NCBI GenBank assembly: GCA_903888625.1
Contig: CAISUD010000035.1
Coordinates: 1-42,959, forward strand
Length of the DNA: 42,959 nt
Reading direction: 5' to 3'
DNA from: an uncultured bacterium
Lineage (GTDB): Bacteria; Patescibacteriota; Minisyncoccia; Phycocordibacterales; UBA9973
Positions 1 to 42,959 of this stretch are shown one piece after another. The notes beneath the pieces were generated by a model. The model had not been told where the DNA came from and did not search any database. It worked only from the letters and a program-made list of their open reading frames with translations. Each line of letters opens with the position of its first letter. Position 1 is the stretch's first letter. Both the position numbers and the translations under genes were made by a program.

Positions 1-432
<432 letters not shown>

Positions 433-566
433 AATTAGAACGAAACAAAACAAAAAACAGATCTCTGTATTCTATTACATAGATAAATATTTTGCCTTTC
501 GTTAGAATTTAATCGTTGCTCTAAAAATTATTTATATTACTTTAAAAAACAAACTAAACTTGCACT

Positions 567-589
567 TAGCCCTGCTCCTAGCAGGGCTA
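567..589 (-). other. Perfect hairpin in the 16S leader
   Basis: Two 10-nt arms, TAGCCCTGCT and AGCAGGGCTA, pair perfectly around a 3-nt loop. The hairpin lies about 135 nt upstream of the 16S 5' end and about 70 nt downstream of the inferred start of transcription. No T-tract follows directly, so it is not a standard terminator. A role in rRNA processing or antitermination is inferred. The rest of 433-662 is AT-rich with no recognisable gene. Confidence 0.6.
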
Positions 590-662
590 GTTCTCAAACT
601 ATTAATTTGTCAAAGATACCGAAAATTAAAACGCATACCTACATAGATAGCGTCACTGAGAG

Positions 663-691
663 AGTATATATCAAATGAATTTTGAAGTCAA
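663..691 (-). promoter_or_regulatory. rRNA operon promoter (TTGACT-N17-TATACT)
   Basis: On the minus strand a -35 TTGACT (691-686) and a -10 TATACT (668-663) are separated by exactly 17 nt. Transcription would begin near 656, giving a leader of about 220 nt before the 16S 5' end. It is the best sigma70-like match upstream of the rRNA. A TTGACA at 613-608 is nearer but has no -10 at the right distance. Confidence 0.75.
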
Positions 692-741
692 GGGGAAAAA
701 CTATCACTAAAAACCTTTATAAATATGGTATTTATATAATG

Positions 742-770
742 TTGTTTAAATGAGATTAGTGCAGTATAAT
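742..770 (+). promoter_or_regulatory. Promoter of the nucleotidyltransferase gene
   Basis: TTGTTT (742-747), 17 nt, then a consensus TATAAT (765-770). The ATG at 777 follows after six nucleotides, so the predicted transcription start falls on the start codon, implying a leaderless mRNA. It diverges from the rRNA promoter at 663-691. Confidence 0.65.
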
Positions 771-776
771 TAAGGA

Positions 777-2159
777 ATGTTTGAATCTGAATCAGTGCCT
801 AAATTTATTAATAAGAAAAAAGAGAAAACTTCCGAAAAAATAGAATATATTGAACCAACCACTAGGAAGATTGAACGAGGCAAGAATAAAGCTGACGACA
901 TTAGAATTGAAAAATTCAATAATTTTTCCGAGGACATCACAGAAGCATTTTGCACCATCGGTACAATATTTAAAAATGCTCACCCAAAAAATCTTTGGGA
1001 AATTACTGGGTCAGCAGCATCCTTTGTGGAAGGACAAACAACCGACCACCCAGCAGATATTGATGTAATTTTTGCCGAACCAGACTATGAAAAAGTTTTA
1101 GCAGAATTTCAAAAACTACAAATCGAAGGAAAAATTCAAGACTTAAAAGTTGTAGATATGGAAAATTTTAAAAATGAAAAAAATGGTTGTAAAAAAATAT
1201 TTGCTAGAATATTAACATCAAGTGGAAAATTAATCGAAGTAGAAGCCTTTGCTCAAAATGTTGACCCTTTGAAACCGAAAAATGGAATCAATAATCCTGG
1301 ATTAGAATCGACTGATATTAATATTTATGAAAAAAATAATATTGAGATAAACTTCTCAGACAGAGAAGGAATTTATAAATTTTACCTACAAGTTGCTTAT
1401 ATCGAGTTTCAAAAATACCAAATAGATGATCGCTGCTTAACAAAAATTAAAAATAAATTTCCTCTTAGATTACAAAAATTAATTTCACTTATTTTAGGAG
1501 AAAAATTTGAAAAAAAGGTAGACAGTGACCAATTAACCAAAGATCAAAGGCCAAATATCGAGATAATTTCCGATGAGGATATTAATAAACTTATCGATGA
1601 ATTTCTTGAACATAATACTAAGAACAAAGCCCTGGAATTAAGCGACGCAAGTCATTCTAGCATCAATCCAGCTGTAGTCCTTAAAAAACTTTTTGATGAT
1701 TTTAGATTAAATAGATATAACGAAGTTAATATAGAAAGTAAAGGTTTTGTTCAAAGTGAAATTGAAAGTAAATCCTTTAAAAATAGAGAAGAAGTAATAT
1801 TTGCATTAAATAAAGAACAGTTAGAAGGAACAAAAGAAATACTAGGAATGAATGAACTTACAAAAAAATATACCACATTAAACACCATGAATAAAACCTG
1901 CGAAAAAACAAAAACTTGTGACAAAGAAGCAATAGAAAAAATGACTTTAGATGCTGATACAATTTTAAAAGAGCTTTGCAAAGTTAAATTAAAATATGAA
2001 AAATATTTAGAAAAAATTAATTATAAAGACAATCGGGATTTTATTCCTTACGTTTCATTCCAAGCAATATTAGAAGAATTTATTAATCCAACCATTGAAC
2101 TTGCAATCAAAGTTCAAAGTAAAATATCAAAAAATGTTTATTCTCCTGTATATGCTTAA
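777..2159 (+). CDS. MNT-fold nucleotidyltransferase domain protein
   Basis: A 460-residue protein with a nucleotidyltransferase core. Residues 78-79 (GS in ITGSAAS) and the D94-x-D96 pair (PADIDVIF) match the GS...DxD metal-binding signature of polymerase-beta-like transferases, and E154/E156 (LIEVEAF) can supply the third carboxylate. This core sits in an N-terminal third that begins with about 50 charged residues. The C-terminal 300 residues are helical and lysine-rich, with no domain I recognise. The start is chosen because TATAAT lies six nt upstream. Substrate is unknown: tRNA, a small molecule or a protein are all possible. A 63-residue ORF follows 19 nt downstream, so the two probably share a transcript. 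The fold assignment is fairly sure; the function is open. Confidence 0.75.
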   Translation: MFESESVPKFINKKKEKTSEKIEYIEPTTRKIERGKNKADDIRIEKFNNFSEDITEAFCTIGTIFKNAHPKNLWEITGSAASFVEGQTTDHPADIDVIFAEPDYEKVLAEFQKLQIEGKIQDLKVVDMENFKNEKNGCKKIFARILTSSGKLIEVEAFAQNVDPLKPKNGINNPGLESTDINIYEKNNIEINFSDREGIYKFYLQVAYIEFQKYQIDDRCLTKIKNKFPLRLQKLISLILGEKFEKKVDSDQLTKDQRPNIEIISDEDINKLIDEFLEHNTKNKALELSDASHSSINPAVVLKKLFDDFRLNRYNEVNIESKGFVQSEIESKSFKNREEVIFALNKEQLEGTKEILGMNELTKKYTTLNTMNKTCEKTKTCDKEAIEKMTLDADTILKELCKVKLKYEKYLEKINYKDNRDFIPYVSFQAILEEFINPTIELAIKVQSKISKNVYSPVYA

Positions 2160-2178
2160 TAGTTAATAATAAAAATTT

Positions 2179-2370
2179 ATGAAAAAAGATATAAATAAAA
2201 AAGAAAAAGAAGACTACGGAGATTATCAAACCAACAAAAAAGATAGAGCTGAAACTCATGAAGAAATAAAAAAATTGGGGTATGACTATCTTTTGGAGCA
2301 ACTTAAAAAATATGGTTTTTCAAACCCTGAAAAATTAGCCGAGGATATTTTAAAAGATAAAAAGGAATAA
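2179..2370 (+). CDS. Small highly charged hypothetical protein
   Basis: A 63-residue protein made mostly of K, E and D, with an amphipathic helical stretch in the second half (HEEIKKLGYDYLLEQLKKYG, then PEKLAEDILKDKK). No signal peptide, cysteine or membrane segment is visible. It lies 19 nt after the nucleotidyltransferase gene, has no Shine-Dalgarno motif, and ends directly before a strong bidirectional terminator, which supports it being the real last gene of that unit. I do not recognise the family; a helical partner of the nucleotidyltransferase is possible but purely inferred. Confidence 0.55.
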   Translation: MKKDINKKEKEDYGDYQTNKKDRAETHEEIKKLGYDYLLEQLKKYGFSNPEKLAEDILKDKKE

Positions 2371-2374
2371 TACT

Positions 2375-2402
2375 AAAAAAATCCCCGTCAGGGGATTTTT
2401 TT
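2375..2402. terminator. Bidirectional intrinsic terminator
   Basis: Arms AAAAAAATCCCC and GGGGATTTTTTT pair over 12 bp around a GTCA loop, with A/T tracts on both sides. It serves the plus-strand gene ending at 2370 and the minus-strand gene ending at 2416. Confidence 0.9.
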
Positions 2403-2415
2403 ATTGTCTTTAAAT

Positions 2416-2787
2416 TTATTGAACTTGTGAAGTTGGAGGGACTACAGGAGGAACTTTTTTCACTGCCAACATTGGAACCAAAATTACTAAAAGATAACTT
2501 ATCCAATAGAAAACTGAATTAAAAATATCAGGAGCAAACCTTTGCGAAATTATAAAATCTAAAATAATTCCAACTACTGCAAAAACTAAACCGTATAAAA
2601 TTGCTTCTCCGAAATTCTTTGGGGCAATATTTTTTGCAAAAAAGAAAACTGCGACTAAAGTGACAACTGTTGTAATTATTGTGAAAAGCATATTTTGTGG
2701 CATTTTATATGCAATCAAAATACATACTACAATAAACATAATTGCCCAAACTAAAGCACCAAATCCAATTGCTTTTTTTATTTTCAT
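2416..2787 (-). CDS. Four-helix hypothetical membrane protein
   Basis: A 123-residue protein with four hydrophobic segments at about residues 8-28, 34-52, 62-82 and 88-110, short connecting loops, a positively charged N-terminus (MKIKKA) and a Pro/Val-rich C-terminal tail (KKVPPVVPPTSQVQ). No catalytic or binding motif is visible and I do not recognise the family. It follows the deoxyhypusine-synthase-like gene by 37 nt on the same strand and is probably co-transcribed with it, ending at the terminator at 2375-2402. No Shine-Dalgarno sequence precedes the ATG; the leader is AT-rich. Confidence 0.7.
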   Translation of the reverse strand: MKIKKAIGFGALVWAIMFIVVCILIAYKMPQNMLFTIITTVVTLVAVFFFAKNIAPKNFGEAILYGLVFAVVGIILDFIISQRFAPDIFNSVFYWISYLLVILVPMLAVKKVPPVVPPTSQVQ

Positions 2788-2824
2788 AATTTTTTTTATT
2801 ATTACTAATAACGACCTTTAAAAA

Positions 2825-3829
2825 TTATTTCTCCAAAATATTATACCGATCCAAAATTGCCTCAAACATAAATGGTACTACAATAGTTGCATCGGATTCA
2901 ATGACAAACATCGGAGTTTCTTTGGTAAGTTTATCCCAAGTAATTTTTTCATTTGGAGTTGCCCCAGAATAAGATCCATACGAAGTTGTTGAATCTGAAA
3001 TCTGACAAAAATATCCCCAAGGGCGAACTGGCTTTTTCAAATCATATTTTATCGAAGGCACGACGCAAATCGGAAAGTCTCCAGAAATTCCTCCACCGAT
3101 TTGAAAGAATCCAAGCCCTGGTCCATCTTTCACTTCACCTGCAAGTTCAGTATATCTGTCATATAAGTACATCATATATTCCACGCCAGTCTTCATCACC
3201 GTTGGACTCACAACGCCAGCTTTGCAATATCCAGCGAAAATATTTCCTAAAGTTGAATCTTCCCAACCTGGCACAACTATCGGTAAATTTTTCTTCGCTG
3301 CTTCGAGTAACCAACAATGTTCTGGATTCCCTTCATACAATCCTTTCAATTCATCGGACAAAAGAACTTGATAAAAATATTCATGTGGAAAATATCTCTC
3401 GCCTTTTGCTTCGGCATCTTTCCATCTTTTTAAGATGATAGGTTCAACTACACGAAAAGCTTCTTCTTCTGGAATAGAAGTATCCGTCACCCGGCGTTCA
3501 CCACGATTTAAAATATCTTCATCATCTTGTTTGGTAAAATATCGGTAATCTGGATAATCTTTATAACTATTATGTGCTACAAGTCTAAAAACTGATTCTT
3601 CCAAATTCGCTCCTGTGCAAGAAATCCCGTGAATTTTTTCATTTTTAATCATTGGCGCAAGAGTAATCCCCATTTGTGCGGAAGACATCGCTCCGCCCAT
3701 CGCTAAAAACATTTTTCCACCATCATCTAAATGTTTTTTATATGCCAAAGTGGCATCTTTCATTTGACGAGCATTAAAGTTAAAGAATAATTTTTGAAAC
3801 AAACCTAACATACTATTTTTGTTTTGCAT
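2825..3829 (-). CDS. Deoxyhypusine synthase-like protein lacking the catalytic lysine
   Basis: This 334-residue protein has the deoxyhypusine synthase (DHS) fold across its length: an N-terminal NAD-site stretch (MGGAMSSAQMG, then ISCTGANLEES), a GGGISGDFPICV loop and a C-terminal SDSTTSYGSYSGATPNE/ESDATIVVPF region like the end of eukaryotic DHS. Known DHS enzymes carry the spermidine-accepting lysine in GGGxxKH; here the matching position is glycine (GGGISGD). Bacteria have no eIF5A, and bacterial relatives often act on small polyamines. The reaction is therefore unclear: a polyamine-related transferase or an NAD-binding protein without DHS chemistry. The start at 3829 lies six nt after a -10 box and is shared with the divergent promoter of secG. 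Confidence 0.85.
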   Translation of the reverse strand: MQNKNSMLGLFQKLFFNFNARQMKDATLAYKKHLDDGGKMFLAMGGAMSSAQMGITLAPMIKNEKIHGISCTGANLEESVFRLVAHNSYKDYPDYRYFTKQDDEDILNRGERRVTDTSIPEEEAFRVVEPIILKRWKDAEAKGERYFPHEYFYQVLLSDELKGLYEGNPEHCWLLEAAKKNLPIVVPGWEDSTLGNIFAGYCKAGVVSPTVMKTGVEYMMYLYDRYTELAGEVKDGPGLGFFQIGGGISGDFPICVVPSIKYDLKKPVRPWGYFCQISDSTTSYGSYSGATPNEKITWDKLTKETPMFVIESDATIVVPFMFEAILDRYNILEK

Positions 3830-3835
3830 ACAAAT

Positions 3836-3868
3836 ATTATTGCATTTTAATTTAGTTTATGCAATAAT
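3836..3868. promoter_or_regulatory. Perfectly symmetric divergent promoter
   Basis: ATTATTGCAT (3836-3845) and ATGCAATAAT (3859-3868) form a perfect 10-bp inverted repeat. Each arm holds the -35 (TTGCAT) of one promoter and the -10 (AATAAT) of the other, both with 17 nt spacing. Plus direction: -35 3840-3845, -10 3863-3868, ATG 3876. Minus direction: -35 3864-3859, -10 3841-3836, ATG 3829. Both start codons lie at the predicted transcription starts, so both transcripts would be leaderless. Confidence 0.7.
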
Positions 3869-3875
3869 AGGACAT

Positions 3876-4118
3876 ATGCAATTCGTGGCTAAAATACTGC
3901 CTTATGTGCAGATTATACTTTCAATAGTTTTAGTTTTAGCAATTTTACTTCAGCAAACAACTGCTGGTCTTGGTGGTGCCTTGGGTGGCAACGACAATGG
4001 CTCTTTTCATCATACTCGACGAGGTTTTGAAAAATTCCTCTTTTATTTTTCTATTGTTTGTGGTATTCTCTTTGCTTTATCTGCTTTTTTGGCTATAATA
4101 GTAAAAGCTCGAAGTTAA
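3876..4118 (+). CDS. secG: Preprotein translocase subunit SecG
   Basis: An 80-residue protein with two membrane helices (about residues 7-24 and 52-73) joined by the typical glycine-rich loop: LLQQTTAGLGGALGG, then an N/D/H-rich stretch. This is the SecG pattern; SecG assists SecYE in moving proteins across the membrane. The same frame is open from 3819, but the upstream 19 residues overlap the divergent promoter and the neighbouring gene, while ATG 3876 is seven nt after a -10 box and gives the usual SecG N-terminus (MQFVAKILPYVQIILSIVLV). It begins a plus-strand run with a peptide-binding protein and RNase J. Confidence 0.92.
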   Translation: MQFVAKILPYVQIILSIVLVLAILLQQTTAGLGGALGGNDNGSFHHTRRGFEKFLFYFSIVCGILFALSAFLAIIVKARS

Positions 4119-4145
4119 ACTTAAATTTCTAAACTATTTTTAAAT

Positions 4146-5939
4146 ATGGAAAAACTAAAAAATATTGTGCGCAGTTTTAAATTACCAAAAAAATCGGAAG
4201 TTAAATCCGCCTTTTATTCTTTTTCAAAAAAAGAAAAAATAATATTTATTGGACTAGCACTGGTTCTATTTATTTGCACTATTGCTATTTTAGAAAATAT
4301 CAACAAATCTTTCATGGTCGCGGTGCCTGCTCGTGGTGGTTCCCTTTCCGAAGGTATTATCGGTACTCCACGTTTTGCAAGTCCAGTCCTCGCAATTTCT
4401 GATGCCGACAAAGATTTAGTTTCTTTAGTTTATTCAGGACTAATGAGAAAAAATCCGGACGGAGAATTAATTCCAGACTTAGCCGAAAATTATACAATAT
4501 CTCCTGATGGTTTGACATACACTTTCACTTTGAAAAATAAAATTTATTTTCAAGATGGTAAACCTGTAACGGCAAATGATGTCGTCTTCACCATCAATGA
4601 AATTAAGGACCCAGTTATCAAAAGTCCACTTAAAGGAAATTGGGATGGTATCAATGTAGAAAAAATTGACGACCAAACAGTTAAATTTACTTTAAAACAA
4701 CCTTACTCTTCATTTTTAGAAAATGCTACTGTCGGGATAATGCCTGAATCTTTATGGAGTGGTTCTCCACTTGAACTAAATAGTGCCAATACCAATCCTA
4801 TCGGCTCTGGTCCATTTAAAGTCTTAAATGTTAATAAGCAGTCTTCTGGGATTATCGATTCTTATACTCTTTCTTCTTTTAATAAATTTGCTTTAGGTAA
4901 CCCTTATTTGGGAAAAATCATTTTGCATTTTTATTCCAACGAAGATGATATGATCTCTGCCTTAAGAAATGGCACAGTGGACCAAGTGAGTTCTATCACT
5001 CCAGCCAATGCCGAAATTTTACGAGAAGAAAATTATCAAATAGACTCGGCTGTTTTACCAAGAGTTTTTGGCCTTTTCTTTAACCAAAATCAAGCTAAAA
5101 TTTTTACTGACAAAAATGTCGTTAAAGCCATCAACCTAGCAATCAACAAAGATAATATAATCAAACAAGTTTTAGCTGGCTATGGAGTAGTTATCAATGA
5201 TCCAATTCCTCCAAATATGATGGCTTACCAAAAATTAAGTGAAACAAACAATGCTTCTTATGAAGAAAATGTAGCGCAAGCCAAAAATATTTTAGCTAAA
5301 GATGGTTGGAAAATGGGTGCTGATGGATTTTTAACAAAAAATACTACTAGCACTAAAAAAATAACTGTTAAGGGCAAAACGACTACTAAAACTACTACCA
5401 TTACTGGTTCATCTGATTTAGGGTTTTCTATTTCTACTGGTAATACTCCTGAAATAGCCGAATCTGCTAATTTAATTGCACAAGATTTAGCTAAAATAGG
5501 GATAAAAGTTGATGTCAAAACTTTTGAAATTGGTGATTTAAACCAAATAGTAATTCGTCCTCGCAAATACGATGCTCTACTATTCGGTGAAATTATAAAT
5601 CACGAATCAGACCTTTTTGCTTTTTGGCACTCTTCACAAAGAAAAGATCCAGGGCTAAATGTAGCAATGTATGCCAATGCTAAAGTCGATAAACTATTAG
5701 AAGATGCTTCGATCACTATCAATGACAAAGCTCGAGTTTTGAAATACGCCCAATTTGAAAATCAAATCGAACAAGATATGCCAGCTGTCTTTTTGTACAG
5801 TCCAGATTTTATTTATGTTGTCTCTAAAAATCTTGAGGGTCTTTCGACAGATCATATCGTCTCGACTTCTGATAGATTTTCAAATTCATATCTTTGGTAC
5901 ACTGAGACCAATGATGTTTGGAAAATATTTGTCAAATAA
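4146..5939 (+). CDS. Membrane-anchored peptide ABC transporter substrate-binding protein (SBP family 5)
   Basis: A 597-residue protein with an N-terminal basic region, one membrane helix (about 31-50) and an extracytoplasmic family-5 binding domain like OppA/DppA: GLMRKNPDGELIPDLAENYTI, DGLTYTFTLK, FQDGKPVTANDVVFT and, late, LFGEIINHESDLFAFWHS. There is no lipobox cysteine, so the helix probably remains as anchor. A lysine/threonine-rich insert at about 395-420 is low complexity. No permease or ATPase genes are adjacent, so it may work with a transporter encoded elsewhere or act in another way. It lies 27 nt after secG and 39 nt before RNase J. The start has no Shine-Dalgarno motif. Confidence 0.88.
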   Translation: MEKLKNIVRSFKLPKKSEVKSAFYSFSKKEKIIFIGLALVLFICTIAILENINKSFMVAVPARGGSLSEGIIGTPRFASPVLAISDADKDLVSLVYSGLMRKNPDGELIPDLAENYTISPDGLTYTFTLKNKIYFQDGKPVTANDVVFTINEIKDPVIKSPLKGNWDGINVEKIDDQTVKFTLKQPYSSFLENATVGIMPESLWSGSPLELNSANTNPIGSGPFKVLNVNKQSSGIIDSYTLSSFNKFALGNPYLGKIILHFYSNEDDMISALRNGTVDQVSSITPANAEILREENYQIDSAVLPRVFGLFFNQNQAKIFTDKNVVKAINLAINKDNIIKQVLAGYGVVINDPIPPNMMAYQKLSETNNASYEENVAQAKNILAKDGWKMGADGFLTKNTTSTKKITVKGKTTTKTTTITGSSDLGFSISTGNTPEIAESANLIAQDLAKIGIKVDVKTFEIGDLNQIVIRPRKYDALLFGEIINHESDLFAFWHSSQRKDPGLNVAMYANAKVDKLLEDASITINDKARVLKYAQFENQIEQDMPAVFLYSPDFIYVVSKNLEGLSTDHIVSTSDRFSNSYLWYTETNDVWKIFVK

Positions 5940-5978
5940 AAACTAATTAAAATTATTAATAAAAAAACTAACTAAAAT

Positions 5979-7958
5979 ATGAAGAAAAAAACTAGATTAT
6001 CTTTCAGTGCTATCAGTATTGAACCAGCCAAGAACGCGACCAACAGCTTAAAGGCCGTCAATAACAATAAATCTACCCACCATCATCAGAATCATCCTGC
6101 TCGTCCTTTTAATTCTTCGAATAATCCAAAAAGAGAATTTGGAGGAGGAAAAAATAAACAAAAAAGTTCTACTTACCAATATTCTAAATTTGGCAAAGGA
6201 GGCAACCGAAACAAAGGCTTTGGTGGTAGTAAAAATCAATATCAAAATCCTAACGAAAATAAAATTCCACCACTCGAAGAGGGTAAAATTAGAATTATCC
6301 CACTCGGTGGAGTAGAAGAAATTGGAAAAAATATGACTGCCATTGAAATCGGAAATGATATCATCGTGGTTGATGCTGGAATGCATTTTTCCAATGAAGA
6401 AACTCCCGGAGTTGATTACGTAATTCCAAATACTACTTATTTAGAAGAACACAAAGACAAAATCCGTGGTCTCTTTATCACCCACGGGCACTTGGACCAC
6501 ATCGGTGGCGTGCCACTTGTCCTTTCTCGGATTGGCAATCCACCAGTTTATTCCAGAAACATTTCTATTCTTTTAATTAAAAAACGACAAGCAGAATTCC
6601 CTCACTTACCAGCTATCAAAACTGAAGTAGTTGAAAAAGATGGCACGATGATGTGTGGGAAAATTAAATTAAGATTTTTCGGTGTTACTCATACCATTCC
6701 TGATTCAATGGGTATCATTGTTGAAACAAAAAATGGTTGGATTGTAACTCCTGGAGATTATAAATTAGACCAAATAGATGGCGTCGTTTCCAAGGAAGAA
6801 GAAAAAGAATATTCTATTTTTGATAAAGCCAAAGTACTTTTATTAATGACTGATTCTACTAATATAGAAAACGAGGGCTATTCATTGCCTGAGATAAAAG
6901 TACACCAAGGGCTAGAAAATTTAATTAAAAAAATAAATGGCCGAATAATTATTGCTGCTTTTTCTTCTTCAATCACTCGTTTAACCCACGTAATAAAAGT
7001 GGCTGAAAATTTAGGTAAAAAAGTTGCTATCGATGGTCGTTCAATCAAAACCAACATTGAGGTAGCCAGTGAAGCCAACTTTTTCAAACCAAAAAAAGGG
7101 ACAATCGTTCCGATCGAAGAGGCAGATAGTTACCCTCCTAATAAAACAATTGTTCTTATGACTGGAGCCCAGGGTGAAGAATTTTCATCTCTCAATCGTG
7201 CTTCGAATAAATCGCATACAAAATTTTCTCTACATAAAGGTGATACGATTATTCTTTCTTCCTCTATCGTGCCAGGTAACGAACTTCAAGTTCAAAAAAT
7301 GAAAGACGGTTTGTCTCGCCAAGGAGTGAAAATAATCAGTTATCGAACTCCCGGAGAAGATTTCGTCCATGCAACTGGTCACGGCAACAAAGAAGACATT
7401 CGTTGGCTTCACAAAAAAACTCATCCAAAATTCTTTATTCCAATTCATGGAAATCATTTTATGCTTGAATTACATAAAGAATTAGCCATGGAAGTCGGAA
7501 TGCCAGAAAAAAATGTCATTGTACCAGATAATGGTTCAGTTATTGAAATTTCAGCTGATGGAGAAAGAATCGAACTTCGTAAGGAACGGGCTCCAGCTGC
7601 TCCAATGATGGTAGATGGACTCGCTATTTCTGATGTTCAAGATGTTGTTATTCGAGACCGACAAATGCTAGCTCAAGATGGAATGTTTGTCATCATTGCC
7701 CTTGTTGATCAAAATTCAGGCAAATTAAAAAAATCTCCAGACTTGATTTCTCGTGGCTTCGTTTATCTAAAAGAAAATCAAGAACTTCTTCGCCAAGTCC
7801 GAATCATTATCAAAAAAACAATAGAAGATAGTGCTCCGAAAACCAACCCAATTGACTTTGATCAAATCAAAAATAATTTGGGTGAAACAATTTCAAAATT
7901 CTTATATCAAAAAACTGCTAAAAGACCACTCATTATTCCAGTGATTTTAAGTGTCTAA
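5979..7958 (+). CDS. rnj: Ribonuclease J with long basic N-terminal extension
   Basis: A 659-residue RNase J: a metallo-beta-lactamase/beta-CASP RNase acting in RNA decay and processing. The core starts near residue 102 (GKIRIIPLGGVEEIGKNMTAIE); the zinc motif HGHLDH is at 169-174, and later landmarks include TPGDYKLDQ, TDSTNIE, HATGHG and PIHGNHFML, followed by the C-terminal domain. The first 100 residues are a low-complexity extension rich in N, K, G, S and H, including a HHHQNHP stretch and GGGKNK/GKGGNRNKGFGG, probably disordered and RNA-binding. It follows the peptide-binding gene by 39 nt and is probably in the secG operon. The leader holds the AT-rich motif ATTATTAATAA and no Shine-Dalgarno sequence. 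Confidence 0.95.
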   Translation: MKKKTRLSFSAISIEPAKNATNSLKAVNNNKSTHHHQNHPARPFNSSNNPKREFGGGKNKQKSSTYQYSKFGKGGNRNKGFGGSKNQYQNPNENKIPPLEEGKIRIIPLGGVEEIGKNMTAIEIGNDIIVVDAGMHFSNEETPGVDYVIPNTTYLEEHKDKIRGLFITHGHLDHIGGVPLVLSRIGNPPVYSRNISILLIKKRQAEFPHLPAIKTEVVEKDGTMMCGKIKLRFFGVTHTIPDSMGIIVETKNGWIVTPGDYKLDQIDGVVSKEEEKEYSIFDKAKVLLLMTDSTNIENEGYSLPEIKVHQGLENLIKKINGRIIIAAFSSSITRLTHVIKVAENLGKKVAIDGRSIKTNIEVASEANFFKPKKGTIVPIEEADSYPPNKTIVLMTGAQGEEFSSLNRASNKSHTKFSLHKGDTIILSSSIVPGNELQVQKMKDGLSRQGVKIISYRTPGEDFVHATGHGNKEDIRWLHKKTHPKFFIPIHGNHFMLELHKELAMEVGMPEKNVIVPDNGSVIEISADGERIELRKERAPAAPMMVDGLAISDVQDVVIRDRQMLAQDGMFVIIALVDQNSGKLKKSPDLISRGFVYLKENQELLRQVRIIIKKTIEDSAPKTNPIDFDQIKNNLGETISKFLYQKTAKRPLIIPVILSV

Positions 7959-7967
7959 AAAATTTGC

Positions 7968-7973
7968 TACAAT
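7968..7973 (+). promoter_or_regulatory. -10 element before the MFS gene
   Basis: TACAAT lies eight nt before the ATG at 7982, just after the RNase J stop codon. The position 17 nt upstream reads TTTTAA, a weak -35. If used, the message would be leaderless or nearly so, uncoupling the transporter from the RNase J transcript. Confidence 0.4.
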
Positions 7974-7981
7974 AGAGCTTA

Positions 7982-9130
7982 ATGAAAACAAACAGAAAAA
8001 TAATATATTTGGCCGGTTTTCTATTTTCAATTCCGATTGCTCTTGTTTCTTATCTAAACTCAAGTTTTCTTAAAACTTTTGTCGGGGAAGATTACATCGG
8101 AGCCCTTTATATCATTGCCTCAATTTTGACTATTGGGGGATTTTTGAAAATGCCCAAGGTCCTCAATCGCTTGGGCAATCAAGCTGTTTCCTTCTGGCTT
8201 TCTTTTTCAATTTTAATTTCTTTAATCTTGCTGGCTTTTTGTCACAACGAATTTACCGCGATTTTTGCTTTTTTTATTTATTTTGTTGCTTCCAATTTAA
8301 TTATTGCTTCCCTTGATATTTTTATCGAAGACTTTTCTAAAAGTTCTTCCGTTGGTAAATTTCGTGGCATCTATTTAACCATTATCAATTCAGCCTGGGT
8401 AATCGCTCAAATGGTCTCAGGCTCTATCATCAATAAAAGTTCTTTTCGAGGGGTTTATCTTTTCTCAGCTTTCTTTATGATTTTAGTTGCCATAATTTTT
8501 ATTTTATTTTTGCATAATTTCAAAGATCCAAAATATAAAAAAGTTTCAATTAAAAAAACTCTGTTATTTTTTACCGAGAACATCCATGCTTCAAAAATTT
8601 ATTTTATTAATTTTATTTTAAAATTCTTTTATGTTTGGATGATTATTTATTCACCGATTTATTTAAACGAATATTTGCATTTCAGTTGGTCAGAAATCGG
8701 TATTGTTTTTACGATTATGTTACTGCCTTTTGTCTTAGTTGATTATCCACTAGGTAAAATGTCGGATAAAATTGGAGAGAAAAAAATGTTGATCTGGGGT
8801 TTTTTCATTGCATCTTTTTTTACTTTGCTCATTCCACTAATCAGTGGTAAGGAACTATGGCTATGGGCACTAATTCTATTCGGTACTAGAACCGGAGCCG
8901 GGATAATTGAAATAATGAGTGAAAGCTATTTCTTCAAAATCGTGAATGCAGAAAACGACTCGGCAATCAGTTTTTTCCGCAACAATTATCCGCTCGCTTA
9001 TGTCCTGGCGCCATTACTTGCTATCCCGACTCTCCTTCTCGTCCCATCTTTTAGTTATCTTTTCTATATTTTAGGTGCGATTCTTTTAATTGGATTACTT
9101 ATTTCCCTTCGTTTGCAAGATGTGAAGTAA
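7982..9130 (+). CDS. Major facilitator superfamily transporter
   Basis: A 382-residue polytopic protein with about 12 hydrophobic helices in two halves. The loop GKMSDKIGEKKMLI (about residues 258-271) is the MFS loop 8-9 signature, and a positively charged central loop (KDPKYKKVSIKKT) separates the halves. The substrate cannot be read from sequence; drug or metabolite export are both possible. A possible own -10 (7968-7973) lies just upstream. The 3' end overlaps the convergent cytidylyltransferase gene by 36 bp (9095-9130), with no terminator between them. Confidence 0.85.
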   Translation: MKTNRKIIYLAGFLFSIPIALVSYLNSSFLKTFVGEDYIGALYIIASILTIGGFLKMPKVLNRLGNQAVSFWLSFSILISLILLAFCHNEFTAIFAFFIYFVASNLIIASLDIFIEDFSKSSSVGKFRGIYLTIINSAWVIAQMVSGSIINKSSFRGVYLFSAFFMILVAIIFILFLHNFKDPKYKKVSIKKTLLFFTENIHASKIYFINFILKFFYVWMIIYSPIYLNEYLHFSWSEIGIVFTIMLLPFVLVDYPLGKMSDKIGEKKMLIWGFFIASFFTLLIPLISGKELWLWALILFGTRTGAGIIEIMSESYFFKIVNAENDSAISFFRNNYPLAYVLAPLLAIPTLLLVPSFSYLFYILGAILLIGLLISLRLQDVK

Positions 9131-9529
9131 ACTATTCTTGTAAATATTTTGTTTATAGGGTTTCAAGCGAACTATTTTTAAATCTATTTTTTTCTTTTTT
9201 ATTTCAGCCCGCAATTCTGACACAAATACTTTTTGATCATAACCAAGGGCAATGATTTGTGGTTTTTCTTTTAGAATATTGGCTAAATAATTGTTCAAAC
9301 TGCCTAAAATAACTTTATCAACTAATTTTATTTTCTTAACAAGAATTAACCTTTCTTTTTCAGAATGAAAAGTTTTTCTTTTTTTTATTTTTACAACATT
9401 TTTATCCCGAGCAATTGAAACTATCAAATATGAATTTCGAGCAAGCCGTCTTGCCTGCCTAAAAAAATCCAAATGCCCCTTGTGCACTCCATCAAATGTC
9501 CCAAAAACCATCACCTTTGTTTGTGCCAT
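9095..9529 (-). CDS. Cytidylyltransferase-like (HxGH) nucleotidyltransferase
   Basis: A 144-residue single-domain protein with the N-terminal GTFDGVHKGHLDFF motif of cytidylyltransferases (HxGH site) and a late YDQK segment. Relatives include glycerol-3-phosphate cytidylyltransferase and the adenylyltransferase part of FAD synthase; which substrate applies here is not clear. The second family motif (ISTTxR) is replaced by a basic KKRKTFHSEKERLIL segment. The frame extends to a GTG at 9544, but ATG 9529 is preferred because TATAAT lies six nt upstream and overlaps the five extra codons. It converges on the MFS gene with a 36-bp overlap. Confidence 0.82.
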   Translation of the reverse strand: MAQTKVMVFGTFDGVHKGHLDFFRQARRLARNSYLIVSIARDKNVVKIKKRKTFHSEKERLILVKKIKLVDKVILGSLNNYLANILKEKPQIIALGYDQKVFVSELRAEIKKKKIDLKIVRLKPYKQNIYKNSLLHILQTKGNK

Positions 9530-9535
9530 TTTATT

Positions 9536-9541
9536 ATTATA
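9536..9541 (-). promoter_or_regulatory. -10 element (TATAAT) of the cytidylyltransferase gene
   Basis: A consensus TATAAT on the minus strand sits six nt before ATG 9529, placing the predicted transcription start on the start codon. The -35 position falls inside the terminator hairpin at 9545-9572 and shows no consensus. Confidence 0.5.
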
Positions 9542-9544
9542 CAC

Positions 9545-9572
9545 AAAAAATCCCCCAATCGGGGGATTTTTT
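9545..9572 (-). terminator. Intrinsic terminator of the secreted propeller gene
   Basis: AAAAAATCCCCC and GGGGGATTTTTT pair over 12 bp around a 4-nt loop, with a T-tract on the minus strand. It lies 24 nt past the stop of the gene ending at 9596, and directly before the next minus-strand start. Confidence 0.88.
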
Positions 9573-9595
9573 CGTTTTATTTATTTTAAATAAAT

Positions 9596-11557
9596 TTAAT
9601 TACGGATAGCAATACCTTTTGGTGTATTAAACTGCCCGTTACCATTACCACTAGTTCCCCATCCGTTTACATATGTACCACTTGAAGTAAATTCTTGGAC
9701 ACTACTAAAATCACTGGCTGTAATATAAACATTTCCATTCGAACCTATGGCAATACTATTACCACCGTAATAAGTGCCACTGTTAACAAATTGCCATCCA
9801 AGAATAAAATTTCCGCTTGAATCAAATTCTTTAGCTTCAAAATTATCCAACACATAAACATTTCCATTTGGAGCAATAGCGATACCATGAGGATTACAGA
9901 AATGCCCACTGCAAGATCCCGGACCTGTCCATTGAGTAACATAAGTTCCATTGGAGGTAAATTCAAGTATACGACTGTAATAATCTGTCACATAAACATT
10001 TCCATTTGAAGCAATGGCAATATCCCAAGGATACATAATATTGCTGTCAGGTGAAGACCATTGGGTGATATAAGTACCGGAAGATGTAAATTCCTGTATA
10101 CGATGGGTTTCAACATCACCCACATAAACATTTCCATTTGGAGCAATGGCAATACCACTATGACCATTTTGGTTATTAAATTGTCCATTGCCTGTACCAT
10201 AACTTCCCCATTGAGTTACATATGTTCCGTTTGGAGTGAATTCTTGGATTTTATTAGTATGATCAGACACATAAATATTACCACTTGGAGCAATAGCAAC
10301 ACTGTCAGTTCCCAAAAACATTCCATTGTTTCCCCATTGACTAACATAGTTCATATTTGAATCAAATTTCTGGACACGATAATTCCCCCAATCCGCTACA
10401 TAAATATTTCCACTTGCCACCGGTCCATTTATTGTAAACAAATTATCAGAAAAATCTTGAATACTAGGATTTACTAATCTTACAACCTCAACTTTAAAGT
10501 GCTGTCCAGAAATTGCATTTGGATTGAAAGTTTGTATAAGTGAAATAGTTGGTAATGTAACAATTTCAATACCATCGTTTACTGATACACTTGAACCAAA
10601 AGAAATAGCTCCAATAGGTAAATCATTTATATCATAATATTGTAACTGCATTCCAATTTGTTCTGTCGTCGGTATATTACAAGTCTTCCACTTTATTGTA
10701 ATTTGCTGACCATCTTGATACACTTCTCCCCCATTAGGAGATAATACTTGAATCCAAGATGGCATACCTGGTAAACAAGCTCTAATTGGAACTATAACTG
10801 GGCTAGTTGCTCTTGCACCTGAAGAAGGAGTTACTGCAGAAACTTTTGGAGAAACAACGGTTGAAGGATTGATAATATTAGAAGGATTTATAGAAAAGAA
10901 ATTATCAGAAGAATCAGTAGAATCGGGATTAGCAGAAATACCAGGTGTATGTGGTGGTACTAATTGAATTAGTATTTTATAAAAAGTACCATACTGAAAG
11001 GCACCTGGATAAAATTGAGAGGCTACGGGTAAAGTAAAAGTTGTTGAATTCCCAGCCCGATAATAATTACCTAAATCTTTTCCTGCAAATTTAAAAGATG
11101 CTGTCCATTGACTATTTACAGAACTTGCTTGATCAAGATAAACAACTAATTCATCATTTGCTGGTATCATTTTACAGCCATCTGTCCATGTAACGGTAAT
11201 TGTCTGACCTGGGGTATATACTTCTCCTCCATTTGGTGAAATAACGTGAACATCAGTACCAACACAAGGTATTGTAGCAGTACTTTTTACAGGGTTAGAA
11301 TTTGTAACGATAGCTGGAGTTGTAACCTTTGGTGCAGTTACAGTCGGTGGAACTACAACCTTTGCTGGTGTTGCTGTTGCTTTAACTGCCGACACTGCTT
11401 TTAAAGCAAGTCCTGATATTTCTACTTGAAGATCTGAAACTTGTTTTTGCAATGACTTAATTTGAGCCATTACGTCATCGTAAGTAGAGGCTTTAGCATG
11501 CGAAACTCCGACGAACAAAACTGCAACGAGAACGAAAATACTTATATATTTTTTCAT
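9596..11557 (-). CDS. Large secreted protein: coiled coil, two Kre9/KNH-type Ig-like domains, NHL beta-propeller
   Basis: A 653-residue secreted protein. Order: signal peptide (1-22, ending SHAKA), short coiled coil (about 24-55, IKSLQKQVSDLQVEISGL), Val/Thr/Pro-rich linker, two domains each opening with a SPNGGEVY...GQxITVxW motif (about 108-230 and 270-380, the Kre9/KNH-like Ig fold), and a C-terminal propeller of about six NHL repeats with the pattern GNVYVxDxxxxRIQEFTSSGTYVTQW and G(I/V)AIAPNG. NHL propellers bind proteins, glycans or RNA; here an extracellular binding or surface role is inferred. Its first Ig-like domain closely resembles that of the protein at 42085-42957. It has its own promoter (11596-11624) and terminator (9545-9572). 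Confidence 0.88.
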   Translation of the reverse strand: MKKYISIFVLVAVLFVGVSHAKASTYDDVMAQIKSLQKQVSDLQVEISGLALKAVSAVKATATPAKVVVPPTVTAPKVTTPAIVTNSNPVKSTATIPCVGTDVHVISPNGGEVYTPGQTITVTWTDGCKMIPANDELVVYLDQASSVNSQWTASFKFAGKDLGNYYRAGNSTTFTLPVASQFYPGAFQYGTFYKILIQLVPPHTPGISANPDSTDSSDNFFSINPSNIINPSTVVSPKVSAVTPSSGARATSPVIVPIRACLPGMPSWIQVLSPNGGEVYQDGQQITIKWKTCNIPTTEQIGMQLQYYDINDLPIGAISFGSSVSVNDGIEIVTLPTISLIQTFNPNAISGQHFKVEVVRLVNPSIQDFSDNLFTINGPVASGNIYVADWGNYRVQKFDSNMNYVSQWGNNGMFLGTDSVAIAPSGNIYVSDHTNKIQEFTPNGTYVTQWGSYGTGNGQFNNQNGHSGIAIAPNGNVYVGDVETHRIQEFTSSGTYITQWSSPDSNIMYPWDIAIASNGNVYVTDYYSRILEFTSNGTYVTQWTGPGSCSGHFCNPHGIAIAPNGNVYVLDNFEAKEFDSSGNFILGWQFVNSGTYYGGNSIAIGSNGNVYITASDFSSVQEFTSSGTYVNGWGTSGNGNGQFNTPKGIAIRN

Positions 11558-11595
11558 AATTTTAATGTTATGTTTAAAACATTTATAATGACTTA

Positions 11596-11624
11596 AGTAT
11601 AGCCCCCCCTTTATAGAAATGCAA
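11596..11624 (-). promoter_or_regulatory. Promoter of the secreted propeller gene (TTGCAT-N17-TATACT)
   Basis: Minus strand: -35 TTGCAT (11624-11619), 17 nt including a run of seven G, then -10 TATACT (11601-11596). The start would be near 11589, leaving about 30 nt of AT-rich leader without a Shine-Dalgarno motif before ATG 11557. The stretch 11625-11705 between this and the next promoter shows nothing I can assign. Confidence 0.7.
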
Positions 11625-11705
11625 GTTTTTGTGTTAATTCAGTGTATTCTTTTTTCCCCTCTCCAGTATTCTAGAGAAAGCGAGGACGTGAGGTGATTTT
11701 TTTTA

Positions 11706-11734
11706 TTGACTTCCTATAGAGAAAAGCATAAACT
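11706..11734 (+). promoter_or_regulatory. Promoter of the cobalamin riboswitch operon (TTGACT-N17-TAAACT)
   Basis: -35 TTGACT (11706-11711), 17 nt, -10 TAAACT (11729-11734). Transcription from about 11741 would include the complete riboswitch and give a 250-nt leader before the first gene at 11993, by far the longest mRNA leader in the window. Confidence 0.65.
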
Positions 11735-11760
11735 AAAGTAGTTGATTTAACAATTATAAA

Positions 11761-11882
11761 AATGATTGGGGAAACTGGTTTAATTCCAGTACAGTGCCGC
11801 TACGGTAAGCTCCGATTCGCCAATTTGGTGGATGGAGACAAGTCCGAATGCCAATAATTCAAAATATTTGTCCCGAGCAGGA
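11761..11882 (+). ncRNA. Cobalamin (vitamin B12) riboswitch, short class-II-like
   Basis: Positions 11768-11807 align without gaps to the cobalamin riboswitch core: GGGAA, CTGG/CCAG stem, then CAGTGCCGCTACGGTAA for the CxGxxCCGCxACxGTAA block. The aptamer closes with ATTGG (11765-11769) pairing to CCAAT (11851-11855), preceded by the conserved CCGAATGCC. Next comes a small hairpin, TCC/GGA (11871-11873 with 11880-11882) with loop CGAGCA, in the place of the L13 kissing partner. The lack of large peripheral arms and the CCGAATGCC and GAGCA motifs resemble the compact class-II type. Family membership is seen from motifs; ligand form (methyl/hydroxo- or adenosyl-cobalamin) is not determined. Confidence 0.88.
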
Positions 11883-11922
11883 TTTGTTTAAGTTTAATTC
11901 TGCCCGCGCAGAATTTTTTTTA
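11877..11922 (+). terminator. Riboswitch expression platform: terminator and competing antiterminator
   Basis: AATTCTGC (11896-11903) pairs with GCAGAATT (11908-11915) around CCGC and runs into a T-tract: an intrinsic terminator. The same AATTCTGC can instead pair with GCAGGATT (11877-11884). That upstream strand overlaps the GGA side of the L13-like hairpin. Ligand-stabilised L13 should therefore block the antiterminator and let the terminator form, turning the operon off with B12. The logic is inferred from base pairing. Confidence 0.82.
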
Positions 11923-11992
11923 TTTATCCCGTTAAAAAATTCAACAAACATAAATAAAAAACAATATTATTATTAATAAAATTTTTAATGGG

Positions 11993-12418
11993 ATGTCAAA
12001 AACAAAAATAAAAAAATTAATACCAATAATCCTTTTGATGATAATCTGTGGCTATTTAATTTCCACTTATTATAAATCTCCAGTCAAAACTTCTACCCAG
12101 ATTTTACCTATTAATACAGCAAATAATGCAATACAAACTACTCTCCTCTTGAGAGGGGTAAAATTAGAAAGTTCTATTTCACAGAAAACAAGCGTTTATG
12201 ATTTTATGCAAAAATTAGAACAAGAAAATAAAATAACTTTTCAAGCAAAAAATTATATTGGAATGGGAGAATTTATTGAAAGTATTAATGGAATAAAAAA
12301 TACCAATACGAATAATTGGATTTATTATATTAATAATGTAAAAGCAAATGTCGGAGTGTCGAATTATCAAATTAATCCGGGAGATGTCGTCTCCTGGAAA
12401 TATGAAGCTAATAATTAA
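11993..12418 (+). CDS. Membrane-anchored transcobalamin-like C-terminal domain (DUF4430) protein
   Basis: A 141-residue protein with an N-terminal membrane segment (about 10-27) and one extracytoplasmic beta domain of the DUF4430/transcobalamin-like C-terminal type: SVYDFMQKLEQENKITF, YIGMGEFIESINGIKN, NNWIYYINNVKAN and PGDVVSWKYE. In intrinsic factor and transcobalamin this domain closes over the B12 molecule held by a helical barrel. It is the first gene after the cobalamin riboswitch (11761-11922), which strongly suggests a B12-binding role at the cell surface. No lipobox is present. The start ATG is at 11993; the AT-rich leader carries ATTATTAATAA and no Shine-Dalgarno motif. The next gene, with the same domain plus a barrel, begins 27 nt on. 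Confidence 0.85.
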   Translation: MSKTKIKKLIPIILLMIICGYLISTYYKSPVKTSTQILPINTANNAIQTTLLLRGVKLESSISQKTSVYDFMQKLEQENKITFQAKNYIGMGEFIESINGIKNTNTNNWIYYINNVKANVGVSNYQINPGDVVSWKYEANN

Positions 12419-12436
12419 TCTACGCCATGGCGTAGA
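12419..12436. repeat. 18-bp perfect palindrome between the two transcobalamin-like genes
   Basis: TCTACGCCATGGCGTAGA is its own reverse complement. It fills most of the 27-nt gap between the stop at 12418 and the ATG at 12446. In RNA it would be a 7-bp hairpin with a 4-nt loop, possibly affecting stability or translation of the second gene; as DNA it could be an operator. Confidence 0.7.
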
Positions 12437-12445
12437 TACAAAAAT

Positions 12446-13975
12446 ATGAAACTAAAAAAGTTCTTGAGAATTTTGTTTTTAATAATCTTTTTATTTAGTG
12501 TTAAATTTAATAGTTTGCACGCACAAGTGTTTCCAGATAGTTCAGATACTTCTACTTCAACCGACCCAAACCCAGTTACCATCCATTTAATTATTGAAAA
12601 TAATTCAGGACATATCTATGACAACTCTAATTTAAATGTTAATGCTTGTGACAGTGACAATCCAAGCTCTGGCAATTTAACTGTCACTGCTTATTGTGCA
12701 GTTTTGCAATCAAATCTACCAAGCGATTGGAATCGTGCTTGGGCACCAGGAATTTTTCTAAATTCAATCAATGGTATTTCTGGCTTTACTACACAAGATT
12801 CAAATGGAACAGATGTCTACCATTATTGGAGTTGGGTATTACAAAGAGACCACAGTATTTCTGACGCTTTAGGTTTGAATGAATATCAATTGCAAACTGG
12901 CGACATAATAACTTTAACTTTTATCGACCCAGTAAACCCACCTCCTCCACCACCAGAATCACATATAGGTGGTGGAAATTATGTCGCTCCTAAAATTACT
13001 TTTGACCTACAAAAGGCGACCAACTTTTTAATTTCTAAACAAAAAACTAATGGCTCTTTTGAGGTAGATTTATATACCGATTGGACAGCTATAGCTCTAG
13101 CTTCAAATCAAAATACACCAAAAACAAATCTTGATCAATTAATAAAATATTTTTCTACTGAAACATTTTCTAGCACTCTTTTGACTGATTACGAAAGACA
13201 TGCAATAGCATTGATGTCACTTAATTTAAATCCATATAATCTAAATGGAGAAAATTTTATTAAAAAAATAATTGATAATTTTGATGGCACCCAGTTTGGA
13301 GATAAGGAAAAAGATAATGATGATATTTTTGCTCTGATTGTATTACAAAATGCAGGCTATACTGAGAATGATAAAATCATTTCTAATACTATAAATTTTA
13401 TTCTTTCAAAACAACAAAAAGATGGTTCTTGGGATGAAAATACGGATTTAACTGGAGCCGGGATTGAAGCCTTGTCCACGTTCCAAAATGACGAAAATGT
13501 AAAAAAAGCCCTAGAGAATGCCGAGAATTATTTAAAAAAGAATCAAAAGACAGATGGCAGTTGGGGAAATGTTTCTTCAACCGCTTGGGCAGAAGAAGGA
13601 TTAAAATCTCTTGATGAAAAAGTTAGTGATGCTACTTTAGAATATTTAGGAGAAAATCAAGATACAGATGGTGGGATAAAAGACACTGACACCAATAATA
13701 AACTATGGGAAACAGCTTACGTCGTCACTTCTCTATCAACCAAAACTTGGACAGAAATAATGCAAAAATTTGAAGCTCCAATTGAAAACTCTTCTAAAAA
13801 TATTTTAACTCCTGAACTAAAAAAAATAACCCTACCAGCCAAAAAAAGTATTGCCGAAGATAAAATACTTTTACCAAAGATAGAAGCAACTAGCCAAGAC
13901 CAAACACAAAATTTGCCGGTAGAAAAACCTAGTTTTTGGAGGAGGATATTAAATTTCTTTTTAAGTTTTAACTGA
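12446..13975 (+). CDS. Secreted transcobalamin/intrinsic factor-like protein (beta domain plus alpha/alpha barrel)
   Basis: A 509-residue protein with a signal peptide (1-26, ending LHA). Residues about 43-161 form a DUF4430/transcobalamin-C-like beta domain (VTIHLIIEN, NGISGF, YHYWSWVLQRD, LQTGDIITLTF) with two cysteines (69, 84). A hinge with six prolines (165-170) leads to an alpha/alpha barrel at about 182-435 with terpenoid-cyclase-type repeats such as QQKDGSWDEN and QKTDGSWGN. Intrinsic factor/transcobalamin has the same two domains in the reverse order. The tail is charged and ends FWRRILNFFLSFN. Together with the riboswitch and the preceding DUF4430 gene this reads as a B12 scavenging protein. 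An unrelated prenyltransferase-like scaffold is the alternative. It ends in TGA and overlaps the convergent gene by 8 bp. Confidence 0.85.
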   Translation: MKLKKFLRILFLIIFLFSVKFNSLHAQVFPDSSDTSTSTDPNPVTIHLIIENNSGHIYDNSNLNVNACDSDNPSSGNLTVTAYCAVLQSNLPSDWNRAWAPGIFLNSINGISGFTTQDSNGTDVYHYWSWVLQRDHSISDALGLNEYQLQTGDIITLTFIDPVNPPPPPPESHIGGGNYVAPKITFDLQKATNFLISKQKTNGSFEVDLYTDWTAIALASNQNTPKTNLDQLIKYFSTETFSSTLLTDYERHAIALMSLNLNPYNLNGENFIKKIIDNFDGTQFGDKEKDNDDIFALIVLQNAGYTENDKIISNTINFILSKQQKDGSWDENTDLTGAGIEALSTFQNDENVKKALENAENYLKKNQKTDGSWGNVSSTAWAEEGLKSLDEKVSDATLEYLGENQDTDGGIKDTDTNNKLWETAYVVTSLSTKTWTEIMQKFEAPIENSSKNILTPELKKITLPAKKSIAEDKILLPKIEATSQDQTQNLPVEKPSFWRRILNFFLSFN

Positions 13976-14579
13976 TTACAAAAAAACCAAGGAGCAGTGC
14001 CGTGACATTTAAAATTGAGTGCGCAATAGAAATCAAAACTAAATTGGGGTATTTTATATAGAGCCACGCAAATAAAATCCCAGAAACAAAAACTAAAGGT
14101 AAGACAATTCCCAAACTTGGATAAATAATATGCAAAAAAGTGAAAAGCAGGGCATTCACAATAATGACTACATATTTACTATTAAAAACCTTTTCTAGTC
14201 TTGGAATTAAGAAAGAACGATAAGCAAATTCTTGAAAAAATGAAATTGGAATAAAAAATATCCAGGTTTTCAAAAGAAACATTTTATTATCAATCTCTCG
14301 AATTTGCATCTTGTGAGCTATCATAAAAAGCACAAAAAAACTCACAACTGTAAAAATAAAATACGGTAGTAAAGATTTTTTGAAATTGTCATGCCGAATA
14401 CCCATTTCCAAATGGGTCCATTTTTCGTGATGAATAATTCCATAAATAAACAAAGCGCTGACCGTAAGTAAAATAATCCGCCAATTTAAAGGCAAAATTT
14501 TAAAAAATAAAAGCGAAACAGGTAAAATAAAAATCAAAAATATTTGTGCCAAAATCAATTTTCTAGATGGTGTGTGCAT
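13968..14579 (-). CDS. CPBP-family intramembrane protease-like protein
   Basis: A 203-residue polytopic membrane protein with the CPBP (Abi/CAAX protease) motifs in order: FQEFAYRSFL for motif 1, FTFLH for motif 2 and HSILN for motif 3. The first glutamate of the usual EExxxR is glutamine here (QEFAYR), so activity is uncertain although the second glutamate, arginine and both histidines are kept. Such proteins process prenylated peptides or act in bacteriocin immunity; the substrate here is unknown. It converges on the transcobalamin-like gene with an 8-bp overlap. A TATAAT with extended -10 (TGG) lies six nt before the ATG, within the short gap after the preceding gene. Confidence 0.85.
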   Translation of the reverse strand: MHTPSRKLILAQIFLIFILPVSLLFFKILPLNWRIILLTVSALFIYGIIHHEKWTHLEMGIRHDNFKKSLLPYFIFTVVSFFVLFMIAHKMQIREIDNKMFLLKTWIFFIPISFFQEFAYRSFLIPRLEKVFNSKYVVIIVNALLFTFLHIIYPSLGIVLPLVFVSGILFAWLYIKYPNLVLISIAHSILNVTALLLGFFVIS

Positions 14580-14585
14580 TTTATG

Positions 14586-14594
14586 ATTATACCA
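14586..14594 (-). promoter_or_regulatory. Extended -10 promoter (TGGTATAAT) of the CPBP gene
   Basis: Minus strand TGGTATAAT ends six nt before ATG 14579, again placing the transcription start at the start codon. It overlaps the gap after the stop of the preceding gene at 14597, so the CPBP gene may be transcribed separately. Confidence 0.55.
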
Positions 14595-14596
14595 AA

Positions 14597-15214
14597 TTAT
14601 GCTTTCTTTTTGTATTCAACGATTTTACCCATCATTATCTCAATTTTATCTGCCTTGCGGAGATTTTTGAAGGTTTTTTGTGGAGCGATATCATAATGTT
14701 TTATGCTATCCAATTTTGCATCTATTTGCCATAAATCTTTTTCTTCGAGCATCCAATTTTTACCAAAAATATTTAAACTAAGCGGACGAGAATATTTTCG
14801 CAAAGTTTTCACTCCAGTATCTAAAAAATATTCATGAAAATAAGACATGACCAATTCTCGAACATTTTTATAAATCGGTTCGCGATAGCGAAGCACACCA
14901 TGGTTGGTCTTAGAAATTGCACCGAAAAGTTTATCTTTTTGAAAAATAGTTATCACATGATCATAATCACCTTTTATCGTCTGCAAATGAAGAATCCGAG
15001 GCTTATATCCGTGTTGCGACAATACATAAGCCGAAAACAATGCCCCCTCCATACAGTGTGCATTTCTTTCTCGTAGAACTCGTATAGGAGATTTTAAGGT
15101 CTCCCCTACATTTTCAAAATTAAAAGGTAAACTATTCAAAAAATCCTGCACCTTCCCGGGTGTATTTAACTTTTTCAAAAATAATTTTTCTTTTGGAGCA
15201 AAAGACAACATCAA
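14597..15214 (-). CDS. Transglutaminase-like cysteine domain protein, function unknown
   Basis: A 205-residue soluble protein. The stretch NAHCMEGALFSAYVLSQHGY (cysteine near residue 54), then GDYDHVITIF with a histidine and FGAISKTNH, fits the Cys-His-Asp/Asn layout of the transglutaminase-like fold. Downstream lies VLRYREPIYKNVRELVMSYF. Homologues with this layout are common unannotated proteins in bacteria; the reaction (peptidase, amidase or none) is not known to me. It is followed 17 nt later by the CPBP gene and preceded by the DUF5654-like gene with a 6-nt gap, suggesting a small operon 15661-14597. No signal peptide is visible. Confidence 0.7.
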   Translation of the reverse strand: MMLSFAPKEKLFLKKLNTPGKVQDFLNSLPFNFENVGETLKSPIRVLRERNAHCMEGALFSAYVLSQHGYKPRILHLQTIKGDYDHVITIFQKDKLFGAISKTNHGVLRYREPIYKNVRELVMSYFHEYFLDTGVKTLRKYSRPLSLNIFGKNWMLEEKDLWQIDAKLDSIKHYDIAPQKTFKNLRKADKIEIMMGKIVEYKKKA

Positions 15215-15220
15215 TTTAAT

Positions 15221-15466
15221 TTATTTCTTTTCAATTGCAGTCGTCGGTCTTAAAAGATATCGGCTTAGGAATATCACAATAGCAGTCACCAAAACGGCAT
15301 AAATAAATTTAGCTAAAATACCAGACTTGGCAAACGGAAAAAGAATTTCAATTAATGATTTAATTGCATCACTCCAAGCAAGTCCAGCCACAAGCCCAAG
15401 AGCCCCAGCTATATATCCAGCTGTCTGGCTTCTAATTTGGGTTTTTATTTCTTTTTTATTTATCAT
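15221..15466 (-). CDS. DUF5654-like small membrane protein
   Basis: An 81-residue protein with two membrane segments (about 17-33 and 50-68), opening with a charged MINKKEIKTQIRSQTAGY stretch and containing AGLAWSDAIKSLIEILFP. This pattern matches DUF5654 proteins, which are frequent in candidate-phyla bacteria and archaea. Function is unknown. It sits 12 nt after the DUF5679-like zinc ribbon gene and 6 nt before the transglutaminase-like gene. Confidence 0.75.
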   Translation of the reverse strand: MINKKEIKTQIRSQTAGYIAGALGLVAGLAWSDAIKSLIEILFPFAKSGILAKFIYAVLVTAIVIFLSRYLLRPTTAIEKK

Positions 15467-15478
15467 ATCAACCTGAAA

Positions 15479-15661
15479 CTATTTCAATGCCTCAGCATCA
15501 GCCTTGGACATAAACTTAAACATATTTCCTCCACAAACAGAACATTGCCCCTTAGCAGAGTAACGATTATTTTTTTCTTCTACTTTTGGATCCTTCATTA
15601 CTTGCATTGTTGGCTTATTTTCTGCATTTCTACACTTCATACACAAAGCTTTTAATTCCAT
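15479..15661 (-). CDS. DUF5679-like zinc-ribbon protein
   Basis: A 60-residue protein with two CxxC pairs (CMKCRN at the start, CSVCGG later) forming a zinc ribbon, separated by a charged linker containing MKDPKVEEKN, and ending NMFKFMSKADAEALK. This matches DUF5679-type proteins, often linked with ribosome or nucleic acid binding by guilt of association only. It is the first gene of the minus-strand set 15661-14597. The leader (15662-15710) is AT-rich with the motif ATTATTAATAA and no Shine-Dalgarno sequence. Confidence 0.78.
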   Translation of the reverse strand: MELKALCMKCRNAENKPTMQVMKDPKVEEKNNRYSAKGQCSVCGGNMFKFMSKADAEALK

Positions 15662-15720
15662 ATATTTTTTTACTAATTTTATTAATAATAATTGGACTCT
15701 TCTATTATACCACTTCCCCT

Positions 15721-15749
15721 TTGATTTTCATAGCAAAATACTATATTAT
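15721..15749 (+). promoter_or_regulatory. Promoter of the acidic zinc-ribbon gene (TTGATT-N17-TATTAT)
   Basis: TTGATT (15721-15726), 17 nt, TATTAT (15744-15749). The ATG at 15757 follows after seven nt, so the message should be leaderless. Confidence 0.6.
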
Positions 15750-15756
15750 AGAATCT

Positions 15757-15933
15757 ATGTACGATGATGAAGAAGAAACAACTGAAGAGCAAAAAGACGA
15801 CAAAGTCTGCCCCTCTTGCGGTCTACGCCAATACGGCGAGACTTGTGCCAATTGTGACGTCCTCCTAGAAAATGAAGAAAAAGAAAAAACTAAAGACGAC
15901 GACAACGAAAACGACTGGCGTGAACGCAGATAA
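15757..15933 (+). CDS. Small, very acidic zinc-ribbon protein
   Basis: A 58-residue protein: an acidic head (MYDDEEETTEEQKDDK), a CPSCGLRQYGETCANC zinc ribbon (two CxxC pairs eight residues apart) and an acidic/basic tail. The frame is open from 15586, but the upstream part is hydrophobic and overlaps the divergent gene at 15479-15661. ATG 15757 is chosen because a 17-nt-spaced promoter ends seven nt before it. Nucleic-acid or protein binding is plausible for such ribbons; no family is recognised. The thioredoxin-like gene converges on it 12 nt away. Confidence 0.65.
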   Translation: MYDDEEETTEEQKDDKVCPSCGLRQYGETCANCDVLLENEEKEKTKDDDNENDWRERR

Positions 15934-15945
15934 AATATTTTAAAA

Positions 15946-16338
15946 TTATTGTACAACCGGTAATGGGCAACCAGTTTTATCAGAAAGCATTTGCAAAGTT
16001 GCATCGCCATTTATCCTAGAACCATCTATAAATTCCCAAGTTGGATAACCCAATATTTTTTTGTCTTTACAAATCTGTGTTTGATTGGAAGCATCTGGAG
16101 TAGAACATTCTACGTAATTTAAATATTGCTTGGAAGAACCAAATAATTTCTTTTGTGCCTGGCAATGTGGACACCAAAAAGCTCCGTAAAACACAGCGCC
16201 TTTATCTTTCAAACACTCCGCAAAAGTATTGTATTTGCCAGAAGTATCCTCGCGGTTATTAAAAAAATAAACCCCAACTATTACTAAAATAACAACTACT
16301 AATACTGACAAAAAAACCTTTATTTTTGTGAATTTCAT
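15946..16338 (-). CDS. Membrane-anchored thioredoxin-like protein (VKOR-partner type)
   Basis: A 130-residue protein with an N-terminal membrane helix (about 8-26) and an extracytoplasmic thioredoxin domain: GAVFYGAFWCPHCQAQKKLFG holds the WCPHC active site, and GYPTWEF supplies the cis-proline loop. The sequence around the active site is like the thioredoxin domain fused to vitamin K epoxide reductase (VKOR) in cyanobacteria and plants, so it probably serves disulfide formation outside the membrane, with VKOR encoded elsewhere. Extra cysteines (YVECST, QICKDK, TGCPLP) also match that type. Promoter TTGCAG-N17-TATAAT ends six nt before the ATG. Confidence 0.88.
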   Translation of the reverse strand: MKFTKIKVFLSVLVVVILVIVGVYFFNNREDTSGKYNTFAECLKDKGAVFYGAFWCPHCQAQKKLFGSSKQYLNYVECSTPDASNQTQICKDKKILGYPTWEFIDGSRINGDATLQMLSDKTGCPLPVVQ

Positions 16339-16344
16339 ATAATG

Positions 16345-16373
16345 ATTATATCAAGATATCCCCTTTTCTGCAA
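16345..16373 (-). promoter_or_regulatory. Promoter of the thioredoxin-like gene (TTGCAG-N17-TATAAT)
   Basis: Minus strand -35 TTGCAG (16373-16368), 17 nt, -10 TATAAT (16350-16345), then six nt to ATG 16338. Leaderless by position. Confidence 0.7.
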
Positions 16374-16402
16374 AAATTGGATTACTAGACAAGCCCGAAA
16401 AA

Positions 16403-16469
16403 TGGTATAATGACACCAGAAAAAAGAACGCCTTAAATTGTTCTTTTTAAACTTAAAAAAGGAGGAATT
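16403..16469 (+). promoter_or_regulatory. Extended -10 promoter, leader hairpin and Shine-Dalgarno site
   Basis: TGGTATAAT (16403-16411) is an extended -10. The leader then holds a 9-bp hairpin, AAAAAGAAC (16421-16429) with GTTCTTTTT (16440-16448), and AGGAGG (16460-16465) 4 nt before a TTG start. This is the one clear Shine-Dalgarno sequence I see in the window. The U-rich hairpin could act as an attenuator or stabiliser. Confidence 0.6.
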
Positions 16470-16979
16470 TTGGAACCATTAATAATAGTGTTAAAAAACT
16501 ATTCGATGGGAATCAAAATCTCCTATCGAAAACCAAGGGTAAAAATTTTTACCCCAGATCAGATCTTATTAATCTGTACAATTTTGTCAAATGCGATAAA
16601 AGTTTCTTTATTATTATTTTTACCAAAAAATATGATGTCGCACTGGCAAATCATTCTGACAAACTTTTTAATCTCGGTTTTTATTTTTATTATTCTAATG
16701 ATACTTTGTCGAAACGATAAAGTTGATTTGTATGGAAAAATAAAAAAAAGCTATATTTCTTCTTTTAGAAAGTGGTCATTAAAAAGTTTACTCATTCAGG
16801 TATTAATATTTTTCCCATTAGTTGGAATATTTGACCCGTTTTTATTTTTTAAATATTTTAAAAATGGATCAAAAAAACAAAGAAAAATAATTCTATCATG
16901 GATATTGTTAATACCTAGCCTAATTTGTGCAAGCCAAATATGGTCGGTATTAATTTTTCTTAAGCAGATGCTATTCTAA
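16470..16979 (+). CDS. Hypothetical four-helix membrane protein with TTG start
   Basis: A 169-residue protein with four hydrophobic segments (about 30-50, 56-76, 105-127 and 136-165) and lysine/arginine-rich loops (SYRKPRVKIF, KKSYISSFRKW, KNGSKKQRK). I do not recognise the family. The start is TTG, chosen because AGGAGG lies four nt upstream; an internal ATG at codon 13 is the alternative. The gene has its own promoter, leader hairpin and terminator and is thus a single-gene unit. The strong Shine-Dalgarno site, unlike its neighbours, may point to acquisition or to deliberately different translation control. Confidence 0.65.
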   Translation: MEPLIIVLKNYSMGIKISYRKPRVKIFTPDQILLICTILSNAIKVSLLLFLPKNMMSHWQIILTNFLISVFIFIILMILCRNDKVDLYGKIKKSYISSFRKWSLKSLLIQVLIFFPLVGIFDPFLFFKYFKNGSKKQRKIILSWILLIPSLICASQIWSVLIFLKQMLF

Positions 16980-17009
16980 GAACCCTCGTTTATTCGCGGG
17001 TTCTTTTTT
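16979..17009 (+). terminator. Intrinsic terminator
   Basis: AGAACCC pairs with GGGTTCT (7 bp, plus a CG/CG extension after one mismatch) and is followed by TTTTTT. It begins at the stop codon of the preceding gene. Confidence 0.85.
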
Positions 17010-17010
17010 A

Positions 17011-17039
17011 TTGATTAAAAGCCATTTTTATATTATTGT
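17011..17039 (+). promoter_or_regulatory. Possible tRNA promoter
   Basis: TTGATT (17011-17016), 17 nt, TATTGT (17034-17039); transcription would start a few nt before the tRNA at 17054. The -10 is weak. Confidence 0.4.
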
Positions 17040-17053
17040 ATATAAACAGCCAT

Positions 17054-17124
17054 TGGGAGATCGTCTAATGGTAGGACAACGGCTTCTGGAGCCGTCTATC
17101 TAGGTTCGAGTCCTAGTCTCCCAG
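17054..17124 (+). tRNA. tRNA-Gln (anticodon CTG)
   Basis: A 71-nt cloverleaf: acceptor TGGGAGA with TCTCCCA, anticodon stem ACGGC with GCCGT around loop TTCTGGA (anticodon CTG), and T-arm CTAGG-TTCGAGT-CCTAG. U1-A72 and discriminator G73 are typical tRNA-Gln identity features. CCA is not encoded at the standard place. No terminator separates it from folD 45 nt downstream, so read-through into folD is possible. Confidence 0.95.
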
Positions 17125-17168
17125 CCCAAAACAGAAAATTAGTCTTGTATTATTAATTAAATTAAAAT

Positions 17169-18017
17169 ATGACAACAATTATTGACGGTAAAAAAATTAG
17201 TAAAGAAATTTTGGCTGAAATACAAAGAGAGATCACTCTCCTTTCTTTTCAGCCGGTATTTTGTGATGTTTTAGTAGGAGAAGATCCTGTTTCGATGCAA
17301 TATGTCAAAATGAAAGCCAAAATGGCAGAAAATATTGGTATCAAATTCCACCAAGCTTTTTTCCCTTCGGGAATCACCACTGAAAATTTAGTTCGAGAAA
17401 TCGAGACCCTAAATAAAATTGAAAATATGTGCGGAATAATCGTGCAACTTCCCCTTCCTTCATCCCTAGACCAACAAAAAGTCCTAGACGCAGTCGATCC
17501 ACATTTGGATGTAGATTGTCTAAGTACCAAAGGCAGTGAAAAATTTTATCAAGGAGATTTTTCACTAGGCTTCCCTACGGCTCTCGCTTGTCTCGCACTA
17601 CTTGATTCAACTAATTTAGGTTTGAAAGATAAAAAAATTGCTGTCCTTGGTCAAGGTAAGTTAGTAGGTAAACCTGTATCAAAATTAATTTCGGCTCGTA
17701 ATTTAAACCAAACAATTATCACTAGTGGAACGATAGATAAAGAAAAAATCCTAAAAGAAGCTGACGTTATTATTTCTGGAATGGGTAATGGTAAATATAT
17801 TAAAGGTGAAATGATTAAGGCTGGAGCTGTAATTATCGATGCTGGAACCTCAGAATCCAATGCCGGAATTGTCGGTGATGTAGACTTGGAATCAATCACT
17901 GGTATTGCAGGTTTCGTCTCACCAGTGCCAGGTGGCGTCGGACCAGTGACGGTCGCTATGCTTTTTGCCAATGTTTTAAAAGTCGCTAAGGCTCACAAAA
18001 CAAATAATATTCTATAA
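17169..18017 (+). CDS. folD: Bifunctional methylene-THF dehydrogenase / methenyl-THF cyclohydrolase FolD
   Basis: A 282-residue FolD, which interconverts methylene-, methenyl- and formyl-tetrahydrofolate using NADP. Motifs: SMQYVKMKAKMAENIGI with the catalytic YxxxK (Y45, K49), GIIVQLPLP, GQGKLVGKP for the nucleotide site, and PVPGGVGPVTVAML at the end. Two usual motifs differ: DVDCLS for DVDGF and GFPTA for PCTP. The formyl-THF product feeds PurN, whose gene lies in the purine operon converging here; folD ends one nt before the purB stop codon. The leader has ATTATTAA and no Shine-Dalgarno motif. Confident assignment. Confidence 0.95.
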   Translation: MTTIIDGKKISKEILAEIQREITLLSFQPVFCDVLVGEDPVSMQYVKMKAKMAENIGIKFHQAFFPSGITTENLVREIETLNKIENMCGIIVQLPLPSSLDQQKVLDAVDPHLDVDCLSTKGSEKFYQGDFSLGFPTALACLALLDSTNLGLKDKKIAVLGQGKLVGKPVSKLISARNLNQTIITSGTIDKEKILKEADVIISGMGNGKYIKGEMIKAGAVIIDAGTSESNAGIVGDVDLESITGIAGFVSPVPGGVGPVTVAMLFANVLKVAKAHKTNNIL

Positions 18018-18018
18018 T

Positions 18019-19380
18019 TTATTTTCCTGCAATTTTATTTGCAAATCCTATATAGGTAAGTGGCGTAAACTTTTTTAGTTCTAATTTTATTTTAGGAGTA
18101 ACTTTTAGGGTGTCAATAAATTTTGCAAAATCTTCCATCTGAATTATTTTCCCACGAGTCAATTCTTTCAAAGCTTCATACGGAATCGGATAATTTTCTC
18201 GGCGCAGAACAGTTTGGATAGCTTCAGCAATAACTTCAGGATGAGCAAGTAAATCTTCTTTTATTTTATTTTCATTCACTGAAATTTTACTTAAACCCCT
18301 TAAGAGTGAAATATAAGCCAGATATGAATGCCCAAAAGCCGTACCAAAAGAACGCTCGACTGTCGAATCAGACAAATCACGTTGCAAGCGCGAGATAGGT
18401 AATTTGCGAGCAAAAAATTCAAACAAAGCATTGGCTATCCCTAGGTTACCTTCACTATTTTCAAAATCAATCGGATTTATCTTATGAGGCATTGTCGATG
18501 AACCCACCTCCCCGGCTTTTGGTTTTTGATTGACCCAATTGTCCGAAATGTATCTCCAGATGTCTTGATTAAAATCTAAAAGAATCGTGTTTGTTCTTCT
18601 TATCGTATCAAAAATAGCCACATAGCTATCATGACATTCTATTTGAGTGGTAATTAAATTTGCTTCTAATTTTGAAACTCTACCTTGATTAAATCCATTA
18701 ATAAAATCTTTTGTAAATTTCATCCAGTCAACTTTCGGATAAGCAGCTAAATGCGCATTCCAATTTCCACTAGCACCATTTAATTTCGCTTGAATTTTTA
18801 TACTTTGTAATCCCAGCATTCTTTTTTCCAATCGAGCAGTAAAAACTTTCATTTCTTTGCCAAAAGTTGTAGGTGAAGCTGGTTGGCCATGAGTGCGAGC
18901 CAGCATTGGTAAATTTTTATATTTTTTAGCGAGATTATTTAGTTCAGAAATTATTTTATTAATTTCTGGAATCATAATTTCTTCTACAGAATCCGAAAGG
19001 ATCAAAGCATAAGAGATGTTGTTTGTATCTTCAGAGGTCAAAGCAAAATGCACCCATTCAATAGAATCCTTAAGAGTCGTTTTTTTTAATTTCTCTTTAA
19101 TAAAATACTCAACCGCTTTGACATCATGGTTGGTGACACTCTCAAAATCTTTTATCTTTTGATATGAAACATCATCAAACTTTTCATATAAATTCTCTAA
19201 AATTTTTATTTCTTTTTGAGAAAATTTTCGTAAAGCGATCTTCCCGAAACTAGATAAGGCAATTAAATATTTTACTTCCATCAATACTCGATATTTCATC
19301 AAAGCCTGTTCCGAAAAATATGGTGCCAACACCTTTGTCTTTTCATAATATCTTCCATCTAACGGGTTTATGGGTTGCAT
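18019..19380 (-). CDS. purB: Adenylosuccinate lyase
   Basis: A 453-residue member of the fumarase/aspartase superfamily that cleaves SAICAR to AICAR and adenylosuccinate to AMP. It has TSEDTNN (about 115-121), ARTHGQPASP with the conserved histidine 164, and the signature EVGSSTMPHKINP at 291-303. Length is normal for the E. coli-like type. It is the last gene of the purine operon; its ATG overlaps the purC stop codon by one base (TAATG), which suggests translational coupling. The convergent folD gene ends one base away, with no terminator visible. Confidence 0.96.
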   Translation of the reverse strand: MQPINPLDGRYYEKTKVLAPYFSEQALMKYRVLMEVKYLIALSSFGKIALRKFSQKEIKILENLYEKFDDVSYQKIKDFESVTNHDVKAVEYFIKEKLKKTTLKDSIEWVHFALTSEDTNNISYALILSDSVEEIMIPEINKIISELNNLAKKYKNLPMLARTHGQPASPTTFGKEMKVFTARLEKRMLGLQSIKIQAKLNGASGNWNAHLAAYPKVDWMKFTKDFINGFNQGRVSKLEANLITTQIECHDSYVAIFDTIRRTNTILLDFNQDIWRYISDNWVNQKPKAGEVGSSTMPHKINPIDFENSEGNLGIANALFEFFARKLPISRLQRDLSDSTVERSFGTAFGHSYLAYISLLRGLSKISVNENKIKEDLLAHPEVIAEAIQTVLRRENYPIPYEALKELTRGKIIQMEDFAKFIDTLKVTPKIKLELKKFTPLTYIGFANKIAGK

Positions 19381-20339
19381 TATATTTTACTTAAATTATT
19401 TGTAATTCTTTCCATGATTGGAGTATTAAAATCATGTTCGAAACTTTTGCCAGTAATCGTTTCATAAATTTCAATATAACGACGAGAAAGTTCGGCTACA
19501 AGTTCAATCGGTGCCTCTGGTAATTTTTCATCTTTATATGGATCACAGTTTTCTTTAAACCAAATTCGTAAAAATTCTTTATCAAAATATTCTGGCTCTT
19601 CACCTTTGTCGAGTCTCGCCTGATAACTATCAGCTTTCCAATAACGAGAAGAATCTGGAGTATGAATTTCATCAATCAACATCAATTTACCATTTTCATC
19701 CAAACCAAATTCATATTTTGTATCAACCAGGATAAGACCTTTTGAAAGTGCAATTTCTTGCCCGCGAAGAAAAATTGCTTTGGCAGTCTTCTCGACTTCA
19801 TCAACTAATTCTTTTGACATCAATCCTTCGGCCACAATCTCTTGTGGAGACAAAGTCCTGTCATGTTCTTCAAATTTTGTCGAAGGAGTAAAAACAGGCT
19901 CAGGTAATTTTTGATTTTTCTTCATGCCTTCCGGTAAAACAAAATTTCCAAAATCTCGTTTTCCATCTTGATAATGAGTCCAAAGTGAAGTTGAAGTTAC
20001 CCCAGTGATATATCCACGGACGATAGCTTCGATAGGCAAAGGAGTACATTTTCTAGCTACTAAAACATTTGGGTCAGGGATAGATAAAACATGATTTTGG
20101 ATTATATCTTTCGTCTGTTCAAAATAAAAAGCACTAATTTGATTTAACACTTCCCCTTTAAAAGGAATATGAGCAATAATCCGATCAAAAGAAGAATGCC
20201 GATCTGTTGAAACGAGCACTATTTTATCGGGCATTGTATATACATCCCGAACTTTCCCGACTTTCCTTTCCCCCAAGTTTTTAAAATCCGTTTCTTTTAA
20301 TACATCATTTATGTGTTCTTTGATTGTTTCTATATTCAT
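19380..20339 (-). CDS. purC: SAICAR synthetase
   Basis: A 319-residue phosphoribosylaminoimidazole-succinocarboxamide synthase, which joins CAIR and aspartate using ATP. Clear family motifs are GKVRDVYTMPDKIVLVSTDRHSSFD, PLPIEAIVRGYITG, LILVDTKYEFG and LMLIDEIHTPDSSRYW. At 319 residues it is of the long type (about 300 residues, as in yeast) rather than the short 240-residue type. Its start overlaps the purM stop (ATGA) and its stop overlaps the purB start, so it is tightly coupled in the operon. Confidence 0.96.
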   Translation of the reverse strand: MNIETIKEHINDVLKETDFKNLGERKVGKVRDVYTMPDKIVLVSTDRHSSFDRIIAHIPFKGEVLNQISAFYFEQTKDIIQNHVLSIPDPNVLVARKCTPLPIEAIVRGYITGVTSTSLWTHYQDGKRDFGNFVLPEGMKKNQKLPEPVFTPSTKFEEHDRTLSPQEIVAEGLMSKELVDEVEKTAKAIFLRGQEIALSKGLILVDTKYEFGLDENGKLMLIDEIHTPDSSRYWKADSYQARLDKGEEPEYFDKEFLRIWFKENCDPYKDEKLPEAPIELVAELSRRYIEIYETITGKSFEHDFNTPIMERITNNLSKI

Positions 20340-21376
20340 AGAAATATTACTTTTTTATTACCATTAATAATTTTACCAATTTCGTATATTTTAAACTCTG
20401 GATATTTTTTAAGAATTTCTAGTATCTTTTTCGATTCTTCTTTTGGAATAATTAAAACAAGACCAATCCCCATATTAAAAGTACGATACATATCAAGTTC
20501 TGGAATTTCCCCAATTTTTTGCAGATAATTAAAAATTGGGAGTACAGGCCAAGTCCCTTTTTGAATTTCAATATCTAAATTAGAAGGTAGTACTCTTGGA
20601 ATATTTTCGATGAAGCCTCCACCTGTGATATGGGCAATCCCATTTATTTCTACTCCAGTGTCTAGCATTTCAAGTACTGGTTTTGCATAATTTATATGAA
20701 CAGCAAGCAATGCTTCTCCGATAGTCATTCCAAGTTCATCCAATTTTGCATTAACTTCATTTTTCCCAATTTCAAAAAATATTTTTCGAGCCAAAGAATA
20801 TCCATTGGTATGAAGTCCGCTTGAAGCAAAACCAAGAGCAATATCTCCTTCTTTTATTTTTTCTCCAGTTATAATTTTATCTTTTTCAACTACTCCAGTA
20901 ATACATCCTGCAATATCATGTTCACCATCTCTGTAAATGCCAGGCATTTCAGCCGTCTCACCACCCAAAAGTGAAACTCCATTTTCGCGACATGCTTTAG
21001 ACATCCCACCTACCATCGCTTCCATCACGCTCGGATCTAATTTATCATGAGCGACATAATCTAAAAATGTGAGAGACCTCGCTCCCATTGCAAGTAAATC
21101 ATCACAACAATGATTCACAATATCTTCTCCGACAGAATCATATTTATTCATCATTCGAGCAACAGAAAGTTTCGTACCAACTCCATCGATACTCTGCACG
21201 AGCACTGGGTTTTTGTAAGTTTTTAAAACTTCGCCAATATCATACAGCCCGCCAAAACTACCGATACCTGTCAGCACTACTTTGGTATGGGTACTAGCTA
21301 CATCTGCTTTGATCCGGCGAACAACCTCATTCCCGGCATCAATATTCACTCCTGCTTGTGTATATAAATCACTCAT
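20336..21376 (-). CDS. purM: AIR synthetase (phosphoribosylformylglycinamidine cyclo-ligase)
   Basis: A 346-residue PurM, closing the imidazole ring of FGAM to give AIR. Visible motifs: YTQAGVNIDAGNEVV, PVLVQSIDGVGTKL, DDLLAMGA, LGGETAEMPG, GLHTNGYSLARKI and HITGGGFIENIPRVLP. The frame is open to 21403, but the nine extra residues (MLLIIFLIK) overlap the previous gene and do not belong to the family; ATG 21376 gives the standard MSDLYTQAG start, one base after the preceding stop at 21378. It overlaps purC by four bases. Confidence 0.96.
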   Translation of the reverse strand: MSDLYTQAGVNIDAGNEVVRRIKADVASTHTKVVLTGIGSFGGLYDIGEVLKTYKNPVLVQSIDGVGTKLSVARMMNKYDSVGEDIVNHCCDDLLAMGARSLTFLDYVAHDKLDPSVMEAMVGGMSKACRENGVSLLGGETAEMPGIYRDGEHDIAGCITGVVEKDKIITGEKIKEGDIALGFASSGLHTNGYSLARKIFFEIGKNEVNAKLDELGMTIGEALLAVHINYAKPVLEMLDTGVEINGIAHITGGGFIENIPRVLPSNLDIEIQKGTWPVLPIFNYLQKIGEIPELDMYRTFNMGIGLVLIIPKEESKKILEILKKYPEFKIYEIGKIINGNKKVIFL

Positions 21377-21377
21377 T

Positions 21378-21797
21378 TTAATTAAAAATATTATTAATAA
21401 CATCTACTAATTCTTCTTTATTTTTATATGGAAATATTTTTATATCTGGATTTCCTGCAAGCATAGCTGACATTTTTTTGTCGTCCACTTTATGATAGAT
21501 ACAGACAACCTTTTTATTCAAATTTTGAGCATAAGCAATTTCATAACCAACACCAAAAGATGGTACAGTAATATCAGCTATCAAAATATCAACTTTTTCC
21601 TTGATATTTTTTATATCTCGAGAATAATATTCTTCATCAGTATAGCTATTTTTACCATAACCATATTTAGCGATTGATTCATTTTTAACAAAATCACTAA
21701 GGACTTCACCGTGTTTTTGAAGTTCTTGAATGATAAAATCATACCATTCATGATGACTACTTCCTCCTCGTATTGATCCTGAAAAATATATGTTCAT
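21378..21797 (-). CDS. DNPH1-like deoxynucleoside monophosphate N-glycosidase
   Basis: A 139-residue protein of the nucleoside 2-deoxyribosyltransferase superfamily, closest in pattern to DNPH1/RCL, which hydrolyses the glycosidic bond of deoxynucleoside 5'-monophosphates. It has YFSGSIRGG at the phosphate site (about residues 4-12), ADITVPSFGVGYEIAYA with the nucleophile-type glutamate of GVGYE, and KMSAMLAG near the end, all matching human DNPH1. It lies directly before purM and after a hypothetical gene and fic, a three-gene insert in an otherwise pure purine operon. It may recycle or remove (damaged) deoxynucleotides; the physiological substrate is inferred. Confidence 0.85.
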   Translation of the reverse strand: MNIYFSGSIRGGSSHHEWYDFIIQELQKHGEVLSDFVKNESIAKYGYGKNSYTDEEYYSRDIKNIKEKVDILIADITVPSFGVGYEIAYAQNLNKKVVCIYHKVDDKKMSAMLAGNPDIKIFPYKNKEELVDVINNIFN

Positions 21798-21798
21798 T

Positions 21799-22170
21799 TT
21801 AATTAAAATAGTTAGTTTCTGGATTACGGTCTATCAATTCATGAGCTTTTTTCATTTCTTCGGGAGTATTAATATAAATAATTTTGAATTTTCCAGAAGT
21901 AATTTTATTCTGGTAATCATAATTAACTTCTAGAATATGACACAATCCCCAATAAATCCATTTACCATTTTTATTTTCAACTAGAAAATTTCTGACTGGC
22001 GGGACTTGGTATAATCTAATTCCATCTTTATCCTTAAACTCATAAACTTTCTCAATAAAATCTTCAGCTTTAAATGCATTTTTAAAATGCTCCTCCAAAA
22101 CAAGTTCTTTCGGAAAACCTTGCTCAAAAGTTATTTGCAGTGTATCGTTTATTTTTATTAATGTTCCCAT
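21799..22170 (-). CDS. Hypothetical protein in the purine operon
   Basis: A 123-residue soluble protein without signal or membrane segment. Notable stretches are MGTLIKINDTLQITFEQGFP at the start, RLYQVPPVRNFLVENKNGKWIYWGLCH in the middle and TPEEMKKAHELIDRNPETNYF at the end. I believe similar proteins occur in other candidate-phyla genomes but know no function. It is packed one base before the DNPH1-like gene and four bases after fic, so it is probably part of the same three-gene insert. Confidence 0.6.
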   Translation of the reverse strand: MGTLIKINDTLQITFEQGFPKELVLEEHFKNAFKAEDFIEKVYEFKDKDGIRLYQVPPVRNFLVENKNGKWIYWGLCHILEVNYDYQNKITSGKFKIIYINTPEEMKKAHELIDRNPETNYFN

Positions 22171-22174
22171 AATT

Positions 22175-23521
22175 TTATTTTTCCAAATTATTTTTCATCG
22201 ACTCATATATTTTATTAAAATCATCCTTTTTTAAATCATCTAAAGAATCTAATTTTTTTATAACTTCAACTAGCTCTTTCATTTTTTTGCTATTTTCCTC
22301 AGAATTTAAAAAATTAAAAACATCATCAATAAAAACATCTAATTTATTTTTTATCTCCTCCCTATCTTGCTTAATAGACAAAAAATCAGTTTCTTCTATT
22401 AACTTTTCTCCGATATCAACTAATTTTTTATCCTGTAAAAATCTCGTAAGAAGCTCATTAACATCTAATGCAATTGAACCTAAACTAGATTTTTCATATT
22501 TAGTATCAGAAACTTCTTTTTTATTAATAGTCCCTGACTCATACCTAGCAATTGGAATATGAATATTTTGAATATCTATATTAGATTTTTTTTCACTAAA
22601 GCGTCTTTGTAAAAAGACAAATAATGCTCTTCCAACTCTCCCATTTTTATCAAGAAATGGATGAATTAATTCAAAAAGCATATAATATTTCAATGATTCT
22701 TCTTGAATTTCTTGATTATTTGAAATTGTTTTTTGGTTTTCAATTTTTTTACCAAACTTGGACATCAAATCTGGCACAAAATAAGCATCAACTGGTGCAT
22801 TAAAATTTTTATTATTTTTTATTCTGTCATTTCTATATCCAATTTTATCATTTTTATCAGATACAATAGACTGAGTATTTGTAATAAATTTTTCAATTTC
22901 AATATTTACAGGAGCTGATTGAGCATATCGATAAGCGACAAGTTCAGTTATTTTTCTATTTCTATACTCAAAAGCATCTTCGATATCATAGGCAAGTGTT
23001 GTTAAATCAGAAGAATCTATCTCTAACTCTGGTTTCAAAAGTTCATATAAATTATTTTTTTTATATTTATTTAAAAGGTCCTTTATTTTGGGAGATAATT
23101 CAATCTCGTGTAAAATATCAATCGGTTCTTTTAAAACCTCAAACTTTTTTAGATGCTTGAGCATAACAAATTTCCATTTTTCTAAGTCAGAATTTTTCAA
23201 AGTTTGTAATAAATTTATATTTACTACTCCATAAGATTTACCATCTTCATAATTTAAATAACTTTCACGTGCAGTATTTCGTATCTTATCTTTTATAATA
23301 TCTATTACTTTATAATCTTTTTTTCTTTCTGTCTGTACATTATTAATATTTTGCAAACTTTCTAATTCGCTAACTAAATCATGCATAGAAGTTTTTAATT
23401 CCTTTTTTTCAGAAAATCCTAATTCATTTATCATTCTATCTTTTAGATCTAAAAAAAAATCAATAGATTTCCTATCAATATTGTTAGATTTTTCTGTAAA
23501 ATTTTGTCGGAGATTTTCCAT
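22175..23521 (-). CDS. Fic domain protein (putative AMP/NMP transferase)
   Basis: A 448-residue protein. The Fic motif HPFLDKNGRVGR is at 287-298, with histidine 287 as catalytic base and the DKNGR anion hole; upstream, IGYRNDRIKNNKNF...YFVPDLMSKF fits the flap region. The inhibitory helix motif (S/TxxxEG/N) may be represented only by YDIEDA (178-183), so self-inhibition is uncertain. The first 170 residues and the last 130 are lysine-rich and helical. Fic enzymes transfer AMP or other nucleotide parts to proteins. It starts one base after the purE stop, inside the purine operon. Target unknown; a toxin or regulator of a neighbouring enzyme are both possible. Confidence 0.85.
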   Translation of the reverse strand: MENLRQNFTEKSNNIDRKSIDFFLDLKDRMINELGFSEKKELKTSMHDLVSELESLQNINNVQTERKKDYKVIDIIKDKIRNTARESYLNYEDGKSYGVVNINLLQTLKNSDLEKWKFVMLKHLKKFEVLKEPIDILHEIELSPKIKDLLNKYKKNNLYELLKPELEIDSSDLTTLAYDIEDAFEYRNRKITELVAYRYAQSAPVNIEIEKFITNTQSIVSDKNDKIGYRNDRIKNNKNFNAPVDAYFVPDLMSKFGKKIENQKTISNNQEIQEESLKYYMLFELIHPFLDKNGRVGRALFVFLQRRFSEKKSNIDIQNIHIPIARYESGTINKKEVSDTKYEKSSLGSIALDVNELLTRFLQDKKLVDIGEKLIEETDFLSIKQDREEIKNKLDVFIDDVFNFLNSEENSKKMKELVEVIKKLDSLDDLKKDDFNKIYESMKNNLEK

Positions 23522-23522
23522 T

Positions 23523-24041
23523 TTATTTTTCTAAATATTTCTTAAATCCAATTTTTAAAAGTTTCTCGCCTTTCTTTTTCACTTCTTCCGCCATTTTTTG
23601 TTTGTAAGTAATTAATTTTTTCTCTAAATTTTTATCACTAATGGATAAAATTTCAATCGCGAGTAGCCCGGCATTTTTTGCCCCATTGATACCAACTGTT
23701 GCCACTGGAATTCCGGGTGGCATTTGCACCATAGATAATAGTGAATCCAGCCCATCTAAAGTTTTAGCTTTTATTGGCACACCAATTACAGGCAAAGTGG
23801 TAAAAGAAGCCAAAACCCCTGCCAAATGAGCTGCTCCGCCTGCGGCTGCAATTATTACCTTCAAACCTCTAGGTGATGCATTTTGTGCGTATTTATGGGC
23901 TAAAATAGGACTTCTGTGGGCAGAAATGACGGTCATTTCGTAATCAATTCCAAACTCTTCTAAAATTACTGCCGACTCTTTCATTACTTCTAAATCAGAA
24001 TCAGAACCCATAATTATCCCAACTTTTATACTTGTTTTCAT
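23523..24041 (-). CDS. purE: PurE, class I N5-CAIR mutase
   Basis: A 172-residue PurE. Motifs: [13 protein letters not shown] at the start, VISAHRSP (SAHR at 40-43), [15 protein letters not shown] and the [20 protein letters not shown] stretch. The AAHL motif points to class I, which rearranges N5-CAIR to CAIR and normally needs PurK to make N5-CAIR. No purK lies in this window, so either purK is elsewhere or the enzyme uses AIR and CO2 directly at high bicarbonate. It lies 4 nt after purD and one base before fic. Confidence 0.94.
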
Positions 24042-24045
24042 TTTT

Positions 24046-25419
24046 TTATTTTAACATTTCTAATGCCTTTTTTCCAATATCAGTACGATAATACATTCCA
24101 TCAAATTTTATTTTTTCAATTGCTTTGTATGCTTTCTGTAATGTTTCCGCTAAGGTATCTCCTGTGGCACTTACTCCCAAAACTCTCCCACCATTTGTAA
24201 CTAAATTATTTTTCTCATCTATTTTTGTGCCAGCCTGAAAAATTACCACATCTTCCTCCCGTACTAAGGGGAGGATTAAGGAGGGGTCTATCGTAATTAT
24301 TTTTCCTTTTTCATATTGTTCTGGATAGCCACCGGAAGCAAGCACAATATTGCAAGCAAAACATTTTTTCCATTTTATTTCTATACCAGAAAGTTTTTTA
24401 TCTACCATCGCATTAAAAATATCTAGCAAATCAGTTTCAAGTAACCTCATGTACACTTCGGTTTCTGGATCACCAAAACGAGCATTATATTCTAAAATTT
24501 TCGGCCCGGTCTTAGTTAAAATAAGTCCTGGATAAAGCACACCTTCATACGGTAATCCTTCTGTCTTCATTGCTTCTAAAGTCGGAGCAATAATTTCTTT
24601 TTCAATTTGCTGTATTAATTCTTTTGTCACAAATGACAAAGGACCAATAACCCCCATCCCGCCAGTATTTAAGCCAACATCATTCTCACCAATTTTTTTA
24701 TGATCTTGTGAGGTTGGAAATATTTGGTAAGAAATCCCATCAGAAAAAACATGGGTAGAAATTTCAGGACCAGACAGAAATTCTTCAATCACTACTTCCC
24801 GACCCGCCTCGCCAAAAACTTTTTTTACTAAAATATTTTCTAAGGCCTCTATCGCTTCATCCATCGTTCTCGCAATTATTACGCCTTTCCCAAGAGCTAG
24901 GCCACTGGCTTTTATGACAATCGGCAAACTTTGCCCTTCCACATATTTTTTTGCTTCATTAAATTCAGTAAAAACTTCGAATCCTGCTGTGGGCAAATTA
25001 TATTTCTGCATAAATTTCTTTGAATAAGCTTTTGAAGACTCAAGCCGAGCAGCATTTTTGGTCGGACCCCAGATTCGTAAATTTTGTTTTCTAAATTCAT
25101 CCACAATGCCAAGAGCCAGTGGATCATCAGGGGTTGCTAAGGTTAAATCTATCCCGTTAGAAGCCGCCCTCGCAAAACGAGTGCTACTGTCACCTTGGGG
25201 CGACTTGCTTCTAACGGGATCAATTTTCCCCGTTTTTGCAAATTCGACCAAAGCAGGAATATCTGTTGCTTTAATATCTAGATTGGTACCTAAACTAGCC
25301 GTGCCACCATTGCCCGGTGCAAAAAACAACTCGCCACATTTTGGTGATTGTTTTAACTTCCAGCCAATAGCATGCTCCCTCGCCCCACTACCTATAATTA
25401 AAATGTTTTCCTTTTGCAT
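24046..25419 (-). CDS. purD: GAR synthetase PurD with two repeat-derived insertions
   Basis: A 457-residue ATP-grasp enzyme joining phosphoribosylamine and glycine; relatives are about 420-430 residues. Family motifs: [59 protein letters not shown] and [10 protein letters not shown]. Two extra segments stand out: residues about 67-90 ([20 protein letters not shown]...) encoded by a palindromic element (25151-25220), and a short [17 protein letters not shown] stretch encoded by a second GC-rich repeat (24252-24288). Both keep the frame and appear to lie in surface loops. The gene lies 4 nt after purN. Confidence 0.95.
24252..24288. repeat. GC-rich repeat inside purD
   Basis: Minus strand GACCCCTCCTTAATCCTCCC then CTTAGTACGGGAGGAAG: a CCTCCCC/GGGAGG imperfect palindrome in an AT-rich gene, encoding [14 protein letters not shown]. 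Similar in layout to the left arm of the element at 38026-38128. Confidence 0.65.
25151..25220. repeat. Palindromic element inserted in frame in purD
   Basis: ATCCCGTTAGAAGC (25151-25164) and GCTTCTAACGGGAT (25207-25220) are perfect 14-bp inverted arms. Inside, CGCCC (25165-25169) pairs with GGGCG (25198-25202), and CTCG with CGAG. The element is far more GC-rich than its surroundings and adds about 24 codons (72 bp) without stop or frameshift. Isoleucine-aspartate codons flank it on both sides. Confidence 0.85.
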
Positions 25420-25423
25420 AAAA

Positions 25424-26020
25424 TTATTTCTTTATTTTTTGTAAAACTTCTACATAAAGCTCATTTTCTTTTTTCTTTAATCTTTCATATAAAGATGAAA
25501 CAGTGTCATCTTTTTTTACTTCTTCAAAAACTCTGCCGAGGACCGGTCCAAAATCAAATTCTAAAGTCAAAAAGTGAATCGATGACCCAGCAAAAGTACA
25601 TTTTTTATCCAAAAAATTACCAATGGCTTTATCGGTCAGCATCCTTTTATTCCACAGAGCTTCAGTACCATCTGGATTTAAAACTTTTCCATCAATTCCA
25701 TCTGGAATAAGCCCAGGGTGTAAATTTAAAATTTTATTAGGGTATGCGAGTATAACTTCATCTAAAATAATTTGCTTCCAACCAGCCAAACATACATAGT
25801 CGGGATTTAATTTTAAAAGCAAAGGCAATAATTCTTCTTTTTTTGGACAAATTTCAATTCTTAAATTATTACTCCTTGCTCTTTCTAGTCCCAAACTTTC
25901 AACTTTATCAGAAACAACAGCGCAAATTTCAGCATCGAGTTTCCCCTCTTTTATCGCATCAATAATAGCTTGTAGATTTGTGCCTGTACCAGTATTTGAA
26001 ATAAGAATCGCGAGTTTCAT
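25424..26020 (-). CDS. purN: GAR formyltransferase
   Basis: A 198-residue folate-dependent enzyme adding a formyl group to GAR. It shows the family start ILISNTGTGTNLQAII, the catalytic region ILNLHPGLIPD (asparagine and histidine) and SSIHFLTLEFDFGPVLG with the catalytic aspartate. FolD (17169-18017) can provide its formyl-THF. It has a somewhat divergent middle with GIDGKVLNPDGTEALWNKRM, but all catalytic residues are present. It sits 3 nt after purF and 4 nt before purD. Confidence 0.92.
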   Translation of the reverse strand: MKLAILISNTGTGTNLQAIIDAIKEGKLDAEICAVVSDKVESLGLERARSNNLRIEICPKKEELLPLLLKLNPDYVCLAGWKQIILDEVILAYPNKILNLHPGLIPDGIDGKVLNPDGTEALWNKRMLTDKAIGNFLDKKCTFAGSSIHFLTLEFDFGPVLGRVFEEVKKDDTVSSLYERLKKKENELYVEVLQKIKK

Positions 26021-26023
26021 ATT

Positions 26024-27436
26024 TTAATCCTTAAACTTTAAACTGTCATACTTTATTTCTTTTTCGTGTTCATATATTGGAAGCGGGTATTCACCATTAA
26101 AAGCCGACAGGCACAATTTTCCTTTTGGTAAACCAACGGCTTTGACCATCCCATTGATCGACAAAAATGAAAGCGAAGTTGCTCCAAGATGTTTACAAGT
26201 TTCTGTGATTGTTTTTTGAGAGGAAATTAAATTTGTTTGCTTAGGAGTATCTATACCATAAAAATCTGGAAATTTAACCGGAGCAGAAGCTACTAAAAAA
26301 TGAACTTCTTTGGCTCCAGCATCAAAAAACATTTTTACAATTTGCTTTGAAGTATTTCCCCGAACGATTGAATCATCTACTATTCCAACCCTCTTGCCAG
26401 TAATAATACTCCGCAAGACTGTCAATTTCATTTTTATTTTTTGCTCTCGATTGGCTTGCGTTGGTTCAATAAAAGTCCTATGAATGTAGCGATTTTTATT
26501 AAGGGCCATTTCAAATGGTACCCCCGCTGCTTGTGAATAGCCAATAGCCGCAGGGATTGCGGTCTCTGGCACTGGCACCACCACATCTAATTTTAATTTT
26601 GAATTCTCTTCAAACAAAATTTTGCCAAAATTTTTACGTGTTTGATAAACAGATTTTCCTTGAATTAAACAATCGTGCCGAGAAAAATAAACAAATTCAA
26701 AAATATCAAATTTCGGATCAAGCTTGGTCATAATTTTACTCTTCATGCCTTTTTTGGAAATAGTCACAATTTCTCCAGCCGACACTTCTCGCAAAAATTG
26801 GGCACCGACAGTACGTAAGGCACAAGTTTCAGAAGCGACAATTATTTCTTTACCATTCGTACCGATCACCAGTGGTCGAATCCCACGTGGATCACGAAAA
26901 GCCACTAACTCTGTATTAGACAATGCCACGCAAGAAAAGGCTCCGGTGAAAAGTGGGTATGCTTTCTCTACGGCTTTCGATAATGAATCACCTTTCTTCA
27001 TATAAAAAGCCAGAGCTTTAGCCATTAATTCAGAATCTGATTCATCTGTAAATTTTATTTTATTTTTTTTCAAAAATTCTTCAAGAGCTTTAGTACTAGG
27101 CAAATTGCCATTATGAGCAAAAGCTACAGTATTATTAAAAATAATTGGTTGAGCATGTTTCCCATCTGTACCCCGAGAAGTTGAATACCGGTTGTGACCA
27201 ATTGCCGAAGATCCTTTTAAACCTTCAATAATTTTTTCAGTATAAACTTGGCTAACTAAACCAGAACTTTTGAAGTGGTAAATTTTCTTGCCATCAGATG
27301 AAACTATACCTGTTTGTTCTTGCCCACGGTGTTGTAAAGCAAACAAACCAAAGTAAGCTTGCCTGGAAGCAACTCCGGGTGCATTAAAAATACCAAACAC
27401 TGCACATTTTTCATTGATTTTATTTTCTTTATTCAT
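26024..27436 (-). CDS. purF: Amidophosphoribosyltransferase
   Basis: A 470-residue enzyme for the committed step, PRPP plus glutamine to phosphoribosylamine. Cys11 (EKCAVFGIF) is the N-terminal nucleophile after removal of a ten-residue propeptide. Glutaminase motifs: LQHRGQEQTGI, IGHNRYSTSRG and AFAHNGNL. The PRPP loop is VGIVDDSIVRGNTS. The cysteine that follows VxxP in iron-sulfur type enzymes is absent (VKFPDFYGID), so an Fe-S cluster is unlikely. The start codon overlaps the purQ stop by one base. Unlike purL, purQ and purD it carries no repeat insertion. Confidence 0.96.
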   Translation of the reverse strand: MNKENKINEKCAVFGIFNAPGVASRQAYFGLFALQHRGQEQTGIVSSDGKKIYHFKSSGLVSQVYTEKIIEGLKGSSAIGHNRYSTSRGTDGKHAQPIIFNNTVAFAHNGNLPSTKALEEFLKKNKIKFTDESDSELMAKALAFYMKKGDSLSKAVEKAYPLFTGAFSCVALSNTELVAFRDPRGIRPLVIGTNGKEIIVASETCALRTVGAQFLREVSAGEIVTISKKGMKSKIMTKLDPKFDIFEFVYFSRHDCLIQGKSVYQTRKNFGKILFEENSKLKLDVVVPVPETAIPAAIGYSQAAGVPFEMALNKNRYIHRTFIEPTQANREQKIKMKLTVLRSIITGKRVGIVDDSIVRGNTSKQIVKMFFDAGAKEVHFLVASAPVKFPDFYGIDTPKQTNLISSQKTITETCKHLGATSLSFLSINGMVKAVGLPKGKLCLSAFNGEYPLPIYEHEKEIKYDSLKFKD

Positions 27437-28296
27437 TATTTTCTAAAATAATTTATTGCATTTTTAAATAAGATAAGCCCTTCACCTTCATCTTTTCTTG
27501 CCCTCTGCTTACTTGCAGTGAGCTTGTCGAACCTGTCGAATGGGTCTTTTTTCTTCAACTGCCAAAGCGGTGAATGATGGAAAAATTGAGCTCTCTCTGG
27601 ATGAGGCATCATTCCTAAAACTCTACCATTATAACCCAAAATTCCAGCAATGTCGTAATTGGCTCCATTCGGATTAGCTTCTAAATTTTGGAATTTACAG
27701 ATATCTCCTTTTGTGTAAGTAAAAGCAATTTCTTTTTTCTTCAACATTTCTTTATATTTTTTTGAATCTATTAAATATCTTCCTTCACCATGAGCAATAG
27801 GTAAAGATATTTTCTTTATTCCAACAAGCCACGGACTGAAACCCCTCCCAACCCTCCCCTTCGCAGGGGAAGACGGGATTGCTAAATCTACCCAACGATC
27901 AATATACTGTGCATTTTTATTATGAGTAAGTGCACCAGGTAAAATTCCTAAATTTGTCATAATCTGAAAACCATTACAAATACCAATCGCGAGAGTGTCT
28001 CGAGATAAAAATTCATTAATTTCTTTACCTAAATGATTTTTTAATTTATTAGCATAAGCTTTACCACTGCCAGTATCATCGCCATAAGAAAATCCTCCTG
28101 GAAAAGCTAAGATCTGAAATTCTCCCAACATTTTTGGTTTAGCAATCAAGTCATTGATATGCACAATCTCCCCTATGCCACCTGCCCTCTCAAAAGCGAA
28201 TTTTGTTTCCTCTTCACAATTTAAACCATAGCCTGACAAAATCATAACTTTTGGTTTATTTATTTTTATTTTTTTTGGTGTTTTTTTGCTTGACAT
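27436..28296 (-). CDS. purQ: FGAM synthetase glutaminase subunit PurQ with two repeat-derived insertions
   Basis: A 286-residue class I glutamine amidotransferase, the ammonia-supplying partner of PurL. It shows ILSGYGLNCEEET, AFPGGFSYGDD, the nucleophile motif GICNGFQIM, LPIAHGEGRY and the catalytic MMPHPERA. Relatives are mostly 225-260 residues. Two extra pieces are encoded by repeats: AIPSSPAKGRVGRGFSPWL (DNA 27841-27877) and DPFDRFDKLTASKQRARKD (DNA 27499-27546), both in frame. The first 14 residues are a basic leader (MSSKKTPKKIKINK). It lies behind the kinase remnant and two hairpins, and its stop overlaps the purF start. Confidence 0.94.
   Translation of the reverse strand: MSSKKTPKKIKINKPKVMILSGYGLNCEEETKFAFERAGGIGEIVHINDLIAKPKMLGEFQILAFPGGFSYGDDTGSGKAYANKLKNHLGKEINEFLSRDTLAIGICNGFQIMTNLGILPGALTHNKNAQYIDRWVDLAIPSSPAKGRVGRGFSPWLVGIKKISLPIAHGEGRYLIDSKKYKEMLKKKEIAFTYTKGDICKFQNLEANPNGANYDIAGILGYNGRVLGMMPHPERAQFFHHSPLWQLKKKDPFDRFDKLTASKQRARKDEGEGLILFKNAINYFRK
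27499..27546. repeat. Repeat-derived insertion near the 3' end of purQ
   Basis: Minus strand GACCCATTCGACAGGTTCGA, then CAAGCTCACTGCAAGTAAGC: the TTCGACAGG/TTCGACAAGCTCA style of a dispersed repeat. It encodes DPFDRFDKLTASKQRARK between two KKD/RKD-like residues that would otherwise join smoothly. Confidence 0.6.
27841..27877. repeat. GC-rich repeat inside purQ
   Basis: Plus strand ACCCCTCCCAACCCTCCCCT followed by TCGC and AGGGGAAGA; CTCCCCT pairs with AGGGGAAG around TCGC. It encodes PSSPAKGRVGRGF in an otherwise conserved region before LPIAHGEGR. Confidence 0.65.
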
Positions 28297-28328
28297 ATGT
28301 TTATATTTTGCTATACTCTTTATATAAA

Positions 28329-28373
28329 TGTCTCCTTTATTGGAGATTCCGAGAAACCCCCGTAAGGGGGTTT
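28329..28373. repeat. Two adjacent hairpins between purQ and the kinase remnant
   Basis: TCTCC-tttatt-GGAGA (28332-28347) and AAACCCCC-gtaa-GGGGGTTT (28354-28373). Neither has a good T-tract, so they are weak terminators at best; the second resembles the GC-rich repeats found elsewhere. They may stabilise or partly separate the purL and purQ parts of the message. Downstream, 28297-28328 is AT-rich with possible -10 boxes. Confidence 0.6.
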
Positions 28374-28645
28374 CGTTGTTTAAGGAAATAAGCCCTTTGT
28401 TTCATTAATAATTTCATGAAATTCACTCTTTGAAATAGCCCCATTCTTGGAGCTAAATATTTAAGAAATTTCATCTCAGATTTTAATCTTTCTTGATATT
28501 TTTCTTTTTTAGGAAATCGAAAAATATATTTATTATCTAAAACAATTACATCATGATCCCAACCTTTTTCAATTAGTTTTGAATTTTTAAATTTAATTTC
28601 AGGAAAATATCTTTTAATTTTTTTTAAATAATCTAATTTATTCAT
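28337..28645 (-). pseudogene. Remnant of an aminoglycoside/choline-kinase-like (APH) gene
   Basis: The first 55 residues (KLIEKGWDHDVIVLDNKYIF, RFPKKEKYQERLKSEMKFLKYLAP) are a typical APH-family N-lobe start, but the kinase catalytic HxD and DxD regions are missing. After about residue 66 the reading frame looks unnatural; in the +1 frame the DNA reads GAISKSEFHEIINETKGLFP and stops at 28380, which looks like the natural C-terminus. A large internal deletion with frame change is therefore likely. It lies between purL and purQ, one base after the purL stop. Function lost, by inference. Confidence 0.65.
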
Positions 28646-28646
28646 A

Positions 28647-31600
28647 TTATTTCATCTTATTTGAAAAACTGTGATACGCGACTGAAAGTTTTTTAACTGT
28701 CGTATCAACTACTTTTTTATTTTTTGCATCAGTTATTGTAAATTTTCCATCTTTGGTGACAACACCTAATTTATTACAAACTATTTCTTTGGCTAATTTT
28801 TCAAACTTTTTTACATTTTCTTTCGCTACTGTCACCACAATTCTACCCTGGCTTTCTGAAAAAAGAATCGTTTCTGTCGACTGAGAGGCAAAGCCTCTCA
28901 GTGAGAGGTTACAACCGAGCATTCCACCCACTGAAGCTTTTGAGAGAGCAATTGCTAGTCCACCAGAACCAACAGAAATCGCACTTGAAATTAATTCATT
29001 AGAAATTGCTTGCTCTACTATTCCGTAAGTTTTCAAATTCTTTTCTAAATTTACTTTTGGCACACTACTATTATTCCCCTCTTGAGGAGTACCCTTTAGG
29101 GGGAGGTGGATATCGCCAATAATTTTTGAAAATTCACTACCACCAAATTCATCCAATGTCTCACCCAACAAATAAATAATGTCTCCAAAATTTTTAAATT
29201 CTGGAGAAACTGTTTTATAAATATCTGGCACTACGCCAATCGCCGAGATAAGCAATGTTGGCGGAATGGATATTGCCACAGGGTTCCCTTTTGCATCATA
29301 GCCTTTAAAATCATTAAACATACTGTCCTTCCCAGAAATAAATGGCGTACCAAAACCAACTGAATAATCGTAACAAGCTTGAAGTGATTTTATCAATTGT
29401 GCTAATCTTTCTTTTTCATAAGATGAACACCAACAAAAATTATCTAAAATTGCTAAATGGGAAAGTTTTGCTCCAGCACAAATTGCATTTCGAATTGCTG
29501 TATCGATTGCGCAACCAGCCATATCATAAGGACTTAATTCGGAATAAGAAGGATAAAGGGCAAAAGAAAGCGCCACTCCTTTTTTTGAAGAAAGCACTGG
29601 ACGGAAAACTTGCGCATCGGTATTGATACGTCCCCTACCAGAAATTGGTTTCAAAACAGAACCAGCTTGCACCTCATAATCGTATTGATTTGAAATAAAA
29701 GAAAAGCCACTCAAATTTTTATCAGCCAACATTTTTTCTAAAGTTTTTGTAAAATTAATCTCACCCTTCGCCTTGCTCTTATTAAGGGGAGGGTTGGTAA
29801 GAATTTCCAGAGTAGAACTTTTTAAATGTTTTTGTGGTAATCCATCATGCAAAAAATCCATCGAAATATTCATAATTTCTTTTCCATTAAAATCTACGAT
29901 GCACTTTCCCGAGTCAGTAAATTCTCCGACAATAGTGGCTTCTACTCCCCGACTCTCCATTAATTTCTTAAAAACTTCCCATTTTTTCTTTGGAATAGCC
30001 AAGGTCATTCTCTCCTGAGACTCAGAAATCCAAATTTGCCAAGGTGAAAGTCCTGGATATTTCAAAGGAACTTTTTCGAGCATTACTTTTGCTCCACCAC
30101 ATTCTTTGGCCATCTCAGCAATAGAACAAGAAATTCCTCCAGCCCCATTGTCGGTGAGACTATTATATAAATCCATTTTGCGAGCTTCTTTCACAATTGC
30201 ATCACTTAATTTTTTCTGAGTAATTGGATCACCGATTTGCACTGCCGTAGCTGGACTCGTAGAATCCATCACCACAGAAGAAAAAGTGGCTCCGTGAATT
30301 CCATCCGCTCCGACTCTGCCTCCAACTACTACAATATAGTCTCCCAACTGTGCTTGTTTTTCATGAGAAAGTTTACCATTTATTTTTTTGGGAATTATCC
30401 CAACAGTACCGACAAAAACTAAGGGTTTTCCCCTGAAACGATCATCATATTTCACAAAACCTGAAACAGTCGGAATTCCAGAACAATTGCCACCAACATT
30501 TACACCCTTTATCACTCCTGCCATAATTCGTTTTGGTGAAAGCATTTTATGAGTTAAGTTTTTATCTTTATATAAAGCACGGTTATCTTCAGGGTTCCCA
30601 AAACAAAAACCATAGAGATTGGCAACGGGTTTCGCTCCAAGGCCAAAACCAATCGTATCGCGATTCACTCCGACAATCCCAGTAATTGCACCGCCGAATG
30701 GATCGAGGGCGGAAGGACTGTTGTGAGTTTCAACTTTATGAGTGACTAAATAATCATCATCAAAAATAATTCCTCCAGAATTATCAGAAAAAACTGAAAC
30801 GCAAAAATCACTATTCCCTTTTTGAGCCCGGATTTTATTTGTGGCACCTTTGATATATGTTTTATATAAACCATCTTTTATGTCGTCAATCGGGCCAGCG
30901 AAAATTGTATGCTTGCAATGTTCAGACCAAGTCTGGGCCAAGGCTTCAAGCTCGATATCACGAGGGTCTCTACCTAATTTATTAAAATAAGCTTGAATAG
31001 CTTTCATTGATTCTAAATCGAGTGCTAATGGTCCCCGACAAATACCGTCTTCACCCAAAATTCCATCTTTCCCTATCTTAGTAAGCTCACTATCGGGCAC
31101 AGAAAGAGAAACACAAATAACTGGTTTTTTATCTAGTAAAACAACTTTTGGAATTTGTAGTGGTAAATTATTTTGACTTTTTATTTCCTTCAGAGAAAAA
31201 ATATTCGCTCTTTCAATGAGTGGGTTATATAATGTCCCAGCAATTTTTTTAACATCATCTAATTTAACTGTTCCGGAAATTAAAAAAACTTTTGAAGTAT
31301 AAACTTCAAATTTATTTTCTTCATTCAAATGAAGTAAATCAGAAATAGTCTCATGTGCGGTGTGAGCGATATTGTCTGTCACTCCCGGCAAAAAACCAAT
31401 TTCAATAATATAAGAAAATTTTAATCCATCGGGTAATTTATCAATTGAAAATTTCTCTAAAATTGGATTTGTTAATGCTTCGGCTGTTTTAATCAACTCC
31501 GGTTGAGAAAATGACGAGTCAAAAAGATAAGAATCTACTAAAAAAACTTTGGAAACCTTGCCTTTTAAACCGAGAGTGTTCCAGGATTTTAAAAATAGCC

Positions 31601-31649
31601 GATTTCGGCTATCTTCTCCTTTTTGTGTCACATATAAACGTGAAATCAT
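28647..31649 (-). CDS. purL: FGAM synthetase PurL with fused PurS-like domains (PurSL) and repeat insertions
   Basis: A 1000-residue ATP-dependent enzyme making FGAM. Residues about 1-165 are two PurS-like halves (RLYVTQKGED and IEIGFLPGVTDNIAHTAHE...), then the catalytic part with LAQTWSEHCKHTIFAG, THKVETHNSPSALDPFGGA, GGRVGADGIHGATFSS and FISGKDSMFND. There is no C-terminal glutaminase; that is PurQ downstream. The layout is thus PurS+PurL fused with PurQ separate. Three short in-frame insertions match GC-rich repeats (DNA 29762-29800, 29074-29108, 28877-28909). It is the first gene of the operon. A possible -10 TATATT lies eight nt before the ATG at 31649. Confidence 0.95.
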   Translation of the reverse strand: MISRLYVTQKGEDSRNRLFLKSWNTLGLKGKVSKVFLVDSYLFDSSFSQPELIKTAEALTNPILEKFSIDKLPDGLKFSYIIEIGFLPGVTDNIAHTAHETISDLLHLNEENKFEVYTSKVFLISGTVKLDDVKKIAGTLYNPLIERANIFSLKEIKSQNNLPLQIPKVVLLDKKPVICVSLSVPDSELTKIGKDGILGEDGICRGPLALDLESMKAIQAYFNKLGRDPRDIELEALAQTWSEHCKHTIFAGPIDDIKDGLYKTYIKGATNKIRAQKGNSDFCVSVFSDNSGGIIFDDDYLVTHKVETHNSPSALDPFGGAITGIVGVNRDTIGFGLGAKPVANLYGFCFGNPEDNRALYKDKNLTHKMLSPKRIMAGVIKGVNVGGNCSGIPTVSGFVKYDDRFRGKPLVFVGTVGIIPKKINGKLSHEKQAQLGDYIVVVGGRVGADGIHGATFSSVVMDSTSPATAVQIGDPITQKKLSDAIVKEARKMDLYNSLTDNGAGGISCSIAEMAKECGGAKVMLEKVPLKYPGLSPWQIWISESQERMTLAIPKKKWEVFKKLMESRGVEATIVGEFTDSGKCIVDFNGKEIMNISMDFLHDGLPQKHLKSSTLEILTNPPLNKSKAKGEINFTKTLEKMLADKNLSGFSFISNQYDYEVQAGSVLKPISGRGRINTDAQVFRPVLSSKKGVALSFALYPSYSELSPYDMAGCAIDTAIRNAICAGAKLSHLAILDNFCWCSSYEKERLAQLIKSLQACYDYSVGFGTPFISGKDSMFNDFKGYDAKGNPVAISIPPTLLISAIGVVPDIYKTVSPEFKNFGDIIYLLGETLDEFGGSEFSKIIGDIHLPLKGTPQEGNNSSVPKVNLEKNLKTYGIVEQAISNELISSAISVGSGGLAIALSKASVGGMLGCNLSLRGFASQSTETILFSESQGRIVVTVAKENVKKFEKLAKEIVCNKLGVVTKDGKFTITDAKNKKVVDTTVKKLSVAYHSFSNKMK
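28877..28909. repeat. Palindromic repeat inside purL (C-terminal part)
   Basis: CTGAGAGGC (28881-28889), AAA, GCCTCTCAG (28893-28901): a perfect 9-bp hairpin, then GTGAGAGG. It encodes LRGFASQS between GCNLS and TETILFSESQGR. Confidence 0.65.
29074..29108. repeat. GC-rich repeat inside purL (middle)
   Basis: CCCCT and AGGGGG arms with an inner CTCTTGAG palindrome. The minus strand encodes HLPLKGTPQEGNNS between GDI and SVPKVNLEKN. Confidence 0.6.
29762..29800. repeat. GC-rich repeat inside purL (after the first catalytic half)
   Basis: CACCCTTCGCCTTGCTCTTA then TTAAGGGGAGGGTTGGT; CCCTTcgCCTT faces AAGGggAGGG. The minus strand encodes TNPPLNKSKAKGE between STLEI and INFTKTLEKM, probably in the interdomain linker. 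Confidence 0.6.
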
Positions 31650-31688
31650 ACTCTTATAATATAATATTTAAAATTTAAAAACAAATTA

Positions 31689-32321
31689 TCAGGCTATCAA
31701 TTTTATCAATGAAATTAAGGCAATAAGTATAATTTGCAAAATGATATTCATTAAAATTAAAACTATGGCAAACAAGCCTAAATGAGTGAAAAATGCCCAT
31801 GGGATAAAAACAAGGAGTAGCAACAAAAACCAAACATTTTTTAAATCTCTGGCAGAAGGACCGATCATCGCTCCGACATTTAACAATAAAAATATTGTTA
31901 TTAAATTTTTCCAATCAAAAATATTTATCTGTTTTATGAATTTCAAAAAATCAATAAAGAAAAAACGCCAATTTGAAAACTCGGGCATCGTGTATTGATT
32001 CAATAAAAAATATTTATTGATTAAAAATAAAAGGGCTATGCCACCAAAAAGTGGGGCAATAGAAATCAATAAATTCCCAACTACTGGTAATTTTGGTTTC
32101 GAATAAACGACCCTTGGTTGCTCATTAAAAACTTTATACTGACTTATTTTAGCTCCAGTCGCTAAACACAAAATTGCATGCGAAGTTTCATGCACAAAAG
32201 CTCCGAAATAATAAAGCCAGTGGTTTATTTTATAATTCAAAAATTGCCAATTGAGCCAATTGCTGAGAAACCCAAGAGCACTAATCGCTATTAACATTAT
32301 CCCAATCGTCGGGTTTTGCAT
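31689..32321 (-). CDS. M50-like membrane metallopeptidase family protein
   Basis: A 210-residue integral membrane protein with about six helices. FGAFVHETSHAILCLATGA (about 41-59) holds the HExxH zinc motif inside a membrane segment, as in M50-type site-2 proteases; PSARDLKNVW later offers an aspartate as a possible third ligand, though the usual NxxPxxxxDG is not plain. Whether it is an active protease is uncertain. It is the last gene of a minus-strand set with the CofE-like ligase (3-nt gap) and the queuosine-precursor transporter. A 39-nt AT-rich gap separates it from purL. Confidence 0.75.
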   Translation of the reverse strand: MQNPTIGIMLIAISALGFLSNWLNWQFLNYKINHWLYYFGAFVHETSHAILCLATGAKISQYKVFNEQPRVVYSKPKLPVVGNLLISIAPLFGGIALLFLINKYFLLNQYTMPEFSNWRFFFIDFLKFIKQINIFDWKNLITIFLLLNVGAMIGPSARDLKNVWFLLLLLVFIPWAFFTHLGLFAIVLILMNIILQIILIALISLIKLIA

Positions 32322-32324
32322 AAT

Positions 32325-33038
32325 TTATTTCAATTTTATTTTTTTAATTTTTTCAAAAAGTGGTTGATAAAGATCTTCTTTGATGTCAATTGTTAATTCA
32401 TTTTTATTTATTTTATTTTTAAAAACTACTGGTGCATCAGTTATCAGGCAAAGTGGCTGACATTCATTCCCCTCGCCCATACAAACAACTGCCGAAGTTG
32501 CCAAACTATCGGCAATATCCGTCCTTGAAAATTTTAAAACTCTACCGAAAATATCTTTTGTCCCTCGATAATCTCGTACCCCACTAAAACCAGCATAACC
32601 GAGTGCCACTCCGACAACTCCGGCTCGGAGGGGCAACAATCGACTATCTGATAGGATAATCCCTAAATTTTTAATTTTATAATATTTCAAAAGTTGTTGT
32701 CGTAAAATACCGGCAGTTTTGAAACTATCTTTAGGTAAGAGAATAATTTTACCGTCTGCATTTGATTCATCAACACCAGCCGAAGCAAGCACCATCCCAT
32801 CTTTGATAGTCAGCCAGACATATTTGGTACGCATAGCAAAATCACTTTCCGCCTTTATTAAAGCATCTTTTTCTTTTTCATTTTTTACTTTCACTGTTCG
32901 CCCCTCGGAAAGAGCCACAATTTTAGAAGTGACCACTAAAATAGAATTCTCTGGAATTTTTTTTATATGAGAAGTTATAAAATCAATTAGATTTTGTTTC
33001 TCTTTAAATATTCTGGTTTTGATTGATACTATTTTCAT
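32325..33038 (-). CDS. CofE-like gamma-glutamyl ligase family protein
   Basis: A 237-residue protein of the F420:L-glutamate ligase (CofE) family: ILVVTSKIVALSEGR near the start, LGIILSDSRLLPLRAGVVG with the SDS nucleotide site, GVALGYAGFSGVRDYRG and DIADSLATSAVVCMGEGNE. CofE adds glutamate to coenzyme F420, but nothing else here suggests F420 in this organism, so a related ligation (for example to folate or a cell-wall precursor) is possible. The start overlaps the end of the transporter gene by 35 bp, and the family-typical N-terminus supports this start. Confidence 0.85.
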   Translation of the reverse strand: MKIVSIKTRIFKEKQNLIDFITSHIKKIPENSILVVTSKIVALSEGRTVKVKNEKEKDALIKAESDFAMRTKYVWLTIKDGMVLASAGVDESNADGKIILLPKDSFKTAGILRQQLLKYYKIKNLGIILSDSRLLPLRAGVVGVALGYAGFSGVRDYRGTKDIFGRVLKFSRTDIADSLATSAVVCMGEGNECQPLCLITDAPVVFKNKINKNELTIDIKEDLYQPLFEKIKKIKLK

Positions 33039-33693
33039 TTTGAATTTCTAAATTTTTCTTGCCACCTCGAAGAATATAAATGGCAACATAGGAAAGTGGA
33101 GTGTAACACACACCCATGGCTACCTTGTAGAGCCACCAAGTAAGAATGATAATAAGTAAAGTATGATTATCGTAAACTCCATAAAAAGCTATCACCATAA
33201 AAATTACTGTGTCAAAAAATTCAGACCAAAGATTTGCTAAATTTGCCCGAAGCCAAAACTTTTTTGCACCTATCTTTTTCCTGAAAAAGAAAAACGCGAT
33301 GACATCTTGATATTCTCCAATCGCAAAAGCAACAAGTGAAGCGACAGAAATTCGAGCTGAAATACCAAACATCAAATTGTAACCATCCCGTGCCCAAAGC
33401 CCAGCTTGATCCCAAGGTAAGGCAAGAGAAACAATTGAATAAAGAATAAATAAAGCGATGCTCACCACCCCTGCCAAGACAAACATTTTAGCAATTTTTT
33501 TGCCATAAACCTCACTGACAACATCTATCGTGATCATAACTATCGGAAAAGAAATGAAGCCTACTGAAAGATGTGAACGGAATAAAAAAGGCATTATTTT
33601 CAAGCCGAGAGTATTGGCAGCAAATAAAGAGGTTAAATATACAACTAAAACTATTAATAATTTACGCAAATCGCGGTTCGAAAAATTATTCAT
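33004..33693 (-). CDS. Queuosine precursor transporter (YhhQ/VUT family)
   Basis: A 229-residue membrane protein with about six helices: LFAANTLGLKIMPF, FPIVMITIDVVSEVYGKKIAK (the acidic family signature), WLRANLANLWSEFFDTVIF and WWLYKVAMGVCYTPL match the YhhQ family, which imports precursors of the tRNA base queuosine. That would fit a scavenging cell; the tRNA transglycosylase is not in this window. A -10-like TAGGAT lies six nt before ATG 33693. The gene end overlaps the CofE-like gene. Confidence 0.88.
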   Translation of the reverse strand: MNNFSNRDLRKLLIVLVVYLTSLFAANTLGLKIMPFLFRSHLSVGFISFPIVMITIDVVSEVYGKKIAKMFVLAGVVSIALFILYSIVSLALPWDQAGLWARDGYNLMFGISARISVASLVAFAIGEYQDVIAFFFFRKKIGAKKFWLRANLANLWSEFFDTVIFMVIAFYGVYDNHTLLIIILTWWLYKVAMGVCYTPLSYVAIYILRGGKKNLEIQNENSINQNQNI

Positions 33694-33749
33694 GCCCCTA
33701 TCCTAGCAAAAATTTTGAAGAAAAGACAGCTAAAATCACCTCACCCCGA

Positions 33750-33811
33750 CAATCCAAAGAACCTCACCCCGACCCTCTCCTTGTTAAGGAGAGGGGGTAG
33801 GGAGTAAGGTT
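33750..33811. repeat. Intergenic GC-rich palindromic repeat
   Basis: Two CCTCACCCCGAC copies (about 33749-33760 and 33762-33773) followed by CCCTCTCCTT-gtt-AAGGAGAGGG, a perfect 10-bp hairpin (33773-33795), then GGTAGGGAGTAAGG. Clearly the same family as 34231-34260. The gap 33694-33886 holds only this repeat and a promoter. Confidence 0.8.
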
Positions 33812-33833
33812 AGTATTTGTGAGGGACTAGGTG

Positions 33834-33839
33834 TATAAT
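33834..33839 (+). promoter_or_regulatory. -10 element before the Cys/His-rich gene
   Basis: TATAAT at 33834-33839, 47 nt before ATG 33887; the -35 position reads TAGTAT. The leader holds ATTATTAATAA and an A-run. Confidence 0.45.
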
Positions 33840-33886
33840 AGAGAGATAAAGGTCAAAAAATATTATTAATAATAAAAAAAATATTT

Positions 33887-34168
33887 ATGGAAAATTTAGA
33901 CAAAAAGTCTTGTGGTTGTGGTCCTGAAATGGGATGCGGAATTATGGCGGGTCATATGTGTCATCATGGTAAACATCATTTGGTAAAGATGATTCTAAAA
34001 ATTATCATCATCATCCTTATTTTCTGGTGTGGCTTCAAGCTTGGTGAAATCACTGGTTCCATTCGTGCCGAAGGAGGCCGAATGAATCGAAATGATTTTA
34101 GAACAATCCAAAATTATTCTAATACCCTACCGGCTGTAAATCCTACCGCTCCAGCTCCCCTACAATAG
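33887..34168 (+). CDS. Small Cys/His-rich membrane protein
   Basis: A 93-residue protein. The N-terminus is rich in metal-binding residues: KKSCGCGPEMGCG then GHMCHHGKHH. One membrane helix follows (about 37-53, ILKIIIIILIFWCGFKLG) and a polar, proline-rich tail. Metal binding or sensing on one side of the membrane is plausible, but I recognise no family. It stands alone between a repeat-flanked promoter and a strong terminator (34192-34224), and diverges from the queuosine transporter. Confidence 0.65.
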   Translation: MENLDKKSCGCGPEMGCGIMAGHMCHHGKHHLVKMILKIIIIILIFWCGFKLGEITGSIRAEGGRMNRNDFRTIQNYSNTLPAVNPTAPAPLQ

Positions 34169-34191
34169 AAATACAATATAAATTGTAAAAT

Positions 34192-34224
34192 AAAAAAAAC
34201 GAAGGCAAGTCCTTCGTTTTTTTT
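34192..34224 (+). terminator. Intrinsic terminator
   Basis: AAAAAAAACGAAGG and CCTTCGTTTTTTTT pair over 14 bp around CAAGT; a long T-tract follows. Ends the Cys/His-rich gene and could also work for the minus strand. Confidence 0.9.
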
Positions 34225-34230
34225 ATTTCA

Positions 34231-34262
34231 ACCTCACCTACCCTCTCCTGGAAGGAGAGGAA
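34231..34262. repeat. Intergenic GC-rich palindromic repeat
   Basis: CCTCACCTACC followed by CCTCTCCT-gga-AGGAGAGG (34242-34260). Same family as 33750-33811; located between a terminator and the 3' end of the efflux operon. Confidence 0.75.
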
Positions 34263-34303
34263 CAATAAAATTAAAATCCAAAAATTCTACCATTTTAGGT
34301 AAT

Positions 34304-35788
34304 TTATTCCACATGCACCTTTATGTCGGTTCTTTCATTTTTTAATTTCAAAAATAAAATCGTAAACGAACCAAGAAAAATTACTACTGATGCAAAAAGA
34401 AAAACATAATCATACGCATCCACTTGGGCTTTTAATTCGATAAGAGCAATATATTTTTGCACAACCCTAGGAACATGACTATACAAATGACTAAAACTAT
34501 TTATCGAAAGTACATTCGTAGTAACCCGATTATTTAAAATAGTAGTAAAAATTGCAATTCCAAAAGCACCAGCAATATTTCGAACTAAAGCTAAAACTGA
34601 AGAAGCCACTCCGATTTCACTTTGCGGAACTACTGAAGCCACAATATTGGTACGTTGCGCCATTCCAAAACCAAGTCCAAATGCCATTACTGACATTGGG
34701 ATAATAATATCTAAAGCTGTTGATTTCGGATCTAAATGTGAAAAAAGAAAAATTCCAAATGCTGCAATGATAGTACTAACAAACAAAACATATCTAGTTT
34801 GTATTTTACCGGTCAACATTCCCCCAAGTGGAGAAGCTATCATCATGATAGCCGCCATCGGCATAAAAAGATAACCCGATTGAGTCGCAGTGTAGCCGAG
34901 AAAGGTTTGAGCAAAAACTGGAATCAAAAAAACTCCACCCATCATCCCCATGAAAATAATGAAATTATTTAACAAAACATTTACAAAAGCTGGAATTTTG
35001 AAAAACTTCAAATCTACAATCGGCTCGGGAACTTTTTGCTCTATTTTAATAAATAATCCAAGAAGAACAACAAAAAAGAAATAACAAATTAAACTACTAG
35101 CTGAAAGCCAACCCCAAGTCGCACCTTGATCCAAAACTAAAACCAAAGCTGAAAGTGCCCCACCTAAAGATAAGGCTCCCCACCAATCAAAGAATTTTGA
35201 TTTTACTTCTGAACGAGATTCATTAATAAAACGGAGAGCCATTAAAATTCCTAAAATTCCGATTGGTAAATTCACCAAAAAAACTGAACGCCAACCGAAA
35301 TTATCAATAAGTGGACCACCGATTAAAGGTCCAAAAACTGCTGCTGCAGCAAAAGAGGAAGACCAAATACCAAGAGCTTGCGCTCGTTCTTTACCTTGTT
35401 TAAAAGTCACTGCGAGAATTGCCATCGCTGTAGGGTAATCAGCCGAACCGGCAATTGCTTGAATAACTCGAAAAACAATCATTGAAGATAAATTCCAAGC
35501 AAAACCTGCTAAAACTGAACCGAAAATAAAAATAGAAAAACCAATAATATAAACCTTTTTTCTACCGATTGTATCCCCCAACTTTCCCCAAATCGGTACA
35601 AAAATAGCATTAGCTAGGATATAAGCCGTGGCAATCCAACCAGCTGAAGAAACAGTAATCCCAAAAGTATTAATTATTTTTGGAAGAGCGAGGTTAACAA
35701 TCGTTCCATCTAATCGCCCCAAAAAAGTCCCGATGATAACCGTGAACAAAATCCACCAGCGTAAATTATTCTTTGGCGGAACTTCCAT
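34304..35788 (-). CDS. DHA2-family multidrug efflux MFS transporter (EmrB/QacA type)
   Basis: A 494-residue MFS protein with about 14 helices. GTFLGRLDGTIVNLALPKI near the start is the DHA2 family motif; PIWGKLGDTIGRKKVYI is the loop 2-3 motif A; a second GMLTGKIQTRYV lies later. EmrB-like proteins expel drugs with the proton gradient, helped by an EmrA adaptor. It is the last gene of an operon of MarR regulator, two adaptor-like proteins and this transporter (gaps of 4-6 nt). Confidence 0.92.
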   Translation of the reverse strand: MEVPPKNNLRWWILFTVIIGTFLGRLDGTIVNLALPKIINTFGITVSSAGWIATAYILANAIFVPIWGKLGDTIGRKKVYIIGFSIFIFGSVLAGFAWNLSSMIVFRVIQAIAGSADYPTAMAILAVTFKQGKERAQALGIWSSSFAAAAVFGPLIGGPLIDNFGWRSVFLVNLPIGILGILMALRFINESRSEVKSKFFDWWGALSLGGALSALVLVLDQGATWGWLSASSLICYFFFVVLLGLFIKIEQKVPEPIVDLKFFKIPAFVNVLLNNFIIFMGMMGGVFLIPVFAQTFLGYTATQSGYLFMPMAAIMMIASPLGGMLTGKIQTRYVLFVSTIIAAFGIFLFSHLDPKSTALDIIIPMSVMAFGLGFGMAQRTNIVASVVPQSEIGVASSVLALVRNIAGAFGIAIFTTILNNRVTTNVLSINSFSHLYSHVPRVVQKYIALIELKAQVDAYDYVFLFASVVIFLGSFTILFLKLKNERTDIKVHVE

Positions 35789-35794
35789 AATTTT

Positions 35795-36439
35795 TTATCG
35801 AGTATAAATAGTCATTTTGGCCGACATGCCATTTTTCAATTCTGGATATTTTGAAACATCAAAACGAACTTTTACATTAAAAGTTTCAATCGGACGAGCA
35901 TCAGAAATTGAAAACAAAACTCCAGTGTTGTTGGAAGTCTCCCCGACACTATCAACTACTCCAACATAAGTTTTATTTCCATATGCATCGACAGTAAAAG
36001 TCGCTTCTTGTCCAACTTTTATTTTACTTAAACCTTTATTTTCATCAATCGATCCGACAACTTCTAAATCTGCTGGATGAATCATCGAGACAACTGATAC
36101 TCCTGGAGCAAAAAATTCTCCAATATTATTTTGTACACCAATGACAATTCCATCTTGTTTCGAAGCAACAGTATCTGTACCAATTAAAGCTACTGGCAGA
36201 TTGGCAGAAATTTTGTCCCCCTCTTTTACATATAAAGCATTCAAGGTGCCGGCAGTATCAGCGGAAAGATTAATGACTGGGGCACTAATGTTTGAATTTT
36301 CAATAGAAACTGTACCATGATTATTTTGCCAAAAAATAAATACTATAAATAAAATTACAACCAACACGGCTCCAGCGATACTCTGAGCAATTGGATTTTT
36401 TAAAATACTTTGTCTTTTTGTTATTGTTGTTGTTTCCAT
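35795..36439 (-). CDS. Short EmrA/HlyD-like adaptor (lipoyl and beta-barrel part, no helical hairpin)
   Basis: A 214-residue membrane-fusion-type protein. One N-terminal membrane helix (about 19-37) is followed by a lipoyl-type pair of half motifs (TAGTLNALYVKEGDKISANLPVALIGTD, then GIVIGVQNNIGEFFAPG) and a beta-barrel ending LKNGMSAKMTIYTR. The long coiled hairpin that reaches an outer-membrane channel is missing. It follows the larger adaptor by 6 nt and precedes the MFS gene by 6 nt, suggesting the two adaptors work together or replace each other. Confidence 0.82.
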   Translation of the reverse strand: METTTITKRQSILKNPIAQSIAGAVLVVILFIVFIFWQNNHGTVSIENSNISAPVINLSADTAGTLNALYVKEGDKISANLPVALIGTDTVASKQDGIVIGVQNNIGEFFAPGVSVVSMIHPADLEVVGSIDENKGLSKIKVGQEATFTVDAYGNKTYVGVVDSVGETSNNTGVLFSISDARPIETFNVKVRFDVSKYPELKNGMSAKMTIYTR

Positions 36440-36445
36440 ATAATT

Positions 36446-37540
36446 TTATTTAGTTAATAATTCAATAGCTGGCGTATTTGGAGTAGCAATTTGCCCAGCA
36501 GTGATAGCGACATTGATAATGGTGCCATCGGCTGGAGCAGTAATAATAGTATTATTATAAGCACTTTTCGCAATTTGCAATGCCCCCTCGGCACTTTGAA
36601 CTTGAGCAGAAGCTATGGCTACATCTTCAGGACGAGCTGTCGTTACGACAGCTGTGAGAGCAGTTTTGGCTTGATCAAGCAAAGCCTGGGCACTGGCAAT
36701 CACCTGCTCTTTATTTTGTAATGCAAGATTATAGGCATTGTTATTCATATTGTAATTGGCAGCATTTTTATTTGGAATATTAATTTTATATTCTACATCA
36801 GAATAAATTTGTTTTGTTTTGTCAGCCGATAAATAAAGTCCACAAGTTCCAAGCGGTCTTGGAACATCAGTCAAATAAAGTGAACCTGATTCAAGTCCAG
36901 AATAACTTACAGAAATACCACCCGAAGATGCATAAGTTTTCAAATCATAATTTCCTTCTTTATTACAACTATAAGTGCCGGTCACAGTCGGAGCATCGTA
37001 GCCATTGTAATCACTCACCACCTGCGCTTGGGGTGTAGAGTTAAGTAAACTACTATATGCATTATTTATTAAAGTTTCTTGCTGTTTAGTAACTTCATTT
37101 AAATTGACTTGGGCAGTATTTACAGAAGCCCGGGCGACGTCAATCGTCGTGCCAGTTGCTCCATTTATAATTTTTTGATAATTTGCTAGGGCGATATCAT
37201 AAGCACCTTGGGCTTGGTTCACAATTCCTTCCGCATTACCAGCATCCAAATTTGCTAGCACATCTCCTTTTTTTACTATATCTCCGATTTTAACTGCCAC
37301 ATTATTTATCTTCCCACCCATGATAAAAGCTAAGGTTAAATCTTGATTAGCTGAAATTATAGTTGAATTATTATTAGAAACTGTTTGGCCTAAAGCTTTG
37401 ACTTGTGCCAGTTGAGCTATTTGTATTTGATTACGAGCCACGGTAACAAAAGTTCCTATAATTAAAACTAAAACGATACTTATCCCAATTGCGAGTTTTG
37501 GAGTCGTAATTATTTTTTTAAAATGTTGTTTCGTAATCAT
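36446..37540 (-). CDS. HlyD-family membrane fusion protein
   Basis: A 364-residue protein with an N-terminal membrane helix (about 14-33). The first lipoyl half GKINNVAVKIGDIVKKGDVLANLD (near 83-106), an alpha-helical region with Ala/Gln-rich coils (about 110-160 and 270-325) and the second half APADGTIINVAITAGQIATPN near the end form the HlyD core; it stops there, without the beta-barrel that normally follows. A middle beta segment (about 185-255, with CNKEG and GTCGLYL cysteines) is unusual. The missing barrel is present in the next gene. It lies 4 nt after the MarR gene. Confidence 0.85.
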   Translation of the reverse strand: MITKQHFKKIITTPKLAIGISIVLVLIIGTFVTVARNQIQIAQLAQVKALGQTVSNNNSTIISANQDLTLAFIMGGKINNVAVKIGDIVKKGDVLANLDAGNAEGIVNQAQGAYDIALANYQKIINGATGTTIDVARASVNTAQVNLNEVTKQQETLINNAYSSLLNSTPQAQVVSDYNGYDAPTVTGTYSCNKEGNYDLKTYASSGGISVSYSGLESGSLYLTDVPRPLGTCGLYLSADKTKQIYSDVEYKINIPNKNAANYNMNNNAYNLALQNKEQVIASAQALLDQAKTALTAVVTTARPEDVAIASAQVQSAEGALQIAKSAYNNTIITAPADGTIINVAITAGQIATPNTPAIELLTK

Positions 37541-37544
37541 ATTT

Positions 37545-37958
37545 TTATTCTTTAATTAAAATGTTAATAATGCGTTCTAATATTTTTTGATCTTTTTTAT
37601 TTAATTTGGAAATCATTTTTTTGAAAATTAATTCTTTTTGTTTACAAATTGAAGCGAAAGTTTTTCTAGTTTTTACAGTCAAGGTTATAAAGATAACTCT
37701 GCGATCAACTTTATCATTAATTCTTTTGACTAAACCTTTATTTTCCATTTCCTCAATAATAGTAGTGACAGATGGCGGAGTAATTTTAAGATAACTAGCA
37801 ATATCTCGCATAGTCTTTTTACTAGTCAGGCCAATGAAATTGAGAATTTCAATTTGTGAAATAGTTAAATCGTGGTTTAAACCTTCACGTTTAACACTTT
37901 CCAAGATCTTTCGTCTAAATATTAATAATAAGTCATCTAAATTTGTTTTCATATTCAT
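37545..37958 (-). CDS. MarR-family transcriptional regulator
   Basis: A 137-residue winged-helix repressor: ISQIEILNFIGLTSKKTMRDIASYLKITPPSVTTIIEEMENKGLVKRINDKVDRR is the classic MarR DNA-binding region (about 30-85), flanked by dimerisation helices. It heads the efflux operon and presumably represses it until a ligand binds. An inverted repeat (37969-37985) overlaps its predicted transcription start, a suitable operator. Starts at 37958 and 37952 are both possible (MNMKTN). Confidence 0.93.
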   Translation of the reverse strand: MNMKTNLDDLLLIFRRKILESVKREGLNHDLTISQIEILNFIGLTSKKTMRDIASYLKITPPSVTTIIEEMENKGLVKRINDKVDRRVIFITLTVKTRKTFASICKQKELIFKKMISKLNKKDQKILERIINILIKE

Positions 37959-37968
37959 ATATTTTATC

Positions 37969-37985
37969 TGCCTAATAGTTAGGCA
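37969..37985. promoter_or_regulatory. Probable MarR operator
   Basis: TGCCTAA (37969-37975), TAG, TTAGGCA (37979-37985): perfect 7-bp arms. A second, overlapping repeat TAGTT-TGCCT-AACTA is readable on the minus strand. It covers the predicted +1 (about 37984) of the regulator's promoter, as expected for autorepression. Confidence 0.65.
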
Positions 37986-37990
37986 AACTA

Positions 37991-38019
37991 ACTATATCAT
38001 AAGCACCTTTAAAATGCAA
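37991..38019 (-). promoter_or_regulatory. Promoter of the efflux operon (TTGCAT-N17-TATAGT)
   Basis: Minus strand -35 TTGCAT (38019-38014), 17 nt, -10 TATAGT (37996-37991). The operator lies directly downstream. Confidence 0.65.
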
Positions 38020-38025
38020 ATTTTT

Positions 38026-38128
38026 ATACAACCCCCTAAATCCCCCTTGTCAGGGGGACTTCTTTTTTTCATATTACGTATTAGAAGAAGCCCCTCCCTG
38101 ACAAGGGAGGGGTTGGGGTAGGTTGTAT
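38026..38128. mobile_element. MITE-like inverted-repeat element
   Basis: About 103 bp. The left arm (from 38026: ATACAACCCCCTAAATCCCC, then CTTGTCAGGGGG, ACTTCTT) and the right arm (AGAAGCCCCTCCCTGACAAG, then GGAGGGGTTGGGG, TAGGTTGTAT to 38128) are near-perfect inverted copies of about 40 bp around an AT-rich centre. T-runs lie outside both ends. No ORF. It sits between the efflux promoter and the receiver-like gene; a non-autonomous element or two inverted repeat copies are equally possible. Confidence 0.65.
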
Positions 38129-38134
38129 TTTCTC

Positions 38135-38153
38135 CGCTAGGTCTTGCCTAGCG
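38135..38153. repeat. Hairpin repeat CGCTAGG/CCTAGCG and TAG tandem
   Basis: CGCTAGG-tcttg-CCTAGCG forms a 7-bp hairpin. Just after it, TTGACA (38163-38168) and four to five TAG triplets in a row (about 38170-38184) precede the next gene. A -10 at the right distance from TTGACA is not convincing. The rest up to 38229 is AT-rich. Confidence 0.6.
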
Positions 38154-38229
38154 AATTTGACATTGACAAGTAGTAGTAGTAGTATTGAATTAAATTCAAA
38201 TAGTTATCCAAAATTTAAAACAATAAGCT

Positions 38230-38643
38230 ATGAACAAAAACGAAAAAATTACCTGCTTGGTGGTTACGTCCGAACCATATTTTTGGAAGGAATACATCGA
38301 GCAACTAGAAAAGTTTGGGGTAAATGTTATCTTAATAACTAACGCAAAAGAAACTCTAAAGAAACTGCAAAAAGAAAAATATACTTTTGCTGTTATTAGT
38401 AACACAATGTTTGGAAAAGTAGGTAAACCACCAAAAAATGGTTTTGAATATGATCCATATAATGTTGGACTGGATTATTTATCAGAACCTCTTGAAGAGA
38501 AAAAAATCCCCTACTTCCTTCTTTGTACTGCCAGAGAAGTTCCAAAAGGAACTATTTTACCAAGTTGTCTTTGGACCGGTAAATCAAGCAGTATTCTTCC
38601 ATCTGAAATGGTAGCTATCTTAGAAGAAAAAAAGATAATCTAA
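38230..38643 (+). CDS. Receiver-like (CheY-fold) hypothetical protein
   Basis: A 137-residue single-domain protein. The alternating pattern ITCLVVTSEPYFWKEYIEQL, VNVILITNAKETLKKL, YTFAVISNTM and KIPYFLLCTAREVPKG is that of a response-regulator receiver fold, with KK-type lysine replaced near TAREVP. The usual phospho-acceptor aspartate at the end of strand 3 appears as serine/asparagine (AVISNTM), so phosphorylation is doubtful. Family not recognised. It is followed by a terminator and has no partner kinase nearby. Confidence 0.6.
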   Translation: MNKNEKITCLVVTSEPYFWKEYIEQLEKFGVNVILITNAKETLKKLQKEKYTFAVISNTMFGKVGKPPKNGFEYDPYNVGLDYLSEPLEEKKIPYFLLCTAREVPKGTILPSCLWTGKSSSILPSEMVAILEEKKII

Positions 38644-38658
38644 ACCAGATTGAGTTTT

Positions 38659-38690
38659 AAAATGCGGAAGCCTTGCTTTCGCATTTTTTT
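38659..38690. terminator. Intrinsic terminator between the receiver-like gene and pyrG
   Basis: AAAATGCGGAAG and CTTTCGCATTTT pair with one G-T wobble around CCTTG, followed by a T-run. It ends the plus-strand gene; the A-run on the other side could also end pyrG transcription. Confidence 0.82.
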
Positions 38691-40341
38691 ATTTCTTTTT
38701 TGTGATACAAGCTTTAATAAAAGCAGAGAAAAGTGGATGTGGAGAAAGCGGGCGAGCTAGAAATTCTGGATGAAATTGAGTACCTAGGAAGAATGGATGT
38801 TTACTTTTTGGCAATTCAGCTATCTCCATCAAATGTCCATCAGGGGAAGTTCCAGAAAAGACCAAACCCTTCTTCTCTAAATCAGTAATATAAAAAGGAT
38901 TTACTTCATATCGATGACGATGTCTTTCGGAAATTTTATCAGTCTTATAAGAATTTAGAGCAATAGTCCCCTTTTTCAAAATAGCTGGGTAAGCTCCAAG
39001 TCGCATCGAGCCGCCATATAAATTATTTTTCAAAAGTTCTTTTTGAGATTCCATCACATCAATAATTATATTTTTACAATCAGGATTTACTTCTCTCGTA
39101 TTAGCATCTTTTAAGCCTAAAACATTTCTCGCATACTCGATAACCAATAACTGCATCCCGTAACAAAGTCCAAAATATGGAATTTTATTTTCTCTAGCAA
39201 ATTTTATACAAGATATGATGCCTTCTACTCCACGAGAACCGAAGCCTCCAGGTACCACTATTCCATCATAATTTTTTAAATCTTTTAACTTATTTTTGTC
39301 TTTTTCAAAATCAGTCGAATTTAACCAAGAAATTACAGCTTTTTTATTTTGCATATAGGCTGAATATTTAATAGCTTCAATTACCGATAAGTATGAATCA
39401 GATAAAACGAAATCCCCAGTTTCAAAATATTTACCGATCATAGCAATCTTCACAACTTCTTTGCCATTATGAGCATGTTTGGCAAAATTTTTCCATTTAT
39501 CCCAAACTTTTGGTTCAGGCTTCCTGCAGGTAGCTCCTAATATTTCGCACAATTTTTCGGAAAGGTTTTCTTTTTCAAAATTTAATGGAATATCATAAAT
39601 ACTTTCTACGTCCGGAGCCGAAATTACCCGATCTGGTTGCATATTACAAAAGAAGGAAATTTTTTCTTTACGTTTTTCGTCTAAACTAGTTTCTCCACGA
39701 GCGATCAAAATATCTGGTTGAATTCCAGAAGCGTTCAAAGTACGTACTGCGTGTTGAGTTGGTTTAGTTTTCATTTCACCAATTTTTGAAGGAGTTGGTA
39801 AATACGACACCATCACGAAAATAATATCTTTTGGATTTTCAATTTTCATCATTCGAGCAGCTTCCAAAAATAAAATATTTTCATATTCACCGACAGTACC
39901 TCCAATTTCAATCATTACTACATCAGCTTTAGCATTAACTCCGGCTTTTTTAATTCGATTAACAATTTCAAAAGGAATATGCGGAACAACTTGCACACAC
40001 TTACCTTTATATTCTAAATTACGTTCACGCTCAATCACTTTTTGATAAACTCGGCCAGTGGTCATATAATTTATCCGAGTTAAATTTATATCCAAAAATC
40101 TTTCGTAATTCCCCATGTCTTGATCGCATTCATCACCATCAGAAAGTACAAAAACTTCTCCGTGTTCGGTCGGATTCATCGTCCCGGCATCAATATTTAT
40201 ATAAGGATCAACTTTTATGGCAGTCACTGAAAGCCCACGATTTTTTAAAATAAGCCCAATTGAAGAAGAAGTAATACCTTTTCCCACTCCAGAAATAACT
40301 CCTCCTACCACAAATATATATTTGCAATTATTTTTTTTCAT
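38689..40341 (-). CDS. pyrG: CTP synthase
   Basis: A 550-residue enzyme converting UTP to CTP with ATP and glutamine. The synthetase domain starts YIFVVGGVISGVGKGITSSS (P-loop about 13-29), with DPYINIDAGTMNPTEHGEVF and DQDMGNYERF. The class I glutaminase domain has GGFGSRGVEG, the nucleophile motif FGLCYGMQ and the catalytic FHPEF. Length and motifs are complete. A TATAAT seven nt before the ATG suggests a leaderless transcript of its own, 42 nt after ftsX. It complements the purine operon in nucleotide supply. Confidence 0.97.
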   Translation of the reverse strand: MKKNNCKYIFVVGGVISGVGKGITSSSIGLILKNRGLSVTAIKVDPYINIDAGTMNPTEHGEVFVLSDGDECDQDMGNYERFLDINLTRINYMTTGRVYQKVIERERNLEYKGKCVQVVPHIPFEIVNRIKKAGVNAKADVVMIEIGGTVGEYENILFLEAARMMKIENPKDIIFVMVSYLPTPSKIGEMKTKPTQHAVRTLNASGIQPDILIARGETSLDEKRKEKISFFCNMQPDRVISAPDVESIYDIPLNFEKENLSEKLCEILGATCRKPEPKVWDKWKNFAKHAHNGKEVVKIAMIGKYFETGDFVLSDSYLSVIEAIKYSAYMQNKKAVISWLNSTDFEKDKNKLKDLKNYDGIVVPGGFGSRGVEGIISCIKFARENKIPYFGLCYGMQLLVIEYARNVLGLKDANTREVNPDCKNIIIDVMESQKELLKNNLYGGSMRLGAYPAILKKGTIALNSYKTDKISERHRHRYEVNPFYITDLEKKGLVFSGTSPDGHLMEIAELPKSKHPFFLGTQFHPEFLARPLSPHPLFSAFIKACITKKK

Positions 40342-40348
40342 AAATTTT

Positions 40349-40354
40349 ATTATA
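40349..40354 (-). promoter_or_regulatory. -10 element (TATAAT) of pyrG
   Basis: Minus strand TATAAT, seven nt before ATG 40341. No good -35 at 17 nt. Confidence 0.45.
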
Positions 40355-40383
40355 ACTTTATAAACTTTTTACTTTATAAATTT

Positions 40384-41301
40384 CTACTTGTTAAGATATC
40401 TACGAGTTGCAAAGAAAGCAGAAACTATTCCGAGCAATACTCCACTTAATAAAATTAAAAAGAAAATTTGAAAGAAATTAGCAAAGAAATAATCATACAT
40501 ATTGATACCGAGAAAACTAGTCATATGAGTACCGAGCCAAGCGGTGGCTGGCCAAAACAAAATCATCGTAATAATTGTAGAAATAATCCCATAGATAGCA
40601 CCTTCTACCATGAAAGGCCCCCGAACTCTAGTTTTAGAAGCACCCACCAAGCGCATCACGCCGATTTCTTCCTTGGAAATAAAAATAGTCAGCCGAATTG
40701 TATTGAAAGTGATGATCATCGAAATAATTATCAAAATTAAAGTAATTAAAAATCCTAATTTTTGAGCTCCGGAAATTATAGAATCTAAACGATCTATCAC
40801 AAGTTTATTTTGACTATAATCTACCTTATCGATAATTGAATCAGAGTTCAGAGCCAAGGCATCATCAGATTTTAAATAATTCGCAATCCCTTCATATTGC
40901 GAAACATCTTTAGCTTTAATATTCAAATAAGCTCCGAGTGGATTGTTGCCGAGTTCATCCAAGGCTTGAATAGTGGGATAATCGTTTTCATGTCTGTCTC
41001 GGAAAGCTTGTAAGGCATTATTCGCACTAGTATAAGAAACATTTGCTACTTCTGGTAATTTTTCAATCGATTGTTTCAAGGCCATGATCTGTTCTTCTTG
41101 GACTCCGACATTAAAATAAATTGTGACATCAACTTTATTTTTTATTTGATCTAGTGAAAAATGTAAAACTGCTTGCAGTAAAATAATTGCCGTGATAACA
41201 GAAAGAGTAATAGTAGTCACGAGAACCGCTGCCCAAGAAATAACTCCTCCTCTTTTAAAATTTATAAATCCTGATTTTATAATTCTGTTTAATTTTGTCA
41301 T
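40384..41301 (-). CDS. ftsX: Cell division protein FtsX
   Basis: A 305-residue membrane protein with one N-terminal helix (about 22-45), a roughly 140-residue extracytoplasmic domain (DVTIYFNVGVQEEQIMALKQ..., GNNPLGAYLNIKAKD) and three C-terminal helices; ISKEEIGVMRLVGASKTRVRGPFMVEG is the conserved FtsX cytoplasmic segment. With FtsE it forms an ABC-type complex that controls cell-wall hydrolases at the division site. It lies 8 nt after ftsE, as usual. The wall hydrolase it controls is not in this window. Confidence 0.94.
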   Translation of the reverse strand: MTKLNRIIKSGFINFKRGGVISWAAVLVTTITLSVITAIILLQAVLHFSLDQIKNKVDVTIYFNVGVQEEQIMALKQSIEKLPEVANVSYTSANNALQAFRDRHENDYPTIQALDELGNNPLGAYLNIKAKDVSQYEGIANYLKSDDALALNSDSIIDKVDYSQNKLVIDRLDSIISGAQKLGFLITLILIIISMIITFNTIRLTIFISKEEIGVMRLVGASKTRVRGPFMVEGAIYGIISTIITMILFWPATAWLGTHMTSFLGINMYDYFFANFFQIFFLILLSGVLLGIVSAFFATRRYLNK

Positions 41302-41309
41302 TTTATTAA

Positions 41310-41990
41310 TTATATAACATACTTACCCTCTTTGTCATCTCGAATAATTTTACCTTTTTCTAAAGTGATAACTCTTTTGCCAACTGAATCTATCACTCCC
41401 CGATTGTGGGTTGTCAGGATAACTGTCGTTCCAAGGTCGTTTATCTTTTTTAAAATTTGAATTATTTCATAAGTATTAATTGGATCTAAATTGCCTGTTG
41501 GTTCGTCGGCAATGATGAGTTCAGGTTGATTGATGATGGCTCTCGCTATGGCTAACCTTTGCTGTTCTCCGCCAGACATTTGATTTGGAAAACTATAAAT
41601 TTTATCTGCTAAATCTACTAATTCTAAAACATGTGGAACATCACTAGCTATTTCTTCATTAGTCTTGCCGGCAGCTTCCATGGCAAAAGCGATATTTTCA
41701 TAAGCAGTTTTATTTGAAAGTAATCTAAAATCTTGAAAAACTACTCCGATTCGGCGACGGAGCTTGGTCAATTCTTTATTTTTCAATTTATGTACATTGA
41801 CTGACTCGAAAAACACCGTGCCATCGCTTGGATGTTCATCGGCTAAAATCATTTTTACTAAAGTAGACTTGCCAGCTCCAGAATGCCCGACAATCGATAC
41901 GAATTCTCCGGCAGTGACTGTCAAGGTCACATCCTCGAGTGCCCGTGAATTCCTGTTATATATTTTTGAAACATTATTAAAATATATCAT
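41310..41990 (-). CDS. ftsE: Cell division ATP-binding protein FtsE
   Basis: A 226-residue ABC ATPase: MIYFNNVSKIYNR at the start, Walker A GHSGAGKS (35-42), signature MSGGEQQR, Walker B LIIADEPTGNLD and the switch histidine TTHN. It pairs with FtsX directly downstream. The frame is open to 42041, but ATG 41990 gives the family N-terminus. A TATGAT -10 (42003-42008) would start transcription near 41996, leaving a six-nt leader for this start; ATG 41999 (MNRMIY) is the close alternative. Confidence 0.94.
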   Translation of the reverse strand: MIYFNNVSKIYNRNSRALEDVTLTVTAGEFVSIVGHSGAGKSTLVKMILADEHPSDGTVFFESVNVHKLKNKELTKLRRRIGVVFQDFRLLSNKTAYENIAFAMEAAGKTNEEIASDVPHVLELVDLADKIYSFPNQMSGGEQQRLAIARAIINQPELIIADEPTGNLDPINTYEIIQILKKINDLGTTVILTTHNRGVIDSVGKRVITLEKGKIIRDDKEGKYVI

Positions 41991-42002
41991 TCTATTCATT
42001 CT

Positions 42003-42008
42003 ATCATA
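42003..42008 (-). promoter_or_regulatory. -10 element (TATGAT) of ftsEX
   Basis: Minus strand TATGAT, 12 nt before ATG 41990 and 3 nt before ATG 41999; no clear -35. Confidence 0.35.
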
Positions 42009-42023
42009 AATAAGTCCAAAAAC

Positions 42024-42062
42024 AAAAAACCCTACAGGCAAGACCTGTAAGGTTTTTTGTTT
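42024..42062 (-). terminator. Intrinsic terminator of the secreted protein gene
   Basis: AAAAACC-tt-ACAGG and CCTGT-ag-GGTTTTTT pair around TCTTG on the minus strand and are followed by a T-tract. It lies about 23 nt after the stop at 42085 and before ftsE. Confidence 0.85.
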
Positions 42063-42084
42063 TTATAAAATTTGTATTAAATTA

Positions 42085-42957
42085 CTATTGGACACTAGCA
42101 CAAGTAACAGTAAGAACAAGATTTGAAATTGATTGATCTGGGTCCCATACTCCTACTTCATATATACCAGAATTAATAGTATTAACAAACATAAATGTAT
42201 TATGAGTCATACCAGAGCCAGGAAGTGCATACCCACCACCCAATAAGACTTTCCCAGTTGGACAAGTTAATTGTGCCTGTAGAATGCGATTATCTGACGA
42301 AATATCATTAGTTCTATCAAAAATTTGAGACCATACTTCATAATTAACTAAATGACCGAGTGCAGAATAAATTTGAAAAGGATTATTCGTAGTTTTAATA
42401 GCAAGACTAGAAGAAGGATTTAAACTAACTTTTGATGACGTAGCATTTGTTATTGGAGTGACAATTTTTGGAGCAACAGTTGCAATGACAGCACTTTTTG
42501 CTGGAGCATTTATGGTAAATAATTTATCTGAAAAATCAATAGGTGCAGTTAAACCAGAATAATTTGTTTGCCAAACAGAAATTTTAAACTTATTTCCAAA
42601 AAACATTTGACTCCAGGAACTAGAAGTTGGAAGAGTTACAGCCTCTGTTCCATCATTAGCTGTTTGAGTAAGGGAAAGAGAAAAATTTTCTGGCTCAGCT
42701 GATGAATATTCCGTTAAATCAATCCTTATTGGGGAATTAGCTGGAATATTACAACTCGTCCAAGTTACTGTAATTTGTTGCCCTGCTGTAAAAATTTCTC
42801 CCCCATTTGGTGAAATAACTGTAATAAAAGGAGCTGTAGTTGGTAAACAAACTCTACTAGCTGTTCCTGTTACTGGAGTAATTGCTGCTGCATTTACTAT
42901 TGGCACACCTAAAACCAAAACACTTAAAACGACTAGAAAACCTATGTATTTTTTCAT
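42085..42957 (-). CDS. Secreted protein with Kre9/KNH-type Ig-like domain
   Basis: A 290-residue secreted protein: signal peptide (1-24, ending VNAAA), an Ig-like domain at about 45-150 opening ITVISPNGGEIFTAGQQITVTW and ending FSDKLFTINAP, a Ser/Thr/Ala-rich linker, and a C-terminal domain with two cysteines (LTCPTGKVLLGGGYALPG ... LTVTCASVQ) of a type seen in other secreted proteins. The first domain is a clear relative of both Ig-like domains in the 9596-11557 protein, and the signal peptides match (MKKYI...). A surface or matrix role is inferred. The start is two bases inside the window edge, so its promoter is not visible. Confidence 0.85.
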   Translation of the reverse strand: MKKYIGFLVVLSVLVLGVPIVNAAAITPVTGTASRVCLPTTAPFITVISPNGGEIFTAGQQITVTWTSCNIPANSPIRIDLTEYSSAEPENFSLSLTQTANDGTEAVTLPTSSSWSQMFFGNKFKISVWQTNYSGLTAPIDFSDKLFTINAPAKSAVIATVAPKIVTPITNATSSKVSLNPSSSLAIKTTNNPFQIYSALGHLVNYEVWSQIFDRTNDISSDNRILQAQLTCPTGKVLLGGGYALPGSGMTHNTFMFVNTINSGIYEVGVWDPDQSISNLVLTVTCASVQ

Positions 42958-42959
42958 AA

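Follow-up and report, generated by a model that had tools for sequence, protein, structure and literature searches.

The leader preceding the two genes at positions 11993-12418 and 12446-13975 of the window, which is the whole 42,959-nucleotide stretch of DNA analysed here, is very probably (with a probability of about 0.87) a cobalamin-responsive transcriptional OFF switch with a class II aptamer, serving a predicted B12-capture operon. An aptamer match, a P13 hairpin, a pairing between the loops L5 and L13, an antiterminator, a terminator and a fitting gene context—all of them on the forward strand—can be read from the sequence itself and from its comparison with relatives. The mechanism is of a known kind, the leader representing a new example with a notable regulon, unusually well supported by relatives. 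If this reading is true, it would offer a complete base-level model of a class II cobalamin riboswitch operating on a terminator, in a lineage with little-understood regulation.

The aptamer and its presumed ligand

The aptamer, possessing a compact P6 extension, covers positions 11752-11859 and matches the Rfam family AdoCbl-II (RF01689) over the full-length model (1-81) with 37.1 bits, i.e. it clears the gathering threshold of 36.5 only narrowly; with R1, a covariance model derived from the 42 leaders of its own taxonomic family, it scores 88.9 bits. The aptamer, called compact and class-II-like in the initial annotation, is thus an AdoCbl-II aptamer by Rfam, and it is the one riboswitch site matched in the window's genome (0.9 Mb, 97% complete), for which size, gene content and the 16S point to Patescibacteria. 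Its P6 extension consists of a single short hairpin of ~34 nt and there is no large P8-P12 extension, so that it does not belong to class I; as to class IIb, defined by GGAA in J3/4 together with UCU in J6/3, the GGAA is present and the J6/3 segment CCGAAUGCC is without UCU.

The fold is well supported by the 42 family sequences, among which its 23 pairs are 86% paired and 13 of them have changed on both sides, the covariation score being 0.265 vs 0.091 for shuffled data (none of 500 shuffles was as high). Covariation is seen in P3, P4 and P5, the last of these exchanging A-U for U-A between two subtypes, and L5 reads GUGCCGC(U/A)ACGG in all 42 leaders, with a CGAGCAG element located 56-79 nt downstream. 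Several relatives deviate from the compact layout. In a leader from the same genus (L086 1501-1726, genome G091), the P6 extension is interrupted by a long insertion, so that the model matches the aptamer in two parts; the flanks of the insertion look complementary, and the junction may still close. GC-rich hairpins are inserted in the P4 loop of four close relatives (L159, L173, L182, L185), and two leaders (L170, L178) carry an additional hairpin between the aptamer and L13.

Two aptamer subtypes precede orthologous DUF4430 genes, the window type with J6/3 GAAUGCC (AAUG) and a second type with GUCUU in J6/3. The J6/3 of the window type matches, as we presume, that of the env8-type class IIa. 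The presence of GGAA in J3/4 and UCU in J6/3 has been linked to the AdoCbl-selective class IIb, the class IIa preferring MeB12/HyB12 (PMC11260477). Since the window subtype has J6/3 without the UCU motif, the switch could work just as described here and sense a corrinoid other than AdoCbl—methyl- or hydroxocobalamin, or another cobamide—a possibility compatible with the OFF switch, to which we would give even odds. The occurrence of the two J6/3 subtypes ahead of orthologous genes and the junction rule cited above speak for it; on the other side, the aptamer of the window is assigned to AdoCbl-II by Rfam, a response to more than one corrinoid is frequent among cobalamin riboswitches (PMC9600662) and the junction rules are derived from few examples. 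Cobalamin stands here as the presumed ligand, and judging from its junction, the window-type aptamer may prefer another form of it than AdoCbl.

The P13 hairpin and the kissing loop

The P13-L13 hairpin UCC(CGAGCA)GGA is found at positions 11871-11882, with UCC (11871-11873) and GGA (11880-11882) enclosing the hexaloop CGAGCA (11874-11879). The kissing bases UGC of L5 (11795-11797) can pair with GCA of L13 (11877-11879). Both the hairpin and the kissing loop had been proposed in the initial annotation, and both covary in relatives. The stem was followed over 135 loci in a test anchored solely on the loop CGAGCA: pair 1 was formed at 134 of them, pair 2 likewise at 134 and pair 3 at 127. Around the constant loop, pair 1 occurs as C-G, U-A or A-U; for pair 2, the variants are C-G, U-A and G-C.

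With regard to the kissing loop, the L5 and L13 bases change together across the phylum, the combinations being UGC/GCA, UAC/GUA (in L060, L061, L065 and, independently, L085), UCC/GGA (L112, L114, L140, L148) and CCC/GGG (L087). For the middle base of L5 and position 5 of the L13 loop—the L13 loops being located by a motif anchor—126 G/C, 5 C/G and 4 A/U combinations were counted along with 4 discordant ones (Fisher 5e-11, uncorrected for kinship, with changes in at least five lineages). An alternative kissing pair of L5 CC-GC with GC(A)GG, considered by analogy with env8 and the Rfam consensus, was dropped in favour of UGC/GCA within the loop because of the co-changes UAC/GUA, UCC/GGA and CCC/GGG and because the P13 stem enclosing the hexaloop stays constant.

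It should be mentioned that six leaders (L079, L071, L081, L091, L092, L093) have an L5 that reads GUCGCG, which makes a third type; the putative L13 loop is here CGCG(U/A)(C/A)A and the kissing would be CGCG/CGCG. Several leaders of this type are followed by a small membrane protein similar to an ECF S-component.

The terminator and the antiterminator in the window

The sole terminator detected in the leader by the terminator scan is the intrinsic one at positions 11896-11922, composed of AATTCTGC-CCGC-GCAGAATT and a T-run; its stem has 8 bp and its loop is CCGC, the 3' arm GCAGAATT (11908-11915, followed by Ts) being the perfect complement of AATTCTGC (11896-11903). By direct reading, AATTCTGC is a shared strand that can be either the 5' arm of the terminator or the 3' strand of the antiterminator: the segment GCAGGATT at 11877-11884 pairs with it over 8 bp, including one G-U (G11881-U11899), and the pairing is extended across an A/C mismatch by C11874-G11875 with C11905-G11906. 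The complete 5' strand of the antiterminator, CGAGCAGGATT (11874-11884), thus overlaps L13 and the 3' arm of P13, and its duplex with 11896-11906 amounts to -10.7 kcal/mol. All the elements of the alternative pairing of AATTCTGC, with either GCAGAATT or GCAGGATT, could be located as the initial annotation had described them, including the overlap of GCAGGATT with the TCC/GGA hairpin at 11871-11882 and its loop CGAGCA. The antiterminator reaches beyond the 3' arm of P13 and occupies the L13 loop itself with all of the kissing bases; the kissing loop and the antiterminator are therefore mutually exclusive states, both using L13 bases 11877-11879. P13, ending at 11882, and the terminator, starting at 11896, do not overlap, and they coexist in the fold in which P13 is held. 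The L13 loop and the terminator are separated by a spacer of 16 nt, the second shortest observed, which is without the spacer hairpin present in most relatives.

Folding of successive prefixes of the window gave P13 first (-2.7 to -3.7) and its replacement by the antiterminator once position 11903 had been made (-6.9, then -9.5); at full length the two end states were nearly equal, with -13.3 for the antiterminator and -12.1 for P13 together with the terminator. The same was observed for 41 leaders of the family: before the 3' arm of the terminator is present, the free fold beats the P13-held one by ~7 kcal/mol on average, with L13 paired in all 41, and at full length the gap between the two states is ~1.7 kcal/mol, all these values coming from energy models that exclude the kissing loop, the ligand and the speed and kinetics of the polymerase.

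Upstream of the aptamer, a weak candidate for a sigma-70-type promoter, TTGACT - 17 nt - TAAACT (11706-11734; 9 of 12 in a consensus scan), would possibly start the RNA just 5' of the aptamer; the number of sites in the sigma-70-type consensus scan of the leader was no higher than in shuffles.

Conservation among relatives and the level of control

A copy of the AdoCbl-II model was found in 42 of the 147 genomes of the family. Matches to R1 were obtained in 38 of 297 genomes of the order, 39 of 384 of the class and 96 of 380 across the phylum, these three samples partly overlapping genomes already covered. Many of the genomes are fragmented and probably metagenome-derived; it should be noted that the relatives share kinship and that the counts given here are thus of non-independent events.

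An intrinsic terminator is present in all 41 family leaders with enough readable DNA, and in each of them L13 has its complement in the terminator's 5' arm plus loop. The mean of the L13/terminator duplex is -11.6 kcal/mol, compared with -5.3 +/- 0.3 for shuffled partners and with -5.2 for 37 unrelated terminators taken from the same loci (p 9e-12), of which four also pair well with L13. At least four terminator solutions complementary to L13 could be recognized, namely UUCUGC, UCCUCUCGG, CUUCUGCUC and, borne by the loop in L038, UUUUGCUCG; the two outermost U-A pairs of the antiterminator vary among relatives around the conserved core GCAGGA/UUCUGC or its equivalent. Swapping the partners within the family made the pairing only slightly worse (3 of 300 swaps were as good), a weak test owing to the near-invariance of L13 in the family, which called for a phylum-wide one: over the 107 leaders having both parts, own partners averaged -10.8 and swapped ones -10.12 (sd 0.16), with 0 of 1000 swaps as good. 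The strongest covariation comes from other families. Covariation of this pairing among homologous leaders, the check that the initial annotation had named, has thus come out in its favour, the complementarity being held throughout the family and tracking L13 across the phylum.

Sixteen further close relatives were found via the downstream gene and 15 of them show the pairing; the sixteenth, L176, yielded no value, the script having anchored on the copy of L13 inside its terminator. In L176 as well as in L032, the loop and 3' arm of the terminator are CCCGAGCAGGATT and repeat the L13 element exactly, so that the terminator looks like the product of an L13 duplication.

No terminator was detected in about 20 relatives with L13, some of which look translational. 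In four distant relatives without a terminator (L129, L132, L142, L155), a start codon stands a few nucleotides downstream of the P13 AGGA, and the L13 hairpin seems to hide a ribosome-binding site. This raises the question of whether the leader of the window could also be a real riboswitch acting on translation, with P13 or another helix hiding the ribosome-binding site and the hairpin 11896-11915 being incidental. In support of this, the distant terminator-less L129, L142 and L155 start a long reading frame at that very place, and the typical B12 platform has been called translational (PMC11260477). In the window, however, the start codon at 11993 lies 111 nt from P13, past the terminator, and control of translation would not need a terminator whose 5' arm is kept complementary to L13 in all 41 family leaders. 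We regard the translational reading as improbable for the window, for which it was rejected, and have kept it for some of the distant relatives.

Proposed mechanism of the switch

In the mechanism we propose for the transcriptional OFF switch, the L13 hairpin would, without ligand, pair through its 3' half, CGAGCAGGAUU, with the nascent AAUUCUGCC(C)G; this antiterminator would use up the 5' arm of the terminator, and the polymerase would read into the DUF4430 and transcobalamin-like genes. With cobalamin bound, L5 UGC would kiss L13 GCA and so hold the very small P13; the L13 bases being occupied, AAUUCUGC would be free to pair with GCAGAAUU, and transcription would be expected to stop at the U-run. 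The outcome would be decided by whether the ligand-stabilised kissing loop holds P13 while the 5' arm emerges. The competition between kissing loop and antiterminator for one set of L13 bases makes the model readily testable by compensatory mutation.

The OFF sign is predicted from the layout of P13 and the terminator, which have no bases in common and can be present together. The direction claimed in the initial annotation, from ligand to termination, is hence supported by topology and by a mutationally tested precedent of the same logic (PMC10653944). The opposite sign—an ON switch with the ligand-stabilised P13 as the antiterminator—would draw on an identical list of parts, and an activating corrinoid riboswitch of such a kind does exist, namely the A. 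halodurans cobT riboswitch, in which P13 and the terminator share a strand (PMC10653944). That design, however, makes the 3' arm of P13 the 5' arm of the terminator, which is not the case in the window, and closing down B12 capture at times of ample supply fits the target genes; the ON switch, rejected on topology, is therefore considered highly improbable.

Taken alone, the duplex of the window is matched or beaten by 2.6% of mononucleotide shuffles, and the weight of the case therefore rests on the relatives. That the complementarity arose by chance, an ordinary terminator simply lying beside an aptamer with no switching, is hardly credible despite that percentage, since the pairing is kept in 41 of 41 relatives with differing terminator sequences and registers and tracks the L13 variants—comparative data that already contradict chance—and since a comparable terminator arose in 43 of 3000 dinucleotide-shuffled versions of 11860-11930, in no case together with an alternative 7-bp pairing of its 5' arm.

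The regulated genes and the B12 context

The first regulated gene (11993-12418) encodes a protein of 141 aa that has a hydrophobic segment at its N-terminus and a DUF4430 domain (PF14478, E 1.2e-14), and the second one (12446-13975) a secreted or anchored protein of 509 aa consisting of a DUF4430-like beta domain and an alpha/alpha toroid (SQHop_cyclase_C, 1.1e-9). DUF4430 was found in 38 of 40 downstream genes of the family. In the wider set it was present in 50 of 105, and the other targets there cover alpha/alpha toroid proteins, two PduO-type cobalamin adenosyltransferases, ribonucleotide reductases and ECF S-components. Homologues of the second gene occur in 68 of the 147 family genomes, with the riboswitch upstream in 29 of the 30 loci read.

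The profile of the second gene weakly matches gastric intrinsic factor (E 0.005), and PF01122 (Cobalamin_bind) is matched by 9 of 30 of its homologues, the window protein itself not being among them. For its AlphaFold model (mean pLDDT 81.7), the best PDB matches include transcobalamin, haptocorrin and intrinsic factor, and terpene cyclases, sharing the same toroid fold, match it equally well. The genome of the window also encodes a PduO-type cobalamin adenosyltransferase (3.5e-44) and an AdoCbl-dependent RTPR-type ribonucleotide reductase (2e-81, below that model's own cut-off). A B12-capture operon turned off by B12 is the coherent reading of this context, in which we infer the binding of cobalamin by the gene products. 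A search of the open-access literature on DUF4430 in bacterial B12 uptake brought nothing useful.

Among the relatives, cobalamin-type leaders are found upstream of genes with ATP-cone and ribonucleotide reductase domains (L069, L144), which suggests that an alternative ribonucleotide reductase is controlled by B12. The L5 CCC/L13 GGG leader L087 (genome G771) lies directly before a gene for a TonB-dependent receptor, a BtuB-like arrangement unusual for the lineage and possibly a contamination, and in L004 and others the end of a gene for a PduO-type cobalamin adenosyltransferase on the same strand seems, by eye, to be just upstream of the leader. Elsewhere in the window, on the reverse strand, the start of the contig falls within a 16S rRNA gene (1-432), and a deoxyhypusine synthase-like protein is encoded at 2825-3829 of this bacterial genome.

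On balance, the data lean towards a widespread B12-acquisition regulon of class II cobalamin riboswitches in Patescibacteria, in which an interchangeable L13 element, CCCGAGCAGGA, would act as antiterminator strand or ribosome-binding site depending on the lineage, the targets being cobalamin-capturing intrinsic-factor-like proteins (DUF4430 plus alpha/alpha toroid) in cells unable to make B12. No report joining cobalamin riboswitches with Patescibacteria was found in a search of the open-access literature. The regulon link would provide the DUF4430 and toroid surface proteins with a testable function, i.e. cobalamin binding and capture, and it would suggest that some of these streamlined bacteria rely on scavenged B12 for their AdoCbl-dependent ribonucleotide reductase.

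Comparison with known systems

With the AdoCbl-II family (RF01689) the leader shares, besides a score above the gathering threshold, the four-way junction P3-P6, the small P6 extension and the L5-L13 kissing loop; it differs in its L5, one base shorter than the consensus (GCC-GC vs ACCUGC), and many of its close relatives score below the Rfam cut-off. The class IIa riboswitch env8HyCbl resembles it in having a compact class II aptamer with the ligand state read by the L5-L13 kissing loop, but env8 acts on translation (PMC10653944), whereas the window has a terminator. The interest that the initial annotation saw in the terminator, many such aptamers acting on translation, holds in part: the typical platform has indeed been called translational (PMC11260477), yet transcriptional cobalamin riboswitches are common, accounting for 37 of the 38 functional ones in B. 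subtilis (PMC9600662).

As far as the target is concerned, the product of the second gene is predicted to have both folds of the transcobalamin, haptocorrin and intrinsic factor family (PF01122), i.e. the toroid and the DUF4430-like beta domain. Unlike these proteins, it exhibits the reversed domain order, is bacterial and secreted, and has a C-terminal hydrophobic segment, the sequence identity being 11-15%.

The known switch of the same logic is the metE riboswitch from Priestia megaterium, a transcriptional repressor of class I tested by mutation, in the apo form of which the 3' side of P13 pairs with the 5' side of the terminator (PMC10653944). The window differs from it by its class II aptamer, by a P13 of only 3-4 bp, by an antiterminator that also covers the L13 kissing bases, by its targets—DUF4430 and toroid genes instead of metE—and by belonging to a different bacterial phylum; what both would have in common is the antiterminator of the apo state and a kissing loop that stabilises P13, upon which the terminator forms.
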